DNA of 64,000 nucleotides, taken from assembly GCA_004375895.1 (NCBI GenBank), contig SOJW01000015.1, positions 1-64,000 of the forward strand, written 5' to 3'. The notes beneath the pieces were generated by a model. That model searched no databases, had not been told where the DNA came from, and saw only the letters and a list, made by a program, of their open reading frames with translations. The position numbers and the translations under genes are program-made. This document shows positions 1-64,000 of the stretch, piece after piece. The first letter of the stretch is position 1, and each line of letters opens with the position of its first letter. The stretch is from Candidatus Stahliibacteriota bacterium (GTDB lineage Bacteria > Hydrothermota > Tepidihabitantia > B3-TA06).

Positions 1-386
1 CGCGCCTTGGCTTCGGCCTTCTTTACCAGCTCCAGCCTCTCCTCCAGTGAGTTATTCTCTACCGGGTCTTCAACAGGCGGATGGAACTCTCCCTTGGCCA
101 GTTTTGCTTTCGCCAGGTTTTTTTTGGTCCTGCTCATGGCCTTGGCTGCGGTTGCAGCGTCACCTATCGCTCGCATGATATCCGCGCGCTTGCTGCCCGG
201 GGTAGAGGAGAATCCCCACCGACCAGAGTCCAGCAGCCGCACACCTACGCCCGCAAGATGATTAGCCTGCGCCGCTTCAGGTTCTCCCTTGCGAACCGAG
301 ACCGCGTTCACCCTGCGCTCGTGGTAACGCAGCTCGGCGTAGTCCGCTGGCACATGCGCCAGAATCTCCTTGAGATAACTGATCAT
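1..386 (-). CDS. TldD/PmbA-family protein, N-terminal part (runs off the left edge)
   Basis: Translating the minus strand from ATG at 386 gives MISYLKEILAHVPADYAELRYHERRVNAVSVRKGEPEAAQANHLAGVGVRLLDSGRWGFSST..., matching the N-terminal TldD/PmbA pattern (YAELRYHE...VSVRKGE...GVGVRLL..G.WGFSST). RBS-like ggaggt upstream. Not in the ORF track because it is truncated. Confidence 0.75.
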   Translation of the reverse strand, partial: MISYLKEILAHVPADYAELRYHERRVNAVSVRKGEPEAAQANHLAGVGVRLLDSGRWGFSSTPGSKRADIMRAIGDAATAAKAMSRTKKNLAKAKLAKGEFHPPVEDPVENNSLEERLELVKKAEAKA

Positions 387-477
387 TCTACCTCCTGCAA
401 ACTCTAAAGAGGTTTACCTTCTTGAAATCCGCGTGGATTTTACTCTATCACGAATGGGCTGTCAAATCCCGTTTGCC

Positions 478-2898
478 TCACACTTCTTCCAACCCCTTAA
501 GGATCTCTTCCAGTTCGGCTTCGTCCCCGATCAGGACCTTCCTTGACTTGCTGCCCTCGTAGGGTCCTACTATCCCTGCCTGCTCAAGCTGATCTATGAT
601 TCGTCCTGCCCGCGCCCAGCCCACGTTCAGCCGGCGCTGAAGCATGGAAACCGAGGCCTCCTTGTGGCGCATCACCAGCCTTGCCGCCTCTGCGAAGAAC
701 TCGTCTGTTTCCTCCAGACTGCCCTGGCGTTCCATCTGTTCGCGAATCGGGGCGAGTTCCTCCATGGGTGGATAGTAGTGGCCCTCGAGCTCTGCAAGGA
801 GCTGGGGGGAGATGATCGCTGCCAGGCGCTTGCGTTTGGTTTCGTAGAGTGGCTCTGAGGGATCAAGCAACGGATCAAGGAGATCTGCGGATATGATGGC
901 GTCAGAGAGTTCTGCGGCTTTCTCTTCGTCTACCTGGGTTGAAAGCAACACCCTAAGCCTTGCCCGGGCAAGCTTGTCTACTATCCTCTTCACCTCACCG
1001 GTTGAGACGAATGGTCCATGCAGCCTTACGGGCTCGCCTTTACCTGGCGGTAAGAAGAGCATGTCTCCGCGCCCAAGCAACGCCTCGGCACCGTTCATAT
1101 CAAGGATGGTTCTGGAGTCGGTCTTGGATGCCACCTGGAACGCGATGCGGCCTGGGAAGTTGGCCTTGATAAGCCCGGTGATTACGTCAACCGAGGGTCT
1201 CTGGGTTGCGAGCACCAGGTGGATTCCCACCGCTCTGGCCATCTGGGTCAGTCTAATGATGCGCTGCTCGATCTCAGATGGTGCGGTGAACATGAGGTCA
1301 GCCAGCTCGTCCACCACCACCACAATGTATGGCTTTTCCTTTTTGCGCTCCCTTTTGGCATAGGTGTTGTAGCCTGAGATGTCGCGCACACCTACGCGGG
1401 AGAACTCCTTATAGCGTTCCTCCATTATTCGCACCACGAACTCAAGGCTACGAGTTGCCTTGCGTGGATCAACGATGGTGGGCTGGATCAGATGTGGAAT
1501 CGGGTTGTATACCGGCAGCTCAAGCCGCTTGGGGTCTATCGCCATGAATCGAACCTGGTGCGGGGCGGCCTTGATGAGCATGCTGGTCATGATGCTGTGT
1601 ATGCAGACCGACTTGCCCGAACCGGTGGTTCCTGCGATCAAAAGATGGGGGATGGATGCCAGGTCGGCCACCTGTGGGGTGCCGGTGATTGTGGTTCCCA
1701 GTGCAATGGTCAGTGGGTTGGGCGAGTTCTTGAAATCCTTTGAGCCAACAACCAGCCTGAAGGGGACGGTCTTTCGAGCGCGGTTGGGTATCTCGATACC
1801 TACCGCCGATTTACCCGGGATGGGAAGGATGCGGATGCGCTCGGCCTTAAGTGCCAATGAGAGATCGTCTGCAAGGCTCATGATCTTGGAGATCTTTATT
1901 CCCGGCGCAGGATGGAACTCATACCGGGTGATGACCGGGCCAGGGATGATGTCGCCTACCTTTCCTGTCACCTCGAACTCCTCAAGGCGTTTAATCAACA
2001 CCTTCGCGCCTTCGCGTGCCTCGCGGTCAGGCAACGCCTCCCAGTCTTCGGGAACAGGATCAAGAAGCTCTGCAAGCCCAAGCTCTTCAGGGGAGACCTC
2101 ACTTGCGGGTGTACGAACGATGCGTTCGGTCACCCCCTTAGGTGGTTCAACCCTGGGTGGAGTCTCCTCTTGCTCATCCCTTGCCATCTCCGCTTCGAGC
2201 CTTTCCTGTTCTCGCCTTGCTTCCTCGGCTTTCTGTTTTTCCGCCATGAATGCTGCATGCCTCTCCCGGCGCTCTTCAGCTGCGGCCTTGGCGCGCTCAA
2301 GCGCTTCAACTATCAACTTGTGGAGGTTGATGTCGAAGATAAGAACGATGGATACCAACAGGAGGAAACCAAGGATAAAGCCCAGTCCCAGCCCTCCCAC
2401 CAGACCGGTTAGATACTCGAACGCATCCTTCCCTATATTCCCGCCAAGGCTGATTAGATTTCTCGTAGGTCCACGCACGTTATAGAGCGGGAACTGCGCA
2501 GAGACCTTGCTTATGGGTATAAAGAAGTAGCCCAGGGTCACCTGGATCAAGAAAGCGAATCCTACGAGGGTCAGACTCGTCAGGATGAGCCGTTTTACCG
2601 GCCGGCGCAGCAACCGGTTTATTCCCCACAGCAAGAGAAGCAGAGGCAGAAGATAGGCTATGAAGCCAAGCCACGCGTAGAGTCCGCGTGCCAGAAGGAA
2701 ACCCAGCATACCGCCCCAGTTTTCAGGTCTTGTGGGTATCGCTTGAGGGTTAAAGCTCGCCAGGCTGATGGTTACAAACCCGGCAAGAAGCAGGAGAAGA
2801 AGACCGATGACGATGTCGGTGTTGTCCCGCTTGCGTGGCTTAGCCTGTGATTTGGGGTTGTTCGATTTGGTTTTTCTTGCAGAAACTTTCTTACCCAT
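478..2898 (-). CDS. ftsK: DNA translocase FtsK/SpoIIIE
   Basis: N-terminal TM helices, Walker A IAGTTGSGKSV, VVVDELADLM, C-terminal gamma winged helix (SVSMLQRRLNVGWARAGRIIDQLEQAGIVGP). Confidence 0.95.
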   Translation of the reverse strand: MGKKVSARKTKSNNPKSQAKPRKRDNTDIVIGLLLLLLAGFVTISLASFNPQAIPTRPENWGGMLGFLLARGLYAWLGFIAYLLPLLLLLWGINRLLRRPVKRLILTSLTLVGFAFLIQVTLGYFFIPISKVSAQFPLYNVRGPTRNLISLGGNIGKDAFEYLTGLVGGLGLGFILGFLLLVSIVLIFDINLHKLIVEALERAKAAAEERRERHAAFMAEKQKAEEARREQERLEAEMARDEQEETPPRVEPPKGVTERIVRTPASEVSPEELGLAELLDPVPEDWEALPDREAREGAKVLIKRLEEFEVTGKVGDIIPGPVITRYEFHPAPGIKISKIMSLADDLSLALKAERIRILPIPGKSAVGIEIPNRARKTVPFRLVVGSKDFKNSPNPLTIALGTTITGTPQVADLASIPHLLIAGTTGSGKSVCIHSIMTSMLIKAAPHQVRFMAIDPKRLELPVYNPIPHLIQPTIVDPRKATRSLEFVVRIMEERYKEFSRVGVRDISGYNTYAKRERKKEKPYIVVVVDELADLMFTAPSEIEQRIIRLTQMARAVGIHLVLATQRPSVDVITGLIKANFPGRIAFQVASKTDSRTILDMNGAEALLGRGDMLFLPPGKGEPVRLHGPFVSTGEVKRIVDKLARARLRVLLSTQVDEEKAAELSDAIISADLLDPLLDPSEPLYETKRKRLAAIISPQLLAELEGHYYPPMEELAPIREQMERQGSLEETDEFFAEAARLVMRHKEASVSMLQRRLNVGWARAGRIIDQLEQAGIVGPYEGSKSRKVLIGDEAELEEILKGLEEV

Positions 2899-2908
2899 TC
2901 TCAGTCCT

Positions 2909-3574
2909 TTAGAGTATTATACCCAAGGCGCTTGGGCCTGCAAGGATTGCGGTAAGATAGAGGCTGGGTACGCCGATTATATACCAGAGAACCCGTGTGA
3001 AGATTAAAACGAGAAGTATAATGAAGCCGTAACGCCGCAGCCACAGCAAGGCGTTTGTGTAGCGCAGGGGTAGGAGAGAAAAAAGTATCTGCGAGCCGTC
3101 AAGTGGGGGGATAGGGATCATATTAAAAAACGCCAGGATCAGGTTGTAGAAAACGGCTAAACCGAGGATCCCCTGGATATAAGCGATAACCGGCGACGTT
3201 TGCAGGGAAATCAATCCAAAGAGTCTGAAGAGTGCGGCGAGGAGCAAGGCCAAAAGCAGATTCGCCCCCGGTCCGGCTATTGATACGAGAAGGGTTCCCT
3301 TGCGGCGGTCCCTGAAGTTGTCCGGATTTATGGGGACAGGCTTTGCCCAACCGAACCGGAAAAAGATCAAAGCGAGGGTGCCTATTAGATTCAGATGCTT
3401 TAGGGGGTTTAAGGTTAAGCGCCCCATCATCTTAGCGGTAGGATCACCCAACCGATTCGCCATCCATGCGTGAGCAAACTCATGGAACGTTAAACCAATG
3501 AGTATCCCTGGCAATGCAAGAAGGATAGTGAGCCAGTAGTTAATATCGGCAAATCGGGAAAAGAAACCAGACAT
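2909..3574 (-). CDS. Site-2 protease-like M50 family metallopeptidase, membrane
   Basis: HEFAHAW metal motif, GRLTLNPLKHLNLIGT, NMIPIPPLDGSQI. Confidence 0.9.
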   Translation of the reverse strand: MSGFFSRFADINYWLTILLALPGILIGLTFHEFAHAWMANRLGDPTAKMMGRLTLNPLKHLNLIGTLALIFFRFGWAKPVPINPDNFRDRRKGTLLVSIAGPGANLLLALLLAALFRLFGLISLQTSPVIAYIQGILGLAVFYNLILAFFNMIPIPPLDGSQILFSLLPLRYTNALLWLRRYGFIILLVLIFTRVLWYIIGVPSLYLTAILAGPSALGIIL

Positions 3575-4794
3575 TATTTCTCCCTTAGCCAGTGCCCCAG
3601 AAGCGCTTGTTCCTCACGCTTGTTACGAACCCTCGCGTCGAGCTTCGAGGCAAGGAGGTTGTCCAGTAACTCCTTGTACCGTGGTCCAGGCTGGATTCCC
3701 AACCGTTTGAGGTCATCACCGGTTGTTGAGATCTTTACATTACTGTAGTCCTCCAGATAGCGTGCGATCTTATCGCAGCTTTTGGCTCTTGTGGTTTCTG
3801 CGATAATCCCCAGCCCCCTTTGATCGTAGTTATTGAGGTAGAAGGTGATCTGGGATGGGGTCCTGAGTCGTGCAAGGGAGGAAAGGATCTTTCTGGCCTC
3901 CCGCAGGGTGCTTGTGGTTTCAAGGCATGCCTTCTTTACCGGGAGTTTCTTTACATGGGTCTCGTCAAATAAAGAAAGCAACAGACACAGGAACTCGCAG
4001 CTTTCCTTGATGCGTCCCAGCCGCGTAGGGGAGAGGGGAGCAAGGGGTTTTCCAAGGAAGGCAAGCGCACCCAATGACTCCAATCTCTTGATTGTCCTTA
4101 CCCTCACCTCTTTCGGTTCCTGCGCGATGCATCGTAACTCATAAAGATGTCTCTCGCCTGATAGGACAGGTGTTCTCTTCACCGCTTTCTTGAGCAACAC
4201 TAACGTATGCGGCTCAATCCTGAAGCTAAACCTTTCTGCATATCGCACCGCGCGGAAGATTCGGGTGGGATCGTCGGTAAAACTCTTATCGTGCAGAACA
4301 CGGATCAACCTTTTCTTAAGGTCTCTTTGGCCCTTAAGAGGATCAAGCAGGTTCCCGAAGTCTGAAGGATGCAGGGACTGGGCCATGGCGTTCACGGTAA
4401 AGTCCCGCCGGTGTAGGTCATCCGTGATCGAAGCAGGCTCGACCTTCGGGAGTTCACCAGGTTTTGGGTATCCTTCTTTTCGAGTCCTTGCGATGTCTAT
4501 CCTTTCCCCTTTGGGTCCTTGAAGTGTTCCTGTCTTGAACGGCGGGTAGTAGAGAAAGCGAGTCCCTAGTTCTTTTGCTAATCGCTCGCCCAGGCGCTGA
4601 ACATTGCCTTCGCAGGCCAGATCGATATCCAAGGTCTTCTTGCCCAACAGCCTATCGCGTACCACCCCTCCTACCAGGTAAAGCTTAGCCCCTTCCTGGG
4701 CCGCTATCTCGCCCAGCCAGCGCAGGCCGGTGTTAGTGCTGCGGCGGAGTAAAGCCCATCTCTTTTGCGGGGCCGGGCTTTTCTTTGATTTCAA
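3574..4794 (-). CDS. cca: CCA tRNA nucleotidyltransferase / poly(A) polymerase family
   Basis: LYLVGGVVRDRLLGKKTLDIDLA, DDLHRRDFTVNAMA, LLDPLKGQRDLKKRLIRVLHDKSFTDDPTRIFRAVRYAERF. The 62-nt overlap with the upstream gene makes the exact start uncertain. Confidence 0.88.
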   Translation of the reverse strand: MKSKKSPAPQKRWALLRRSTNTGLRWLGEIAAQEGAKLYLVGGVVRDRLLGKKTLDIDLACEGNVQRLGERLAKELGTRFLYYPPFKTGTLQGPKGERIDIARTRKEGYPKPGELPKVEPASITDDLHRRDFTVNAMAQSLHPSDFGNLLDPLKGQRDLKKRLIRVLHDKSFTDDPTRIFRAVRYAERFSFRIEPHTLVLLKKAVKRTPVLSGERHLYELRCIAQEPKEVRVRTIKRLESLGALAFLGKPLAPLSPTRLGRIKESCEFLCLLLSLFDETHVKKLPVKKACLETTSTLREARKILSSLARLRTPSQITFYLNNYDQRGLGIIAETTRAKSCDKIARYLEDYSNVKISTTGDDLKRLGIQPGPRYKELLDNLLASKLDARVRNKREEQALLGHWLREK

Positions 4795-5071
4795 TCTTTC
4801 CGTAGCGTGCCTCGTATTTCTTGATGTTTTCCTCTAACGTGCGGCGCAGAAGCTCGATATGCTGAGGGGACATGACGATACGCGAAAGTACCCTTGCCTT
4901 GGGCAGTCCTGGCAGCATGCGCGCGAAATCCAAAATGAACTCCGATGAAGAGTGGGCAACCAGCACAAGGTTCGAGTAGGTGCCCTCGGCCTGCTCGGGC
5001 TTGATCTCAACGTCCAGTCTGCGGACAGGTTTCGGTTGTTCGTTCATCTTTAGCCTCCGATCTAATAACAT
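4733..5071 (-). CDS. DUF3467-type small protein
   Basis: YSNLVLVAHSSSEFILDFARMLPGLPKARVLSRIVMSPQHIELLRRTLEENIKKYEARYG matches the DUF3467 pattern. RBS-like ggaggctaaag. Confidence 0.8.
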   Translation of the reverse strand: MLLDRRLKMNEQPKPVRRLDVEIKPEQAEGTYSNLVLVAHSSSEFILDFARMLPGLPKARVLSRIVMSPQHIELLRRTLEENIKKYEARYGKIEIKEKPGPAKEMGFTPPQH

Positions 5072-5200
5072 TCTATTCGCAGACGGCGCGGAGTCAAGTT
5101 CTTGCTGACTCCGATTGCGATCTCCATGGCTTAATTCGTCAGGTTTCTATTGCACTCGTCATAATCCAGAGGAGACTTAATAAACAAAGAAGGAGGTTTT

Positions 5201-6421
5201 ATGCCTTACGCAACGATAAGAGAAATTTTGTCCGAGGTGGATGCGGAGAATCCTCCTGCACCCGAGCATTTTCCTGATTTTAATCCGACGGATATAGAGG
5301 CCTGGGCATATTTTATACACGTCTATCTCGATTCTTCGCGGTCGGATTTTGGTCGTCCGTCCTTTCTGCCCAAATATACACGTGCAACCGGTGGGTTCCA
5401 ATATGGATTTCTCAGCCAGGAGAATCCCTTCGCACCCCGATATCCCGCAAACTACGATGAAGCGATCAAAGCGACTTACATCAAGAAGATTTTAGATTAC
5501 ATAAAAATACTGACCCGGAAGTGGGGTTGGGTGAGCTTGAAGCTAGAGAGCGTGATGGGTTTTGAAATAAAGGCCGACACTGACGAGGGGTGGTGGAATT
5601 TTTACAGGGCGCTTTACAATCGAGCTATGTCGGCGCGGGACATCGCCTGGCGCAAGATTATGACCTACTGTGCCACTCTGATTGGAAATCAGAATGCAAG
5701 CAATACAAGGATTATCATTCCAGAAATGGCTATCCTTTACTCTCATGTCAAGGCTCAATGGGATGCAGTATTTGGTCAGGTTGCCAACCTTGTGATTAGC
5801 TCTGGCTACAGAACACCTGCGGAGCAAAGGGCATTGCGGGTCGCAAGAAGGAACGTCGAAACGACCCACGCTACAGGAGGAGCGATAGATATTCATCCCG
5901 ACCGTGATAGCATCCTCTTCGCCGGAAGCGAGAAGCGATTCGTCTTCCTGGGTTACCTGGCGTGGCTTTGCAAGGTTATAGGTCACAGCGAGCTGGGCAA
6001 GGAACCTTATACGATAGCGGAAATAACAAGCAATCATGTCCTCCAAGTGAGCTATGCCTGGCTGTTGTACGTGGGAATGGAGGATGAGTATAAAGAGATT
6101 CTCCCAGAGTTTGTACGGCCATACGATGGCGAGCTTCCCCATAACACCAACACAGGAGCGCTCCTGCGGGAGATTCAGGGACCCAATCGGATTGATGAAC
6201 ATTGGAATCGATTTGATGAAGAGAATTTTGACCTTGGTGCCCTAGAGAATGGTGTCGATCGTCTTGATCCTAACGGCGCGGTTTCGGCTTCCTGGATGGA
6301 AGGCCTTTTGAGATTTTTGGAGAACAATCAAGATTTATTGTTGGAGCCAGACCGACAAAGGCTTGCCAGGATTAATATCAATGCTCTCCCCACACACAGG
6401 GCTTTGCCACAGGAATGGTAG
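5201..6421 (+). CDS. M15-like (D,D-/L,D-peptidase fold) metallopeptidase domain protein, no signal peptide; cassette gene 1, locus A
   Basis: SSGYRTPAEQRALRVARRNVETTHATGGAIDIHPDRD resembles the M15 SGYR...HxxGxAxD motif. Strong N-terminal similarity to 48463..49791 (YATIREILSEVDAENPPAPEHFPDFNPTDIEAWAYFIHVYLD). RBS aaggagg. Confidence 0.65.
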   Translation: MPYATIREILSEVDAENPPAPEHFPDFNPTDIEAWAYFIHVYLDSSRSDFGRPSFLPKYTRATGGFQYGFLSQENPFAPRYPANYDEAIKATYIKKILDYIKILTRKWGWVSLKLESVMGFEIKADTDEGWWNFYRALYNRAMSARDIAWRKIMTYCATLIGNQNASNTRIIIPEMAILYSHVKAQWDAVFGQVANLVISSGYRTPAEQRALRVARRNVETTHATGGAIDIHPDRDSILFAGSEKRFVFLGYLAWLCKVIGHSELGKEPYTIAEITSNHVLQVSYAWLLYVGMEDEYKEILPEFVRPYDGELPHNTNTGALLREIQGPNRIDEHWNRFDEENFDLGALENGVDRLDPNGAVSASWMEGLLRFLENNQDLLLEPDRQRLARININALPTHRALPQEW

Positions 6422-6432
6422 AATCAATGGGA

Positions 6433-6460
6433 TTGACACAATAACCCTTTGTCTTATAAT
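6433..6460 (+). promoter_or_regulatory. Sigma70-type promoter TTGACA-N16-TATAAT, predicted leaderless (ATG at 6467)
   Basis: TTGACA 6433-6438, TATAAT 6455-6460, ATG 6 nt later. Confidence 0.7.
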
Positions 6461-6466
6461 ATCTTG

Positions 6467-7342
6467 ATGAAAAGGGCGTGGGTTATTCTTCTTGTGATGT
6501 GGGGGACGATGTGGGCGTTTTCGCTCGAGGAGTTCCTATGGATTTATTTTTGGATTGACTACGATTGCTATTTGCGGAAGGAGGATAGAGAGGCTTATAA
6601 GGCTGCCTATGGGCCCAAGTTCTGGAGTAACGAGAAGATAATCCCTATGTCTGTGCTTACTGAGGAGTATCCTCGTGCCGCGGTCCAGCTTGATGGGCTT
6701 GTGGAGAATACAATGAGAAGCCAAAAGAGCCTTGACTGGGCGCTTGATAACTTGAAACCTTCCTCAGGGCCGGCGGCTTCACTGCCTGATTCAATCCGAA
6801 GGGAGATGCTCTATTATCTTTACCACGATAACTTCTATAGGATCAAGAAACCCTGGTCTTTCGGGGATGAGATACCAACGGATTTCTATTTTAGCGGTGG
6901 AACTGGAACTTCAGATAAAGGTTGGTTTCGTTACGCAGACATAGACTGCGCAGCAATGGAAGAGGCGAAATTGTGGCTTGGTAGCTACTGCACAATTTAT
7001 TGGGCCAGATCCAACGATACCCTTATGGATTCAGCGCGTGCCATGAGATTATTCAACCATGCGATTAAAGAAGATATGCTGGTAAGCCGTCTTTCTAATC
7101 CAGAATGGAGTCCAATCCTAAGTTTTGAACCCTGCGTCTACCATGAGTACTACGAGCTTCCCGCGTATTGCATCGAGATCACGGTTGAGTATGATTGCTG
7201 TGAGGAGTACCCAAACGTCTACCGAAGACAGGATACCATGGTCGTCGTAACCTGCATTAAGGATAACTACGAGTATCTCATCTCACACTCCAAGGCGGAT
7301 GGGGGCATCACCGAATTTTTGCATTACTACTTGACCTTTTAA
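6467..7342 (+). CDS. Secreted hypothetical protein (cassette gene 2, locus A, copy 1)
   Basis: Signal peptide MKRAWVILLVMWGTMWAFS. Paralogous to 7557..8438 and 47535..48395 (LDWALDNLKPSS, FSGGTGTS.KGW, WARSNDTLMDSARAM). The ORF-track start at 6449 lies inside the -10 box, so ATG 6467 is preferred. Confidence 0.7.
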   Translation: MKRAWVILLVMWGTMWAFSLEEFLWIYFWIDYDCYLRKEDREAYKAAYGPKFWSNEKIIPMSVLTEEYPRAAVQLDGLVENTMRSQKSLDWALDNLKPSSGPAASLPDSIRREMLYYLYHDNFYRIKKPWSFGDEIPTDFYFSGGTGTSDKGWFRYADIDCAAMEEAKLWLGSYCTIYWARSNDTLMDSARAMRLFNHAIKEDMLVSRLSNPEWSPILSFEPCVYHEYYELPAYCIEITVEYDCCEEYPNVYRRQDTMVVVTCIKDNYEYLISHSKADGGITEFLHYYLTF

Positions 7343-7360
7343 CTCCTACCTTCCGAATAG

Positions 7361-7501
7361 CAGGGACCCTGGGAGGTTAGAACGGGGTTTGTGAAGTTTC
7401 TGCAGAAGAAGGAGGACCTAACCGACCTTCAGAAGAAGAAAATCTCCAGAATCAACCTCCACCACCTCGATAAGGTTCAGTCTACCTGGCCTTTGCCGTA
7501 G
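7361..7501 (+). pseudogene. Remnant of an M15-like cassette gene 1 (C-terminus only, internally deleted)
   Basis: Reads GFVKFLQKKEDLTDLQKKKISRINLHHLDKVQSTWPLP*, matching the tail of 5201..6421 (GLLRFLENNQDLLLEPDRQRLARININALPTHRALPQEW). Just upstream, cagggacc(c)tgggaggttagaa gives QGPGRLE after removing one base; compare FQGPGRLD in 48463..49791. Confidence 0.72.
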
Positions 7502-7523
7502 GGTGTCAAAATCAAAATTTATC

Positions 7524-7551
7524 TTGACAAATTGAACTTTTATCTTATAAT
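7524..7551 (+). promoter_or_regulatory. Sigma70-type promoter TTGACA-N16-TATAAT, predicted leaderless (ATG at 7557)
   Basis: TTGACA 7524-7529, TATAAT 7546-7551, ATG 5 nt later. Confidence 0.7.
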
Positions 7552-7556
7552 TCCCC

Positions 7557-8438
7557 ATGGGGAGACTTTTGTTTACTGCATTGCTCTTTTTAGGCGTTGT
7601 GTGGGGGTTCTCGCTTGAGGAGTTTTTGTGGATTTTCTACTGGCACGATTATGATTGCTGCTTGTGGGAGGAGGATAGAGAGGCCTATAAGGCTGCTTAT
7701 GCTCCCAAGTACCGGAGTAACGAGAAGATAATCCCCATACCGGTGCTTACTAAGGAGTATCCTCGTGCGGCGGCCCAGCTTGATGGGCTTGTGGAGGATG
7801 CGATGGGAAGACGCAAGAGCCTTGACTGGGCGCTTGATAACTTGAGGCCGTCCTCAGGGCTGGCAGCGTCGGTACCCGATTCCATCCGCAGGGCGATGCT
7901 CTATTATCTTTACCACGATAACTTCTACAAGGTTAAGAAGCCATGGAACTTCGGCAACGAGATGTTTAGTATTTTACACTTCAGCGGAGGTACAGGTACA
8001 TCCGAGCAGGGCTGGGTTCGTTATGCGACCATACCTGTTTGGACAATGGAAGAGGGGAAAGCGTATTTTAGCGGTTATACCGGGATCTCGTGGGCTCGAA
8101 CCAGCGATACAGTGATGGACTCGACACGCGCTATGTGGATGTTCAATAACGCGGTGCAGAAAAACGTATTGATAAGTAGATTGTCTGATCCTGCCTGGTT
8201 TCCGATTTTGAGCATGGAATCCTGTGCCTTCCATGAGCGTTACGAACTTCCAGCATTTTGTATGAAGATTCCTCTTGAATACGATTGTTGCGAGGCATAT
8301 CCTGATGTTTATAGAAAAAACGACACCCTCTTCCTGGCGACTTTTATTACAGACGGCTATGAGTATCTTATCTTTTCTTCCGTTGGATTTTGGGGAAAGG
8401 GATATCCCTGGAATTTCTATTTAAGATTTCGACCTTAG
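7557..8438 (+). CDS. Secreted hypothetical protein (cassette gene 2, locus A, copy 2)
   Basis: Signal peptide MGRLLFTALLFLGVVWGFS. High identity to 6467..7342 over full length. Confidence 0.7.
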   Translation: MGRLLFTALLFLGVVWGFSLEEFLWIFYWHDYDCCLWEEDREAYKAAYAPKYRSNEKIIPIPVLTKEYPRAAAQLDGLVEDAMGRRKSLDWALDNLRPSSGLAASVPDSIRRAMLYYLYHDNFYKVKKPWNFGNEMFSILHFSGGTGTSEQGWVRYATIPVWTMEEGKAYFSGYTGISWARTSDTVMDSTRAMWMFNNAVQKNVLISRLSDPAWFPILSMESCAFHERYELPAFCMKIPLEYDCCEAYPDVYRKNDTLFLATFITDGYEYLIFSSVGFWGKGYPWNFYLRFRP

Positions 8439-8534
8439 CTATTCCTCAATCTTCAACGCGAGCAGCATATCCTCAACCGAGACGCCGGGAAGCTCGAATC
8501 GGTCATCCTGGCGATGGTCTCGGCATTCTTCCTT
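8439..8534 (-). pseudogene. 3' remnant of a lipoate-protein ligase gene with internal deletion
   Basis: Reverse complement ggaagaatgccgagaccatcgccaggatgaccgattcgagctt|cccggcgtctcggttgaggatatgctgctcgcgttgaagattgaggaatag matches two separated parts of lplA (about 47056-47099 and 47373-47427). Confidence 0.85.
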
Positions 8535-8613
8535 AGATTAAGTGAGTGGTGACTTGACAATACACCAATGAATGCTTATAGTTCAGGTATGAGGACGACA
8601 CGAAAGGCTCGTG

Positions 8614-9639
8614 ATGGCAAATAAGTACGATCCCGACAAGGGCTACACCGAGTATCTGGAGCTGGCCAAAAACCAGGAAGAACTCGAAGGCCGCGTAGCT
8701 AAACTACTGGAAGAGCGCCGAAAGCTCAAGGAGAAGGCAGACAAGCATCTTGAGATGGCGAGACAGGCGGTGAATTTCGATCTCATCAAGACCGCCGCCC
8801 ACGAGTTCCAGGTGGAGATTCTCAACGAGATAACCAAGGCCGTGATTGAGTCAAACAACCTGGAGAAGGCGGTAAAGCTCATAGATCATCTCGAGACCCA
8901 TCTTGAGGCGCGCCTTCGGCTTACCCCCAGACGAGAAGACGAGGCGACTAAAAAGAAAGCTCCACCTACCGTATCCCCGGCCATCGCGGCAAGGAAAAAA
9001 CCCCAGCCCACAGGGAAGCCCGCTCGCCCAGAACCAAGGGGACCAAGAGAACAGGCAGCATATCCACCACCTCCTGCATCAGAGGGGGCAGGGGGGAAGA
9101 TGATAGAGCGCAGGACTATCCTTAACGATCGTCTCCACGAGATATGCCGCTACGAATACGACAACGATCGGCTTACCCGCATGATCTTTCTTGACCCCAA
9201 CGGCAATCCCCTCAGAACCCACCAGTTGATCTACAATAAGGACGGCACACTTGTTCAGGAAATCCACATCGACAGGGCAGGCATCACCCTGCAGGTTTGC
9301 GATCGCGAGTTCAACAAACAGGACAAGATCGCAAAAGAGATCGTACGCAACCCCCATAACGAGGTGCTCCATACCGTGAACTTCAAATACGACAGACATG
9401 CACGCCTTACAAAGAAAGAGTGGCGTGACTCGCGTCACAAAAGGACCAAGTCCTGGGAGTATCGCTACGAGAAGGACGCCGCAGACCCTGCAAAGATAAT
9501 CTGGCGCGATGAACGCAACAAACCTTATGGATTCGTAGAGTTGCGCTACGACGACAAGGAGCACATCATCGAGGAGACAAGCAAGGACCGCACAGGCGAT
9601 CTTATTAGATCGATCACCTACCAGTACTTCTACGGTTAA
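8614..9639 (+). CDS. Hypothetical protein: coiled-coil N-terminus, proline-rich linker, YD-/RHS-like C-terminal repeats
   Basis: YEYDNDRLTRMIFLDPNGNPLRTHQLIYNKDGTLVQEIHID..., repeated Y-D/K-x pattern. ORF could start at GTG 8611. Confidence 0.6.
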   Translation: MANKYDPDKGYTEYLELAKNQEELEGRVAKLLEERRKLKEKADKHLEMARQAVNFDLIKTAAHEFQVEILNEITKAVIESNNLEKAVKLIDHLETHLEARLRLTPRREDEATKKKAPPTVSPAIAARKKPQPTGKPARPEPRGPREQAAYPPPPASEGAGGKMIERRTILNDRLHEICRYEYDNDRLTRMIFLDPNGNPLRTHQLIYNKDGTLVQEIHIDRAGITLQVCDREFNKQDKIAKEIVRNPHNEVLHTVNFKYDRHARLTKKEWRDSRHKRTKSWEYRYEKDAADPAKIIWRDERNKPYGFVELRYDDKEHIIEETSKDRTGDLIRSITYQYFYG

Positions 9640-9717
9640 CATCAAGAGGGCAGCGGTGGTGGGCCTCCAAACATCGGTTTCAGAAACACTCTTAAGGATA
9701 AATCATAAGGAGATTCT

Positions 9718-11280
9718 ATGCGTGTAGTGCGGCGTGAGGAGATGCGTGCGATTGATAAGCGGGCAACCGAAGAGTTCAAGATTCCCTCGATGATTCTTAT
9801 GGAAAACGCAGGGCGTGGGGTTGCCGAAACGATCGAGGAGTACTTTGAGCCGGAAGGCCTTTCTGTGCTGTGCGTCTGCGGCAAGGGAAATAACGGCGGC
9901 GACGGATTCGTGGTCGCGCGGGATCTGGCCAACTCGGGTGCCGAGGTTGAAATCCTTCTCCTCGGAAAGATTGATGAGCTGAAGGGTGACGCATTGATCA
10001 ACGCTCAAATAGCAAAGAGCATGGGACTCGCGATTGAGGAGGTGACCAACGAGGAGGCGTTTGAAGGAATGCAGGGGTTCGATGTGATGGTTGACGCCAT
10101 CCTCGGAACAGGGTTCAAAGGCAAGCCTCTAGGCCTTGCGGGGCGTGCAATACAGCTAATCAATGAATCGGAAGCCTTCGTTGTAAGCATAGACCTGCCC
10201 TCGGGGATTGAAGCGGACGGGATGCTCGCCGAGCCTGAGGTGGCGGTTCAGGTCGATCTTACCGTTACCATGGCCTATCTCAAGCCCTGCCACCTCCTAT
10301 ACCCAACCCGTCTATACTGCGGTGATGTCTGGGTGGCGGATATCGGAATCCCCAACGCTATCCTCGATGCCGAGGGCAAACTCAGATTGACGACTCACGA
10401 AGATGCGGCAGCGCTTTTGCCAGAGCGAGCACCTTGGGGGAACAAGGCGACATTTGGCAAGGTATTGATAGTTGCCGGTTCCCGTGGCATGAGCGGTGCT
10501 GCAAGACTCGCAGCAATGGCATCGGCAAGGGTAGGTGCAGGCCTTGTCTACCTGGGATTTCCGGAGACCATGGCCGACGTGTTTGATTCAAGCCTTTTGG
10601 AGACGGTCAAGCGCCCGCTTGCAGATACCGGAGACGGACATCTGGCAGAGGGTGCGGCAGATGAGATATTAAAGATGGCCGATGAAGTCAAGCTTTTAGC
10701 AATCGGCCCGGGGCTGGGAACGCATCCGGAAACGGTAGAGCTTGTGAAAAACCTTCTGAGGAAGTGGAAGAAACCGATGATTGTTGACGCGGACGGAATC
10801 AACGCCATCGCTACGGAGTCCAGGCTACTTGAGGCCAAGAAGCCGCCCCTGATCCTTACCCCTCATCCGGGTGAGCTGGCAAGATTGATCGGAGGAGAAG
10901 CTAAGGAAATCGACCGCAAGAGACTTGATGTTGCTGAAGAGTATGCAAAGAAGTGGAGTGCGGTGCTTGTCCTCAAAGGCGCACCCACGATTATAGGTTG
11001 TCCGGCAGAAACGTGGATCAACCCCACAGGCAACTCAGGCCTTGCCTCAGGCGGAACAGGGGATGTATTGACCGGCATCATAGCAGGATTGGTAGCCCAG
11101 GGCCTGGCCCTGGCCCCTGCCGCACGATTAGGGGTATGGCTCCACGGCGAAGCGGCGGATATAGCGATTGAGGAGTTGGGCGAGCACTCGCTTGTTGCAG
11201 GAGACCTGCTCGATTATCTACCCGACGCCATAGTCTCCTTGTTTGAGTTCGAGGACGAAGAGATCTACGAGTCGGATTAG
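9718..11280 (+). CDS. nnr: Bifunctional NAD(P)H-hydrate epimerase / ADP-dependent (S)-NAD(P)H-hydrate dehydratase
   Basis: Epimerase CGKGNNGGDGFVVARDL plus dehydratase LTPHPGELARLIG and GNSGLASGGTGDVLTGIIAGLVAQG. Confidence 0.95.
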   Translation: MRVVRREEMRAIDKRATEEFKIPSMILMENAGRGVAETIEEYFEPEGLSVLCVCGKGNNGGDGFVVARDLANSGAEVEILLLGKIDELKGDALINAQIAKSMGLAIEEVTNEEAFEGMQGFDVMVDAILGTGFKGKPLGLAGRAIQLINESEAFVVSIDLPSGIEADGMLAEPEVAVQVDLTVTMAYLKPCHLLYPTRLYCGDVWVADIGIPNAILDAEGKLRLTTHEDAAALLPERAPWGNKATFGKVLIVAGSRGMSGAARLAAMASARVGAGLVYLGFPETMADVFDSSLLETVKRPLADTGDGHLAEGAADEILKMADEVKLLAIGPGLGTHPETVELVKNLLRKWKKPMIVDADGINAIATESRLLEAKKPPLILTPHPGELARLIGGEAKEIDRKRLDVAEEYAKKWSAVLVLKGAPTIIGCPAETWINPTGNSGLASGGTGDVLTGIIAGLVAQGLALAPAARLGVWLHGEAADIAIEELGEHSLVAGDLLDYLPDAIVSLFEFEDEEIYESD

Positions 11281-11284
11281 AGAA

Positions 11285-12697
11285 ATGAGCATCCTGTTTG
11301 TATTAATCGCCTACATCTACAACCCCTCCGACTGGCAGCACTACCCGCGTCTGGATGAGATCCGCAACTTCACCGCCGACGCGTTCAACACGGTGTATAT
11401 GATAACGAACGATGCAATCATCGAACTTGACGATGACTCCTCCACGCCTGAACGCATCTTTGGCTCGGCAGAAGGTCTGCCCCTAGAGATAGCGTTTGCC
11501 GTCTACGATACGGACCTCGCACGTGTCTGGGTGGTATCCGCAAAGGGCGAGCTTTACGCGTTTACCACCGCAGTAGGCCTGGCAAGAAAGGTATTCCTGA
11601 CCACCACATCCTCGATCAGACGTCTGGGCATCAACGCAGGTTATATCTTTCTCGATCACGGCTCCAGTGTGCAGTCGATCAATAAGCGGTCGGAGCAGCC
11701 GGCAGATGCCTTGCCTGACTCCACAACGGTCTGGGTCGGCTCCTACAACCCGGCAAACATCCGCAAGGACTACCCGTTACTTGCCCCATGGGTGTTCCTT
11801 GACGAACGAATGCACCAGATACCCTACTCGATGGTCTTTACGCACCGCAACAAGGCTTACGTGTCGGTGCGAGGTTACGGCTATCTTGTCTTTGACGGCC
11901 TTGCGTGGCGCGAGACCCTGCGATACCAGAGCCCACGTGCAAGCGAAGTCCACTCCATCTTCGCCGCAGACAGCTCGCTTTACGCGTTCGGCAAGGACGG
12001 GGTGGACCAGCTTGTGGTGAAGCAGAAAAAGATGCTCTACCACCCCTTTGAGTGGTGGGGAACAACACGAAATGAGACGCCGTCATGGGGCGTGGGAATC
12101 ATGGACAAACTGCGCCGCACCAGCTATGAGAAAGCGAGGCTGATCGAAGGCAACCTGTTCCTTCTTGAGCGACGCGAGGCGGATGTCTTTAACGTTGATA
12201 AAAAGGTTCTATCAGAGATCAGAACCCAATCCTGGATATACGACGTTGACTTTAACAAGGATTCTTTGTTTGTCGCAACGGATGATGGGGTCTTTCTTAC
12301 CGTTATCCCAACGGGCGAACCGAAGCCTTTGCACGACGAACGAAGCAAGCTGGTGCGCAGGGATGTGCTGGCGATCGTCAGGGGAGATCATGCCCGCTAC
12401 TTCTGGACAGGCAGGCTCCTGGTCAAGCAGACAGGTGAAGGTTGGGAATACTTCACCTCGCCTGGATTTATCCCTGTGCCTCAGAACGCGGTTGCGGGCC
12501 GCGACAGCCTGATTGTTCTTGGAGGCAACGGCGGGTTGGTTATATACAACCCGGAGACCTACCTTCAAATCTCCTTGACTACCAGGGAGGGGTTGTTATC
12601 GGATAACGTCACCGCGCTCTTGGTGGACGGCAACTATCTCTGGATCGCTACCGACGCCGGGCTGCAGCGGGTTGACCTAAACGCCGTTCTTCCTTAA
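11285..12697 (+). CDS. Beta-propeller-like protein (two-component-regulator-propeller style repeats)
   Basis: N-terminal hydrophobic segment; propeller-type repeats such as GLLSDNVTALLVDGNYLWIATDAGLQRVDL. Confidence 0.6.
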   Translation: MSILFVLIAYIYNPSDWQHYPRLDEIRNFTADAFNTVYMITNDAIIELDDDSSTPERIFGSAEGLPLEIAFAVYDTDLARVWVVSAKGELYAFTTAVGLARKVFLTTTSSIRRLGINAGYIFLDHGSSVQSINKRSEQPADALPDSTTVWVGSYNPANIRKDYPLLAPWVFLDERMHQIPYSMVFTHRNKAYVSVRGYGYLVFDGLAWRETLRYQSPRASEVHSIFAADSSLYAFGKDGVDQLVVKQKKMLYHPFEWWGTTRNETPSWGVGIMDKLRRTSYEKARLIEGNLFLLERREADVFNVDKKVLSEIRTQSWIYDVDFNKDSLFVATDDGVFLTVIPTGEPKPLHDERSKLVRRDVLAIVRGDHARYFWTGRLLVKQTGEGWEYFTSPGFIPVPQNAVAGRDSLIVLGGNGGLVIYNPETYLQISLTTREGLLSDNVTALLVDGNYLWIATDAGLQRVDLNAVLP

Positions 12698-12806
12698 CTT
12701 ACACACCTTTTCGGACCAAAAAGCCACGCAACAACTCGTCAGGTTTGAATGCCACTCGTCGCATTTTTTGGGCGTTTTTGAGGGTTTTTCCCTCCCTTTG
12801 TGGACA

Positions 12807-12992
12807 GCGTGCCCCTTGGGGTGCCAATTTTACTGCACCCCATAGGGTAGGGGGCTAGGGGGAGGGTGTTTCCCCTTCCCCCGTCGACTTCGTCTCCGAC
12901 CCCTTCCACCAGGGAAGGGGAGGCCCGAATTACATTATGTGAGCGGGCCGACCTTATACCCTATGGGGCACTCGGTGCCCCAAGGGGCACGC
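12807..12992. repeat. MITE-like intergenic element with ~40-bp imperfect inverted termini
   Basis: Left GCGTGCCCCTTGGGGTGCCAATTTTACTGCACCCCATAGGGTA; reverse complement of right GCGTGCCCCTTGGGGCACCGAGTGCCCCATAGGGTA. Confidence 0.6.
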
Positions 12993-13000
12993 TCTTAAAT

Positions 13001-13062
13001 GTAGCACAGGCTCTCCAGCCTGTGGGATAATCATAAAAGAACGGGCTAGAGAGCCCGTTCCA
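13001..13062. repeat. Paired-hairpin dispersed repeat (copy 1)
   Basis: GTAGCACAGGCTctccAGCCTGTG...GAACGGGCTagagAGCCCGTTCCAC. Confidence 0.7.
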
Positions 13063-13145
13063 CATTTTTAATTCGGGGTCCCCGCGAAGAAACGAAGTTA
13101 CTTCATGGGGTTGCTGGCTACTACTTGAGGCCCGAATATTATTAA

Positions 13146-13499
13146 CTACTTAAGAAGCTTAGCCGCCTCCTCGGCAAGACGCTTGATAAACTCCATCTGA
13201 AGTCTTGGCTTGCCTTTCAACGAGTCAAGCAGCTTCTCAAAAAGAATCCTGGGATCAGGTGGACTTTCACCGGAAAGTCTGAAATCCAAGAGATCGTTCG
13301 GGGAGGTCTTCAAGGCTACTGCAATCCGGTTCAGTATAGTAACGCTGGGATTAGAAAAACCAAGTTCAATCTTGCTCACGTACTTGAAACTAATCCCGGC
13401 TTTCTCGGCCAACTTCTCCTGTGACCAACCTAGCGCCTTCCTTCCGCGCCGTATTTCTTTCCCTAATGCCTTAATCAATTTAGCTTCATCGCTCTTCAT
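13146..13499 (-). CDS. XRE-family HTH regulator (module copy 1)
   Basis: LGWSQEKLAEKAGISFKYVSKIELGFSNPSVTILNRIAVALKTSPNDLL. Confidence 0.9.
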   Translation of the reverse strand: MKSDEAKLIKALGKEIRRGRKALGWSQEKLAEKAGISFKYVSKIELGFSNPSVTILNRIAVALKTSPNDLLDFRLSGESPPDPRILFEKLLDSLKGKPRLQMEFIKRLAEEAAKLLK

Positions 13500-13555
13500 T
13501 TTAGAAGAATAAGCAAAACAGCCTTATACTCCACCTACGAAAATGAGAAATTGAC

Positions 13556-13583
13556 TTGACAATTCTTACAATTGTTGTAAAAT
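13556..13583 (+). promoter_or_regulatory. Promoter of the GIY-YIG-like gene with embedded inverted repeat TTACAA-TTG-TTGTAA
   Basis: TTGACA 13556-13561, TAAAAT 13578-13583, 15-bp palindrome at 13566-13580. Confidence 0.6.
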
Positions 13584-13643
13584 GCGATATGAACTCTATT
13601 CGTGGGTTAAAGATACTACATCTTTTTGGAGCAATGATATATC

Positions 13644-13988
13644 ATGGCTGTCTGTTTCGGTAATTATCCGTTCAGCGAGCCGGTTAAGCTGGTGGGGTGG
13701 AAGCCGCTTCCGTCATCAGGGGTCTATGCCCTTCTGATACCTGGCAGTTCCCCGCTTACCAGGTCTGGCTATCAGGTGATTTATTTTGGCGAATCGGAAA
13801 ACCTCTCCCGGCTGAGGGTTGACGAGCGTCACCCTGGCTATCCGTGCTGGCTTCTCCTGGCCGGTTCCAGAGACAATCTTTACGTCTCTGCGTATCTTAC
13901 CTACAACTGGCCAAAGGAAAAAAGGCAAGCCCTGGCCAAAAAGCTCGCAGCCGACTACAGGCCCTTCTGCAACTACGAGGCGAGGTGA
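13644..13988 (+). CDS. Small GIY-YIG-like nuclease-fold protein (module copy 1)
   Basis: SSGVYALLIP...YQVIYFGESENLSRLR...KEKRQALAKKLAADYRPFCN resembles the GIY-YIG core (GVY / YFG-ES-NL-R / E...N). Confidence 0.6.
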   Translation: MAVCFGNYPFSEPVKLVGWKPLPSSGVYALLIPGSSPLTRSGYQVIYFGESENLSRLRVDERHPGYPCWLLLAGSRDNLYVSAYLTYNWPKEKRQALAKKLAADYRPFCNYEAR

Positions 13989-14008
13989 CTTCGTGGGGCG
14001 TCTTTAAT

Positions 14009-14072
14009 GTAGCACAGGCTCTCCAGCCTGTGCATAAATATAAATAGAACAGGCTAGAGAGCCCGTTCCACA
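14009..14072. repeat. Paired-hairpin dispersed repeat (copy 2)
   Basis: GTAGCACAGGCTctccAGCCTGTGCataaatataaataGAACAGGCTagagAGCCCGTTCCAC. Confidence 0.7.
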
Positions 14073-14181
14073 CTGCTTTAGATTCCTCCCCCTTGACGGG
14101 GGAGGACAAAGGTGGGGGTGATTTTGGAGTGCGACAATCGCGTTGTCGCCGCAATGACACGGTCATTGCACTCCATATCCA

Positions 14182-14535
14182 CTACTTGAGCAGCCTGGCA
14201 GTCTCATCTAAAAGACGCTTGAGAAGCTCCACCTGAAGCTTCGGCTTTCCCTTCAGCAATTGGAACAGCTTTTCAGAAAGAATCCTGGGGTCATGGGAAG
14301 TTTCGCCGGAAGGACTGAAGTCCAGCAAATCATTTGGTGAAACCTTAAGGGCGATCGCAATCCGAAACAGCGTAGTGGCGCTTGGATTGGAAAGAAAGCG
14401 TTCGAGCTTGCTCACATATCTGGGATTTAAATCGGCTTCCTCGGCTAACTTCTCCTGGGACCATCCCAGTGCTCTCCGTCTGCTACGTATCTCTACCCCA
14501 ATTCTCTTGATTAACGCATCGTCATCAACATTCAT
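14182..14535 (-). CDS. XRE-family HTH regulator (module copy 2, diverged)
   Basis: LGWSQEKLAEEADLNPRYVSKLERFLSNPSATTLFRIAIALKVSPNDLL; roughly 60% identical by eye to 13146..13499. Confidence 0.9.
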   Translation of the reverse strand: MNVDDDALIKRIGVEIRSRRRALGWSQEKLAEEADLNPRYVSKLERFLSNPSATTLFRIAIALKVSPNDLLDFSPSGETSHDPRILSEKLFQLLKGKPKLQVELLKRLLDETARLLK

Positions 14536-14589
14536 ACTCGGAGAATAAACAAGACGGCTTCACATTCCACCTACTACAGTATTACACAC

Positions 14590-14617
14590 TTGACAACTAA
14601 CCCTTTAGGGTTACAAT
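14590..14617 (+). promoter_or_regulatory. Promoter of the GIY-YIG-like gene with embedded inverted repeat TAACCCTTTAGGGTTA
   Basis: TTGACA 14590-14595, TACAAT 14612-14617, 16-bp palindrome at 14598-14613. Confidence 0.6.
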
Positions 14618-14679
14618 ATAAAGTGCGTTTTTATTGATAAATTTAAGACGCTATGCTGATGCGAAAACAAGGGAGATCG

Positions 14680-15024
14680 ATGGCCGTCAGCTTCGGTGGA
14701 TACCGGTTCAGCGAGCCGGTTAGACTGGTGGGGTGGAAGCCGCTTCCGTCATCAGGGGTTTACGCCCTTCTGATACCTGGCAGTTCCCCGCTTACCAGGT
14801 CTGGCTATCAGGTGATTTATTTTGGCGAATCGGAAAACCTCTCCCGGCTGAGGGTTGACGAGCGTCACCCTGGCTATCCGTGCTGGCTTCTCCTGGCCGG
14901 TTCCAGAGACAATCTTTACGTCTCTGCGTATCTTACCTACAACTGGCCAAAGGAAAAAAGGCAAGCCCTGGCCAAAAAGCTCGCAGCCGACTACAGGCCC
15001 TTCTGCAACTACGAGGCGAGGTGA
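14680..15024 (+). CDS. Small GIY-YIG-like nuclease-fold protein (module copy 2)
   Basis: Identical to copy 1 from LVGWKPLPSSG to the C-terminus. ATG 14680 is preceded by gggag; the ORF can extend to 14653. Confidence 0.6.
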   Translation: MAVSFGGYRFSEPVRLVGWKPLPSSGVYALLIPGSSPLTRSGYQVIYFGESENLSRLRVDERHPGYPCWLLLAGSRDNLYVSAYLTYNWPKEKRQALAKKLAADYRPFCNYEAR

Positions 15025-15044
15025 CTTCGTGGGGCGTCTTTAAT

Positions 15045-15108
15045 GTAGCACAGGCTCTCCAGCCTGTGCATAAATATAAATAGAACAGGCTAGAGAGCCC
15101 GTTCCACA
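15045..15108. repeat. Paired-hairpin dispersed repeat (copy 3, identical to copy 2)
   Basis: Part of the ~1036-bp tandem duplication. Confidence 0.7.
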
Positions 15109-15436
15109 CTGCTTTAGATTCCTCCCCCTTGACGGGGGAGGACAAAGGTGGGGGTGATAACTGGGGATTCTCTGGAGTGCGACAACCGCGTTGTCGCCGC
15201 AATGACACGGTCATTGCACTCCATATCCACGATTTAGTGGGAGTCAAGGGATTCACCCTCCCCCTACCCCCTCCCTTGACGGGAGGGGGAATACCAGAAG
15301 CTATCGACATAATCCCCAAATTCCCCTTCCCTGGTGGAAGGGGATAAAGGGGAAGGGGAAAATCAGTCATTTAGTTGACATCTCCCACCTGCCGAATAAC
15401 ATTCACCAAATTGAAAAATTAACCCAAGGAGGCACT

Positions 15437-16984
15437 GTGGTTCTTCCGTTCAAAAACGAGCCGTACAAGAATTTTTCCTGCGAGCCGTGCAAGAAAGCAC
15501 AGCTTGACGCCATCGCAGCGCTTGAGAAAACCTACGGCAAGACCTATCCGGCGTTCATCGGCGGCAAAGAGGTTACCGCTTCCGAAACCTTTGCGTCCAT
15601 CAACCCGGCAGACAAGGACAAGGTAATCGGGCATTTCCAGAAGGCGGACGAGAAGCTGGCCGAGCAGGCGCTTCAAGCCGCACTTGAAGCGTTCGAGTGG
15701 TGGCGGTTCTACGACTTTCGCGAGCGCGCCAACATCCTTCTCAAGGCCGCCACGATCGCCCGGCGCCGCAGGTATGAAATCAACGCGGGCATGGTCCTTG
15801 AGGAAGGCAAGAACTGGATCGAAGCCGACGTGGACACAGCCGAAGGCATCGACTTCCTTGATTTCTACGCGCGCGAGATGCTGCGCCTTGGCCCCAACCA
15901 GCCCGTGACGCCGTTCCCTGGTGAAAACAACGAGCTTCGCTACATCCCCCTGGGCGTGGGCATCATCATCCCGCCCTGGAACTTCCCGTGGGCGATCCTG
16001 GTGGGCATGAGTTCGGCGGCGATTGTTACCGGCAATACGATAGTGCTGAAACCCTCGTCGGATTCACCTTACATCGGATGGCTGTTTACCGAGATCATGC
16101 GCGAGGCCGGTCTGCCCGATGGTGTCTTGAACTACCTTAGCGGTCCGGGTCGAGTGGCCGGAGAGTTCCTGGTGAACCATCCAAAGACACGATTCATCAG
16201 CTTTACCGGTTCAAAGGAAGTAGGCCTGCGAATCGTTGAGAACGCGGCCAGGAAACAGGAAGGCCAGATATGGATCAAGCGGGTGGTGGCCGAGATGGGC
16301 GGCAAGGACTGCATCCTGGTAGATGAAGAAGCCGACATTGACGCCGCGGTGGAAGGCGTTGCCGTATCCGCATACGGGTTCGGAGGCCAGAAGTGCTCGG
16401 CCTGCTCCCGCGCCATCATTGACGAGAAGGTCTACGACGAGTTCGTTGCCAGGCTGATCCCCAGGGTGAAAAAGATCACGGTCGGGGAAACCAAGGATAC
16501 CGCAAACTGGATGGGCCCGGTCATCAACGAGAAGGCTTTGAAGAACACGCTGGCATACATCGAGATTGGCAAGAAAGAGGGCGAGCTGCTGACCGGCGGC
16601 AATACTGTCGAGGGCAACGGCTTCTTCCTTGAGCCGACCGTGTTCGGCAACGTTGCCTGGGACGCCCGCATCGCCCAGGAGGAGATCTTCGCTCCGGTGC
16701 TGGCCATCGTGAAGTGCAAGGACTTTGACGACGGCCTGCGGATCGTGAACTCCACCGAATACGGTCTTACCGGTTCAGTGTACACCAACAATCGCTGTAA
16801 GATCGCTAAGGCCAAGCGGCTGTTCCACGTGGGCAACATGTATGTGAACCGCAAGTGCACCGGCGCCCTGGTAGACGTGCAGCCCTTCGGCGGGTTCAAC
16901 ATGTCCGGCACCGACTCCAAGGCCGGCGGCAGGGATTACCTGCTGCTGTTCATGCAGGGAAAATCGATCGCTGAGCGTTTTTGA
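15437..16984 (+). CDS. rocA: L-glutamate gamma-semialdehyde (1-pyrroline-5-carboxylate) dehydrogenase
   Basis: IPPWNFPWAILVGM, FTGSKEVGLRI, EMGGKDCILVDEEAD, GFGGQKCSACSR, GGFNMSGTDSKAGGRDYL. GTG start after aaggagg. Confidence 0.92.
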   Translation: MVLPFKNEPYKNFSCEPCKKAQLDAIAALEKTYGKTYPAFIGGKEVTASETFASINPADKDKVIGHFQKADEKLAEQALQAALEAFEWWRFYDFRERANILLKAATIARRRRYEINAGMVLEEGKNWIEADVDTAEGIDFLDFYAREMLRLGPNQPVTPFPGENNELRYIPLGVGIIIPPWNFPWAILVGMSSAAIVTGNTIVLKPSSDSPYIGWLFTEIMREAGLPDGVLNYLSGPGRVAGEFLVNHPKTRFISFTGSKEVGLRIVENAARKQEGQIWIKRVVAEMGGKDCILVDEEADIDAAVEGVAVSAYGFGGQKCSACSRAIIDEKVYDEFVARLIPRVKKITVGETKDTANWMGPVINEKALKNTLAYIEIGKKEGELLTGGNTVEGNGFFLEPTVFGNVAWDARIAQEEIFAPVLAIVKCKDFDDGLRIVNSTEYGLTGSVYTNNRCKIAKAKRLFHVGNMYVNRKCTGALVDVQPFGGFNMSGTDSKAGGRDYLLLFMQGKSIAERF

Positions 16985-16994
16985 CGCTCAGCGA
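16968..16994 (+). terminator. 10-bp perfect hairpin with the rocA stop codon in the loop
   Basis: TCGCTGAGCG-TTTTTGA-CGCTCAGCGA. No T-tract follows, so terminator function is uncertain. Confidence 0.4.
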
Positions 16995-17048
16995 TAATGC
17001 AAAGTGTAAAAGTCAAATTGCAAAATGCACACGAAGTGACGACGCTGA

Positions 17049-17091
17049 GCCTGCCCCTTGAGATGCTAACTTTACTGCATCTCATAGGGTA
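17049..17091. repeat. Solo copy of the 43-nt hairpin unit found as the left arm of the 12807 element
   Basis: GCCTGCCCCTTGAGATGCTAACTTTACTGCATCTCATAGGGTA. Confidence 0.65.
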
Positions 17092-17105
17092 TGCGAAGTA
17101 AATTT

Positions 17106-17131
17106 AAGGGCCGGCGAAGCCGGCCCTTTTG
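17106..17131 (+). terminator. Rho-independent terminator
   Basis: GGGCCGGC-GAA-GCCGGCCC-TTTT. Confidence 0.75.
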
Positions 17132-17176
17132 TTTGACATTGAACAATTAATCGCTATATTTCAGAAAGGAGGCTTA

Positions 17177-18391
17177 GTGAAAAGGACCCTGCTTTTATTT
17201 CTGGGATTAGTATTAACTATCGGAATCCTCGGATGCAAAGAGAAAGTTGGGGAGGACGATCGCCTAATATGGAAGTATAAGATTGGAGCGCTCTGCAAAT
17301 CCTGCCCGGCAATAGACGAAGAAGGCACCATATACATAGGATCGGGAGATAATTACCTTTACGCGATAAACACAGATGGAACCCTCAAGCAGATGTGGGA
17401 AACCAGTGGTTGCCCAGCTTCACCGGTAATAAGTCTAAATAAAATTATATATGTCGGATGCGACGATGGGGATATTAATGCAATCCCAATAGGCCCACCC
17501 GATCCAGAAGATACCTTAAAACCCGTGAGTTTTTACTACCACACCAACTATAAACCCGGCTATGATGTCTCCTATTCGCCAGCCATTGGAGAAGACGGAA
17601 CAATATACATGGTTCGGTATTATTACGGAGATTCTTATCTGTATGGTTCATACGAACAACTTTGTCGTTTAGGGGGCTATCCCACCCAATCTTCCCCAAG
17701 TATAGGTTCGGATGGCACAATCTATATTGAGAAGGAGTATAGCTTTTGTGCGATAAATAAAGATGGTAGTTTGAAGTGGGGATACAAATTGCCGAAAGAC
17801 GAAACCAAATACAACTCACCTTCTCCAGCGGCAATAGGTGCTGATGGCACAATCTATTTTGGATTAGGGGGTTCCCTCTATGTCCTTACCAGGAACGGCA
17901 ACCTGAAATGGAGGTATAGAACCGGCTATGCAATCAATGCATCCCCTGTAATCGACAAAGCTGGGAATATCTATGTTGTTTCCGGGACTGACTGCCTCCT
18001 GGCCATCACTCCCAGAGGTAACCTCAAATGGAGGCATGAGTTTGAAGGATACATCTCCACTCCGGTGATTGGTTCGGAGGGTACCATTTACCTAGTAGAA
18101 AACAGGAAAAACATTATATGGTTTACCACATCCTTCCGCATCAAAGCTCTGCTTCACGCAATCAATTCCAATGGTAGTCTCAAATGGACATACAATGTTA
18201 GATCTGAGTGTCGACATATTACTAGATATTCCGACACGGAGATTAGCGAACCAACCATCGGCTCGGACGGCACCCTCTATTTCTCCTTTGGCAAATATCT
18301 ATACGCAGTTAAGAGTGACTCAAAAGGTTTAGCCAATTCCTCTTGGCCAAGACAAGGACACGATAACCAGAATACGGGAAGGGTGCGCTAG
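17177..18391 (+). CDS. PQQ-like beta-propeller lipoprotein
   Basis: GTG start after aaaggaggc; lipobox LTIGILGC; repeats such as SPAIGEDGTIYMV and TPVIGSEGTIYLV. Confidence 0.8.
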   Translation: MKRTLLLFLGLVLTIGILGCKEKVGEDDRLIWKYKIGALCKSCPAIDEEGTIYIGSGDNYLYAINTDGTLKQMWETSGCPASPVISLNKIIYVGCDDGDINAIPIGPPDPEDTLKPVSFYYHTNYKPGYDVSYSPAIGEDGTIYMVRYYYGDSYLYGSYEQLCRLGGYPTQSSPSIGSDGTIYIEKEYSFCAINKDGSLKWGYKLPKDETKYNSPSPAAIGADGTIYFGLGGSLYVLTRNGNLKWRYRTGYAINASPVIDKAGNIYVVSGTDCLLAITPRGNLKWRHEFEGYISTPVIGSEGTIYLVENRKNIIWFTTSFRIKALLHAINSNGSLKWTYNVRSECRHITRYSDTEISEPTIGSDGTLYFSFGKYLYAVKSDSKGLANSSWPRQGHDNQNTGRVR

Positions 18392-18587
18392 CGCGCTCAT
18401 TGCACACAAAGTGACGACGCTTGCGGAGTAAATATCAAAGTGCAGATATCAAATCTCAAATTGAAGACGAAGCCTTCTCCATTTTGCACCCTTGAGGGGG
18501 CACTCCGCATTTTGAATTTTGATATGCGGAGGCGCAGCCTCCGTACTTGTCCTTGACATTGCCGGGAGCGCCGTTAAGATATAACTG

Positions 18588-19730
18588 ATGCATTTGTTAC
18601 TTCTCTTGGCGCTTTTGGCACAGACCGGCGAGGCAGAATACAGCTTTTCTCACGTGATCGAGCAGGGCGAACGTGACGGCTCGTTCTACGTAACCGCCTA
18701 CGTCTCTATACCATACTCAAGCCTTCAGTTCACAAAGTCTGACTCAGGCTACCAAGCGGGCTGCCACATAACCTTTCAGCTTCTGGATCGCCGCAAGAAC
18801 ATCTACGGGGACGAGCGCTTTGGTGAGGTAATTGTAACGGACGCCAACACCGCCAAGTCGAAAAGCCTCGCGGTAGCAGAAACCCTTAAGGTCCTTCTGC
18901 CCCGGGGAAGCTACAATGCCAACCTAAGCGTAGCCGCCCTGGGTGCAACAAGACGAATCGAGAAGGAGTTCGATGTCGAGATCTTCCATCGGGCACTGGG
19001 AAGCCTGCGGATTACCGACAGCAAGGGTAGCCGTATGCTGGAGCGCCCCTTTGACAGCCGCGACACCATGCTGGTAAGTGTGTCGGTGTATGAAGATGGT
19101 CTCGATTCGCTGCTTCTCGAGATTACCCGCCCCGGCGCCCCAAACTACAATAAAACCCTGACCGAACCTGACTCACAAGCATCGTGGAGTGTTGCACTTG
19201 AGGATTTCTCAAGCGGAGACTACCAGCTTTGGGTGAAGGCATTTCAAGGTAAGAAGGCCGTAGACGAGCGCAAGGCCCTATTCGTCCTGCACAATCCGTT
19301 TCGCTTCGACCCTGGGCGCTACGAGGAACTCGTTGAGAAGCTTATATACATAACGACCTTCGGTGAACGTGAGCGAATGAAGTCCGTGCCGCCTGAAGCA
19401 AGACAGGCAACATGGGATAGCTTCTGGCGAGCAAAGGACCCAACCCCGCAAACCGACTATAACGAAGAGCTTGAGTCCTACTTCGCCAAGATCTCCTACT
19501 GCGAGCGCAACTTTGGATACGGGGATAAGGGCTATCTCTCGGATCGTGCCAGGATATACATGAGGTTCGGCCCACCGGACGAGATCGAAGACCATCCATT
19601 TGAACCTAACAGATACCCATACATCGTTTGGACCTATAACCTTCAGGGAATGCAGTTCATATTCGAAGAAAGGCTCGGTTTCGGCGAGTACGTGCTTGTT
19701 TATCCACAAGGCTTCCTCTCCCCATGGTAG
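18588..19730 (+). CDS. GWxTD-domain-containing secreted protein
   Basis: YLSDRARIYMRFGPPDEIEDHPFE...YPYIVWTYNLQGMQFIFEERLGFGEYVLVYP; signal-like N-terminus. Confidence 0.8.
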   Translation: MHLLLLLALLAQTGEAEYSFSHVIEQGERDGSFYVTAYVSIPYSSLQFTKSDSGYQAGCHITFQLLDRRKNIYGDERFGEVIVTDANTAKSKSLAVAETLKVLLPRGSYNANLSVAALGATRRIEKEFDVEIFHRALGSLRITDSKGSRMLERPFDSRDTMLVSVSVYEDGLDSLLLEITRPGAPNYNKTLTEPDSQASWSVALEDFSSGDYQLWVKAFQGKKAVDERKALFVLHNPFRFDPGRYEELVEKLIYITTFGERERMKSVPPEARQATWDSFWRAKDPTPQTDYNEELESYFAKISYCERNFGYGDKGYLSDRARIYMRFGPPDEIEDHPFEPNRYPYIVWTYNLQGMQFIFEERLGFGEYVLVYPQGFLSPW

Positions 19731-20449
19731 ATATGAGCGATAAACACTACCTCGTAGAGTGCCATCCCCTGATGAGGGTTGTGGTAACGGCCGCTGTAGG
19801 CCTTGAGATTAAACGTGGGGAGTATGTAGTTTTGCGATTCAAGGGTTGTGAGGACATAGGCTACGTGAGGGGATTAACCGACGATCCTCAGGCCAAGGCC
19901 ATAGCCATCAGTAAGGCCGCCCCAGAGGATCTGGCCAAAAGAAAAGAAGCCAGGCAGTGGGAGCAAGAGGCGCTTGCATCCTTCCTGGAACTTCTCGCAA
20001 AACACAACCTGTCCATGAAGGTAGTAGATGTGCACGCCTGGGTGGATCGCAACAAGATCGCCTTCTACTTCCTCTCCGAACACCGCCTCGACTTCCGCAA
20101 GCTGCACAAGGAGATAGGAATGTTGCTTGGATGCAGGGTGGTCATAAAGCAGATAGGAATCCGTGATCATGCAAGGCTGATCGGTGGACTGGGCCCATGC
20201 GGAAGACCGCTTTGCTGCACCGCATTCCTGACAGAGCTGCGCCCGATAAGTCTGCGCACCGCCAGGAGACAGAATCTCTACGTGAATCCCGAGAAGATCT
20301 CAGGTATGTGCGGACGCCTGCTGTGCTGTTTAAGATTCGAGGATGAAATCTACCCATCACCATGCCTGAAGAATGATGCAAAATCAAAGGTGCCGGACGA
20401 GGAGGACTGGGATGAGGGATTTACAAGCCACGATGAAGCAGATAGCTAG
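19724..20449 (+). CDS. PSP1-domain protein (RicT/YaaT-like)
   Basis: YYFLSEHRLDFRKLHKEIG pattern, VVIKQIGIRDHARLIGGLGPCGRPLCC, ISGMCGRLLCCLRFE. Confidence 0.88.
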   Translation: MVDMSDKHYLVECHPLMRVVVTAAVGLEIKRGEYVVLRFKGCEDIGYVRGLTDDPQAKAIAISKAAPEDLAKRKEARQWEQEALASFLELLAKHNLSMKVVDVHAWVDRNKIAFYFLSEHRLDFRKLHKEIGMLLGCRVVIKQIGIRDHARLIGGLGPCGRPLCCTAFLTELRPISLRTARRQNLYVNPEKISGMCGRLLCCLRFEDEIYPSPCLKNDAKSKVPDEEDWDEGFTSHDEADS

Positions 20450-20481
20450 CAGAGGTTCCCAGTTATCGGACAAAATAAACA

Positions 20482-20613
20482 CTTGCGACGGCAGGCCGGG
20501 TGATTGAAGGCGCTATTGAGAACGACAAGGTGTTCATCTCCAACCTACCCACTGGCACCTACTTCGCACGCAGCGAAGAACGCACGGTAGTCAAGATCGT
20601 GAAGGTAGAATAA
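20482..20613 (+). pseudogene. Orphan T9SS-type sorting-domain tail
   Basis: TLATAGRVIEGAIENDKVFISNLPTGTYFARSEERTVVKIVKVE* with no upstream body in frame (stop at 20476). Confidence 0.5.
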
Positions 20614-20757
20614 TCTTTGCCCCATACGGGGCAAGATTGCAAAATTCAAATTGCAAATTGTAAAATGCAAATTTAAAGGCTGCCTTGCGGTCGGCCCCTT
20701 TTATTTGACAGCCTTCTTGTTTGGATTACAATAAACGACTAATCCAAAGGAGGAATT

Positions 20758-21354
20758 ATGAAAAGAGTCCTTTTGGTGCTATTTGTGCTCGCTCTAGCGG
20801 CGTGGGCCACCCCAAACTTGGTTTCCTATCAAGGTAAGCTGGATAAGGATGGGGAGCCCTTTTCAGGAGAGGCCTCGATGAACTTTGCTCTCTATGAGAG
20901 CAAGGATGCCACAACCTCATTCTGGGAGGAAACCCAAACCGTAATTGTGGTGGACGGCATCTTCAACGTGTTGTTAGGTTCGGTAAACGAACTTCCTGCT
21001 TTGCCCACAGACGGCTGCTGGCTTGAGGTTACAATAGACAGCGACGTCCTGCCGCGCCAGCAGATAACAAGTGTTCCCTACGCTGAAGTTGCTCAACAGG
21101 TGTGCGCCAACTATAAAATGGTGGAAGACACGGCGATGGATTATACCTGCCCTGCAGATGGTGTTCTTTTGATCGGAGGAGGAGGGCTAGGGGAGAAAAA
21201 TTGGACTATTAAGGTGGATGGTAAAGCAGTGTTATCCGCAGATGGCATGAGTGTTTTGCCTGTTTCTATCACAGCAGGAGAACATCATATTTCTCTCACT
21301 TATTTTGGGGCAGATACTTACCATCCCTATCTTTGGGCGATCTTTATGAGGTGA
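20758..21354 (+). CDS. Secreted hypothetical protein
   Basis: Signal peptide MKRVLLVLFVLALAAWA; YQGKLDKDGEPFSGEASMNFALYES...SVPYAEVAQQV resembles extracellular tail/collar-like domains. RBS aaggagg. Confidence 0.6.
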   Translation: MKRVLLVLFVLALAAWATPNLVSYQGKLDKDGEPFSGEASMNFALYESKDATTSFWEETQTVIVVDGIFNVLLGSVNELPALPTDGCWLEVTIDSDVLPRQQITSVPYAEVAQQVCANYKMVEDTAMDYTCPADGVLLIGGGGLGEKNWTIKVDGKAVLSADGMSVLPVSITAGEHHISLTYFGADTYHPYLWAIFMR

Positions 21355-21358
21355 TGAG

Positions 21359-21736
21359 ATGGTAGTTTCGCTTCTTTTCTCGGCCTGGGCGCTGGCAGGC
21401 ACCATGCCTGCATTAGGCACTGAGACCTCCACCCTGGGTCAGCCGGTGATAGGTATTGCCGCGGGCCCCTCGTGGACAATCTATTCCGGCTTCTGGTACG
21501 TGGAGCCGGTATCTGGCGTCCAGGAGGCCCCGAATACCCCGGATATAAGCCCCCCGATCGCACCTAAAGGCGTCTATCGTGTCGGAGAGGCTATCCCTTT
21601 GGAAGCCGGGGCCGTCGTCTACGACGCCACCGGAAGACTCTTAGAACATCCTGAAGCTTCTTGGATTCCCGGAGTGCCAGGGGTGTATTTCTTGAAGACG
21701 GAAACCCAAATCCAGAAAGTGGTAGTGGTAAGATAG
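21359..21736 (+). CDS. Secreted protein with T9SS-like sorting tail
   Basis: Signal-like N-terminus; C-terminus VVYDATGRLLEHPEASWIPGVPGVYFLKTETQIQKVVVVR. Confidence 0.55.
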   Translation: MVVSLLFSAWALAGTMPALGTETSTLGQPVIGIAAGPSWTIYSGFWYVEPVSGVQEAPNTPDISPPIAPKGVYRVGEAIPLEAGAVVYDATGRLLEHPEASWIPGVPGVYFLKTETQIQKVVVVR

Positions 21737-21875
21737 TCTCGTAGATAGGAAACAAAACTACAGCAGACCCCAAAAACAATGCAACAAAGTGCATAATAAA
21801 CACCCCCCCGGGGGCAATTTGCATAGTCGCCGACAACTCATAACGTGGACCTCGGCATATAGGAAATGATCTGTG

Positions 21876-22343
21876 CTATTCAAGCAGGACGGCGGCCATG
21901 GCTGCGATGCCCTCTTTGCGGCCAACGAACCCCATACCCTCCCCCCTCTTTGGCTTTATTGCGATGTTGGTTGTGGGAATACCCAGGATTCCTGATATGC
22001 GCTCACGCATCTTATCCCGGTAAGGAACCAGCTTAGGTTCTTCGGCGAGCACGGTGCAGTCAAGATTGACGATACCGTAACCTTGTTCCCGTACCAAAAC
22101 CACTACTCTCTCAAGGAGCGCGGTGCTGTCAGCGTCTTTGTAGGCTGGATCGGTGTCAGGAAAGAGTTCTCCGATGCTTGGAAGCCCTGCCGCGCCGAGG
22201 AGCGCATCGGCTATCGCGTGAAGTAGAACGTCTGCGTCCGAATGGCCCGAAAGACCCCGGTCGTAGTGTATCTTTACCCCGCCGATTACCAAGGGTCTAT
22301 CCTTAACAAGAGGATGAGAATCGAAACCGAACCCTACTCGCAT
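21876..22343 (-). CDS. ispF: 2-C-methyl-D-erythritol 2,4-cyclodiphosphate synthase
   Basis: MRVGFGFDSHPL, GLSGHSDADVLLHAIADALLGAAGL, KPKRGEGMGFVGRKEGIAAMA. Confidence 0.95.
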   Translation of the reverse strand: MRVGFGFDSHPLVKDRPLVIGGVKIHYDRGLSGHSDADVLLHAIADALLGAAGLPSIGELFPDTDPAYKDADSTALLERVVVLVREQGYGIVNLDCTVLAEEPKLVPYRDKMRERISGILGIPTTNIAIKPKRGEGMGFVGRKEGIAAMAAVLLE

Positions 22344-22397
22344 GTGGTGATTATAGGAATAATAGAGGCCGGTGTCAAACCGGCTACCGTCTCATCT

Positions 22398-22427
22398 GCG
22401 ATCTTTTTGCTAAAGCAAAAAGGAGCA
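22398..22427 (+). repeat. GCGATC-hairpin-GGAGCA element, copy a
   Basis: GCGATC TTTTTGC TAAA GCAAAAA GGAGCA. Confidence 0.6.
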
Positions 22428-22477
22428 ATTGATTCTCGGGGTCCCCAAGCGGTTGTATCGCAACCGTTTGGGGTGCT

Positions 22478-22517
22478 AAAAAAAACCCCTGGAGAGGCAG
22501 GACGCACTCTCCAGGGG
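22478..22517 (-). terminator. Rho-independent terminator for the phoU-like/Na-Pi operon
   Basis: Minus strand CCCCTGGAGAG-tgcgtcctgc-CTCTCCAGGGG-TTTTTTTT. Confidence 0.85.
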
Positions 22518-22664
22518 AGGGGGTGAGGGAAGGGAGGTGTGTTACGGGAATCTCTTTCGAACCTTATTTTCTCTCACCAAGACCTTCATCTCCATTCCTA
22601 TTTGTCTCTGATCTAATCATAGTCAAAATCCAGAACTTGTCAAGTCCCTTGTGGTTAATTGAAA

Positions 22665-23324
22665 CTAGTCTTCTTTTTCGTTTGGTCGGTAACCGATCCT
22701 ATGATAGGGATTCACCACACTTGATGCAACGTTCTTGAGATGTGCGCTGACCCTTTTTATGTACCGGGACAGAAGTGCTGCTACAATTCCTTCCTTAACC
22801 GCGATGTCTTTGCTCTCGATGAGTTGATCCATCAGTCTATCGGCCTGCATGGCAAGGTTAGCCTGATCTGCCATCACCTTGCGAGCCAGTTTCGCGTCGC
22901 TCTCGGTGATCGCGATCTTGGTCTCTCTAAACATCTCTTTGACTCGCTGTGCCATGGGGCGCAGAGCGTCAAAGGCGCCGCCCGAGATAGGCTCGGGATA
23001 GTGCTTGGCTATCTCATCCAGATTCTTCGCATAGTCACCGATACGCTCAAGGTCAATCACGAGTATTGCGAGAACGAACGTTGCGTTGATGTCCTGTGCC
23101 GGGTTTATTGCAAGATGTTCGAGTATCCGACGCCTGATGGCAATCTGCAGCTCGTTCAGCTGGCGGTCTATCTTATAAAGATCCTCGACCTTGCCTGAGC
23201 CTGTAATCATCTCCCAGGCGGCGCTAAACATACTCTCGGAGATGTCGAACATCTTGAATAAATCCTCCATACACAACCTCAACAACCCCGACCCCTTCCA
23301 GGCGTTGAGAAGAGTCTCATACAT
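22665..23324 (-). CDS. PhoU-like domain protein
   Basis: Helical PhoU pattern: LVIDLERIGDYAKNLDEIAKHY, ISRYIKRVSAHLKNVASSVV. Confidence 0.85.
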   Translation of the reverse strand: MYETLLNAWKGSGLLRLCMEDLFKMFDISESMFSAAWEMITGSGKVEDLYKIDRQLNELQIAIRRRILEHLAINPAQDINATFVLAILVIDLERIGDYAKNLDEIAKHYPEPISGGAFDALRPMAQRVKEMFRETKIAITESDAKLARKVMADQANLAMQADRLMDQLIESKDIAVKEGIVAALLSRYIKRVSAHLKNVASSVVNPYHRIGYRPNEKED

Positions 23325-23326
23325 AC

Positions 23327-24442
23327 TTACCTCCTAAGAAGTAAAATCAACCCAACAGGGATGATTATAAAGATAACTGCAATGTAGACAAAAGCAAGCC
23401 AGCGGCGGTTCGCAACACTTTTCCCTACCAACCTCGCAAGGGTAAGTGGCACTATCTTCAACGGATACCAGATGGCTATCCCGAAGATGTTAAAAATAAG
23501 ATGAGCGAACGCAACCTGTATTGCAAAAGGCGAACCGGTTACCAACGCAGCAAGGATGGCGGTAACCGTCGTCCCTATATTAGCCCCAAGGGTATAGGGA
23601 AATATCCGTTCAAGCACAACAAGACCCGCACCCACAAGCGGCACGATGAAGGATGTTGTCACAGATGAAGACTGAATTACAGACGTGATTACCAAACCCA
23701 AGAAAAACGCACGCAACGGCCCACCGAAAAGATAGCGGTCTACTACGATCTCGGTTTTGGACCCTACCAGCTTGCGCATCGTATCAACCATGAACTTAAG
23801 CCCGAAGAAGAGGAAGACAAGAGCTATGGGAAGACTGAAGTAGACCTTTGAGCCAACCAGACATATAATCGCTTTAGCCGCCGGCTTCACCGCAATCTGC
23901 AAAGAACCCAACACCTCGAAGCCGCCTACCCCGGTAAAACCCTTGGCAAGAAACCCGGAGACGTATCCAATAGGATGCAGGAATACCTCCAGGGGTAAGA
24001 GAATCACGACGGCAAGGATATTGAATATATCGTGAACCATCGCAGCCGGAAAGGCGCGTGCGAACTCCTCCTTGCGGGAGATGTGATACAGGGAAACCAG
24101 GGTATTGGTAACCGTGGTACCTATGTTGGCTCCCATGACGATAGGTATCGCATGTTCCACTGAAAGCGTCCCTGCAGCAACAAAGCATACAACCAGCGAG
24201 GTGGTGGCTGAGGAACTCTGAATAATAACGGTGACGAGTATACCTATAAACAGGCCCATTACTGGATTTCTAGTCATCGTTATGAGCAGTTCGGCAAAAC
24301 CCATCCCAAGGAGCTTGAGTGAGCCGGAGATCATCTCGATGCTTAAAAGAAACGCATAGAGTGCTGCAACAAATATAACTATCCGCAGGGTACGTTTCAA
24401 GACACGGGGGGGCTTTCTTTCCGGTGCCAGGGATTCACTCAA
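23327..24442 (-). CDS. Na/Pi cotransporter family protein
   Basis: Two QSSSATTSLVV / QSSSVTTSFIVPL repeats and GANIGTTVT repeats typical of the NptA/PNaS family. Confidence 0.93.
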   Translation of the reverse strand: MSESLAPERKPPRVLKRTLRIVIFVAALYAFLLSIEMISGSLKLLGMGFAELLITMTRNPVMGLFIGILVTVIIQSSSATTSLVVCFVAAGTLSVEHAIPIVMGANIGTTVTNTLVSLYHISRKEEFARAFPAAMVHDIFNILAVVILLPLEVFLHPIGYVSGFLAKGFTGVGGFEVLGSLQIAVKPAAKAIICLVGSKVYFSLPIALVFLFFGLKFMVDTMRKLVGSKTEIVVDRYLFGGPLRAFFLGLVITSVIQSSSVTTSFIVPLVGAGLVVLERIFPYTLGANIGTTVTAILAALVTGSPFAIQVAFAHLIFNIFGIAIWYPLKIVPLTLARLVGKSVANRRWLAFVYIAVIFIIIPVGLILLLRR

Positions 24443-24977
24443 GTTTGAACTCCTCTACGATTTTATAGATGGGTCCCTTTGGGGTAAGGGTGCTTTGATA
24501 GAGGGTGAAGCTTGGGGCAGTAAAGGAGAGCCCTTCCGGTAGAGTGAATGAGTCAAGCCGAAGCGGTGAAGGATAGCGAAGACGAGCAAGCGTAATGTGG
24601 GGATGGTAGCGTCTTTTCTCCGATTCGAACCCCTGGTCCACCAGACGTTCCTCAAGGCGATTAAACAGATTACTGGACTCTTCAGCGCCCTGGAAAAGCC
24701 CCCACCATAGCACCCGCGCACGCCCTGGGTTGGGAAAGGCTCCAAGTGATCCAAGCACCATCCGGAATCCCTCCAGACCTGATGCAGCCTCTCGCGCCGC
24801 TCTGGTAACGAGGTGGATCCTGGCCTCCTCAACCTCGCCGAGGAATCTTAGGGTAACGTGCAGGTTCTGGGCCTCGACCCACTTCATCCGGGGAAGCCGA
24901 GTCCTCAAAGTTTCTAAAAAATCACCAACCTGTTTGCGGATGTCTGGGGGCAGCCCTATGCCAAAGAAAACCCTCAT
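24435..24977 (-). CDS. thpR: RNA 2',3'-cyclic phosphodiesterase (LigT/ThpR)
   Basis: HVTLRFLG and HITLAR motifs. Confidence 0.92.
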   Translation of the reverse strand: MRVFFGIGLPPDIRKQVGDFLETLRTRLPRMKWVEAQNLHVTLRFLGEVEEARIHLVTRAAREAASGLEGFRMVLGSLGAFPNPGRARVLWWGLFQGAEESSNLFNRLEERLVDQGFESEKRRYHPHITLARLRYPSPLRLDSFTLPEGLSFTAPSFTLYQSTLTPKGPIYKIVEEFKLE

Positions 24978-25020
24978 CAGGCGAAGTATAACCCTGCGCC
25001 TGCGGATGTCAAGAAATCAA

Positions 25021-25051
25021 TGCTCCATTTCGTCTTTGACGAAATGATCGC
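25021..25051 (-). repeat. GCGATC-hairpin-GGAGCA element, copy c
   Basis: GCGATC ATTTCGTC AAA GACGAAAT GGAGCA on the minus strand. Confidence 0.6.
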
Positions 25052-25088
25052 GGAACGAAACAGGTAAGGCCGGCCTTGGACTTTTTTC

Positions 25089-26324
25089 TCAGGAAGAAAG
25101 TCTAAATAAACAGCGGCGAAGCAAATCAAGCGCGGCTATAACGCTTCGCTCGCGGATTGATGAACGATCGCCTGGAAAAACGAAGCGTTTGATCCGAACC
25201 GAATCCTCCCAGGCCAAGGCAATATATACCAGCCCCGCAGGTTTATTTCTCGTTGCACCGCCAGGACCTGCGATACCTGTGATACCTATACCATAGGTCG
25301 AGTTGAAACGCTCACGAACTCCCTCGGCCATCGCCTTGGCAACTTCCGGACTCACCGCACCGTGACGTTTAAGTAGGATGTGTGGAAGACCAAGAAAATC
25401 TTCTTTTGCCTTGTTCGAGTAGCTTACCACACCACCTAGGAAATAATTTGAGCTTCCTGCAACGTCTACGATGCTTGCAGCAAGCATCCCGCCGGTGCAG
25501 CTCTCAGCCACTGACAGGGTCTCACCACGACTAAGAAGCAGTTCCACTACTACCTCTGAGAGTTCTTTTCTGCCCACAGCGTAGAGATCGTCTTCAAGTA
25601 TGCGGCTTAGTTCCTTCAAAGCTTGAGATTTCTCAGCGGCGCAAGCAGCCTGGATCCTTAAATCAACCCCGCCCCGCCTGGGAAGGTAGGAGACCTTAAG
25701 GTCGCTAAGACGGGAAAGCACAGGCGCTATCCGCTTCGCAAGCTCGGTCTCTATGGTTCCCACGGTGCGCAGAAGCAGGATGTGAGGGACACTGAGTGCA
25801 AAGTTTTCCTCAAGATACGACAGGAGGGCGGTCTCGGTGATCACCTGCATCTGGCTTGGAACACCGGGTAACATAACGAGCATGCGATTGTTGTCCTTAA
25901 GGATGATACCTGGTGCCGCGCCTGCTGGATTCGTAAAAAGTTCTGCTCCTCTCGGCACCTGAACCTGGGTTTTGGCGACGGAGTCCATCTTGCGGCCAAG
26001 CCTGGCGTAACGTTTGGCAAGGAGATTAAGGAGCCGCTTGTTCGCATAAAGCGGGCGGTTGAATATATCAGCGGCTACTGCACGGGTGGAGTCGTCTGAG
26101 GTCGGGCCAAGCCCGCCGCATGAGATAACGAAACCCGTGCGCTCAAGCGCCTCGACGAGAACCTCTCGCAACTGCTCAGGGTCATCCCCGCTAAAGGTCA
26201 CACGGGAGACTGAGATCCCAATAGATAGAAGTCTTGCGGCCAGATACGCAACGTTCGACTCACGCACCGCCCCTGAAAGGAGCTCGTCCCCGATTATCAC
26301 CAGTTCTACGTTGTGACTAGCCAT
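25089..26324 (-). CDS. cinA: CinA-family protein (nicotinamide-nucleotide amidase/competence-damage protein)
   Basis: IIGDELLSG, CGGLGPTSDD, VAESCTGGMLA, GIAGPGGATRNKPAGLVYIAL. Confidence 0.94.
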   Translation of the reverse strand: MASHNVELVIIGDELLSGAVRESNVAYLAARLLSIGISVSRVTFSGDDPEQLREVLVEALERTGFVISCGGLGPTSDDSTRAVAADIFNRPLYANKRLLNLLAKRYARLGRKMDSVAKTQVQVPRGAELFTNPAGAAPGIILKDNNRMLVMLPGVPSQMQVITETALLSYLEENFALSVPHILLLRTVGTIETELAKRIAPVLSRLSDLKVSYLPRRGGVDLRIQAACAAEKSQALKELSRILEDDLYAVGRKELSEVVVELLLSRGETLSVAESCTGGMLAASIVDVAGSSNYFLGGVVSYSNKAKEDFLGLPHILLKRHGAVSPEVAKAMAEGVRERFNSTYGIGITGIAGPGGATRNKPAGLVYIALAWEDSVRIKRFVFPGDRSSIRERSVIAALDLLRRCLFRLSS

Positions 26325-26811
26325 GGAATAAAGGAACCGGGATCAAAAGGATTAACCTGATAAGACCGTTGGTTACAACCCCTGCAGCCAGATCGTCAGC
26401 CATCACACCCCAGCCGCCGGGCAAACGCTCAAGTAAGCGCAGGGGAGGAGGTTTGAACACATCAAGAAGTCGGAACAGGATAAAAGCTATGCCAAAGATC
26501 AGGATCGAGCCGAGCAGAGAGGAAGGAAGCGGCAGCCAGAGCACCGCAACAAGCATCCCGCAGAACTCGTCAAGGGTCACCCTGGGATCGTCGTGCGTCC
26601 AGCCGCGGCGCTCAGCGTAAAAACTACCCCATACCCCTAACGCGAAAAGGATTATAATGACAGCCGCAAGTATCAAAGGATAAGGCGCAAGGAACCATGC
26701 CGGAACCAACGCGATCAAGCTCGCCACCGTCCCCCCTCCCCTTGGAATATAACCCGTTCCCAAGACTGACAGGGCAAGCCGCACTGAAAGCAAGGGTTTA
26801 GAAGTATCCAT
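26317..26811 (-). CDS. pgpA: Phosphatidylglycerophosphatase A
   Basis: GYIPRGGGTVASL, DDPRVTLDEFCGMLVA, RLPGGWGVMADDLAAGV. Confidence 0.9.
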   Translation of the reverse strand: MDTSKPLLSVRLALSVLGTGYIPRGGGTVASLIALVPAWFLAPYPLILAAVIIILFALGVWGSFYAERRGWTHDDPRVTLDEFCGMLVAVLWLPLPSSLLGSILIFGIAFILFRLLDVFKPPPLRLLERLPGGWGVMADDLAAGVVTNGLIRLILLIPVPLFHG

Positions 26812-26861
26812 ACATCAACGCAAACCCATTCCCCCAACGCCAACCAAGTTGCAGCTCCAAG

Positions 26862-27803
26862 CTAGGTTCTGCGCTTGCGCGAGGGCAGGATCTTTTCTAA
26901 CTCGATTACTATCGGGGCCACGATGAACGAGGAGGAGTAGGTTCCTATGACAACACCTATGGCCATGGTCAGGGCGAAGGGGAAGATCGCAGTGCCCGAA
27001 GCGAAGATTACTACAGCAAGTGCTACGAAGAGAGTGGTGAGCGAGGTAACGATGGTTCGCGAAATGGTCATGTTGATGCCTGAATCGATGTTATCGGTAA
27101 GCGTCGCGCCGCGACGTGTTTTTATAAGCTCCTGGATACGCTTGGAGATAACGATAGAGTCGTTCACCGAGTAACCTATGATGGTAAGTAAAGCGGCGAT
27201 AACCGTGATGTCTATACGGATACCTGCAAGCGTGATTATTCCAAGGGTTATCCATACGTCGTGGAAAACCGCCACAACCGTTCCGACACCGAACCGGAAG
27301 TCAATCCTGATCCAGATGTAGATAAGGATCAGAGCCAGCCCCAGAAGCAAGGCAAGTATAGCATCCCACTGGAGTTCCTTGCCGAAGGCGGCCGAGACCG
27401 TCTCCTCGCCGGTAAGCGTCACCTCAAGGCCAGGGTACTTGGTCTCGAGTTTATCAATTACCCGTAGACTGAAGCTTTTTTGTTCGTCTTTCTCTATCAG
27501 CAGGGTCTTCGGCGGGGTCTGGATCTGAAACGACGAGGTGCCTGTGCTCACATCCTGGATACGAAAGATCTTGACATCGGTTTCTCCAAGCTCGGCAAGC
27601 GCGGATCGGATCTTCTCTGTGGTCATAGGGTCGGAGAAGGAAAGCCCTATCTTTGATCCACCCTTGAAATCGATCCCGTAGTTAGGCCCGCCTTTCACGA
27701 TAAGCAGGATAAGGGTAAGCACGATAAGTGCGCCGGAGGCGATGAAACCTATGTAACGAAGGCGGCTGAAGGGGATGTGTGTTTCTTTGAGTATCTGCAG
27801 CAT
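26862..27803 (-). CDS. secF: Protein translocase subunit SecF
   Basis: GIDFKGGSKI, TIIGYSVNDSIVISKRIQE. Confidence 0.95.
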   Translation of the reverse strand: MLQILKETHIPFSRLRYIGFIASGALIVLTLILLIVKGGPNYGIDFKGGSKIGLSFSDPMTTEKIRSALAELGETDVKIFRIQDVSTGTSSFQIQTPPKTLLIEKDEQKSFSLRVIDKLETKYPGLEVTLTGEETVSAAFGKELQWDAILALLLGLALILIYIWIRIDFRFGVGTVVAVFHDVWITLGIITLAGIRIDITVIAALLTIIGYSVNDSIVISKRIQELIKTRRGATLTDNIDSGINMTISRTIVTSLTTLFVALAVVIFASGTAIFPFALTMAIGVVIGTYSSSFIVAPIVIELEKILPSRKRRT

Positions 27804-27811
27804 CTCCTCTC

Positions 27812-29347
27812 CTAGATGTAGAGTTTTCGGTCAGGACGTTTGAACAGGTAGAGGTCGAAGAGGCCCTTGGAGAAGTAGATCGCGGTAACCATGTTTATAA
27901 TCAATCCAACGATGAGTGTGATGGCGAATCCGCGCACCGGCCCGGAGTTGAAGACGGCAAGTATTATTGCTGCTATGATCGTCGTGATGTTGGCATCTAT
28001 AATCACCCGCCAGGCTTTACTGTAACCCGTCTCAACAGCCGAACGTGGGAACTTGCCGGTCATTAACTCCTCCCGTATTCGTTCATAGATCAAGACGTTC
28101 GCGTCCACCGCCATACCGATGGTAAGGGCGATGGCTGCCAGACCAGGCAATGTAAGAGTGGCTCTGAACCCGGCAAGGATAGCAAGTAGCCCAAAGAGGT
28201 TGAAGATAAGGGCCGCCACCGCTACAAGTCCTGAGCCGGTGTAGTAGATGACGATGAATAAAACGACTGCGGCCAAACCGATGATGATGGCTATAACGCC
28301 TGCACGGATGGAGTCGCGTCCTAAGGTAGGGCTAACCGTTCGCTCCTCGACGATGCGCAGTGGAACAGGCAGGGCACCGTGCCTGATGAGTATGGCCAGA
28401 TCCCTCATCTCGTCGCCGCCCCTATCGTAACTCGTAATCGTGGCAGCCGAACCCGGTGGGATGCGTTCCTTTATTACCGGAGCAGACTTCACCACATCAT
28501 CGAAAACGATCGCCAGACGTTCGCCGACGTTCGAGCCGGTCACATTGGCAAAGCGCGTCTGACCGCTGCGCTGAAGATCCATCTCAGTCATCCAGGTGTT
28601 CTGAAGATTGGGATCATTACCCGAATAAGGTTTGGCTTTTGCGTCCTTGACGTCTGCACCGGTGATCTCGGCCCTCTTCTTTATCACGTAGACCCTGCGA
28701 ATGGTTCGTCCCTCAACCTCCTCCTCATGGCCGAAGAGAATCTCAGCATCTGAGGGAACCACCGCACGGGTCTCATCAACAAGCTTCTTGAATGCCCGAT
28801 AGTTACGCTTCTCAACAGCGGCGTCGCTTCCAGCAGGAACAAGATACCCGCTGAACGGCCTTGCGCCGCCAAGAGAGTCACCTGAAAGATGCGCATCTAT
28901 GTCGGAAAATATCTTCATGGTAGCTTCATGGCTCGCAAGCAGCCTGAACTCAAGTAATCCTGTCTTGCCTATCACCTCAAGCGCTCTTTTTCTGTCCGCG
29001 ATTCCGGGAAGCTGGACCTGCATGCGGTTCCTTCCAACCCGCTGTATGTTAGGTTCGCTGACACCAAGGTCATCTACGCGATCCCTTATGATACTGATGG
29101 CGTTGTCAGTAGCGCTTACCACCTCTTTGGGAGTGAAACCCCTGCCAGAGGTATCCGCCTCCAAAACAAGGTGCATCCCACCCACAAGATCAAGCCCAAG
29201 GTGGAGCGCCCTCTTCTCGAGTGCCATACGTTCCTCTTCATCCAGATCGGTTGCTACGAGCAGCCTGAGCGTGGGATAGAGAAGAACGACGCCTATCACC
29301 AAAGCCAGTATGAAAAGAACCAACTTGATCCACAGACTTCGCTTCAT
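27812..29347 (-). CDS. secD: Protein translocase subunit SecD
   Basis: LGLDLVGGMHLVLE, GMAVDANVLIYERIREE. ATG 29347 (MKRSLWIKL) follows aaggaggt; the ORF track extends to 29422. Confidence 0.95.
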   Translation of the reverse strand: MKRSLWIKLVLFILALVIGVVLLYPTLRLLVATDLDEEERMALEKRALHLGLDLVGGMHLVLEADTSGRGFTPKEVVSATDNAISIIRDRVDDLGVSEPNIQRVGRNRMQVQLPGIADRKRALEVIGKTGLLEFRLLASHEATMKIFSDIDAHLSGDSLGGARPFSGYLVPAGSDAAVEKRNYRAFKKLVDETRAVVPSDAEILFGHEEEVEGRTIRRVYVIKKRAEITGADVKDAKAKPYSGNDPNLQNTWMTEMDLQRSGQTRFANVTGSNVGERLAIVFDDVVKSAPVIKERIPPGSAATITSYDRGGDEMRDLAILIRHGALPVPLRIVEERTVSPTLGRDSIRAGVIAIIIGLAAVVLFIVIYYTGSGLVAVAALIFNLFGLLAILAGFRATLTLPGLAAIALTIGMAVDANVLIYERIREELMTGKFPRSAVETGYSKAWRVIIDANITTIIAAIILAVFNSGPVRGFAITLIVGLIINMVTAIYFSKGLFDLYLFKRPDRKLYI

Positions 29348-29384
29348 CAAACCTCCTTGAGGGGTTTGCCGGATTCTTCTCTCA

Positions 29385-30101
29385 TCAAACTTCCTTTCCC
29401 ATAAGGATTGCCATCTCGGCAACCGCCTGCCTAATACCTACCTTCAGTGCCCGCGCCACGATCGTAAAGCCTATTGAAGCGCCGGCTATCTCTTCTATCT
29501 CCATGAGCGGAGATATGTTCTCGTAGTCAAGCGCGTGACCGATGTGTGCCTCAAGCCCCAATGTGTTTGCGAACCTTGCCCTCTCCCGGAAGAGTTCTAC
29601 GAACTCAGCCCGCCGTTCAGGCTGATGGGCATAGGCATCGGTGTTGAACTCGACCCTCTTGGCACCGAGCTTTTGGGCAAGCTCTATCATCTCCTCGGCG
29701 GCCTCGATGAAGACCGAGAGACGGATGCCTGCTGCAATAAGCCTCTCGGCGCAAGGCTTGACATCACCGAACCGGGCTAGCAAATCAAGACCGCCCTGGG
29801 TAGTAACCTCTTCCGGACGTTCGGGAACCAGACTCACCTGGTGCGGCTTGATCTCAAGTGCGATCCGCGTCATCTCTTCAGTGGCGGCCATCTCCAGATT
29901 AAGCTCGCCGCCGATCGCCTCCTTTAGCCGACGGACGTCAGCCTCCTTTATATGCCGACGGTCACAGCGCAGATGACAGGTTATACCGTCAGCCCCGCCT
30001 GCCTCGGCTTCCAAAGCAAACTCAACCGGATCTGGAAAACGCTCGCGCCGCGCCTCGCGCAGGGTGGCGATATGATCCACGTTTACACTGAGCTCACGCA
30101 T
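29385..30101 (-). CDS. pdxJ: Pyridoxine 5'-phosphate synthase
   Basis: LSVNVDHIATLREARR, GADGITCHLRCDRRHI, HQVSLVPERPEEVTTQGGLD, AGHALDYEN-type end (IGHALDYENI). ORF extends to 30137. Confidence 0.95.
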   Translation of the reverse strand: MRELSVNVDHIATLREARRERFPDPVEFALEAEAGGADGITCHLRCDRRHIKEADVRRLKEAIGGELNLEMAATEEMTRIALEIKPHQVSLVPERPEEVTTQGGLDLLARFGDVKPCAERLIAAGIRLSVFIEAAEEMIELAQKLGAKRVEFNTDAYAHQPERRAEFVELFRERARFANTLGLEAHIGHALDYENISPLMEIEEIAGASIGFTIVARALKVGIRQAVAEMAILMGKEV

Positions 30102-30327
30102 AAACGGAAGGATACTTGCAAAAAGGGAGTATGTCAAGATTTACGAAGTCCACCTAAATACTGTAGAGGCCAAGAAGACTTGACGATCGCCCGAATTGGA
30201 TTGCCATCCAGACATGCCCGAAAACGATTCTTGCAAAGCCAAGCGATTCTGGGAGGAGTGCTTTGCCAAAACCGAACCTGACATCAAGTTGCTTTTGGAG
30301 AGGAGTTTTTCTCCAATGATATCCCTT

Positions 30328-30419
30328 GTGCATACAGCCTCAGACCGAAGGGGGAAGAATTCCCAATAGCGTAGTCCCCAACGCTTTCCAAGGTGTTGCA
30401 CTTCATTATTGAACTCACG
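30328..30419. repeat. Dispersed repeat, second copy at 52103-52173
   Basis: 38-nt exact match cgctttccaaggtgttgcacttcattattgaactcacg plus GTGCATACAKCCTCAGA upstream. Confidence 0.7.
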
Positions 30420-30808
30420 GACTCAAAAGATGGACACGCAAAGAAAAAAGATAAGCCGCCTAACGTCGTGGAGACGACTCCTATCTGCCCCGCATAATTA
30501 GAACGATGTTTTGACCCTAAACAAAGTTTCACCAAGAATCAACCCTCTTTATCCATCATAAGCCGCAGCCTTAAAATCCCTGAGCCGAAAGACCCATACG
30601 GAGAGAATCGAGAGCGGATAGATAGAACACTCATGTATCCCCCTACTTAGATAACGAATTCAATAGAACCCCTTCATCAAAGCGCCCCCTCCTTAAAAAT
30701 ACCCTTATAAGGTTTAATATCAGGGTAAACAAGTGGCTTCAATTTACTTGACATGGATGAGTTTTTCCCTATTGTGGTAGAATAATTGAGTTAAAAAAGC
30801 GAGGTCTT

Positions 30809-32191
30809 ATGCTTGACAAACTAGAGACAGCTATAGGTTCCTCCAAGGCTGACTACACAGACATCCGATACGAGGAGAACCGGCGGGTTACAATAAGCTA
30901 CGAGAACCGTGAGCTGCGCAGGCTTTCGACAACCACCAGCCGGGGTGGTCATGTGCGCTGCTACGCAAACGGCGGAAAGGCTATCCATTCGTTCTCCAGA
31001 ATGGAGGATATGGAGCGTGGCCTATCTCAATGTGCGGCTGACTCACAGATCGTAGGCTCGCACCGAAAAGCCAAGCTCTCCCTTGCCCCTACTGAGACTT
31101 TGCGCGGCCAGTTACTGCTTTCGCCTGAAAAGGATCCCCGCAAATGGCCTTTGGATGAAAAACACGAGTTACTCAAGCACTACCGCGATCTGCTTCTCTA
31201 CATCCCAAAGGTGGTGGTGGTAGCAGGTGCCTACTCGGAGTGGCACTCGCATCGCTGGTTCGTCTCATCTGAAGGTACCGCGATCGAGTACGATCTCCTG
31301 ATCACCAACATCGGCTTCCAGATTACCGCAAGAGACGGCAATGTGGTAGAAAAAACCGTGTATTCTGTAGGTGGACGCGACGACTACTCCAACCTCCTTG
31401 ACCGAGACGAGGAGTTCCTGGAGCGTGGCAGGATAGCGGCCGAGCTTACCACCGCAGATCAACTGCCTGCAGGCAACTTCCCGGTGATCCTTGATTCTGA
31501 TGAGGCAAGCGTCTTCATCCACGAGGCGTTCGGACATCTTTCAGAGGCGGACGGTCTTCAGGATAACCCCGCGTTTTTGGCCAAGCTTCAGATCGGCGCC
31601 GAGCTAGGCTCCGGGATTCTGAACGTAACGGACGACGGCACGATACTTACCGCGCCGGGCGGACATCTGGTTGACGATGAAGGAGTGCGGACCCGGCGCA
31701 CCGAGCTCATAAAGAAAGGGGTGCTGGCAGGTCGCATGCACTCACGCGAGACCGCCGCAGAGTTTTCCGAGGAGCTTTCAGGCAACATGAGGGCGGTCGG
31801 ACCCAAGTTTACCCCAATCGTGCGCATGTCCAACATCTTTATCGAGAGGGGAACTTCCACTTTTGAGGAGATGGTCTCTTCCATCGATCACGGCTACTAC
31901 CTTGTGGGAGCCAAGGGTGGGCAGACCTCAGGTGATGCCTTCACCTTCGGCGCCCAGTACGGATACGAGATAAAAGCTGGCAAGCTCGGCAGGCTCCTTC
32001 GCGACCTCAACATGTCAGGGGAGTTGTTTGAGACTTTGCAAAACATCTCCATGATCGGCGACGATTTAAGATTTGCAGAGCGCGGGGGCTGCGGCAAGGG
32101 CGGAGGCGGCCCCATGCAGCTTAATGCAAAATCAGGAAAGGGTGCTCCACACATCAAGATCAACAAGGTTACCCTCGGAGGTGCAAAATGA
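30809..32191 (+). CDS. tldD: TldD-family metallopeptidase
   Basis: HEAFGHLSEAD metal motif, C-terminal GGCGKGGGGPMQ. Confidence 0.93.
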   Translation: MLDKLETAIGSSKADYTDIRYEENRRVTISYENRELRRLSTTTSRGGHVRCYANGGKAIHSFSRMEDMERGLSQCAADSQIVGSHRKAKLSLAPTETLRGQLLLSPEKDPRKWPLDEKHELLKHYRDLLLYIPKVVVVAGAYSEWHSHRWFVSSEGTAIEYDLLITNIGFQITARDGNVVEKTVYSVGGRDDYSNLLDRDEEFLERGRIAAELTTADQLPAGNFPVILDSDEASVFIHEAFGHLSEADGLQDNPAFLAKLQIGAELGSGILNVTDDGTILTAPGGHLVDDEGVRTRRTELIKKGVLAGRMHSRETAAEFSEELSGNMRAVGPKFTPIVRMSNIFIERGTSTFEEMVSSIDHGYYLVGAKGGQTSGDAFTFGAQYGYEIKAGKLGRLLRDLNMSGELFETLQNISMIGDDLRFAERGGCGKGGGGPMQLNAKSGKGAPHIKINKVTLGGAK

Positions 32192-33492
32192 TAGAGAAAC
32201 TACTCAACGCATCCCTCGAACTGTTCGATGACGGGGAGATATACTATAAAGAAGAGGTGAATACCAGCGTTCGCTACGGAAATTGGGACCTGAGAAACAT
32301 CTCATCCAACCGGGTCTCAGGCGTGATGATGCGGGTAAAAAAACAAGGAAAGCTGGGTATTGCTTCAGCCACCACACTGGACGATCCCAAAACCCTTCTT
32401 GAAGCGGCTCGGGATTCGGCAAAGCACGGCAATGAGATCCCCTACTCCTTCTCTCAGGCCACAGGGTTTCCCCAGGTTCAAAGTTACTCTCAAGAGGCCA
32501 CGAATTACCCCACCGCAAAGATGATCGAGATGTGCGAGCGGGCAAAGGAAGAGGTGCGGGAGGTTCTGCCCGACATCTCGCTGAACATCACGATGAGCAA
32601 GGAAGAAGAACACATACGTATAGCCACCTCCGGCGGCACGCGCGCAGAGCAACTCATCACCAACGTGGATTTCACAATCTCCGCTCCTATCAAGGGCGCC
32701 GGCATATCAGTCTACCGCTTCAAATCGGAGGTCGCCCCATTTGAGTATCCCGCTGAAGTGGTCCGTGGGTTCATACGCCGCTACCGCTGGACAGAAAACG
32801 CAGTAACCCCTGCCACCAAACGCATGCCGGTGATCTGGGACCCTGTGGCCCTTTACATGTTCGCCTTGGCCCTTTGCGCTGGAATCTCAGGCGAGGAGCT
32901 GGTCAAGAAGACCTCCCCCCTCATGGACAAACACGAAAAGCAGATACTTTCGGATAAGATCACCCTCGTAGACGATCCACATTCGCCTCGCGTGGGTGCC
33001 AGAGGTTTCGACGACGAGGGCGTGCCTACCGAGAAGCGAGCCCTTGTGGAGCGGGGCGTGCTGCGGAGTTTTCTCTTGGATCTTCGCACCGGTGCCAAGC
33101 TGGGAGCACGTTCCTCAGGCAACGGCTTCAAGCGTGCTCTATTTGGGGGCGGCACAAGCGCCATGCCCACCACATGGCCGGCAAACCTGTGGATCCAACC
33201 GGGTGATTCGTCGCTCGATGAGATGATCGCCGGCCTGGATGAGGGAATCTTCCTCACCGGCGGGATGGGATTCCATTCATCGAACTACACGCAAGGGCAC
33301 ATCGCGGTAAGGGCGATAGGTTTTGCGATCGCAAAAGGACGCATCACCGGGCGGCTTGAGAACACCATGCTCTCAGGAAACATCTACGAGGACTTCAAGC
33401 ATGTGCGCGCTGTCTCCAAAGAAGTAGAGCTGGGCAGCCTCGGTTACTACCCATACGTGCTTGTAGATTCCATGCAGGTGGTAGGGAAGTAA
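32188..33492 (+). CDS. pmbA: TldE/PmbA-family partner protein
   Basis: Overlaps tldD by 4 nt; FDDEGVPTEKRALVERGVLRSFLLDLRTGAKLGARSSGNG. Confidence 0.9.
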   Translation: MIEKLLNASLELFDDGEIYYKEEVNTSVRYGNWDLRNISSNRVSGVMMRVKKQGKLGIASATTLDDPKTLLEAARDSAKHGNEIPYSFSQATGFPQVQSYSQEATNYPTAKMIEMCERAKEEVREVLPDISLNITMSKEEEHIRIATSGGTRAEQLITNVDFTISAPIKGAGISVYRFKSEVAPFEYPAEVVRGFIRRYRWTENAVTPATKRMPVIWDPVALYMFALALCAGISGEELVKKTSPLMDKHEKQILSDKITLVDDPHSPRVGARGFDDEGVPTEKRALVERGVLRSFLLDLRTGAKLGARSSGNGFKRALFGGGTSAMPTTWPANLWIQPGDSSLDEMIAGLDEGIFLTGGMGFHSSNYTQGHIAVRAIGFAIAKGRITGRLENTMLSGNIYEDFKHVRAVSKEVELGSLGYYPYVLVDSMQVVGK

Positions 33493-33560
33493 GGCTCACA
33501 GCGAACGGCTCACAGCTCACGGCTGACAGCTCACAGCTCACGGCTCACAGCTTCCAGCTT
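33493..33560. repeat. GGCTCACAGC/GCTGTGAGC-type short repeat array, left flank of IVP gene
   Basis: ggctcacagcgaacggctcacagctcacggctgacagctcacagctcacggctcacagctt. Confidence 0.8.
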
Positions 33561-33594
33561 AATGCTGAACTCTGAGGCCCTCAGCCGGGGGCTG

Positions 33595-33951
33595 TCAACT
33601 TCCTCTGAGCTTCTTGTATAGTTGTGTAAGCATACGTTTGACGCCTTCGTATTCCCGCTCGATCGATGCGTACTCTTCTTCGTCAATGTAGGAGAGATCC
33701 TTAGCAAGAAGTAATTGATATCGTAACTCCTCGCAGGAGCCGATAGCTATATTCACAAACTGCGCAAACTCCTTTCCGCCCTCACGAGCGGCACCTTCAG
33801 CAAGATTCATTGGTATTGAATACGCCGCGCGTCTCATTTGCGTCACAAGCCCGTAAGTCTCGATCTGTGGAAACTTGGAGCTTAATCGGTATACATCCAG
33901 TACAAGCTGATGGGACCGCTTAAATACTTCGTATTTCCTGATCTCTCGCAT
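33595..33951 (-). CDS. Four-helix bundle protein (23S rRNA-IVP/S23 family)
   Basis: FKRSHQLVLDVYRLSSKFPQIETYGLVTQMRRAAYSIPMNLAEGAARE...FVNIAIGSCEELRYQLLLAKDLSYI. Confidence 0.93.
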   Translation of the reverse strand: MREIRKYEVFKRSHQLVLDVYRLSSKFPQIETYGLVTQMRRAAYSIPMNLAEGAAREGGKEFAQFVNIAIGSCEELRYQLLLAKDLSYIDEEEYASIEREYEGVKRMLTQLYKKLRGS

Positions 33952-33969
33952 CTTTCGACCCCTAAGCCG

Positions 33970-34022
33970 CCTGCTGTTCGCCGTCAGCCGTCCGCTGTCA
34001 GCTGTGAGCTGTCAGCTGTTAG
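33970..34022. repeat. Inverted GCTGTSAGC-type short repeat array, right flank of IVP gene
   Basis: gccgtcagccgtccgctgtcagctgtgagctgtcagctgttagct. Confidence 0.75.
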
Positions 34023-35092
34023 CTCTTCTCCGTGCGCGGCTTTATCTCTAACCACAGACAGACAAGGAGGGCACCGAATCCGAAGACGAAGGCGGCGATC
34101 CTGAAGACCCATCCCACGTAAGGGATACGGAACAGCACCAGCGCGATGAAGGTGCCCAGAAGCATGGAGATGATGATGTGTGGTTCCTTGCCCTTCCTGG
34201 CCGCGGAAAGCAGCCAACGTCCCATAGCCGTTCCTGCGTAAACTATTGAGAAAATGATACCTATCAAGTAGAAAGCACTGACAAACAGACCCGCACCTAT
34301 TCCCACAATGGAGGCGAACGAGAGTATCACTATGAAAAGCACCAGCGGGAGCCCCAGAAGTGCTATGCCGCCAGTTAAGGCAGAAAGGCCGGGGTTGACC
34401 ATCAGTCTGCCGGTAACGTTTTTGAAGTGACGAGGAAGAACCAGTGAGATAAAGAGTCCTGCACCGGCAAAGAAGAGGAAACCGATGATAGTCCCGATCA
34501 ACCAGCGTCCAAAGGTACGCCTGGGCAGTTTCTTTTCCACTTCAGGTTTCTCTTTAGGCTCAGGAACAAACTCCCTGGCGCCACTTTTGAGCACGGCACC
34601 TTCCGCTATATGAAGCCTGCCTGCACTGTAGCGCAGGGTATCCTCGATAATCGCGCCATACTCTATGAATATCTCCGCCCCTGAGAGCATCACCGGCCCC
34701 TTGACGTGTCCTCGAAGGAAGATCACCGCTCCCACAGCCTCAAGCGAGTCGGTGAAGGTTCCGTCAAGCTGAAGACTTGCCCCGATGACATCAGCCTTAC
34801 CTTTGATCTCACCTGAGATCTCCACCGCCGCTCCTGCAGCCATAAGGTTGCCTGCTACATCCGATAAGAGACGCACATGCGCTCCTCCCAGGGTGGCATT
34901 CCCTGGAACAGGTGCCGCGACCTCAACAAAGGCACCTCCAGCAACCAGATCGTCTGAGATCTGCCGGGTTGAATCAATGCGTACTGCTGCACCGATCAGC
35001 GCATTGTCGGAGGCAAACTCCCAGGGGTTGATCTCAACCGCGCCAAGACCGGTCACAGAGAGAAGGAGAGCAAAAACAGCACACCTTTTCAT
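34019..35092 (-). CDS. Polymer-forming/bactofilin-like repeat domain fused to C-terminal TM helices
   Basis: Signal peptide; repeats such as GNLMAAGAAVEISGEIKGKADVIGASLQLDGTF; four or more TM segments. Confidence 0.65.
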   Translation of the reverse strand: MKRCAVFALLLSVTGLGAVEINPWEFASDNALIGAAVRIDSTRQISDDLVAGGAFVEVAAPVPGNATLGGAHVRLLSDVAGNLMAAGAAVEISGEIKGKADVIGASLQLDGTFTDSLEAVGAVIFLRGHVKGPVMLSGAEIFIEYGAIIEDTLRYSAGRLHIAEGAVLKSGAREFVPEPKEKPEVEKKLPRRTFGRWLIGTIIGFLFFAGAGLFISLVLPRHFKNVTGRLMVNPGLSALTGGIALLGLPLVLFIVILSFASIVGIGAGLFVSAFYLIGIIFSIVYAGTAMGRWLLSAARKGKEPHIIISMLLGTFIALVLFRIPYVGWVFRIAAFVFGFGALLVCLWLEIKPRTEKS

Positions 35093-35242
35093 GAATGCTC
35101 CTTTAGTTTCAGGTTCACTGGTAAAGACGCAGAGGTGTGAGGGAAGGTTTCAATAAATCCTCCCTTTCGCTTTAAGCGAAAGGATCGGAGTTAGAAAGGG
35201 ATAGAAGCGACCTTGAGGTCACTTCTTACCGTTTTTTATATT

Positions 35243-35272
35243 GCGATCTTTTTGCGTTAGCAAAAAGGAGCA
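35243..35272 (+). repeat. GCGATC-hairpin-GGAGCA element, copy b
   Basis: GCGATC TTTTTGC GTTA GCAAAAA GGAGCA. Confidence 0.6.
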
Positions 35273-35287
35273 CTTGATTTGGGGTGT

Positions 35288-35773
35288 CTAAATACCGCGC
35301 TCCTTGCGCTTCTGGGTAAGATCGGTGATGTGCTTGCGTTCCTCCTCTGCAATCGCTTCGATAAGTGGGTGATCGGCTTTATTCACGAACCGCATCATCT
35401 CGTGGTAGAAGAGCAGAGAATCCTTCTCCAATCCTATAGCGGCATCGAATGCCGTGGCCTCGTCAGGTGCTTCTTTGGCTAACCGTGCTCCCATGTTCTC
35501 ATCTGCAAAGACCTCTTTGGAGACCAGTGCCGCGAGGTAGGAACGCGCCTCGTCCCAGTCGTAGGGAGCAATGTAGCCCTCTTTGGACAGCCTATCTCGC
35601 AGTTCCTTGAAACGCTCAAGATGAACATCTTCCTGATCGGCCAGATACTTGAAGAAGGTCCTCATATCAGCCTCGTTGGATTTTCTGGCAAGCTCTTCGT
35701 AGAACGCCTTGCCGTTGCGCTCGATCTGGATCGCCATCTCACCTATCTCGTAGCCGGAGAATTTAATGCCCAC
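35288..35773 (-). CDS. Ferritin-like/rubrerythrin-family protein
   Basis: QIERNGKAFYEELA, LADQEDVHLERF, EKDSLLFYHEMM, EEERKHI. Confidence 0.85.
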   Translation of the reverse strand: MGIKFSGYEIGEMAIQIERNGKAFYEELARKSNEADMRTFFKYLADQEDVHLERFKELRDRLSKEGYIAPYDWDEARSYLAALVSKEVFADENMGARLAKEAPDEATAFDAAIGLEKDSLLFYHEMMRFVNKADHPLIEAIAEEERKHITDLTQKRKERGI

Positions 35774-35863
35774 TTTGCCTCCTTTAATTTTCCTGCAAGT
35801 TTACTCCCGTTTCGTGACATCCAGCCACAGTGTTACGGGTGTGTTACGGGCGTGTTACGGGTG

Positions 35864-35986
35864 TTACGGGGCCTCCTTAGGTTCCATATCCTGGCCGCAG
35901 CAGACGAGCGTTCCGGCTCCCGCTTTCGTAACCTTCACTTCCTGTCCGCAGATGTTGCAGACGTAGGTCTTTCCTTCATCAGCCAT
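35864..35986 (-). CDS. Desulforedoxin-like 40-aa iron protein
   Basis: MADEGKTYVCNICGQEVKVTKAGAGTLVCCGQDMEPKEAP*; CxxC...CC. Below the ORF-track length cut-off; RBS aaggagg. Confidence 0.82.
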   Translation of the reverse strand: MADEGKTYVCNICGQEVKVTKAGAGTLVCCGQDMEPKEAP

Positions 35987-36208
35987 TGGATCCTCCTTGT
36001 CTTTAATTCTAAGTTGCCTCGATTCTTATCTTAACCTGTAACCCCGCCGGCGGGCGTAAGCTAAACGACTGTCCGGCGGAGGTCGTGTGCTCTCCTTCAA
36101 TTTACTCTAAACAAAAACCGGCTCTTGTCAAGAGAGAATCTGCTGTGATCCGGCAAGCTTTTGGGAACAAAGCACTTGACTACGCCCGTTTTTTGAATAG
36201 GATGCCCC

Positions 36209-36865
36209 ATGAGTGATGCGGCAAGCAGAACGGATTCCGACCCTCAAGCGAGCAGGCAAAAAAGGGCTATCCCAGATCTATTCCTGTTGCAGTATCTTCC
36301 TATAGTTCCGCGGGGGATAGCACTCGATCTGGGCGCTGGCAACGGTCGCAACAGCCTCTTCCTGGCCGAGCACGGCTTCGAGGTGGATGCATTTGACCGC
36401 GACGCCGAATCAGTAGAAAAACTTATGAGGGTAGCCCAGGAGCGGAATCTGCCTGTCAGGGCGATAAGGAACGAACTCACCACTTTGACTATTCTGCCCA
36501 AACGCTACTCGCTCGCCGTAATCGCCTGGGTGTTGATGTTTTTGAGACGCGGCGAACGCGATGGATTGGTTAAGATGGCCATTCGAGGACTTGTTCCTGG
36601 CGGATTCGTCTACCTTGGGGTGTTTTCTACCCAGGACCCTGGATACGCTCTGTGTAAGGAAAAGTTCGAGGAGATCGAAGAACGCACCTTCTTCGTGCCC
36701 AAACGCAAGATGACCATGCACTACTTCCTCCCGGAAGAGGCCAAGGCGCTCCTGGGGGGCCTTGATTTGATCGCCTTCAAAGAAGGCTACGAGATGGACA
36801 TAGGCCACGGCGATCCTCACCATCATGGCCGCATAGAGGTAATCGCCCGTTTGCCCAAAGAATAA
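36209..36865 (+). CDS. Class I SAM-dependent methyltransferase (TehB-like)
   Basis: ALDLGAGNGRNSLFLAEHGFEVDAFDRDAES. Confidence 0.85.
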   Translation: MSDAASRTDSDPQASRQKRAIPDLFLLQYLPIVPRGIALDLGAGNGRNSLFLAEHGFEVDAFDRDAESVEKLMRVAQERNLPVRAIRNELTTLTILPKRYSLAVIAWVLMFLRRGERDGLVKMAIRGLVPGGFVYLGVFSTQDPGYALCKEKFEEIEERTFFVPKRKMTMHYFLPEEAKALLGGLDLIAFKEGYEMDIGHGDPHHHGRIEVIARLPKE

Positions 36866-36930
36866 AACCTTTGCATCTTTCAAAATCCCTATACCTTGAC
36901 TCCATCCGAGTAAAATCTATAATCTAGGGT

Positions 36931-37161
36931 ATGCCTATAAGAGAGTTCTGCTGCCGCGACTGCGGAGCAAGCTTTGAGTTTCTGATCCTCAAGAAGTCGG
37001 ACGAGGCCCAGGCAAGTTGTCCGAAGTGCAAGTCTCGCAATCTTGAAAGATTGCTCTCGGTGTTCGGGGTAGCAGGCGCGGTCGAGAAAGCCCGGACTTC
37101 CTCCGGGGGAAGTGGGTGTTCTACCTGTTCATCAAGCAACTGCTCCACCTGCGGAACTTAA
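36931..37161 (+). CDS. FmdB-family zinc ribbon protein
   Basis: MPIREFCCRDCGASFEFLI...CPKCKSRNLERLLSVFG...SGCSTCSSSNCSTCG. Confidence 0.88.
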   Translation: MPIREFCCRDCGASFEFLILKKSDEAQASCPKCKSRNLERLLSVFGVAGAVEKARTSSGGSGCSTCSSSNCSTCGT

Positions 37162-37234
37162 TGTTCCTTTTGCTCAAAGCGTAAATGGAGCATTAAGGGG
37201 TTCCCAAAATGGAACGGAGTATTCTTCTGGGGTG

Positions 37235-38716
37235 CTAGTCGTTGCGCGACCAGTATCTCTCCTGAGAAACCTCCTCCAGATCGGCGGGCTCCAGCCCGAG
37301 ATGGGGCAGGGCGTTGTCGGGTATCTCAATAGGTAAGGACTTGGGCCCGGTGCACTTGCCCTCAAGGAAGTTTACGGCGGCGGCAAAACCTGAGATAAGG
37401 GATTCATCTATCGTGCAGTAGTAGAACCTGCCGTTGCGGCCGATCAGGGAGAGGTTCTGGAACCGATCTAAGTAATCAAGGATCAGCTCGAGCGGCTCAC
37501 GATAGCCCACGCTCCATACAGGATAAGCGTGCGGCACAAACACCTTTTCAGCCTTACCGATCTCAGAACCCTCCAGCAGCCCCAGCCGACGTCCTGTATT
37601 GAGAACAAGATCCAAAAGATCCTCAACCGGCGCCTTCCAGAACCGATCGCCCTCGTTTGCGAAGAATTCAACCACCAGTGATGAGTGCCTTCCGTCAGGC
37701 ACCATTGCAGCACTCCAGTTGCGGGGCTCGTGCCAGCGGCTGAACGGAACCCTCTCATCAGGGAAGTATATCCATGAATCATCGGTAACGTTGGACGCGT
37801 TGATGCGGATGAACAGTATAACCAGGTCGCGGTATCGAAGCCTGGAGGCCGCTGTAAGGACTTCAGGTGGAGGCAAGGGGTCAAGTGCGGCGACCAGAAG
37901 GTCAAGGTCTATTGATGAGGCAACCCATTCGGGTCCGATGGATTTTCTACTGCCTTTTGGGTCTCGGCTGATGATTCTCGTGATGCGCTTGCCGTCGTGT
38001 TTTACCTTTACTACCTCTTCGCCCAGGTGAACCTTTCCTCCCCTTTCCTCGACCCCTCGCTTCATATAGTGGGAGATCTGGCCGATCCCGTGTCTTGGAT
38101 AGAGGAAGCGGTCAACAAGGGTGGCGATATCGCCTCTGCGCGAGAAGAACTCACGAACCACCTTGCCCAGGGAGAGTCCCTTGATTCGCAAGGCTGCCCA
38201 GTCAGCTGAAAGCTCGGAAGGCTCCATCCCCCACACCTTGCGGGTGTAGTTTTCGAAGTTGAACTCGTAAAGCGAGCGGCCAAAACGGTGCACCACCCAA
38301 TCCTCGAAGCTCTCTTCTTTTCTGCTTCTAGTGCTCCTGGCCTTTTCTACCAGATAATCGGTGAGCATCTTGAAAGAGTGTGTTACGGGAAGCTTGCGGG
38401 CCACATCGGAAAGGCGAACAGGATAATCAAAGAAGCGGCCGTCGAGGTAGAAGCGGCTCTTGCGCGGGGTCATGATCAATTCCTCACCCAGAAGCTTCTT
38501 TAGGAACACTGCAAGATAGCGCGAGGGGCTGTAGTAGCGGTGCCCGCCCAGGTCGTGGTAGTATCCGTCGTCGGTGCGGCGGGTAAGAGCGAGCCCACCG
38601 GGGATCTTGCGCCTCTCGATTACCTCGGTATCCACCCCTGCACTGCCAGCAAGGTAGGCTGCACCCAGGCCAGCCGTGCCTGCGCCCAGCACGCAGAGAC
38701 AACATCCCCTACTCAT
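37235..38716 (-). CDS. FAD-dependent amine oxidase / protoporphyrinogen oxidase-like protein
   Basis: GAGTAGLGAAYLAGSAGVDTEVIERRKIPGGLALT and DLGGHRYYS. Confidence 0.85.
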   Translation of the reverse strand: MSRGCCLCVLGAGTAGLGAAYLAGSAGVDTEVIERRKIPGGLALTRRTDDGYYHDLGGHRYYSPSRYLAVFLKKLLGEELIMTPRKSRFYLDGRFFDYPVRLSDVARKLPVTHSFKMLTDYLVEKARSTRSRKEESFEDWVVHRFGRSLYEFNFENYTRKVWGMEPSELSADWAALRIKGLSLGKVVREFFSRRGDIATLVDRFLYPRHGIGQISHYMKRGVEERGGKVHLGEEVVKVKHDGKRITRIISRDPKGSRKSIGPEWVASSIDLDLLVAALDPLPPPEVLTAASRLRYRDLVILFIRINASNVTDDSWIYFPDERVPFSRWHEPRNWSAAMVPDGRHSSLVVEFFANEGDRFWKAPVEDLLDLVLNTGRRLGLLEGSEIGKAEKVFVPHAYPVWSVGYREPLELILDYLDRFQNLSLIGRNGRFYYCTIDESLISGFAAAVNFLEGKCTGPKSLPIEIPDNALPHLGLEPADLEEVSQERYWSRND

Positions 38717-40113
38717 AGCCGACGTAGCGTGTTTGTCTTCTTAAGACCGAAGATCAATCCGTGTGCTGCAAGAAGCGCTGCAAGCGGCAACAAGGGCAGG
38801 AAGTGGCGAGGCTGTCCTGCCGGGCCGGTAACACCTATAAAATACAGCGCCGTCAGAAAAGCGAGGAGGTTAAAAGATACCTTGAAGCTTTTCTTAACGA
38901 ATCCCTTTATCGCCAGTACGATAATGAAGATATTGAATAGCAACCCCAGCACGTAGACAACAAACACCCAGCCGGTGGGTGCTATACGTTCCTGCCAGAT
39001 CACCCTTAGCGCCTCCCTCACATCACCCTTCAGAATAGCCTTTTGGACGGGGGGAGTAAGGTTTCTGATTTCTTGCTCAGGGGAAGCGTAAAAAAGCAGG
39101 AACTCGGCAAAGCCCAAGGGGAGCAGGGTTTTGGCCACACCTGCGGCGTAGAGCACTGTGTATCGACCGGGATGCTTCAGGATGTAGCGCACGGCTTCCC
39201 GCCCGGTAAAGATGAACCCCTCCGCCTCATTGCACGGCTCGCCGTATCTTGCAAAGGCGGCCCGCTCCAGATCGGCTTCTGCCTCATTGACGGTCTTGCC
39301 TTCAATACTGGCTTTTATCGGGGCGGCATGAATATGCGACAGGTTAAAGGACTGAACGGTAGAGAAGAAGAAGTGTCCGAATACTACCCGATTTCGAATA
39401 AACCAGGGAGAGACAACCGCGATGCAGACCAGAAGCAGCGCTCCGTAGCCGAACAAACGAGATCGGCCAGGCTTACCGAATGGTTTGATGAAGAAAAGAA
39501 AGGCGAGGATAAGAGGGAAGTATAGTCCAATGGGTCGTGTAAGAGCGCCCAACCCTAAAAGCAGGCCTGCACCAAGACCGGAGTATACAGGACGGCGACC
39601 TTCAAAAAGACGAAGCACCAACCACAAACCAGGGAGAAGAAATACAAGGAAAAGGATATCAGTCATGATCTGGGTAGAATAAAAGGCAAGGCACAGATTA
39701 AGTAGAAGCAGGATGCCTGCAATGATCCCCGCCTTCTTGGAGAACTGCCGAATTCCACACCACGTAATCCCTGCAATAAGCGCAAGGCTCAAGATAACCT
39801 GGATTATCACAACAGCATAGGGCGATTGCCCGAATACAGCATAGATTCCGGCGATGAACAGTGTATAGCCGGGTACCATGGTCGAGTTCGGTTCGTAAGG
39901 AGAGGCTTGAGCCAGAGAGTAACCGTTACCCTGAAGTATGTTCAGCGCCAGGCGTTCATACCACACACTATCCGCACAGACAAATAGCCTTGAGGAATCT
40001 TTGAGTGCAGGGATAAGTAGAAGGAAGTGGATCGCCAGTGAAGCCGCCAGAAGCAGAACCAGCCACCGATTGCTCCTTAACGTCTCCCTCAGATTCAATC
40101 GGCAGCCGTGCAT
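38713..40113 (-). CDS. Glycosyltransferase family 39-like membrane protein
   Basis: Many TM helices; DSVWYERLALNILQGNGYS, TRPIGLYFPLILAFLF. Confidence 0.8.
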   Translation of the reverse strand: MHGCRLNLRETLRSNRWLVLLLAASLAIHFLLLIPALKDSSRLFVCADSVWYERLALNILQGNGYSLAQASPYEPNSTMVPGYTLFIAGIYAVFGQSPYAVVIIQVILSLALIAGITWCGIRQFSKKAGIIAGILLLLNLCLAFYSTQIMTDILFLVFLLPGLWLVLRLFEGRRPVYSGLGAGLLLGLGALTRPIGLYFPLILAFLFFIKPFGKPGRSRLFGYGALLLVCIAVVSPWFIRNRVVFGHFFFSTVQSFNLSHIHAAPIKASIEGKTVNEAEADLERAAFARYGEPCNEAEGFIFTGREAVRYILKHPGRYTVLYAAGVAKTLLPLGFAEFLLFYASPEQEIRNLTPPVQKAILKGDVREALRVIWQERIAPTGWVFVVYVLGLLFNIFIIVLAIKGFVKKSFKVSFNLLAFLTALYFIGVTGPAGQPRHFLPLLPLAALLAAHGLIFGLKKTNTLRRL

Positions 40114-40121
40114 TTAATGAA

Positions 40122-41195
40122 CTATTCCAGGGATTCTTCAGCCTCGGCGCTCAGGTTCTTGAGATATGTGCGGGCCGCGGAGGAAAAGGACCCGTCAGGG
40201 TCGACCTCAAGCACCGCTTCGAAGTCGCTGTGTGCGGCATCCCTCTGACCTTGTTCAAGACGTATCTTACCGCGCTCAAGGTAGGCTTCGGCGATCCTGG
40301 AGCGGGCAAGCTCGCTTTCAGGATCCCTCTCAAGTGCTTTTTTGTAGTCGTCAAGTGCGGCGTTGTATTCGGCCTGGTCAAGGTATACCCTTCCCCGGTT
40401 CAGGTAGGCGCGGGTGAGGCCTGGATCGAGGAGCAACGCCTTGGTGTAGTCAGCCTCTGCTCTGATTAGATCTCCCATTCTGTAGTAGGCGGTGCCGCGA
40501 TTATTGTAAGCCAGGGCGTAGCCGGGCTTTAGTTCAAGAGCATGTGTATAGTCGGCTATGGCCTCATCAAGACGGCCCGCATCCGCATGCAGGGCACCTC
40601 GGTTGTTATAGGCCAGGGCCGAGCCCGGATCAAGCTCTAAGGCCTGATCATAGAACTTCAAGGCCTCCTCGTCCGAGCCTTCGTATTCCGCGCACAGTGC
40701 AAGGTTAAGGTATATCTCCGGGTTCTGGGAATCAAGCTTGAGAGCCTTCTCATATATCAGTCGTGCCTGGTTGTAGTTCTCCTTCTTGAAGTAGACGTTG
40801 CCCAGGTTGTTGTGGTAGTCGGCCCTTGTCGAATCGAGCCTTATAGCCTGCTCGAAGTCGAGCCTTGCCTGATCCAGCGCCTTCATGTGCATGTAGGTGG
40901 TGGCGCGATTGTGGTAGTAGACCGCGTCCTTCGGGCTAAGTCCTATCGCCTTACTGAAGACGGCGGCTGCGGCCTCGTAGTCGGCGAGCGCATCGTAGGC
41001 CAACCCCATACGGTTGAAGGGCTCGGGCTTCTGGGGCTTCTTCTCGGTATATTCCTTGTATAGCTCGGCGGCTTTGGCGTAATCTCCCTCTTCTAGAGCC
41101 GTATCTGCATCGCGGATCAACCGCGGGGTGCAGCCGAATAACGTAAGGGCAACGGCTAAAAGACCCGCCATGTAAAGAAACTTCTTCACGATCAA
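40122..41195 (-). CDS. TPR-repeat lipoprotein
   Basis: Lipobox VALTLFGC; multiple AYNNRGxAYYRxGDLxxAxADYTKAL repeats. Confidence 0.9.
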   Translation of the reverse strand: MIVKKFLYMAGLLAVALTLFGCTPRLIRDADTALEEGDYAKAAELYKEYTEKKPQKPEPFNRMGLAYDALADYEAAAAVFSKAIGLSPKDAVYYHNRATTYMHMKALDQARLDFEQAIRLDSTRADYHNNLGNVYFKKENYNQARLIYEKALKLDSQNPEIYLNLALCAEYEGSDEEALKFYDQALELDPGSALAYNNRGALHADAGRLDEAIADYTHALELKPGYALAYNNRGTAYYRMGDLIRAEADYTKALLLDPGLTRAYLNRGRVYLDQAEYNAALDDYKKALERDPESELARSRIAEAYLERGKIRLEQGQRDAAHSDFEAVLEVDPDGSFSSAARTYLKNLSAEAEESLE

Positions 41196-41380
41196 CCTCC
41201 GGGTTTTCTTGTTTGCTAAATCATACAGAGAGTTTTAGAGGTGTCAACTCTTAAAACCATGCCGCAACCGAATCAACCCCTTGACAAGGTTCCAAAAACT
41301 GGATAATATTAATGGATCGGATGTTTCTTCCAAAGATTGAGAAGCAACCGCACTCGGTGCAAACCAACCGAGGAGGAGAA

Positions 41381-42511
41381 ATGAGACCATCCAAAAAGTT
41401 GCCGCTGCTTGTGGCATCAATCTTTCTTGTGGGGGGGCTACTCCTATCCTTAGGCTGCACAAGCAACAATCTACCCTTGATCCCGTCAGACCCACACCCG
41501 AGCGACGGTGCCAGTGGTCAGCCGAGGAGCCTGACGCTTCGCTGGAGCGGAGGAGACCCGGACCCGGAGCTTTGCTACTACGACCTCTACTTCGGAAACA
41601 CAAACCCCCCGCCCCTTAAAGAGGTCAACCTGCTGGAAAGACACTGCGAGATCGTCGACCTCGACACCAACACCACCTACTACTGGATGATAATGGCCCA
41701 GGACGAGCAGGGCGACACCGCTGCCGGGCCGATATGGTCGTTTAGCACCGCAAGGGGCGACTCATACGAGCCTAACGACTGCTTTAACTCCGCTTACGGC
41801 CCTCTGGTGTTCGGAGCCGTCTACGAATCCTGGATCTGGGACTGGGAGGATTATTATGACTTCTACTACTTTATTCCGGATACCAGTGGTATCGTTAAAA
41901 TCGATCTCTACAACCTGCCCGCAGACTACAACCTGTTCCTTTTTAATGAGAGGCAGGAAGGGATTGGTTACTCCATGAGATACGGAAACATCCCTGAATC
42001 AATCTCCTACCACGTTATCGAGTCGGATATCTACTACGTAGGAGTCTTTCAATACGGTCCTGCAGACTCTACGGACTCCTATCTCCTGAAGGTAGACTAC
42101 ATCCAGGGCCGCGACTCTTACGAACCGAACGACTCCTTCGATGAGGCCTACGGCCCACTGGATTTGGATATGACCTACCAATCATGGATATCCACCCCGT
42201 ACGATGTAGACATCTACTACTTCGTCCCTCCCATTGAAGGCCGGATAGTGATCGATCTCTACACCCTGCCTGCAAATTACGATCTCGCCCTGCATGATTC
42301 CTCCTACAATCGAATAGCTTTATCAGAGAATGAAGGTACTGAGAGTGAGCAGATAGAGTTCGACGTCTCGGCCTCCGAGACATACTACGTGGCTGTATAC
42401 TCTTACGAAGGGTACGATGCTTTTGATTCCTATTACCTGGCGGTTCATTATTCCGAAGCCCTCCAGTCATGGGGACTTATGTTCGGGGAGAAAAAACTGA
42501 GAATCGATTAA
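41381..42511 (+). CDS. Lipoprotein with FN3-like and PPC-like (pre-peptidase C-terminal) repeats
   Basis: Lipobox LLLSLGC; two DSYEPND.F..AYGPL...Y.SWI...D.D.YYF.P repeats. RBS gaggagg before ATG 41381. Confidence 0.75.
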   Translation: MRPSKKLPLLVASIFLVGGLLLSLGCTSNNLPLIPSDPHPSDGASGQPRSLTLRWSGGDPDPELCYYDLYFGNTNPPPLKEVNLLERHCEIVDLDTNTTYYWMIMAQDEQGDTAAGPIWSFSTARGDSYEPNDCFNSAYGPLVFGAVYESWIWDWEDYYDFYYFIPDTSGIVKIDLYNLPADYNLFLFNERQEGIGYSMRYGNIPESISYHVIESDIYYVGVFQYGPADSTDSYLLKVDYIQGRDSYEPNDSFDEAYGPLDLDMTYQSWISTPYDVDIYYFVPPIEGRIVIDLYTLPANYDLALHDSSYNRIALSENEGTESEQIEFDVSASETYYVAVYSYEGYDAFDSYYLAVHYSEALQSWGLMFGEKKLRID

Positions 42512-42533
42512 AAAGTATTGAGTTAATAACCTT

Positions 42534-42568
42534 CCCCCTATCTCCTTGAGGGAGATAGGGGGCTTTTT
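42534..42568 (+). terminator. Rho-independent terminator
   Basis: CCCCCTATCTCC-TTGA-GGGAGATAGGGGG-C-TTTTT. Confidence 0.88.
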
Positions 42569-42658
42569 AAACATCTCCAGGATGATCATGTCCGACAACA
42601 TTCTCCAACTAGCTAATATAAGCAACGTGAGATCAAAAAGAAGCCCCTTGCGAAGAGA

Positions 42659-42949
42659 TTAGCCCTGGCTTGGACTGCAGGCTAGTTTGCGGACCAATTT
42701 GACTGGTTGCAAGTTGATAGGCAAATGCACCCCACGCGATCGCTCCATACTCGTGTGTGGACCACAATAAAAAACACCGAATCGAACACCACAAATCCTA
42801 CACTTATAGCAACCGTCTGCAAGAGAAAGAAGATTAAAACTCCCACACTCCAGATACCTCTTCCGTCCACCTCCCCAACGCAATCTCTTGTAGTAGTTCT
42901 CAGCTCGACTCTCACCTGCCAAGAGCTTCAAGCGCTCTAAAATGTCCAC
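42659..42949 (-). pseudogene. Remnant of an IS1595-like transposase (zinc-ribbon N-terminus)
   Basis: RLRWGGGRKRYLECGSFNLLSLADGCYKCRICGVRFGVFYCG resembles the IS1595 zinc ribbon. The first Cys pair is damaged and there is no catalytic domain. Confidence 0.5.
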
Positions 42950-43439
42950 CTTCGATAAGCATACTTACTCCGTTCTCATGGCCAATTCCATAACGAAAAA
43001 AATCTAAGCTAGAAACCAGCATCACCCCACGTTAGGGTATCCTTTTCTTAAAACTCAAACAAAGAATACCACAATAACTCCCAAATAAACCTCTACGAAT
43101 CCTCATAAGTCGTTCTCCTTAAGGAAATAGCATCGTTAAAATACAAAAAGTGTCAGAACACTTGACATATGAATCCAAGACTGTATAATTACACAATTTA
43201 TTACTCAAGACAAGTATGGCGAGGTAAATGGGTTGAAGTTGAGAGCAAGTTTATTTACGATCAGGACGAAAGGAACCTATCATGCATAATAACTCCTTTT
43301 GCGCCGGGATACAAATGATGGCGTCTGCTGGGATTGAGGGCAACTTGATCGCAAAGGTATACAACACCTCCCCCCTCCATAAAACATCGAGCCGACCGCC
43401 ATGGAGCCTTTCCGGCGACTCATTAAAGTGGGAGAGTTG

Positions 43440-43805
43440 ATGAGGCACATATCCAAGTATGACGAAAACAAAGTGGTACTCCATATTCGTTATATCGGGG
43501 GGGTAACCACAGACGAGCACCTTCAAATCGCCGAGCGGGCCGAGGAACTGCCGCTCGAAAAAAGCCAACCGGGTCTCATAGACCTCTCAGATGCCAAAAC
43601 CCTCCAGGTAGATCGCAACACCGGCAGAAAGGTCACGGACATGATCAATAAAATAGGGATAGAAGGAGCCCGCGCCGCCATCGTGGAAGCCTCACCACTG
43701 ATGCGATTCATAATGAATATGTACTTCTCCATGATCAAGCATGGTATTAAAACCAAGTTCTTCGATACCTGTGAGGAGGCCTTCACGTGGCTCAAAGAAA
43801 AGTAA
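43440..43805 (+). CDS. STAS-like (SpoIIAA-like) protein, flanking paralog 1
   Basis: VVLHIRYIGGVTTDEHLQIAERAEELPLEKSQPGLIDLSDAKTLQVDRNTGRKVTDMINK...EEAFTWLKEK. Confidence 0.65.
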   Translation: MRHISKYDENKVVLHIRYIGGVTTDEHLQIAERAEELPLEKSQPGLIDLSDAKTLQVDRNTGRKVTDMINKIGIEGARAAIVEASPLMRFIMNMYFSMIKHGIKTKFFDTCEEAFTWLKEK

Positions 43806-43925
43806 GCGCACACGGATTAAAAACATGAAAGAAAAAAGGGAGATGAGCGAATCCAACAAGATCAAGGGGTTTGAAAATCGTCCTGAATTGGGCCTTCAAC
43901 CGGTTACAACTGCAAATCGTAGAAG

Positions 43926-44372
43926 ATGAGAAGAACAACAAGAGATAGCATCATCCCCATCCTCAAGCTCGGGGAGTTCCTGCTTGTCTCTATCCAGATC
44001 GATCTTCACGACCGGATGGCCGAACAGCTACAGCAAGATATCCTCGAGCGTGTCTCCCAGACCCAGGCGCGGGGCGTACTCATTGATATCTCAGCCCTGG
44101 AGATGGTGGATTCCTTCATAAGTAGAATCCTTGCCGACACCGCACGCATGGCCGCCACCCTTGACGCAGAGATCGTAATCGTTGGCATGCACCCGGCGGT
44201 TGCTATCACGTTAGTTGAGCTTGGGCTTTCTCTTGGCGATGTAAAAACCGCATTAAATCTTGACGAAGGCTATACACTGCTGGAAGAACTACTAAAGGAA
44301 CGAGAGATGGGGGCAAGAACCCGGCAGGAGGAGGAAAGCACAGAGGAGTCCAATGATAGTGATTCCGATTAA
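43926..44372 (+). CDS. RsbS-like STAS anti-sigma antagonist
   Basis: GVLIDISALEMVDSFISRILADTARMAATLDAEIVIVGMHPAVAITLVELG closely resembles RsbS, including the phosphoacceptor region. Confidence 0.88.
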   Translation: MRRTTRDSIIPILKLGEFLLVSIQIDLHDRMAEQLQQDILERVSQTQARGVLIDISALEMVDSFISRILADTARMAATLDAEIVIVGMHPAVAITLVELGLSLGDVKTALNLDEGYTLLEELLKEREMGARTRQEEESTEESNDSDSD

Positions 44373-44745
44373 GGAAGAGGTGGACATCGTAAGGGTGCGA
44401 ACGGCTGTCAGGTCTATGGCGCGAGAGATCGGCTTCGGGCTTGTAGACCAGACTCGTATCAGCACCGCCGTCTCGGAACTGGCACGCAACGCCTTCCTCT
44501 ACGCGGGCGAGGGAGAGGCCCACATAGAGGAACTCACAAATCCTCATAAGGGTATCCGGATCACCTTCATCGATCACGGACCGGGAATCGAGGATATTGA
44601 ACTGGCAATGAAAGATGGTTGGTCATCATCTGGCAACATGGGCAAGGGGCTGCCTGGTTCAAAACGGCTCTCTGACCACATGGAGATTTCCAGCGAACCC
44701 GCTCAAGGCACCACTGTCATCATAGAGAAATGGCTATCCGTATGA
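44353..44745 (+). CDS. RsbT-like serine kinase (anti-sigma regulatory factor)
   Basis: RISTAVSELARNAFLYAG, FIDHGPGIEDIELAM, GKGLPGSKRLSDHMEI. Confidence 0.88.
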   Translation: MIVIPIKEEVDIVRVRTAVRSMAREIGFGLVDQTRISTAVSELARNAFLYAGEGEAHIEELTNPHKGIRITFIDHGPGIEDIELAMKDGWSSSGNMGKGLPGSKRLSDHMEISSEPAQGTTVIIEKWLSV

Positions 44746-45746
44746 AGCAAATCGAGGAGATGCGCATCGAAAAGGAAGAACATATTCTTGAGACACGAGG
44801 AATCATACACCGCTTCGCTGAAAAGCTTGGATTTAAGGATAAACTCCTGGCCCAGATAGACCTCTGCGTTAGCGAACTTGCCACAAACCTCGTGGTTCAC
44901 AAGGCCAAAAACGGCAGGATGAGTTTTCAGGAGCTTAAAGAGAACGATCTGCGTGGAATCGAGATCTTTGTCCAGGACGAGGGTCCTGGCATCAAGAACG
45001 TCACACAGGTACTCCAAGGGGGTTTAAGCACCGCCGGCTCACTGGGTCAAGGTCTGGCCTCTGTGCAACGCATCGCAGATGAGTTTGAGATATACTCCAA
45101 CTCCAACGGCACCCAGGTGCGATTACGGAAGTACCTTCCACCTGGCAAAACCACCGACGAAGCTATCCAAAGAAAAGCGGTTGTGAGTGTTGTGGTTCGC
45201 ACCCATCCGGAATCGACTATCTGCGGGGACGGTCACGTGATCCATCACGACGGTCCCAGAACGCTCCTTGCGGTGATAGACGGGCTTGGACACGGAACCC
45301 AGGCAAGAAAAGCAGCTGCTGTCGCCGAAGCCTACCTGCATGCGAACCACCGCAAGCCCATCCAGCAGATGCCTGCCGAACTTCACAGTGCCCTGCACAG
45401 CACCCGCGGTGCAGTGGCAGGGATAGCACGTATCGACGAAGCTGCCAATAAACTCTCCTTTATAGGGGTGGGCAATATAAGCGCCAGGCTCTGGCTGCCG
45501 GAGGAAGAATCGTGGGCTCGTCTGATCTCAATGAGCGGCACCCTGGGGGTAAGCTTACGCCCACCACGTCTCTTCTTCTACCCCTGGAAAAAGCAAAGCG
45601 TTTTCGTGATGCACTCAGACGGTCTACGGGATCGCTGGGAACTCTCCACCGATGAGATTACACTATCACCCACTGAAATCGCACGCACCCTCATGCGAGA
45701 TAATTGTCGTCGAACCGACGATGCGACTGTGATGGTGGTACGATGA
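44730..45746 (+). CDS. RsbT-like ATPase fused to RsbX/SpoIIE-type PP2C phosphatase
   Basis: CVSELATNLVVHKAKNG, DEGPGI, GQGLASVQRIAD, then CGDGHVIHHDGPRTLLAVIDGLGHGTQARKAA and DATVMVVR. Confidence 0.85.
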   Translation: MAIRMKQIEEMRIEKEEHILETRGIIHRFAEKLGFKDKLLAQIDLCVSELATNLVVHKAKNGRMSFQELKENDLRGIEIFVQDEGPGIKNVTQVLQGGLSTAGSLGQGLASVQRIADEFEIYSNSNGTQVRLRKYLPPGKTTDEAIQRKAVVSVVVRTHPESTICGDGHVIHHDGPRTLLAVIDGLGHGTQARKAAAVAEAYLHANHRKPIQQMPAELHSALHSTRGAVAGIARIDEAANKLSFIGVGNISARLWLPEEESWARLISMSGTLGVSLRPPRLFFYPWKKQSVFVMHSDGLRDRWELSTDEITLSPTEIARTLMRDNCRRTDDATVMVVR

Positions 45747-46132
45747 AAAATCTGGCCTTCTCCCAAGACGGCGTATGCACCATGCATCTTGAGGGAGTTA
45801 CACAACCTCGCGAGATTGAGGATCTGATCGAAGAATACGTCACAAGTGTCGAGCTTCTGCCTTATCACCTCCGCCTGATACTCATAGACATCTCCGAGCT
45901 GGTGCACATGGGTGCACGCTCGAGACAGGTGTTCTCAGAACTCCTGACCCAGGCATCAAAGCATTACGGGGGTAAGGTAGAGTTGGTGATAGTGGGCGGG
46001 TCCCTGAACCTGCGCAGGTTCATTCAGCTTTTTTGCAAGGGAATCGGTCTCCGCGAGCGAAGCCACTTCTTTGAGCACCTCAAGGAAGCCCAAGCCTGGA
46101 TAACCAAACGGCTTTCCGAAGATCCCTCCTAA
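45743..46132 (+). CDS. STAS-like protein, flanking paralog 2
   Basis: ATGA overlap with the upstream gene; LRLILIDISELVHMGARSRQVFSELL...HLKEAQAWITKRL. Confidence 0.65.
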   Translation: MKNLAFSQDGVCTMHLEGVTQPREIEDLIEEYVTSVELLPYHLRLILIDISELVHMGARSRQVFSELLTQASKHYGGKVELVIVGGSLNLRRFIQLFCKGIGLRERSHFFEHLKEAQAWITKRLSEDPS

Positions 46133-46194
46133 GATATCGGACTTGACAACTAAGATAGTAGGGGCGACGCATGCCGTGCCTCTACATGCTTCAT

Positions 46195-46225
46195 TGCTCC
46201 TTTTGACCTTTGGTCAAAAGATCGC
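46195..46225 (-). repeat. GCGATC-hairpin-GGAGCA element, copy d
   Basis: GCGATC TTTTGACC AAA GGTCAAAA GGAGCA on the minus strand. Confidence 0.6.
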
Positions 46226-46249
46226 AAGGCCCTAACCAACGAGAATAAT

Positions 46250-46305
46250 GTGAAACAGCCTCTCCAGGCTGTTCAATAATAGCACAGGCTGAGAGCCTGT
46301 GCCAC
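46250..46305. repeat. Paired-hairpin dispersed repeat (copy 4)
   Basis: AACAGCCTctccAGGCTGTTcaataataGCACAGGCTgagAGCCTGTGCcac. Confidence 0.65.
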
Positions 46306-46374
46306 ATAAGGCCCAATCCCTTGTCACAAGCAATTCGCTGACTATAATCCTCATCAAAACAAAAGGAGCAACCA

Positions 46375-47427
46375 TTGAAGCTTTTTACCTTCGACACCCT
46401 GCCAGGTCAGGATTCGATGACCGTATTCCATACCATCGCCAGGGAAGGAATCGAGTGCCTGTGCCTTGTCTCGCCGCAGACCCCGATCATCAGCGTGGGT
46501 TACTTCCAGGACGCGGCAGCCGAGATTGATCTCGACTACTGCGCTTCCCACAACCTGCCGGTGATGCGCAGGGAAGTAGGGGGCGGCGCTACATATCTTG
46601 ATTCTAACCAGGTCTTCTACCAGGTCATCCTGCGTCGTGATAACCCCTTGGCTTCGCGTAAGATATCGGAGCTATATCAGACCTTATCCGCACCTGCAAT
46701 CGAGACCTACCGCAAGTTCGGTATTGAAACAAAGTTCCGCCCGGTAAACGACATAGTGACTGTTGAAGGCGAGCGAAAGATCGCTGGCGAGGGTGCGGGA
46801 GACATCGGCCCCTGCGTGGTGTTCGTGGGCGGGATACTTCTGGACTTCGACTACGATACGATGGCCCGGGTATTGAAGGTGCCGGACGAGAAGTTCCGCG
46901 ACAAGATCCACAAGTCGATGCAGGAGCATGTAACCACGATATATCGAGAGACGGGCAAGAAGCCTTCCCGTGCCCAGGTACGGAAGGCGCTGATAGAGAA
47001 GTTCACCCTGCTCCTTGGTTCGCTGGAGCCTGCCGAGTATACACCGGAACTTCAGCGGAAGAATGCCGAGACCATCGCCAGGATGACCGATTCGAGCTTT
47101 CTCTTCAAGCGCACCATGAAGAAACCGGGCCAGGTGAGGATCAGATCGGGTGTGGAGTTTATCATGGGGATGCACAAGGCTCCGGGCGGACTGATAAGGA
47201 CGGCATCAGAGGTGCATGAGAACAGATTGGCGGATGTGATCATCTCCGGCGATTTTACCCTTCTTCCGCTTCAGGGCTTACCTAAGATAGAGGATGGAAT
47301 CAAGGGCGCAGAGAGAACCAAGGGTGAGGTAGGCAACCGCATAGAACGGGTGATCTCGGACGAAAGCCTGCAGCTCCCAGGCATCTCGGTGGAGGATATG
47401 CTGCTTGCGTTGAAGATAGAGAAGTAA
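46375..47427 (+). CDS. lplA: Lipoate-protein ligase A
   Basis: SVGYFQDAAAEIDLDYCASHNLPVMRREVGGGATYLDSNQVFYQVIL; TTG start after aaaggag. Confidence 0.9.
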   Translation: MKLFTFDTLPGQDSMTVFHTIAREGIECLCLVSPQTPIISVGYFQDAAAEIDLDYCASHNLPVMRREVGGGATYLDSNQVFYQVILRRDNPLASRKISELYQTLSAPAIETYRKFGIETKFRPVNDIVTVEGERKIAGEGAGDIGPCVVFVGGILLDFDYDTMARVLKVPDEKFRDKIHKSMQEHVTTIYRETGKKPSRAQVRKALIEKFTLLLGSLEPAEYTPELQRKNAETIARMTDSSFLFKRTMKKPGQVRIRSGVEFIMGMHKAPGGLIRTASEVHENRLADVIISGDFTLLPLQGLPKIEDGIKGAERTKGEVGNRIERVISDESLQLPGISVEDMLLALKIEK

Positions 47428-47460
47428 TGCTCCTTTTGTCCCAAAGGGACGAAAGATCGC
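47428..47460 (-). repeat. GCGATC-hairpin-GGAGCA element, copy e
   Basis: GCGATC TTTCGTCCC TTT GGGACAAAA GGAGCA on the minus strand (one mismatch in stem). Confidence 0.55.
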
Positions 47461-47534
47461 AAGGGGAATCGGAAGATAATTTAAAGTTTGGCCGGTTCCC
47501 TGAATAGTATAAGCGGGGATCGGCCTCGGCGTAT

Positions 47535-48395
47535 TTAAGGCCTAAGGCTCAGGAAATCCGCGACGTTTTCAGGATGAAAACACCCCCCATCCGCCAAGAA
47601 AGCCACCAGATACTCATAACCGCCCTTCACCAGAACAAAGACATAATAGGAATCGCTTACACGCATCTGTCTTTCAGGTTCAAACTTGTAGTCATAGGTC
47701 ACCCTTGCCCTTACGCGGTACGCCGTAGCGCCGTAAAAGGGAGCCGCGCACCGGACTACGCTTGAAGGCTTGCTCCACTTTGGATTATCAAAAAGGCTTA
47801 CGAGTATCCCTTCTCCTACAGCACGGTTGAACGCCTCAATCGCACGGGTGGAGTCCATCACCGTATCCTGGGTCGCAGCCCAAGATACCACCAGCGGCCC
47901 GCCGTATTCAAAACCTCCATCAACCCCGGTAAGACAGGCAACCTGAAGGAAACCTTTGCTAGAAGTACCTGTTCCGTCATAGATAGCCAGATAACGACCA
48001 GTGTACTGATCGATCTTTAAAGGCTTTTCTAAAGACTCCAGTCGATCAACATAGAGATAAAAAATCGCCTTCCTCCGTAAGGAATCGGAAAGCTCCAAAA
48101 GGGAATCCAGTTCAGACCTCAGTGAATCAAGCGCCCAGTCAAGCTCCTTATGCTCGCTCATGCTCTCGGCTACAAGCTTGTCGTATTCCAACGTGGCATG
48201 AGGATGTTCAGCTAAAAAGGGCATCAAAACTAACGGCCTGGAGGAAATTATATCCCAATCAAGCCTACCCGCCCAACCCAAATACATCAGATATTCTTTC
48301 CAATCGGCAATCTCTACAATCCACCAGTACTTCTCATCCGTAAGTTCACTCACACCTACTGTAATCAATAGAAAAACAAGGAAAAATCTCTTCAT
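47535..48395 (-). CDS. Secreted hypothetical protein (cassette gene 2, locus B)
   Basis: Signal peptide MKRFFLVFLLITVGVSE; shared EHPHATLEYDKLV, LDWALDSLRSE, DGTGTSSKGFL, SWAATQDTVMDSTRAIEAFNRAV with 6467 and 7557 genes. Confidence 0.7.
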   Translation of the reverse strand: MKRFFLVFLLITVGVSELTDEKYWWIVEIADWKEYLMYLGWAGRLDWDIISSRPLVLMPFLAEHPHATLEYDKLVAESMSEHKELDWALDSLRSELDSLLELSDSLRRKAIFYLYVDRLESLEKPLKIDQYTGRYLAIYDGTGTSSKGFLQVACLTGVDGGFEYGGPLVVSWAATQDTVMDSTRAIEAFNRAVGEGILVSLFDNPKWSKPSSVVRCAAPFYGATAYRVRARVTYDYKFEPERQMRVSDSYYVFVLVKGGYEYLVAFLADGGCFHPENVADFLSLRP

Positions 48396-48462
48396 AACTC
48401 GTTAAGTATAGAAGCTTTCTACCAGCCTGTCAAGGGTAGAACGTGGAAAGAAGAACCAGTAA

Positions 48463-49791
48463 CTAGTCAATCTGGCCAATCCGAGCATCTTGATTAGTAA
48501 GACGGTCGACGTGGTGTTGACGAATCAATCTTCCGAAATCCCATCCACGGTTGTTAAGTGCCTCGTTTATGAAGTCTGCCAACCACTGAGCACTGATGCC
48601 TCCTGAGTAATCAGGTTGGTTGGAAATCGCTCCGAAATTCAGAGTTGCATATTGAGTAGGATTGAAAACATCCCACAAGTGATCCAATCTCCCAGGTCCC
48701 TGGAACTCACCTCGGGTTCGAGAAGTAGGAACATCGGTTCCTGCATCGGGATCATTTGCATCCACAGGATATGGCCGAGTAACCGAAGGAAGAACATCCT
48801 GCCTTACGTCCCTCGAACCCACAGCGTGAAGGAGCCAGCCAAAACTTATATGAGCGGTTCCAGGCTCACAAAGGGTTTTAGGCATTCGGGGCACCCTCGT
48901 TTCGTTCGGCTGGCCTCTATTCAAGACCACTATCTCTCTGAAATAGGGACTATTCTGTGCAGCCCTTCTAAATAGCCAGCAAAGATAGCCGATGGAGATG
49001 CGCTGACCATAGTTGCGCTCTCGAAATGGAAACGCTTGATAGAAATCACGCGGGGGCAGGACATCAATAGCTGCACCTGCTACGTGAGCGCTTTGTCTTG
49101 CCCTTGATACTCGTCTCTGCCAGTTTTGGGTTCGATACCCGGACTGGATTTCGATGTTACCGCTTCCAATATCTCCAAAAACCTGTTGCCACTCCCGGTT
49201 AGCCTCAAGGTAAAGCAAGGTGATATCAGGAAGGATAAACGCTACGTCTTCGCCATCCTTCTGATCCCCACTGGCAACCACATTAGGACCTCCGGGTCTC
49301 TCCCATGGGTCTGCATGAGGATAGAGTCGTCTTGCGGAGTAGGACATCACCTTTTCCCAGGCCACGTCACGGGCATCCTTGGCTCGCTGAAAACAGGCCT
49401 CATAGATCGCCTCGGTGTCTATAGAGAAGCCCAGGACCTTAGTCACCCCTAAGATTATGACAGGCTTGATGCGCCAAACCCCCATGCAATAAGAAACGTA
49501 GTCCAGTATTTTCCTTAATTCCTCCAGATGCGATAGCCTTCCAAGGAGAGGGAGATCATCCACTCTTCCTGACCCTTCGTTGTATCGGGGAAGAAAGGCC
49601 GGCCATTCCATCTCGCGCCTTTTATTCCATGAGACAAACCAACCAACTCCTTGTGAAAAATCCAGATAGACGTGCATAAAATAGGCCCAGGCCTTGAGGT
49701 CTTCGGGATCAAAGTCAGGAAATTGATCCGGGGAACACGGATTTCCCGCATCCACCTGCGAGATGATCTGATCTATGCTAGCGTAAGCCAT
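48463..49791 (-). CDS. M15-like metallopeptidase domain protein, no signal peptide (cassette gene 1, locus B)
   Basis: IQSGYRTQNWQRRVSRARQSAHVAGAAIDVLPPRD and GTAHISFGWLL; N-terminus paralogous to 5201..6421. RBS aggagga. Confidence 0.65.
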   Translation of the reverse strand: MAYASIDQIISQVDAGNPCSPDQFPDFDPEDLKAWAYFMHVYLDFSQGVGWFVSWNKRREMEWPAFLPRYNEGSGRVDDLPLLGRLSHLEELRKILDYVSYCMGVWRIKPVIILGVTKVLGFSIDTEAIYEACFQRAKDARDVAWEKVMSYSARRLYPHADPWERPGGPNVVASGDQKDGEDVAFILPDITLLYLEANREWQQVFGDIGSGNIEIQSGYRTQNWQRRVSRARQSAHVAGAAIDVLPPRDFYQAFPFRERNYGQRISIGYLCWLFRRAAQNSPYFREIVVLNRGQPNETRVPRMPKTLCEPGTAHISFGWLLHAVGSRDVRQDVLPSVTRPYPVDANDPDAGTDVPTSRTRGEFQGPGRLDHLWDVFNPTQYATLNFGAISNQPDYSGGISAQWLADFINEALNNRGWDFGRLIRQHHVDRLTNQDARIGQID

Positions 49792-49828
49792 TATTTCTCC
49801 TCCTGACTTTAATTATTGTCCTGATGGT

Positions 49829-49903
49829 GACGAGTGCAATAGAAACCTGACGAATTAAGCCATGGAGATCGCAATCTGAGGCTAAAGATGAACAAACACA
49901 AGA
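49829..49903. repeat. Duplicated leader shared with 5040-5160 (including a vestige of the DUF3467 RBS/start)
   Basis: 48-nt exact inverted match (49829-49876 vs 5113-5160) followed by GAGGCTAAAGATGAAC, also found at the DUF3467 gene start (5053-5068 region, minus strand). Confidence 0.85.
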
Positions 49904-49994
49904 AACTGACTAACCTGAATCTCAAATCCCTGTACCACCATGTCGGTGGATAGCCCGGGTGGGAGAAGGTTTTAGCAAGAGAACTACTGTTAGC

Positions 49995-51212
49995 TTAAAG
50001 TCTTAACGTTCTACTTAAGTGAGTTTTTACCTTGCCGGGCATTGTCTGCTCGATCAGCACCTTCTCGCATCTATTGAATGAGGCCAGGGCTTTCAGTTTT
50101 TCTGCAAGCGCGGGAAGAATCCCCTCGTAGTGTTTAAACCCCCCCTCGAATACAAGGTTGCGGACCACAAGCGTCTTTTGTTTTCGGTCGGCTTTCGGGT
50201 CGAGCCTTCCTACGAATTGCTCACCCCATAGGATGGGCAGGCAGAAGTAGCCGAACTTGCGCTTGGCAGGGGGAGTGTAGCACTCAAGTGAGTATGAGAA
50301 CCCGAAAAGTCGTTCTGTTCGAGGTCTGTGGATGATCAGGTTGTCGAAAGGAGAGAGAAGATGCAGGCGGGGGTTGCGTTTGCGAAGCCGCGATGCATTT
50401 CTCAGAACATCGCTAAGGACATAATAATTGATCCCTTCAAATCCCTTGATTTTCATCGGGATTACCTCTCCCGAATCAACCATTTCGTCTAAAGCATCTG
50501 GAACTTTCTCTTTCGAACTTATATGTAGATGGTCTAAGATCTCTCGCTGGGTGGCTATACCATGCGCGCAAAGCGCCCTTTTTACCCTGAACCTGGCCAC
50601 TTCCGCTGGATCTGGAACCGTGGTATCTACCCCCCCAGGCAGCACCCGTTCGGTTAAGTCGTAGATCCTTTGGAAGTTGCGGCGTTCGGTGACCATCAGA
50701 TCTCCCTTCCAGAAAAGCATCTCCAACGCGGTTTTTGCCGGTTTCCAATCCCACCACGCCCCGCGCTTCTTGCCGTCCGGGGCTTTGAAATCCGCCGAAC
50801 CCAATGGCCCTTCCTTGGTTATCCTTTCCAAGACGTCCTTCATCACGTCTTTATGCCTCTCGTACATCCTTTTGATCCAGCCGTCACCCCAGGGGAAGGC
50901 ACGCATCCTGGGTATGTAGTATCGGTAGTCTTTCATCGGCAGATACGAAGCGGCGTGTCCCCAGTACTCGAATACCCGGCGGTCCTTAGCCTGAAGCTCA
51001 TCGAGCATCGCAGGGCTGTAGTCCGGTCGCCTTGTCCAGAGGGTATGATGATGGGCGCGGTTGATGACCGCTATGGTGTCTATCTGAACGTAGCCCAGTT
51101 TCTCGATAGCCTGGGCTATTCCTTCCTTCCCTTTAGGCAGTTTTGTTCGACCGTCCAGTAATTGGGAGTGCAGGGGCAATCTTCTGGCAAGTGCGGAGGA
51201 TATCTTCGTCAT
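49995..51212 (-). CDS. YcaQ-like winged-helix protein / crosslink-repair DNA glycosylase family
   Basis: LGYVQIDTIAVINRAHHHTLWTRRPDY, FEYWGHAASYLPM, HLLSPFDNLIIHRPRTERLFGF. Confidence 0.88.
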   Translation of the reverse strand: MTKISSALARRLPLHSQLLDGRTKLPKGKEGIAQAIEKLGYVQIDTIAVINRAHHHTLWTRRPDYSPAMLDELQAKDRRVFEYWGHAASYLPMKDYRYYIPRMRAFPWGDGWIKRMYERHKDVMKDVLERITKEGPLGSADFKAPDGKKRGAWWDWKPAKTALEMLFWKGDLMVTERRNFQRIYDLTERVLPGGVDTTVPDPAEVARFRVKRALCAHGIATQREILDHLHISSKEKVPDALDEMVDSGEVIPMKIKGFEGINYYVLSDVLRNASRLRKRNPRLHLLSPFDNLIIHRPRTERLFGFSYSLECYTPPAKRKFGYFCLPILWGEQFVGRLDPKADRKQKTLVVRNLVFEGGFKHYEGILPALAEKLKALASFNRCEKVLIEQTMPGKVKTHLSRTLRL

Positions 51213-51341
51213 TGGGACACAGTATATCTCTTACCCCGTACGTGTCAAAAGTTTCGGCTTACGTTATAGTTCCCATGCCCCAATTGCAATAAGGACTTGC
51301 CCGGGCAACGTAAGGCGATTAGGTTTTCTCTTACAAACCGG

Positions 51342-52040
51342 CTATATCTTGAAAACCAAAGCAACCGAGATGCCTATATCTCCCAATCCGCTCAGAGGTT
51401 CGTAGCTTTTCTCGTATTTGCCGATATCCTCGTCGTCCATGATAATCTTGTCAACTGTATGCTCCAAGGATTGCCAGCCCAGCTTCTCCACCTCTACGTT
51501 GAAGCCGAACCATTTGACGATCCCCACATGAGCACCGGCGATAAAGGTTTGACCCCACCCTACGGTCTTGCTCTCAGAGTATTCCGACGTCTGTTCCTCC
51601 CCATACACTACACTGGAGTACTCAACGTAGTAATCGTAGTAGCCCAATCCCAACCCCCCGTAGAGGAAGGCCAGTTCACCGCCTATGGGGGTCTCACCCA
51701 GTATCCTGAACTCACCCATCCCGCCGTGGATGGTGATTTCTTCCTCCCAGCTGTCTAAGTAATCGGAGACAGAGTTAAATCCTCTGGTTAATATCTTGTT
51801 CGAGTAGCCGCCGCGCACTCCCAGTTTAAATCCTTTGACAGGTGAGACCGCGAAGACCAGCCCCACATGGAAGGGGGAGGCTGTTATGGTAGGTTGAGAC
51901 CAGTAGGTTACCGGTCCAATGACATAATTTACAACGTAATCCCTGCCAAGGTTTATGCCGATGTCGACCAGGTTGGCTTGGGCATGGCTGAACGCCAGCA
52001 TGCCTATAAGAAGCAATCCTAGCGATAATGCTTTCTTCAT
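51342..52040 (-). CDS. Outer-membrane beta-barrel-like protein
   Basis: Signal peptide MKKALSLGLLLIGMLAFSHA; alternating aromatic/glycine pattern, terminal ISVALVFKI. Confidence 0.55.
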   Translation of the reverse strand: MKKALSLGLLLIGMLAFSHAQANLVDIGINLGRDYVVNYVIGPVTYWSQPTITASPFHVGLVFAVSPVKGFKLGVRGGYSNKILTRGFNSVSDYLDSWEEEITIHGGMGEFRILGETPIGGELAFLYGGLGLGYYDYYVEYSSVVYGEEQTSEYSESKTVGWGQTFIAGAHVGIVKWFGFNVEVEKLGWQSLEHTVDKIIMDDEDIGKYEKSYEPLSGLGDIGISVALVFKI

Positions 52041-52102
52041 GTGGTTCCTCCTTAAGGTTTTCACCTTATATTACGGATAGAGATTATTTCTCTATCCTTT
52101 GA

Positions 52103-52173
52103 GTGCATACATCCTCAGAATAACGAAATCCCTCTCGCTTTCCAAGGTGTTGCACTTCATTATTGAACTCACG
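52103..52173. repeat. Dispersed repeat, second copy of 30328-30419
   Basis: 38-nt exact match at 52136-52173. Confidence 0.7.
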
Positions 52174-52201
52174 ATATGATTCCCAGTTGGGGAATGGGGA
52201 G

Positions 52202-53182
52202 TCAGTTGGAGCTTTCCACCGGTGAAGGGGTAGGTTTGCGGCCTCGGCGGAAGAGAAGGAACGCCCCGCCCACGACCCCGAAGGAGACGTTTACCACGTC
52301 AAACAAGATCGAGGTAGCAAGTGCCGTCTCCCTGGCGACCGCAAAGGTGGCAAGCATCTGCACAAATGTCTGTTCGCGGAGTCCCCAGCCGCCTACAGAA
52401 AACATGGCAAGGGTGTTCACGATCGGTATGGTCACCATGATATGGATGAATCTCGTTTGCCCACCAAGCGAGAGGAAGAGAAGATACCATATCCAGGCAA
52501 GGCTTATCTGAACGCCAAGGGAAACCAATACCGCGGCAAATAACGCACCCTTGTGGTTGCGGTAGTGGGTGATAGACTTGAATGCCCCTGCGATCTTTTC
52601 ACCCAACGGATACTTGAATACTCGCAGTTTTGAAAGCCAGGGGGAGATCCAGGCGTTTATTTTTTTAGAAAGGAATGCGAGGGTCAGGGAGATCGCGAAG
52701 CCGAACCCGGCACCGAAGATGACAAGCAGCAGGAAATTGCCGCTCACTGCGGCGTAGAAGATACTTGCAAGGAATGCGAAGCTGAATACTCCGATGAAAC
52801 CCACCATGCGGTCGGTCCACACGATAGAAAACGCCACCCCTTTACCCTCGTGCCCGCTGGTGTCCACTATACGGTAGACGTCGCCGCCTATTGTCGTGGG
52901 CAGAACGTTGTTGAACAGCATGTGTATGAGCACGCTGCGGTAAAGGTAGAAGAAGCCGTAGGGATGGTTGCGTGCCTTGGATAGGATGAGCCAGCGCAGG
53001 GCAAGAAAGGCAAGGAAGCAAAGGTATACTCCTGCCGCAACTCCAACGTAGATAGGATCGGTGTGCTGTAGCTCAGCCCACGTTTTCTTGAGATCAACGG
53101 TAAGGATGATGATAGCAATGAAGATAACGGCTATGGCGATCCGCAGCCAGAAGAATATCCTGTCTTTGGTTTTCTTATCCAT
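52202..53182 (-). CDS. Lysylphosphatidylglycerol synthase TM region/UPF0104-like flippase
   Basis: RSVLIHMLFNNVLPTTIGGDVYRI, SVGGWGLREQTFVQML; ATGA overlap with upstream GT gene. Confidence 0.85.
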   Translation of the reverse strand: MDKKTKDRIFFWLRIAIAVIFIAIIILTVDLKKTWAELQHTDPIYVGVAAGVYLCFLAFLALRWLILSKARNHPYGFFYLYRSVLIHMLFNNVLPTTIGGDVYRIVDTSGHEGKGVAFSIVWTDRMVGFIGVFSFAFLASIFYAAVSGNFLLLVIFGAGFGFAISLTLAFLSKKINAWISPWLSKLRVFKYPLGEKIAGAFKSITHYRNHKGALFAAVLVSLGVQISLAWIWYLLFLSLGGQTRFIHIMVTIPIVNTLAMFSVGGWGLREQTFVQMLATFAVARETALATSILFDVVNVSFGVVGGAFLLFRRGRKPTPSPVESSN

Positions 53183-54333
53183 CAGATGGTTCTGCGTTCC
53201 ACGGCTGATGCAAGAAGTCTCTCCGCTCTTCGAGCCACCCGCTCCCAGGTCAGGATTGATGTCCACTTTCGATTCGCCTCGCCCATCTTCCGCCGCAGCT
53301 TCTCATTCGTCAGTAGTCTCTCCAGGTGGTCGGTCATCTCATCAATGTTTCCGTGCTCGTAGAGAAATCCCGTGTTTTTATCCTTGACCGAATCCGTTAA
53401 GCCGGGCACCCGTGCCGCGACCACAGGTGTGCCGCAAGCGCCCGCGTCCGTTGTCAGAAATCCCCAGCCTTCCTTGGCCGAGGGCTGGACCGCCACCGCC
53501 GCGCGCTGATAAAGCTTTGCCACATCCGCAAGCGATACCCAGCCCGGAAGCTTCACGCTGTCCTCGAGTCCAAGCCGGTCTATCAACTGCCTCAATCTAT
53601 CTGCATCCTTACCCCTACCCGCAATCTCGCATCTGGCGTCAATTCCGCGCTGTCTCAATCTAGCCATTGCGTAGATGACGTGGTCTATGCACTTGTAGCG
53701 CATGAGCCGACCCACAGAGACCACAAGCCTCTCGCGTCTTTTTGGCCCCGGGGTAAACATTGGATTGACACCAACCTCAAGAACCTGGATGCGCTCGGGC
53801 TTCATCCCCATCTGAGCCAGCTCCTTTTTGCCCGATTCACCAAGACACCCGAAAAGACCCTTACGGTAAACCCTGGGGATCAGCCCCTCGGTCCAGTAAA
53901 CGTAGGAGCCGGCAAGGAAATTCGTCTCTTTAAATATCTCGTTGCGGAAGAGGTGCATCACTATGCCCACCACCGGGATTTTTCCTGACCACAGCGGTGT
54001 GTAGAAAGGGATCTTGTTTAGATCGTCAAGCACCACGTCAAAATCATTCGATCTTAAAAAACTCCGAATCGGTCTGCCGTATAAATGAAAATTAAAGGTG
54101 TTGCGCGAGCCTGTCCTTATCACCTTGATCCTGTCCAACAACACTTTATGGGGTGCTCCAGGATACCCACAGGCCAAAAGGGTCACGTCGTGGCCGTAGG
54201 AGACCAGTCGGACGAGAATCTCCTTGAGATAGAACTCGGCTCCGCCTTTTTGCGGCGCCCCCCAGTCCTGCCAGTTGATAGCAAGGATCCTCAACCTAGA
54301 TCCCCCAGGAGGCTCCCTCCCTGGCGAACTCAA
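53182..54333 (-). CDS. Glycosyltransferase family 4
   Basis: GGAEFYLKEILVRL, VSVGRLMRYKCIDHVIYAMARL, VQPSAKEGWGFLTTDAGACGTPVVAARVPGLTDSV. Confidence 0.92.
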   Translation of the reverse strand: MSSPGREPPGGSRLRILAINWQDWGAPQKGGAEFYLKEILVRLVSYGHDVTLLACGYPGAPHKVLLDRIKVIRTGSRNTFNFHLYGRPIRSFLRSNDFDVVLDDLNKIPFYTPLWSGKIPVVGIVMHLFRNEIFKETNFLAGSYVYWTEGLIPRVYRKGLFGCLGESGKKELAQMGMKPERIQVLEVGVNPMFTPGPKRRERLVVSVGRLMRYKCIDHVIYAMARLRQRGIDARCEIAGRGKDADRLRQLIDRLGLEDSVKLPGWVSLADVAKLYQRAAVAVQPSAKEGWGFLTTDAGACGTPVVAARVPGLTDSVKDKNTGFLYEHGNIDEMTDHLERLLTNEKLRRKMGEANRKWTSILTWERVARRAERLLASAVERRTI

Positions 54334-55246
54334 CGCTTTCGGGGAACTTCCTCTTTTTCTTTGCCAGATAGGCCTTGCAGGCTTCCTCCATCTCTTTTAG
54401 TTTGGCATCGTCGTGTCCGGGGTCGAAATGGGTGATGAGGAGTTTTTTTGCCCCGCAGGCTATTGCCTGATCAACACATAACTCAGGGGTTCCGTGACCG
54501 AAGGTCTGGGTCGAGCCTTGCAGTTGCTTCGCGGTATACTGGCCGTCAAGAACTATCAAATCAACATCCTTGCAGAGGGTGTTGATCCTGTCGTTGGTAA
54601 AGGCCAGGGGCTCGTTGTCTGTGCAGAAGGCCAGGGAGGCGTCCATGTAGTCTATTCGATAACCGATGCAGCCGTTGGGATGGTTGAGTGGGATGGTGGT
54701 TACCTTGGCTACATCCTTGGGGTCTACGGATTTGGTCTCGGCTGATTCCTTTTCAGAGACATACATGTATCTGCCGTTCCGGTGCAGGTAGTAGAAAACC
54801 TCGGAAAACATCTTGTCGTGCGCCTGGTAGAGTTTCTCCGCGGGCAGAGATACGTGAGGAACCGGGAAGTAGGGGCTTGACTGCTGCTCCTCCAGACACT
54901 GCAGGACTATGTTTCTTATGGGGTCTGCGCCCTTCCTTTCATCCGGGGTAAAGCCGTGGATATGAAAGGTGTTGGCCTTGATGTAGAAGGGAACGCAGAA
55001 GCCGATTCCCTGGGTGTGGTCCGAGTGATAGTGGGTCAAAAGAAAGATGAACGATTTGCCGATTATCCCCTTGCTCATCAAGATGTTACCCAGCACCCTT
55101 GCGCCCGAGCCCATGTCCAGGGTGATATTGAATGGACCTGCCTCCAGATAATAACATGTGGTGTTGCCGCCGTAGGCCGAGGTCTTAAAACCCCTGGTCG
55201 ATGGGGAGGGCAGGCTGCCCCTGACCCCGAAAGCATGTAACTTCAC
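54296..55246 (-). CDS. MBL-fold metallohydrolase
   Basis: GVRGSLPSPST, THYHSDHTQGIGF, LLITHFDPGHDDAKL; GTG start at 55246 inferred. Confidence 0.85.
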   Translation of the reverse strand: MKLHAFGVRGSLPSPSTRGFKTSAYGGNTTCYYLEAGPFNITLDMGSGARVLGNILMSKGIIGKSFIFLLTHYHSDHTQGIGFCVPFYIKANTFHIHGFTPDERKGADPIRNIVLQCLEEQQSSPYFPVPHVSLPAEKLYQAHDKMFSEVFYYLHRNGRYMYVSEKESAETKSVDPKDVAKVTTIPLNHPNGCIGYRIDYMDASLAFCTDNEPLAFTNDRINTLCKDVDLIVLDGQYTAKQLQGSTQTFGHGTPELCVDQAIACGAKKLLITHFDPGHDDAKLKEMEEACKAYLAKKKRKFPESVEFAREGASWGI

Positions 55247-56223
55247 GATACGCCTTCCTTTGCTCTCCAGTATGAAAGCAGATCCTTCATGGTCTGCTCC
55301 AGCGTGATTTCTGCACGCCAACCTAAATCCTTGCCTATACGCGATGCGTCACCTGATAACTGCGGTATGTCGTATGGACGCATGCGCGACTGTTCCTGAG
55401 TTATTTTAACATCTAATCCGGAAATTTCAACCAGCATCCTTACACACTCTTCTATAGATATACACCGCCCCGAGGTTACGTTGTAGGTGCTGCCAGGTTC
55501 CGCCTTATCGGCTGCCATCATATAGGCACGCACCACGTCGCGTGCGTCCAGCACGTCCCTTCTTACGGACAGGTTGCCCATCTTTAGCACAGGTTCGGCA
55601 TCGCCCTTCTCTATCTTCGCAAGGGTGCTTGCCACGTAAGGGAAAACGAAGCTCTCTTTCTGCCCAGGCCCGGTGTGATTAAAACCTCTAGTAATAATCA
55701 CCCCACTCGAATTCTCCGAATCCGAGCGGGGACCCCCAATATAATTATAATAGTGGCAAACTTCCTCTCCCAGTAGCTTGCTTAACCCGTATATATTGAT
55801 TGGGGCGGGCGGATGATCTTCCCTTACCGGTTGACGAGAAGGATCGACGTTCCCGTAAACCTCGCATGAAGAGGTGAATAGAACCCTTGGTCTCTCATCA
55901 AGTTTGGATAAGGCATCCAATAGATTGAGCGTACCGGTCACGTTCACCCCGAAGCAAAGGGAAGGGTTCTCCTCACACATCCTTACCGATGAGATCGCGG
56001 CGAGATGGTAAACCCGTTGGGGTTTGAGGGGAGTGATGAAATCTTGGAGTGTTTTTTTATCCCGTATATCGACACCTTTGGACTCGAAAGGCAGATCGGG
56101 AGATTCCTGCGGGTCGTGAATCCCGATTACGGTATTACCCCTTTCCATCTCGGCCCTGGCCAGAAGTCTGCCTACGAATCCACTCGCCCCGGTTATCAGT
56201 ATCTTGTCTGGAGAGTGAGACAC
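55243..56223 (-). CDS. NAD-dependent epimerase/dehydratase (GDP-mannose pathway type)
   Basis: ITGASGFVGRLLA, YGLSKLLGEEVCHYY, TRGFNHTGPGQ. Confidence 0.88.
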   Translation of the reverse strand: MSHSPDKILITGASGFVGRLLARAEMERGNTVIGIHDPQESPDLPFESKGVDIRDKKTLQDFITPLKPQRVYHLAAISSVRMCEENPSLCFGVNVTGTLNLLDALSKLDERPRVLFTSSCEVYGNVDPSRQPVREDHPPAPINIYGLSKLLGEEVCHYYNYIGGPRSDSENSSGVIITRGFNHTGPGQKESFVFPYVASTLAKIEKGDAEPVLKMGNLSVRRDVLDARDVVRAYMMAADKAEPGSTYNVTSGRCISIEECVRMLVEISGLDVKITQEQSRMRPYDIPQLSGDASRIGKDLGWRAEITLEQTMKDLLSYWRAKEGVS

Positions 56224-56250
56224 TGCCTGGTCCTGTCCAGGAAAGGCTGG

Positions 56251-57210
56251 CTAGACCCGCTCGCGCCAGAAGTCGAGGAGATCGGCAAGGGTCTGCTCGA
56301 ACGCAATCTCAGGCTTCCAGCCGGTTTTCGCGCAGAACCTGGTCGCGTCACCTATCAGGAACTCAACGTCCGATGGCCGCATGCGGGCCGGATCCTCTTC
56401 GATTTTGATATTCACATCGGCCTGGGCAATAAGCATATCCAGAAGCTCACGGATCTTTATACCTTTGCCTGAGCAGATATTGTAGACCTCGCCTGGTTCG
56501 CATCTCTCCAGCGCCATGGTATAGGCCCTTGCGATGTCCCTCACGTCGGAGAAATCCCTTACCGCATCCAGGTTGCCTACGCGGATTAAAGGCTCGGCTT
56601 GCCCCTTTTCGATCATGACGATCTGGCGGGCGAAGCCGGAGGTGACGAACACCTCGTCCCGGCGCGGGCCGGTGTGGTTGAATGCACGGGTCCTTATCAC
56701 GCGAAGCCCGTAGCTCTTGAAGTACTGGAAGGCCAGAAGGTCCTGGGCTACCTTGGATACCCCGTAAGGTGATAGGGGATGCAGGGGAGTCGTCTCGGCT
56801 ATAGGCACCTCGTCAGGATGAACAAGCCCGTACTCCTCCGAAGATCCTGCGATATGAATTAAAGGATCGCCTCTCGCTTTTCGGCAGGCCTCGAAGAGAT
56901 TGACTTCACCTATGACGTTTGTAGAAAGCGTCTCTGCCGGTGCCTTCCATGACATGGGCACATAGCTTTGTGCCGCGAGGTGGAACACCCAATCAGGGTT
57001 GATCTTCTCAATCAGCGACCTCATGGACGCCGCGTCTCGTATGTCGCCCTCGATCAGATTGATCTTGTCCTTGAATCCTTCAACATTCTCCATACGCGAG
57101 CGCCAGCGATACAGCCCGTAGATCTCGAATCCACCCCGATCCAGAAGATGATCTGCCAGGTGGCTTCCCGCAAAGCCGGTGATGCCCGTGATAAGAACCC
57201 GTTTAGCCAT
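56251..57210 (-). CDS. GDP-mannose 4,6-dehydratase-like protein
   Basis: ITGITGFAGSHLADHLL, YGVSKVAQDLLAFQYF, TRAFNHTGPRR. Confidence 0.88.
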   Translation of the reverse strand: MAKRVLITGITGFAGSHLADHLLDRGGFEIYGLYRWRSRMENVEGFKDKINLIEGDIRDAASMRSLIEKINPDWVFHLAAQSYVPMSWKAPAETLSTNVIGEVNLFEACRKARGDPLIHIAGSSEEYGLVHPDEVPIAETTPLHPLSPYGVSKVAQDLLAFQYFKSYGLRVIRTRAFNHTGPRRDEVFVTSGFARQIVMIEKGQAEPLIRVGNLDAVRDFSDVRDIARAYTMALERCEPGEVYNICSGKGIKIRELLDMLIAQADVNIKIEEDPARMRPSDVEFLIGDATRFCAKTGWKPEIAFEQTLADLLDFWRERV

Positions 57211-57911
57211 CAGTTGATCTCGTAGGTGATGTATACCGTATGAGTTAGCTTGATCTCGCCGGGTTCAAGGGTAACGCCTTCGCCCGCACCTGCGCCGTTT
57301 CGCATCACGGCGGTCTGAGAGTAGAGTATACGGCGGCCCGGTTCGGACTCGGAGATCGAGATAGGTTTACCGAGTTTGACGTCTGTAAGGGATGCGATCT
57401 GGGAGGCCTTGGCCCTTGCCGCTTTTATGGCATCCACACGAGCTTCGGATGCGTACCTCTTGGGGTTCTCAACTGTGAAGGTTATTTCAAGCACCTGGTT
57501 GGCACCGGCGTTGACCGCTGCATCCAGAACATCCGGGACCTTTGCGAGCTCGCGCACCTTTACATAGAGGGTATGCGAGACCAGGTAACCGTCGAAGATC
57601 CTTTTATTGGTAGCCCGTTCGTAGTGATACTCAGGGGAGATGGTGAAATTGGTAGTTTGCATATCCTTGGCGGCGATTCCCTTTGCCTTTATGGCGGCAT
57701 TCACCTTGTTCATCAGCTCGTTGTTCTGGCGATATGCGTCAGCAGCGCTTTTGTGGCTGGTTTCTACGGAAAAGCTCATGTAGCAAATATCCGGGGCTAC
57801 CGAGATCTCTGCGGTTCCGGTAACGGTAAGTGTGCGGCGTTCTTCCTCGGCCGCCCTCACCGATGCAACCGCAAGAAGCGCTGCCGCGGCTGCAAGCAAT
57901 GTCTTTCTCAT
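57210..57911 (-). CDS. SIMPL domain (DUF541) secreted protein
   Basis: Signal peptide MRKTLLAAAAALLAVASVRA; LTVTGTAEISVAPDICYMSFSVET. Confidence 0.88.
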   Translation of the reverse strand: MRKTLLAAAAALLAVASVRAAEEERRTLTVTGTAEISVAPDICYMSFSVETSHKSAADAYRQNNELMNKVNAAIKAKGIAAKDMQTTNFTISPEYHYERATNKRIFDGYLVSHTLYVKVRELAKVPDVLDAAVNAGANQVLEITFTVENPKRYASEARVDAIKAARAKASQIASLTDVKLGKPISISESEPGRRILYSQTAVMRNGAGAGEGVTLEPGEIKLTHTVYITYEIN

Positions 57912-57949
57912 CTTATCCTCCTTGCTGGATTCCCACGATTGGGGAAGGG

Positions 57950-58138
57950 TCAGGCACGCTCGACCTTGCCGGCCTTCAGACACTTGGTGCAGACAAGTAT
58001 CCGTCGCACCTTACCGCCCTGGCGCACCCTGACACTCTGAAGGTTTACCTTAAAGCGGCGGTTGGAGACCTTGTGGGAGTGGGAGATTTTGTGCCCTTTC
58101 TGCGCTCCTTTGCCGCAAATCTCGCAAATTCTAGCCAT
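57950..58138 (-). CDS. rpmB: 50S ribosomal protein bL28
   Basis: MARICEICGKGAQKGHKISHSHKVSNRRFKVNLQSVRV...RILVCTKCLKAGKV. Confidence 0.96.
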   Translation of the reverse strand: MARICEICGKGAQKGHKISHSHKVSNRRFKVNLQSVRVRQGGKVRRILVCTKCLKAGKVERA

Positions 58139-58220
58139 TAATCCTCCTTGAAGCCTGCTAAACCAAATTGAGCTTTAAGTCTACGTGAACAGGTAACAAA
58201 GTCAAGCTGTTGTATAGCTT

Positions 58221-58320
58221 GTCATTGCGAACGCAGGGAGCGATCTCATGGGTCTGCCGTTTGTATGAGATCGTCACCCTTCCCCGCCTCCAAAGGAGAC
58301 GGACAGACGGTCGCGATGAC
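58221..58320. repeat. MITE-like 100-bp element with GTCATYGCGA inverted ends
   Basis: GTCATTGCGAACGCAGGGAGCGATCTCATG...ATGAGATCGTCACCC...GGTCGCGATGAC. Confidence 0.6.
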
Positions 58321-58537
58321 AGGAATACAGGGGTGGACATTTCCCCTCCTTTTGAGAGAGCGTGCCCCGGTGGGTATCAGGTTCGCTGCGGGTCTGAAGA
58401 CCCGCGCTACATGTTCTCTCGACCTTTCGCGTTTTGGTAGACTTCGTCATCATACGAAATATGATTGGGTTATGGGAGTGATAAAGGTAGGGGGCGGGTG
58501 TGTTACGGGCCCGCCCCCATTGTGGGTGGATTCTAGT

Positions 58538-58930
58538 TTAGGGGAGTACTCGCTGTCCTTGCCATTTGCCGGAAAGGTCTGCTTCGAAGAGTTTCCACTC
58601 TCCTTCGGCGTAGCCGGGCTTGATGTTTTGGTCGAAGTAGCCGTCCCATTTGCCGATCTCTTTGCCGTACTCGTTGAAGATCAAGCCTTTCACGATCTTG
58701 TAGACTCCATGGCCGGCGTATTCAAGTTCAGCGTACAGTTCGCCTTCGTGGTGCCCGTCGGCCCAGACGCCCTTAAAAACAGGCGGCAGGACTTCTTTGT
58801 CGTACAGGGTTCCTTTCCATTCGCCTTCTGCGTCGCCCCAGAACTTGCCGTACCACTCGGTTGCGGCAAAAAGTCCGGTGGCGCTCACCAGTAGCATGAT
58901 TCCTACGACCAGAAGTAATGCTTTCTTCAT
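58538..58930 (-). CDS. Small secreted W/Y/G-rich protein, array member 4
   Basis: Signal peptide; WYGKFWGDAEGEWKGTLYD...GKWDGYF...AEGEW...GKWQG. Confidence 0.75.
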   Translation of the reverse strand: MKKALLLVVGIMLLVSATGLFAATEWYGKFWGDAEGEWKGTLYDKEVLPPVFKGVWADGHHEGELYAELEYAGHGVYKIVKGLIFNEYGKEIGKWDGYFDQNIKPGYAEGEWKLFEADLSGKWQGQRVLP

Positions 58931-58956
58931 GTCTTCTCCTTGCGATTATTCGTTGT

Positions 58957-59343
58957 TTAAGGCCTCCAGGCGCTCCAGGTTCCCTGCCATCCGTTGTTCC
59001 TATACCAGTTGCCTGATGCAATGCCGTCTATCCAGGGGGCTGGGAAGGTGCCGCACCAGATTCCGATGTAGGTTTCTTCTTCGTCGTACATCTCGCCGTC
59101 TGTCACTACGTAGTAGTCGCCTACCAACTCTGCCTCTCCGTACCAGGTGCCGTAGTTGTGCAGGTAGTCGGCGTAGCTTGCCCAGGTGCCTACGTAGATT
59201 GCGGGATCTACGGTTTCGTTAAGGGTGCCTTTGATGACGCCCTGATCGTCGCCGTCATAGGTGCCTACCCAGTCGGAAGCGAGGAGTGGGGCGGCGGCGA
59301 ACAGAAGCGCTATGGCGATGGTTGGAAGCAGTGCTTTCTTCAT
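58957..59343 (-). CDS. Small secreted W/Y/G-rich protein, array member 3
   Basis: Signal peptide; DWVGTYDGDDQGVIKGTLNE...GTWYGEAELVGDYYVV...GIWCGTF...ASGNWYRNNGWQGTWSAW. Confidence 0.75.
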   Translation of the reverse strand: MKKALLPTIAIALLFAAAPLLASDWVGTYDGDDQGVIKGTLNETVDPAIYVGTWASYADYLHNYGTWYGEAELVGDYYVVTDGEMYDEEETYIGIWCGTFPAPWIDGIASGNWYRNNGWQGTWSAWRP

Positions 59344-59391
59344 GTCTTCTCCTTGAATGATTGCAATGTCACAACGAGTTTATCTTTGCAG

Positions 59392-59778
59392 CTAGTAGCT
59401 CCAACCGCTCCAGGTGCCGCTCGCTGTGCTGTCCCAGCTCCATCTGCCTGAAGCTTCTGTGTCGTCGTATGCGGGGAATCTGCCTGACCAGCGTCCCATA
59501 GGTTCGCCATCCTCGTCGTAGACGATGCCTGCATCGATCACGTAGTAGCGGCCTACAAGTTCAGCTTCTCCGTACCAGGTGCCTTCATCCGGCGGATCCT
59601 GGTCAGTGGTTACCCATACGCCTTCGTAGTATGCAGGTTCCTGGCCGTCGTAGATTGTGCCTTTCCAGACACCTGTTCTGTCTCCAGTGAACGTGCCTAC
59701 CCAGTTGGAGTTGGCCATTAGAGCGGTGGCCGCAAACATCAATACTACGGCCACGATCAAGGTTCCTTTGTTTTTCAT
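59392..59778 (-). CDS. Small secreted W/Y/G-rich protein, array member 2
   Basis: Signal peptide; NWVGTFTGDRTGVWKGTIYD...GTWYGEAELVGRYYVI...GRWSGRF...ASGRWSWDSTASGTWSGW. Confidence 0.75.
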   Translation of the reverse strand: MKNKGTLIVAVVLMFAATALMANSNWVGTFTGDRTGVWKGTIYDGQEPAYYEGVWVTTDQDPPDEGTWYGEAELVGRYYVIDAGIVYDEDGEPMGRWSGRFPAYDDTEASGRWSWDSTASGTWSGWSY

Positions 59779-59809
59779 CTTTCCTCCTTGCGATTATTGT
59801 TTTGTTTTT

Positions 59810-60205
59810 CTATTCTTTCCACGCGATCCAGGTTCCTTGCCATCCGTTGTCTCTCCACCAGTCGCCTGAAGCAATGCCGTCTATGTGGCAGGGAGGGAAC
59901 GTGCCACTCCAGTGTCCGATATAGGTTCCTTCGTCGTCGTAGATCTCACCTTCTCGCACTACGAACCAGCCGTTTACTATCTCCTCTGCTCTTCCGTACC
60001 AAGTGCCGTAGTTGTGAGGGTAGTCAAGGTAGCTTTCCCAGGTGCCTTCGTAGATTGCGGGATCGGTGCTTTCGTTCAGAGTGCCTTCGATGACGCCCTG
60101 ATCGTCGCCGTCATAGGTGCCTACCCAGTCCGAAGCCGTCAATGCACTGGCTCCTAACAGTAGCACCAGACCGAGGATTAGTGAGAGTGTGCCCTTTTTG
60201 CTCAT
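59810..60205 (-). CDS. Small secreted W/Y/G-rich protein, array member 1
   Basis: Signal peptide; DWVGTYDGDDQGVIEGTLNE...GTWYGRAEEIVNGWFVV...GHWSGTF...ASGDWWRDNGWQGTWIAW. Confidence 0.75.
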   Translation of the reverse strand: MSKKGTLSLILGLVLLLGASALTASDWVGTYDGDDQGVIEGTLNESTDPAIYEGTWESYLDYPHNYGTWYGRAEEIVNGWFVVREGEIYDDEGTYIGHWSGTFPPCHIDGIASGDWWRDNGWQGTWIAWKE

Positions 60206-60242
60206 TTTTGCCTCCTTATAGTTTAAGGGTTCTCACGAACGA

Positions 60243-60270
60243 ATTATAAGGAATAAACTTTGTTTGTCAA
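60243..60270 (-). promoter_or_regulatory. Consensus promoter TTGACA-N16-TATAAT driving the four-gene small secreted protein array
   Basis: Minus strand TTGACAaacaaagtttattcctTATAAT, about 40 nt upstream of ATG 60205. Confidence 0.8.
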
Positions 60271-60483
60271 TACCTCAAAAGATACTAATAGATTTAATAC
60301 TATCGAGGAACCTGTTCCGCCCGTAATATCGTTGCTGTGTTACACTCGTCACGGTTGAATGGACTTCGTCACGGATTATGGTGATGATTAGGGTATGGGG
60401 ATTATCAAGTGACCACATAAGTTTGACATACCTGACCTTGTGCCTATACTCCTTTTGAAAAAAGAAAGATAAGGAGACTTACG

Positions 60484-61986
60484 ATGAAGGTAGAAGTTAA
60501 AGAAGGCGATGTAACCAATTTTGCCGCGCCGTTACTCGTGGTTAATCTTTTCGAGGGAGTGAAGCATCCGGGCGGCGCCACAGGTGCTGTGGATAAAGCA
60601 CTGGGCGGAACCATCAGTAAGGCACTTGCCGCAGGAGAGATGGAGGGTAAGCTCGGCGAAACGCTTCTCTTCCATACGGACGGCAAGATCCCTGCCGAGC
60701 GAGTGTTGGTGCTCGGTCTTGGTGAGGCTGAAAAGTTTGGCCCTGAGGAGGCGCGCAGGGCTGCAGCTTCGGCCATCTGGGCTGCAGAAAAGCTCTCCAT
60801 AAAGGAGATGGCAACCATTGTGCACGGTGCAGGCATCGGAGGAATCCAACCTCAATCGGCCGCCGAGGCCACTGCACTCGGTTCCCTGCTTGCCGCCTAC
60901 CGGTTCGACAAGTACAAAGAGGAGAAGGAACAGCAAAAGCCTCGTGTTGAGAATCTTGCCATCCTTGAGCGTGATTCCGCCAAGATCGCTTCCTTTAAGA
61001 AAGGGGTTAAGCGAGCCGAAGTTATTGCCTGGGCGCAGAACCTTGCACGCGACCTTGTGAATGAGCCGAGCAACGTGATGACGCCTGTTGAGTTTTCTAA
61101 ACGTGTCCAAGAGGCCGGGAGCAAAGCCGGAGCTGAAGTTACTGTCCACGATGAGGCCTGGATTCAAGAAAAGGGCATGAGCCTTCTCTGGGGTGTTGCC
61201 AAGGGCAGCGCTAACCCGCCGCGTTTGGTGGTTATCCGTTACAAGGGGGCGGGTGATAAGGCCCCATGGATAGGCATCGTAGGCAAGGGCGTTATGTTCG
61301 ATTCAGGCGGCATCTCGCTCAAGAAACCCCAGGGTATGGAGGGTATGAAGGGCGATATGGGCGGCGGTGCTGCGGTTGCCGGAGCCTTGCTTGCCGCTGC
61401 TAAGCTGGGGATCAAGCGCAACCTCTTAGGCATCATCCCTGCGGTCTTCAACTCACCTGGTGGAGGAGCTCAGAATCCTGGCGACATCGTTTGCGGCCTT
61501 GACGGCCCCGCTGTCGAGATAATCTCCACCGATGCCGAGGGACGGTTGATACTTGCCGACGGTCTTTCCTACGCGCGCGAGTTGGGTGCAGCCTATCTGG
61601 TTGATATAGCTACACTTACCGGGGCATCGGTCGTTGCTCTGGGTACAAAGGTGGCAGGTATCTTTGCCACGGACGAGAAGTTAGAGAAACTTCTTATGGA
61701 TAACGTTGGCCAGACCGGTGAGCGGCTCTGGCCGATGCCTATGTTTGATGAGTACAATAAACAGTTAGAGAGTACGGCTGCCGGTATCAAGAACACGGGC
61801 GGCAGGGCTGCAGGGGCGATCACCGCGGCAAAGTTTCTTGAGCATTTTACAGACAAAAAGCCCTGGGCGCACATAGACATCGCGGCCAAGGAGATGACCG
61901 ATAAGCCCTACTCCTGCTACCGCAAGGGAGCCACCGGCTTCGGCGTGCGCACCCTGCTTCGGTTCGTCGAACGCTGGGAGGGGTGA
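60484..61986 (+). CDS. pepA: Leucyl aminopeptidase (M17)
   Basis: VGKGVMFDSGGISLKKPQGMEGMKGDMGGGAAV, NTDAEGRL-type STDAEGRLILADGLSYA. Confidence 0.95.
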   Translation: MKVEVKEGDVTNFAAPLLVVNLFEGVKHPGGATGAVDKALGGTISKALAAGEMEGKLGETLLFHTDGKIPAERVLVLGLGEAEKFGPEEARRAAASAIWAAEKLSIKEMATIVHGAGIGGIQPQSAAEATALGSLLAAYRFDKYKEEKEQQKPRVENLAILERDSAKIASFKKGVKRAEVIAWAQNLARDLVNEPSNVMTPVEFSKRVQEAGSKAGAEVTVHDEAWIQEKGMSLLWGVAKGSANPPRLVVIRYKGAGDKAPWIGIVGKGVMFDSGGISLKKPQGMEGMKGDMGGGAAVAGALLAAAKLGIKRNLLGIIPAVFNSPGGGAQNPGDIVCGLDGPAVEIISTDAEGRLILADGLSYARELGAAYLVDIATLTGASVVALGTKVAGIFATDEKLEKLLMDNVGQTGERLWPMPMFDEYNKQLESTAAGIKNTGGRAAGAITAAKFLEHFTDKKPWAHIDIAAKEMTDKPYSCYRKGATGFGVRTLLRFVERWEG

Positions 61987-63059
61987 GTTTCAATCCCGTG
62001 ACTAATAAGAAGGTCCTGATAGGTATGAGCGGCGGCGTGGACTCAAGCGTTGCCGCCTTCCTGCTCAAGGAGCAAGGCTACGAGGTCCACGGTTTCACCC
62101 TTCGTATGTGGAACGAGGAGGGCGAGGAGGGCGAGGAGGGCGAGGAGGGTGAGGAGGGCAGGTGCTGCTCGCGCGATGCTATCGAAGCTGCGATCGCCGT
62201 TTCCCGGAAGATAGGTATCCTTCACACCATCATCGATATCCGCAAACAGTTCGAGGCCGAGGTAGTCAACTACTTCCTTGATGAATATCGCAGCGGCCGT
62301 ACCCCTAACCCTTGTGCGATCTGCAACGAGCGTATTCGCTTCGGGGCTTTCTGGGATGCAGCAAGGAGCTTTGGAGCAGATTATCTCTCCACCGGTCACT
62401 ACTCCGGAATAGTCGAAGATTCAGGTGAGCTGTTCTTTGCTCGTGCAAAGGACGAGCGCAAGTCGCAAGAATACTTCCTTGCACTGATCCCTAAGGAACG
62501 TTTAGGTCATCTGATCTTTCCGCTTGCCGAGTTGACCAAGGACCGGGTGCGCGCTATCGCCTCGAATAACAATCTACCAATAATTGATCGCGAGAGCCAG
62601 GACATCTGCTTTATACCTGACGGGGATACGGCTTCGTTTCTTCACAGGCATTTTGGTTCCAAGCCTGGGGAGATCGTTGATCTTGAAGGTAACGTTCTAG
62701 GAACCCATAAGGGCATCTGGTTCCATACCATAGGTCAGCGCAAGGGTTTGGGGATAGCGAAAGGAGAACCTTTATACGTGGTCTCGCTTGATCGTGAGAA
62801 TAACCGTGTGATAGTAGGCCCGCGCTCCGCACTTACCGGTGATCGCTTCAGATTAACCCAAGTCAACCGCTTCACTGATCGCGACTTATCTGCCCTTCCC
62901 TTAACCTGCAAGATACGCTACGCCACCCCGCAAATTAGCTGCCATCTTGAAGATGAAAAGGTTGTTCTGGATCATCCGGTTGACGCAATCACGCCCGGTC
63001 AGTTAGGGGTTATCTACTGGGAGAATAAGGTGGTTATGGCCGGGATCATCGAGGGTTAA
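61983..63059 (+). CDS. mnmA: tRNA-specific 2-thiouridylase MnmA
   Basis: GMSGGVDSSVAAFLLKEQGYEVHGFTLRMW, PNPCAICNERIRFG, LSTGHYSGI, SQDICFIPDGD. Confidence 0.95.
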   Translation: MSFNPVTNKKVLIGMSGGVDSSVAAFLLKEQGYEVHGFTLRMWNEEGEEGEEGEEGEEGRCCSRDAIEAAIAVSRKIGILHTIIDIRKQFEAEVVNYFLDEYRSGRTPNPCAICNERIRFGAFWDAARSFGADYLSTGHYSGIVEDSGELFFARAKDERKSQEYFLALIPKERLGHLIFPLAELTKDRVRAIASNNNLPIIDRESQDICFIPDGDTASFLHRHFGSKPGEIVDLEGNVLGTHKGIWFHTIGQRKGLGIAKGEPLYVVSLDRENNRVIVGPRSALTGDRFRLTQVNRFTDRDLSALPLTCKIRYATPQISCHLEDEKVVLDHPVDAITPGQLGVIYWENKVVMAGIIEG

Positions 63060-63139
63060 GGGAACTTCTTCCCGCACCTTAGCTTGAAGGAAGCTGAGGG
63101 GGTGCTTGACTAAAGCTGAAATTCAATTATGCTTAAGAC

Positions 63140-64000
63140 ATGAGACTTCCTATGCGTCTGCTCGAGAGGGTTACCGGTCGAGATCTTTCGGCAGATTCGG
63201 TTGCGGGACATCTTGAGCGTGTGGGTTTTCCTGTTGAGGAGATCATAGAACTCCTGCCTTATGATCCACAGGTTCGCACCGCAAAGGTTACAGGTGTCCT
63301 CAAGCATACCGATAATGGAGTACTTCTTACAGTAGAAACAGACGAAGAGCGCTACTACGCCTATTCCCACGTTGAGGTGGCACTAGAAGGCGTTGTAGCG
63401 ATTGGGTTTATAAAAAGCCCCCTCGCTGAAAAGATACTTGCCGATCGCGAAGATGCCGCGGCCGCGGTGCTGGTGGAGAAGGACCTGGGACTGGAAGAAG
63501 ATAGGCCTGTAGTTCTTCCCCCGGATACTCCGCTGGGCGTGATGCTCTCGGATGTTATTGAAAGCACGGTACTTGACGTGGAGGTTACCCCTAACCGCGG
63601 CGATTTATACTCTGTATACGGACTGGTGCGTGAGTTGTCGGTGTTGTGGGGAGAGCGGTTCGTTACTCCTCCGGCACCGCGAGTGGAGATAGGCTCAGAT
63701 GTACATCCATTTAGGCTCGAGATAGAGGCCGAAGATGCCGTTGATCAGTACTACGGTTTTGCGATAGATGGCGTGGGCGTGGCCGAATCTCCCTTCTGGC
63801 TCCGCTGGATGCTTCATGCGTTTGGGGTGCGGCCGGTGAACAACGTGGTGGACTGTACTAGCTACGTTATGTTCCTCACCGGTCAGCCGTTGCACGCCTT
63901 TGACGCGGCAAGGATCCGAAAGTCGGTGGTTAAGGTGCGTCGTGCAAAGGACAAGGAGCGCTTCACTGCCATCGATCACAAGTGCTATGCGCTTTCATCC
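63140..64000 (+). CDS. pheT: Phenylalanine-tRNA ligase beta subunit, N-terminal part (runs off the right edge)
   Basis: Reads MRLPMRLLERVTGRDLSADSVAGHLERVGFPVEEI...LDVEVTPNRGDLYSVYGLVRELS...PVNNVVDCTSYVMFLTGQPLHAFDAARI. Open to the end; not in ORF track. Confidence 0.93.
   Translation, partial: MRLPMRLLERVTGRDLSADSVAGHLERVGFPVEEIIELLPYDPQVRTAKVTGVLKHTDNGVLLTVETDEERYYAYSHVEVALEGVVAIGFIKSPLAEKILADREDAAAAVLVEKDLGLEEDRPVVLPPDTPLGVMLSDVIESTVLDVEVTPNRGDLYSVYGLVRELSVLWGERFVTPPAPRVEIGSDVHPFRLEIEAEDAVDQYYGFAIDGVGVAESPFWLRWMLHAFGVRPVNNVVDCTSYVMFLTGQPLHAFDAARIRKSVVKVRRAKDKERFTAIDHKCYALSS

Follow-up and report, generated by a model that had tools for sequence, protein, structure and literature searches.

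A recombining M15 peptidase cassette in WOR-3 bacteria: a candidate peptidoglycan toxin with a secreted immunity protein

Organization of the cassettes

The window analysed here is a stretch of 64,000 nt from Candidatus Stahliibacteriota bacterium (contig SOJW01000015.1, assembly GCA_004375895.1, positions 1 to 64,000 of the forward strand); the genome that carries it is called G000 below, and its relatives G001–G005 and G007. A gene for a peptidase-like protein, followed by one for a secreted protein, occurs at two loci, inverted at the second, exactly as the preliminary description had it, with all open reading frame coordinates holding. The third unit reported there, a peptidase 3' fragment with an intact secreted paralogue, is likewise present downstream of the first pair. 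The features are as follows.

5112..5161, + strand: upstream element of peptidase A (core 5137-5161, 25 bp, CGTCAGGTTTCTATTGCACTCGTCA)
5201..6421, + strand: peptidase A, signal-less and M15-like, 406 aa (H223 and D230 present, third zinc ligand replaced by Q282)
6433..6460, + strand: consensus sigma-70 type promoter of A1, TTGACA-16-TATAAT, ending 6 nt before the start codon
6467..7342, + strand: secreted protein A1, 291 aa, putative periplasmic immunity protein
7361..7501, + strand: 3' remnant of a second peptidase gene, with a beta-type tail as in the intact G001 peptidase
7524..7551, + strand: consensus promoter of A2, TTGACA-16-TATAAT
7557..8438, + strand: secreted protein A2, 293 aa, orphan putative immunity protein
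8439..8533, + strand: stretch like the 3' end of a lipoate-ligase-like gene (46375-47427), with sequence matches in relatives
47535..48395, - strand: secreted protein B, 286 aa, putative periplasmic immunity protein
48405..48433, - strand: promoter of secreted protein B, TTGACA-17-TATACT (11 of 12)
48463..49791, - strand: peptidase B, signal-less and M15-like, 442 aa, all three predicted zinc ligands kept
49828..49876, - strand: upstream element of peptidase B; 49 nt match the element of A without a difference

The remnant, in the 7343-7556 gap, reads '...GFVKFLQKKEDLTDLQKKKISRINLHHLDKVQSTWPLP*' and reproduces the C-terminus of the intact G001 peptidase almost letter for letter. The stretch at 8439..8533 (query 5530-5624) has matches near the lipoate-ligase-like gene in G001, G002, G003 and G007, and cassettes in relatives adjoin that gene; the match is apparently a trace of cassette movement. 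A search of the window's own genome at E<=0.01 gave no further cassette copies, and the window holds no tRNA or Rfam context.

The peptidase and its secreted partner

The two peptidases are homologous over their full length (BLASTP E=2e-58, 30-37% identity). Copy B matched Pfam Peptidase_M15_3 at E=4.9e-7, copy A only at 0.0068, below the cut-off, and the peptidase of one relative gave a VanY match (E=8e-8), so that the M15 motif reported earlier is real and the protein is, to judge from these profiles, a divergent M15 enzyme. In copy B the HxxGxAxD motif and the later histidine ligand lie within the M15 profile match, and alignment predicts a complete H..D..H set of zinc ligands; the third histidine is present in five of the six intact copies but is glutamine (Q282) in A, which may therefore be inactive. 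The description of both copies as M15-like peptidases stands, with the lost third ligand of A as a correction. The zinc site was placed by alignment only, because the two AlphaFold2 models were of low confidence (pLDDT 37.6, the peptidase mean, and 45.9). With the low-confidence peptidase model, Foldseek gave no meaningful fold match, and the sole hits of PDB sequence searches were to a VanXY-type entry (E 0.06-0.9) and to a single ribosomal protein that looks like a chance match. A weak PHROG endolysin match (phrog_894, E=2e-4) falls in the catalytic motif of copy B. Neither Pfam nor NCBIfam gave a match to a ColM or pesticin domain, the catalytic match being to M15, and a search for the N-terminal domain on other toxins (as a shared delivery domain) found it only in these peptidases.

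By a simple Kyte-Doolittle heuristic (not SignalP), the N-termini of all six peptidases are free of a hydrophobic signal and every secreted protein has a hydrophobic N-terminus, in keeping with the earlier proposal of a signal-less enzyme with an exported partner. The secreted proteins A1 and A2 are 62% identical, A1 and B 33%; the family matched no Pfam family, and a PDB sequence search found no match for it. Foldseek with the low-confidence secreted model pointed to PsbP/DcrB/Mog1-type folds (E 2e-4 to 1e-2, TM ~0.24 by query), which is only a lead.

Distribution, exchange and decay

Within the 147 genomes of the phylum that were scanned, the two gene families occur in a single family of WOR-3/Stahlbacteria, the cassette being absent from G002 and from all scanned genomes outside that family. 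A partner adjoins every peptidase gene in G000, G001, G003, G004 and G005 (downstream, except in G005), so that the co-occurrence check suggested in the preliminary description came out positive in every genome with an intact peptidase. No relatives of the cassette were found among 50,697 phage records or in an IMG/VR scan, and on those searches the idea that the cassette itself stems from a phage or prophage was rejected; PADLOC reported no defence family.

The tandem order peptidase, secreted gene, 3' peptidase fragment, secreted gene is found in three species (G000, G001 and G003), and between G000 and G001 the tail types are swapped between intact gene and fragment. Codons 1-100 of the peptidase show 97-99% nucleotide identity among G000, G001 and G004, whereas the catalytic half is only 52-70% identical between G000 and G001, whose flanking genes are mostly 94-98% identical. 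Between G000 and G004, third positions in codons 1-100 differ at 3/100, against about 36% expected on the assumption that flanking genes give the appropriate rate (P ~1e-15), and the 3' half of the A2 partner shows the same low divergence (P ~7e-20). Partner identity correlates less with identity of the peptidase front (0.72) than with that of the C-terminal half (r=0.93, computed from 15 pairs that are not independent and in part a product of common ancestry), and the earlier suggestion that the partner diversifies with the peptidase is upheld. On the sequence evidence, the front of the peptidase is exchanged between species, and divergence of the catalytic half goes hand in hand with that of the partner. 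Tail type and partner body are not strictly linked, as alpha and beta tails alike are followed by an A2-like partner. A2 shares 86-90% identity with the only partner that the G004 peptidase has.

Each of the six intact peptidases is accompanied by an intact partner, and in five of the seven units with a dead peptidase the partner is still open; orphan partners stand behind decayed peptidases in several species. Cassette sequences are mostly under purifying selection, and the orphan-type and B-type partners are constrained (dN/dS 0.26-0.29). Several marks by which polymorphic toxins are recognized are found here: a conserved N-terminal part with a variable C-terminal part, an adjacent, co-diversifying putative immunity gene and, in the tandems of G000, G001 and G003, orphan putative immunity genes with displaced toxin ends.

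Promoters and a shared upstream element

Promoter-like sequences scoring at least 11/12 against the consensus precede 10 of the 12 partner genes, and none of the six peptidase genes reaches even 10/12; such scores (>=11/12) occur at 11 of 48 background open reading frames of the window, so consensus promoters are not rare here. The peptidases have instead the element listed above, about 36-48 nt ahead of the start at all eight loci inspected. It occurs at 26 sites in the genome with up to three mismatches (none for a reversed control pattern), and it also precedes a conserved Mu-like phage-type cluster and other arrays of signal-less and secreted genes, the capsid operon and a spanin-like/endolysin operon being among its sites. 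Copies are found too at dispersed sites with no gene behind them, so that the element may be a repeat and not a promoter. One copy in G001 (L122, read by eye) has a HicB-like gene behind it. An integron-like cassette boundary was rejected for now, because the secreted genes of the window are not followed by a copy and the pair thus lacks the element on one of its sides.

The phage-type cluster and possible delivery

The Mu-like cluster includes capsid, sheath, portal and lysis genes, and its structural and lysis genes are spread over at least three loci that are syntenic between species. Its dN/dS is mostly low (the major head protein gives 0.02 and 0.11), and the cluster is vertically inherited under purifying selection, as a gene transfer agent would be. 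It is the sole injection-type machinery found. The T6SS marker VipB (PF05943) was absent from six genomes (an E. coli control was positive) and Phage_sheath_1 (PF04984) had no Pfam match in ten, and T6SS or contractile delivery was rejected by these standard markers; the cluster does hold a divergent sheath gene (phrog_907), so contractile tails may occur despite the PF04984 result. These searches, with that of the N-terminal domain, revealed no known trafficking domain or secretion system for the peptidase.

Interpretation

We suggest, with a probability of roughly 0.62, that the cassette encodes a peptidoglycan toxin and a periplasmic immunity protein comparable to colicin M or pesticin, most likely released by lysis of cells that induce the phage-like cluster. 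The toxin/periplasmic-immunity reading of the preliminary description is supported by co-occurrence, co-diversification, orphan partners and separate promoters; toxicity, protection, periplasmic inhibition and release by lysis are inferred. The M15-type zinc peptidase, lacking a Sec signal, would cut peptidoglycan, and the partner would be exported to the periplasm and block its cognate peptidase there. The conserved front (residues 1-100) may serve delivery or uptake and provide homology for recombination, the catalytic half being swapped, or diversifying, jointly with the partner. Recombination that brings in a new toxin half and partner would displace the old tail and its immunity gene downstream, and this gene would survive because a constitutive promoter of its own drives it. 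The toxin would be expressed from a different, probably regulated, upstream element, and, as this element is common to the phage-type cluster and to other signal-less genes with secreted partners, we propose colicin-like release as the likeliest: a subpopulation inducing the phage-like cluster would lyse, and non-kin with unmatched immunity would be killed. A wider version, which we regard as doubtful, is that a domesticated Mu-like phage cluster commands an arsenal of M15 peptidases, L,D-transpeptidase-like peptidoglycan-binding enzymes and HExxE-motif proteins, each with a constitutive exported immunity protein, so that lysis would free particles and toxins together and couple particle release to the killing of non-kin.

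The element common to the peptidase, the capsid operon and the spanin-like/endolysin operon would also suit an M15 protein that acts as accessory endolysin of the domesticated phage-type system through its holin, with the secreted protein setting the time of lysis as a brake or helper in the periplasm, and no antagonism between cells. In G003 a holin match lies next to the portal gene, which, like the PHROG match of copy B, fits such self-lysis. We consider it unlikely, however: it is not obvious why a brake should persist as an orphan, recombine with its partner or outpace its neighbours in divergence; the phage-type loci already own separate L,D-transpeptidase-like/peptidoglycan-binding endolysin genes; and G002 retains the capsid cluster but has no cassette.

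M15 enzymes are often housekeeping carboxypeptidases or endopeptidases, and together with the purifying selection on most of the sequences this might suggest ordinary cell-wall remodelling, by a peptidase exported by an unrecognized route with a secreted cofactor or inhibitor, shaped by drift and gene conversion. Such a role sits poorly with a cassette that G002 and every scanned genome outside the family lack, with tandem orphan partners and repeated peptidase decay, and with parts of genes being exchanged between species while flanking genes behave otherwise, and we think it improbable. Least credible of all seems a selfish addiction pair with a periplasmic antitoxin, persisting by killing cells that lose it: two genes, a toxin that decays more readily, movement between sites and the HicB-like gene mentioned above would be in character, but a wall enzyme with no export signal would not get into the periplasm of the cell that makes it, and orphan immunity genes, like a large conserved front domain, typify weapons rather than addiction modules.

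Comparison with known systems

ColM-family and pesticin-type bacteriocins are polymorphic and recombining, and often lie near mobile or tailocin regions (PMC5821083). The cassette resembles colicin M and pesticin in combining a putative peptidoglycan-interfering toxin with a linked gene for a putative periplasm-acting immunity protein; it differs in its M15-like catalytic domain (theirs is a lipid II phosphatase or muramidase), its unrelated immunity protein, its uncultured WOR-3 host and the lack of any Pfam sequence match to those families. M15-like domains occur among T6SS WHIX effectors (PMC12135965), and T6SS effector–immunity pairs likewise have a peptidoglycan-targeting domain and a neighbouring gene for a signal-peptide protein, but here VipB is absent (six genomes) and Pfam shows no known T6SS marker in the cassette proteins. 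In Serratia Rhs1, orphan immunity genes are retained after toxin exchange (PMC10539506); the conserved front, variable C-terminal half, directly downstream partner and orphan putative immunity genes recall Rhs and CDI systems, although the peptidase, of only ~400-500 aa, has no Rhs, CdiA or other known delivery domain. Its likeness to M15-type phage endolysins is the weak PHROG match; unlike them, it has no homologue in phage genomes, a long extra N-terminal domain and a paired secreted gene. Gene transfer agents and domesticated prophages share the dispersed phage-type loci, conserved in place with mostly low dN/dS, but the cassette is tied to the cluster solely by the shared upstream element. 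We know of no gene transfer agent with immunity-like partners.

Implications

If the proposal is true, the cassette represents a toxin/immunity family whose toxin is of the M15 type and whose immunity proteins form a family that Pfam does not yet contain. Its hosts belong to WOR-3, a phylum with hardly any cultured members, and a 2025 survey of genomes from it makes no mention of toxins or secretion systems. Orphan partners and tail swaps would then be a clear case of toxin-half displacement outside known secretion systems, and the shared element would suggest that several other signal-less/secreted arrays are parts of a single regulated arsenal linked with a domesticated phage. The variation, recombination and decay of this gene pair make up the pattern that a bacterial weapon and its self-protection gene would show.

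Genes of the cassette and their distribution

The genome (G000) has 2.2 Mb in 75 contigs, of which the window is C54. All the reading frames listed in the preliminary description were found in the window.

Cassette genes and a neighbour in the window
5201-6421, locus A: peptidase A, divergent M15-like, signal-less
6467-7342 (+), locus A: secreted gene A1
7557-8438 (+), locus A: secreted gene A2
46375-47427: lipoate-ligase-like gene, a neighbour of cassettes in relatives
47535-48395 (-), locus B (inverted): secreted gene B
48463-49791, locus B (inverted): peptidase B, M15-like, signal-less

A peptidase 3' fragment lies between A1 and A2. The two peptidases align end to end at 30-37% identity, and A1, A2 and B form a single family (identities 62% and 33%) for which Pfam, NCBIfam and PDB gave no convincing relative. 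A search of the genome found no extra cassette copies at E<=0.01.

The relatives returned by a protein search are labelled Candidatus Stahlbacteria and candidate division WOR-3. A scan of 147 genomes of the phylum limits both genes to the taxonomic family of the window organism. The carriers are G000, G001, G003 and G004, which belong to one genus, and G005; G006 has both genes as decayed remnants, G007 has the secreted gene only as a decayed copy, and the scan found neither in G002. A GTDB scan with sequence seeds returned just two genomes, both already among the carriers, and no cassette homologue was found in viral contigs and phage records. The two genes are adjacent in every case, and the peptidase comes before the secreted gene in all but G005 and the fragments of G006.

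The Pfam model Peptidase_M15_3 matches copy B above its cut-off (E=4.9e-7) and copy A weakly (0.0068), and one relative's peptidase matches VanY (8e-8). On alignment, the motif SGYR/SSYR..H..G..ID is conserved in all six intact peptidases, and the third ligand His (within 'HVSY/HISF') in five, its place being taken by Gln-282 in window copy A; with this substitution peptidase A may be inactive, or may use a neighbouring residue as its predicted ligand instead. A hydrophobic N-terminus, as judged by a heuristic rather than SignalP, is present in every secreted protein and in 0/6 intact peptidases. AlphaFold2 gave no usable model.

Orphan partners and decayed peptidases

Three species share the layout 'peptidase - secreted - peptidase 3' fragment - secreted' (G000, 5201-8438; G001, L031:8553-11849; G003, L033:11673-7691). 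In G000 the intact peptidase has C-terminal tail alpha and the fragment is tail beta, and G001 shows the reverse, with beta intact and alpha as the fragment; the fragment in G003 is a different version of the coiled-coil tail on its own intact peptidase. Contigs G003:C80 and G004:C90 have a broken peptidase (frameshift; internal deletion plus stop) and an open secreted gene, which has an altered end in the former and runs past the contig edge in the latter. In all, an intact partner stands beside 6/6 intact peptidases, and an open one is retained in 5/7 units with a dead peptidase. Such outlasting of the peptidase by its partner is what immunity predicts. The most likely reading of the cassette, put at about 0.62, is a peptidoglycan peptidase toxin and a periplasmic immunity protein. 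The main rival, in which the peptidase would serve self-lysis without antagonism, seems unlikely.

In G003:C80, G004:C90 and G005:C32 a cassette is flanked by a gene for a patatin-like phospholipase (PF01734; the G003 gene gave E=1e-18).

Recombination and co-variation

G000 and G001 are closely related, and their flanking genes mostly show 94-98% protein identity. Yet where a lipoate-ligase-like gene is followed by a winged-helix-like one, the two genomes differ in what stands between them, one having a B cassette and the other an A tandem. Within the peptidase, codons 1-100 have 97-99% nucleotide identity among G000, G001 and G004, codons 101-150 about 64% in G000 versus G001/G004, and codons 151-175 are identical; the catalytic half falls to 52-70% between G000 and G001. 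Between G000 and G004, third positions differ at 3% in codons 1-100 (P about 1e-15) and at 4% in the 3' half of A2 (P about 7e-20); the lipoate-ligase-like gene has 41%. This low divergence in the peptidase front and the 3' half of A2 shows that cassette parts were recently swapped between species. Identity to other copies correlates with that of the neighbouring secreted gene at r=0.93 for the catalytic half and 0.72 for the front (15 non-independent pairs). The G004 peptidase, with 81% identity to copy A in its C-half, has a sole partner to which A2 of G000 is 90% identical, signal excluded; the orphan A2 may therefore be the fitting partner for this putative toxin type.

Several other features were seen around these sites. 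The lipoate-ligase-like gene has downstream of it an element of 36-46 nt (window:47421-47466), which in G001, G003 and G004 is repeated on several unrelated contigs. Beside the B locus, and conserved with it in several relatives, is a series of STAS-domain-like and anti-sigma-factor/kinase-like regulators (window:43926-46132). The cassette site beside the CCA-transferase gene in G001:C6 (L064:3583-4811) holds a dCTP-deaminase-like gene (PF22769, E=6e-5); a homologue of it, recognized by its start sequence, lies close to a copy of the 25-bp element described below in G000:C52 (L118:2018-3010).

Promoters, a shared element and phage-type genes

A1 and A2 each have a perfect TTGACA-16-TATAAT promoter ending 5-6 nt upstream of the start codon. 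That of secreted gene B matches at 11/12 positions, and at least 11/12 is reached in 10/12 secreted genes across species; no peptidase gene has even a 10/12 match. As consensus promoters also precede 11/48 window ORFs, those of the partners look like the ordinary housekeeping type. The partner would then be constitutive and leaderless, with the putative toxin under different control, as in colicin operons.

A common element of 25 bp, CGTCAGGTTTCTATTGCACTCGTCA, precedes the start codon of the peptidase genes by about 36-48 nt. Allowing <=3 mismatches, there are 26 sites in G000, 32 in G001, 22 in G003 and 19 in G004, and fewer in G002, G005, G006 and G007. G008 and G010 have none. As a control, the pattern was reversed and had zero matches. 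The nine best G000 sites (0-1 mismatch) are nearly all upstream of a gene. One heads a Mu-like operon (major head protein, head-tail adaptor, sheath, baseplate hub). Another heads a spanin-like gene; behind this come a large protein, in which a weak PG_binding match and, by eye, an L,D-transpeptidase-like H..GC motif were noted, and three secreted proteins, and the portal gene is close by. Further sites head signal-less proteins with a common HExxE motif, which have secreted lipoproteins beside them. In G006:C29 (L127:4681-14027) a unit of element, signal-less gene and secreted gene, about 2.8 kb long, occurs three times head-to-tail, and a fourth element copy is upstream of endolysin-like and terminase genes. 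Co-regulation through the element is a cautious inference: roughly a quarter to a third of its copies in G000 lie in a dispersed repeat without a downstream gene, and the element may therefore be a repeat that contains a putative promoter.

This repeat (G000 C5, C6, C13, C50, C52 and C72; L109, L110, L113, L116, L118 and L119) consists of element variants such as CGTCAGGTTTACATCGCACTCGTCA and then tandem GGTCAAAAG-like units. In large arrays, signal-less HExxE proteins alternate with secreted lipoproteins of a leucine-rich or 'YPWQGEDSI' kind, and the 25-bp element precedes many of them (G000:C7:23000-47000, L101, L102; G001:C22, C30, L120, L121; G003:C100, L124; G004:C43, L126); these look like further putative effector/immunity families.

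The phage-type genes have the same surroundings in several species, with dN/dS values that are low (0.02 and 0.11 for the major head protein, 0.06-0.11 for the terminase), so the cluster looks inherited rather than like a prophage of recent date. The capsid cluster is present in G002, which lacks the cassette. Mu-like contractile genes occupy at least three loci, G000:C36 (L130), C33 (L132) and C21 (L111), at positions conserved across species, and are candidates for a domesticated phage or gene transfer agent. If the cassette is indeed a toxin/immunity pair, the toxin may be released by lysis in connection with the phage-type cluster, a tentative idea with the odds somewhat against it.

Comparison with known systems

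The cassette is similar in logic to the colicin M and pesticin pairs (PMC5821083) and to T6SS peptidoglycan effectors with signal-peptide partners, effectors that can contain M15-like domains (PMC12135965); its exchange pattern resembles that of Rhs loci with orphan immunity (PMC10539506). Because no ColM or pesticin domain was found in the cassette, and neither a T6SS marker nor Rhs was found, it is by the tests made a member of none of these classes, and it is filed more broadly among toxin/immunity systems.
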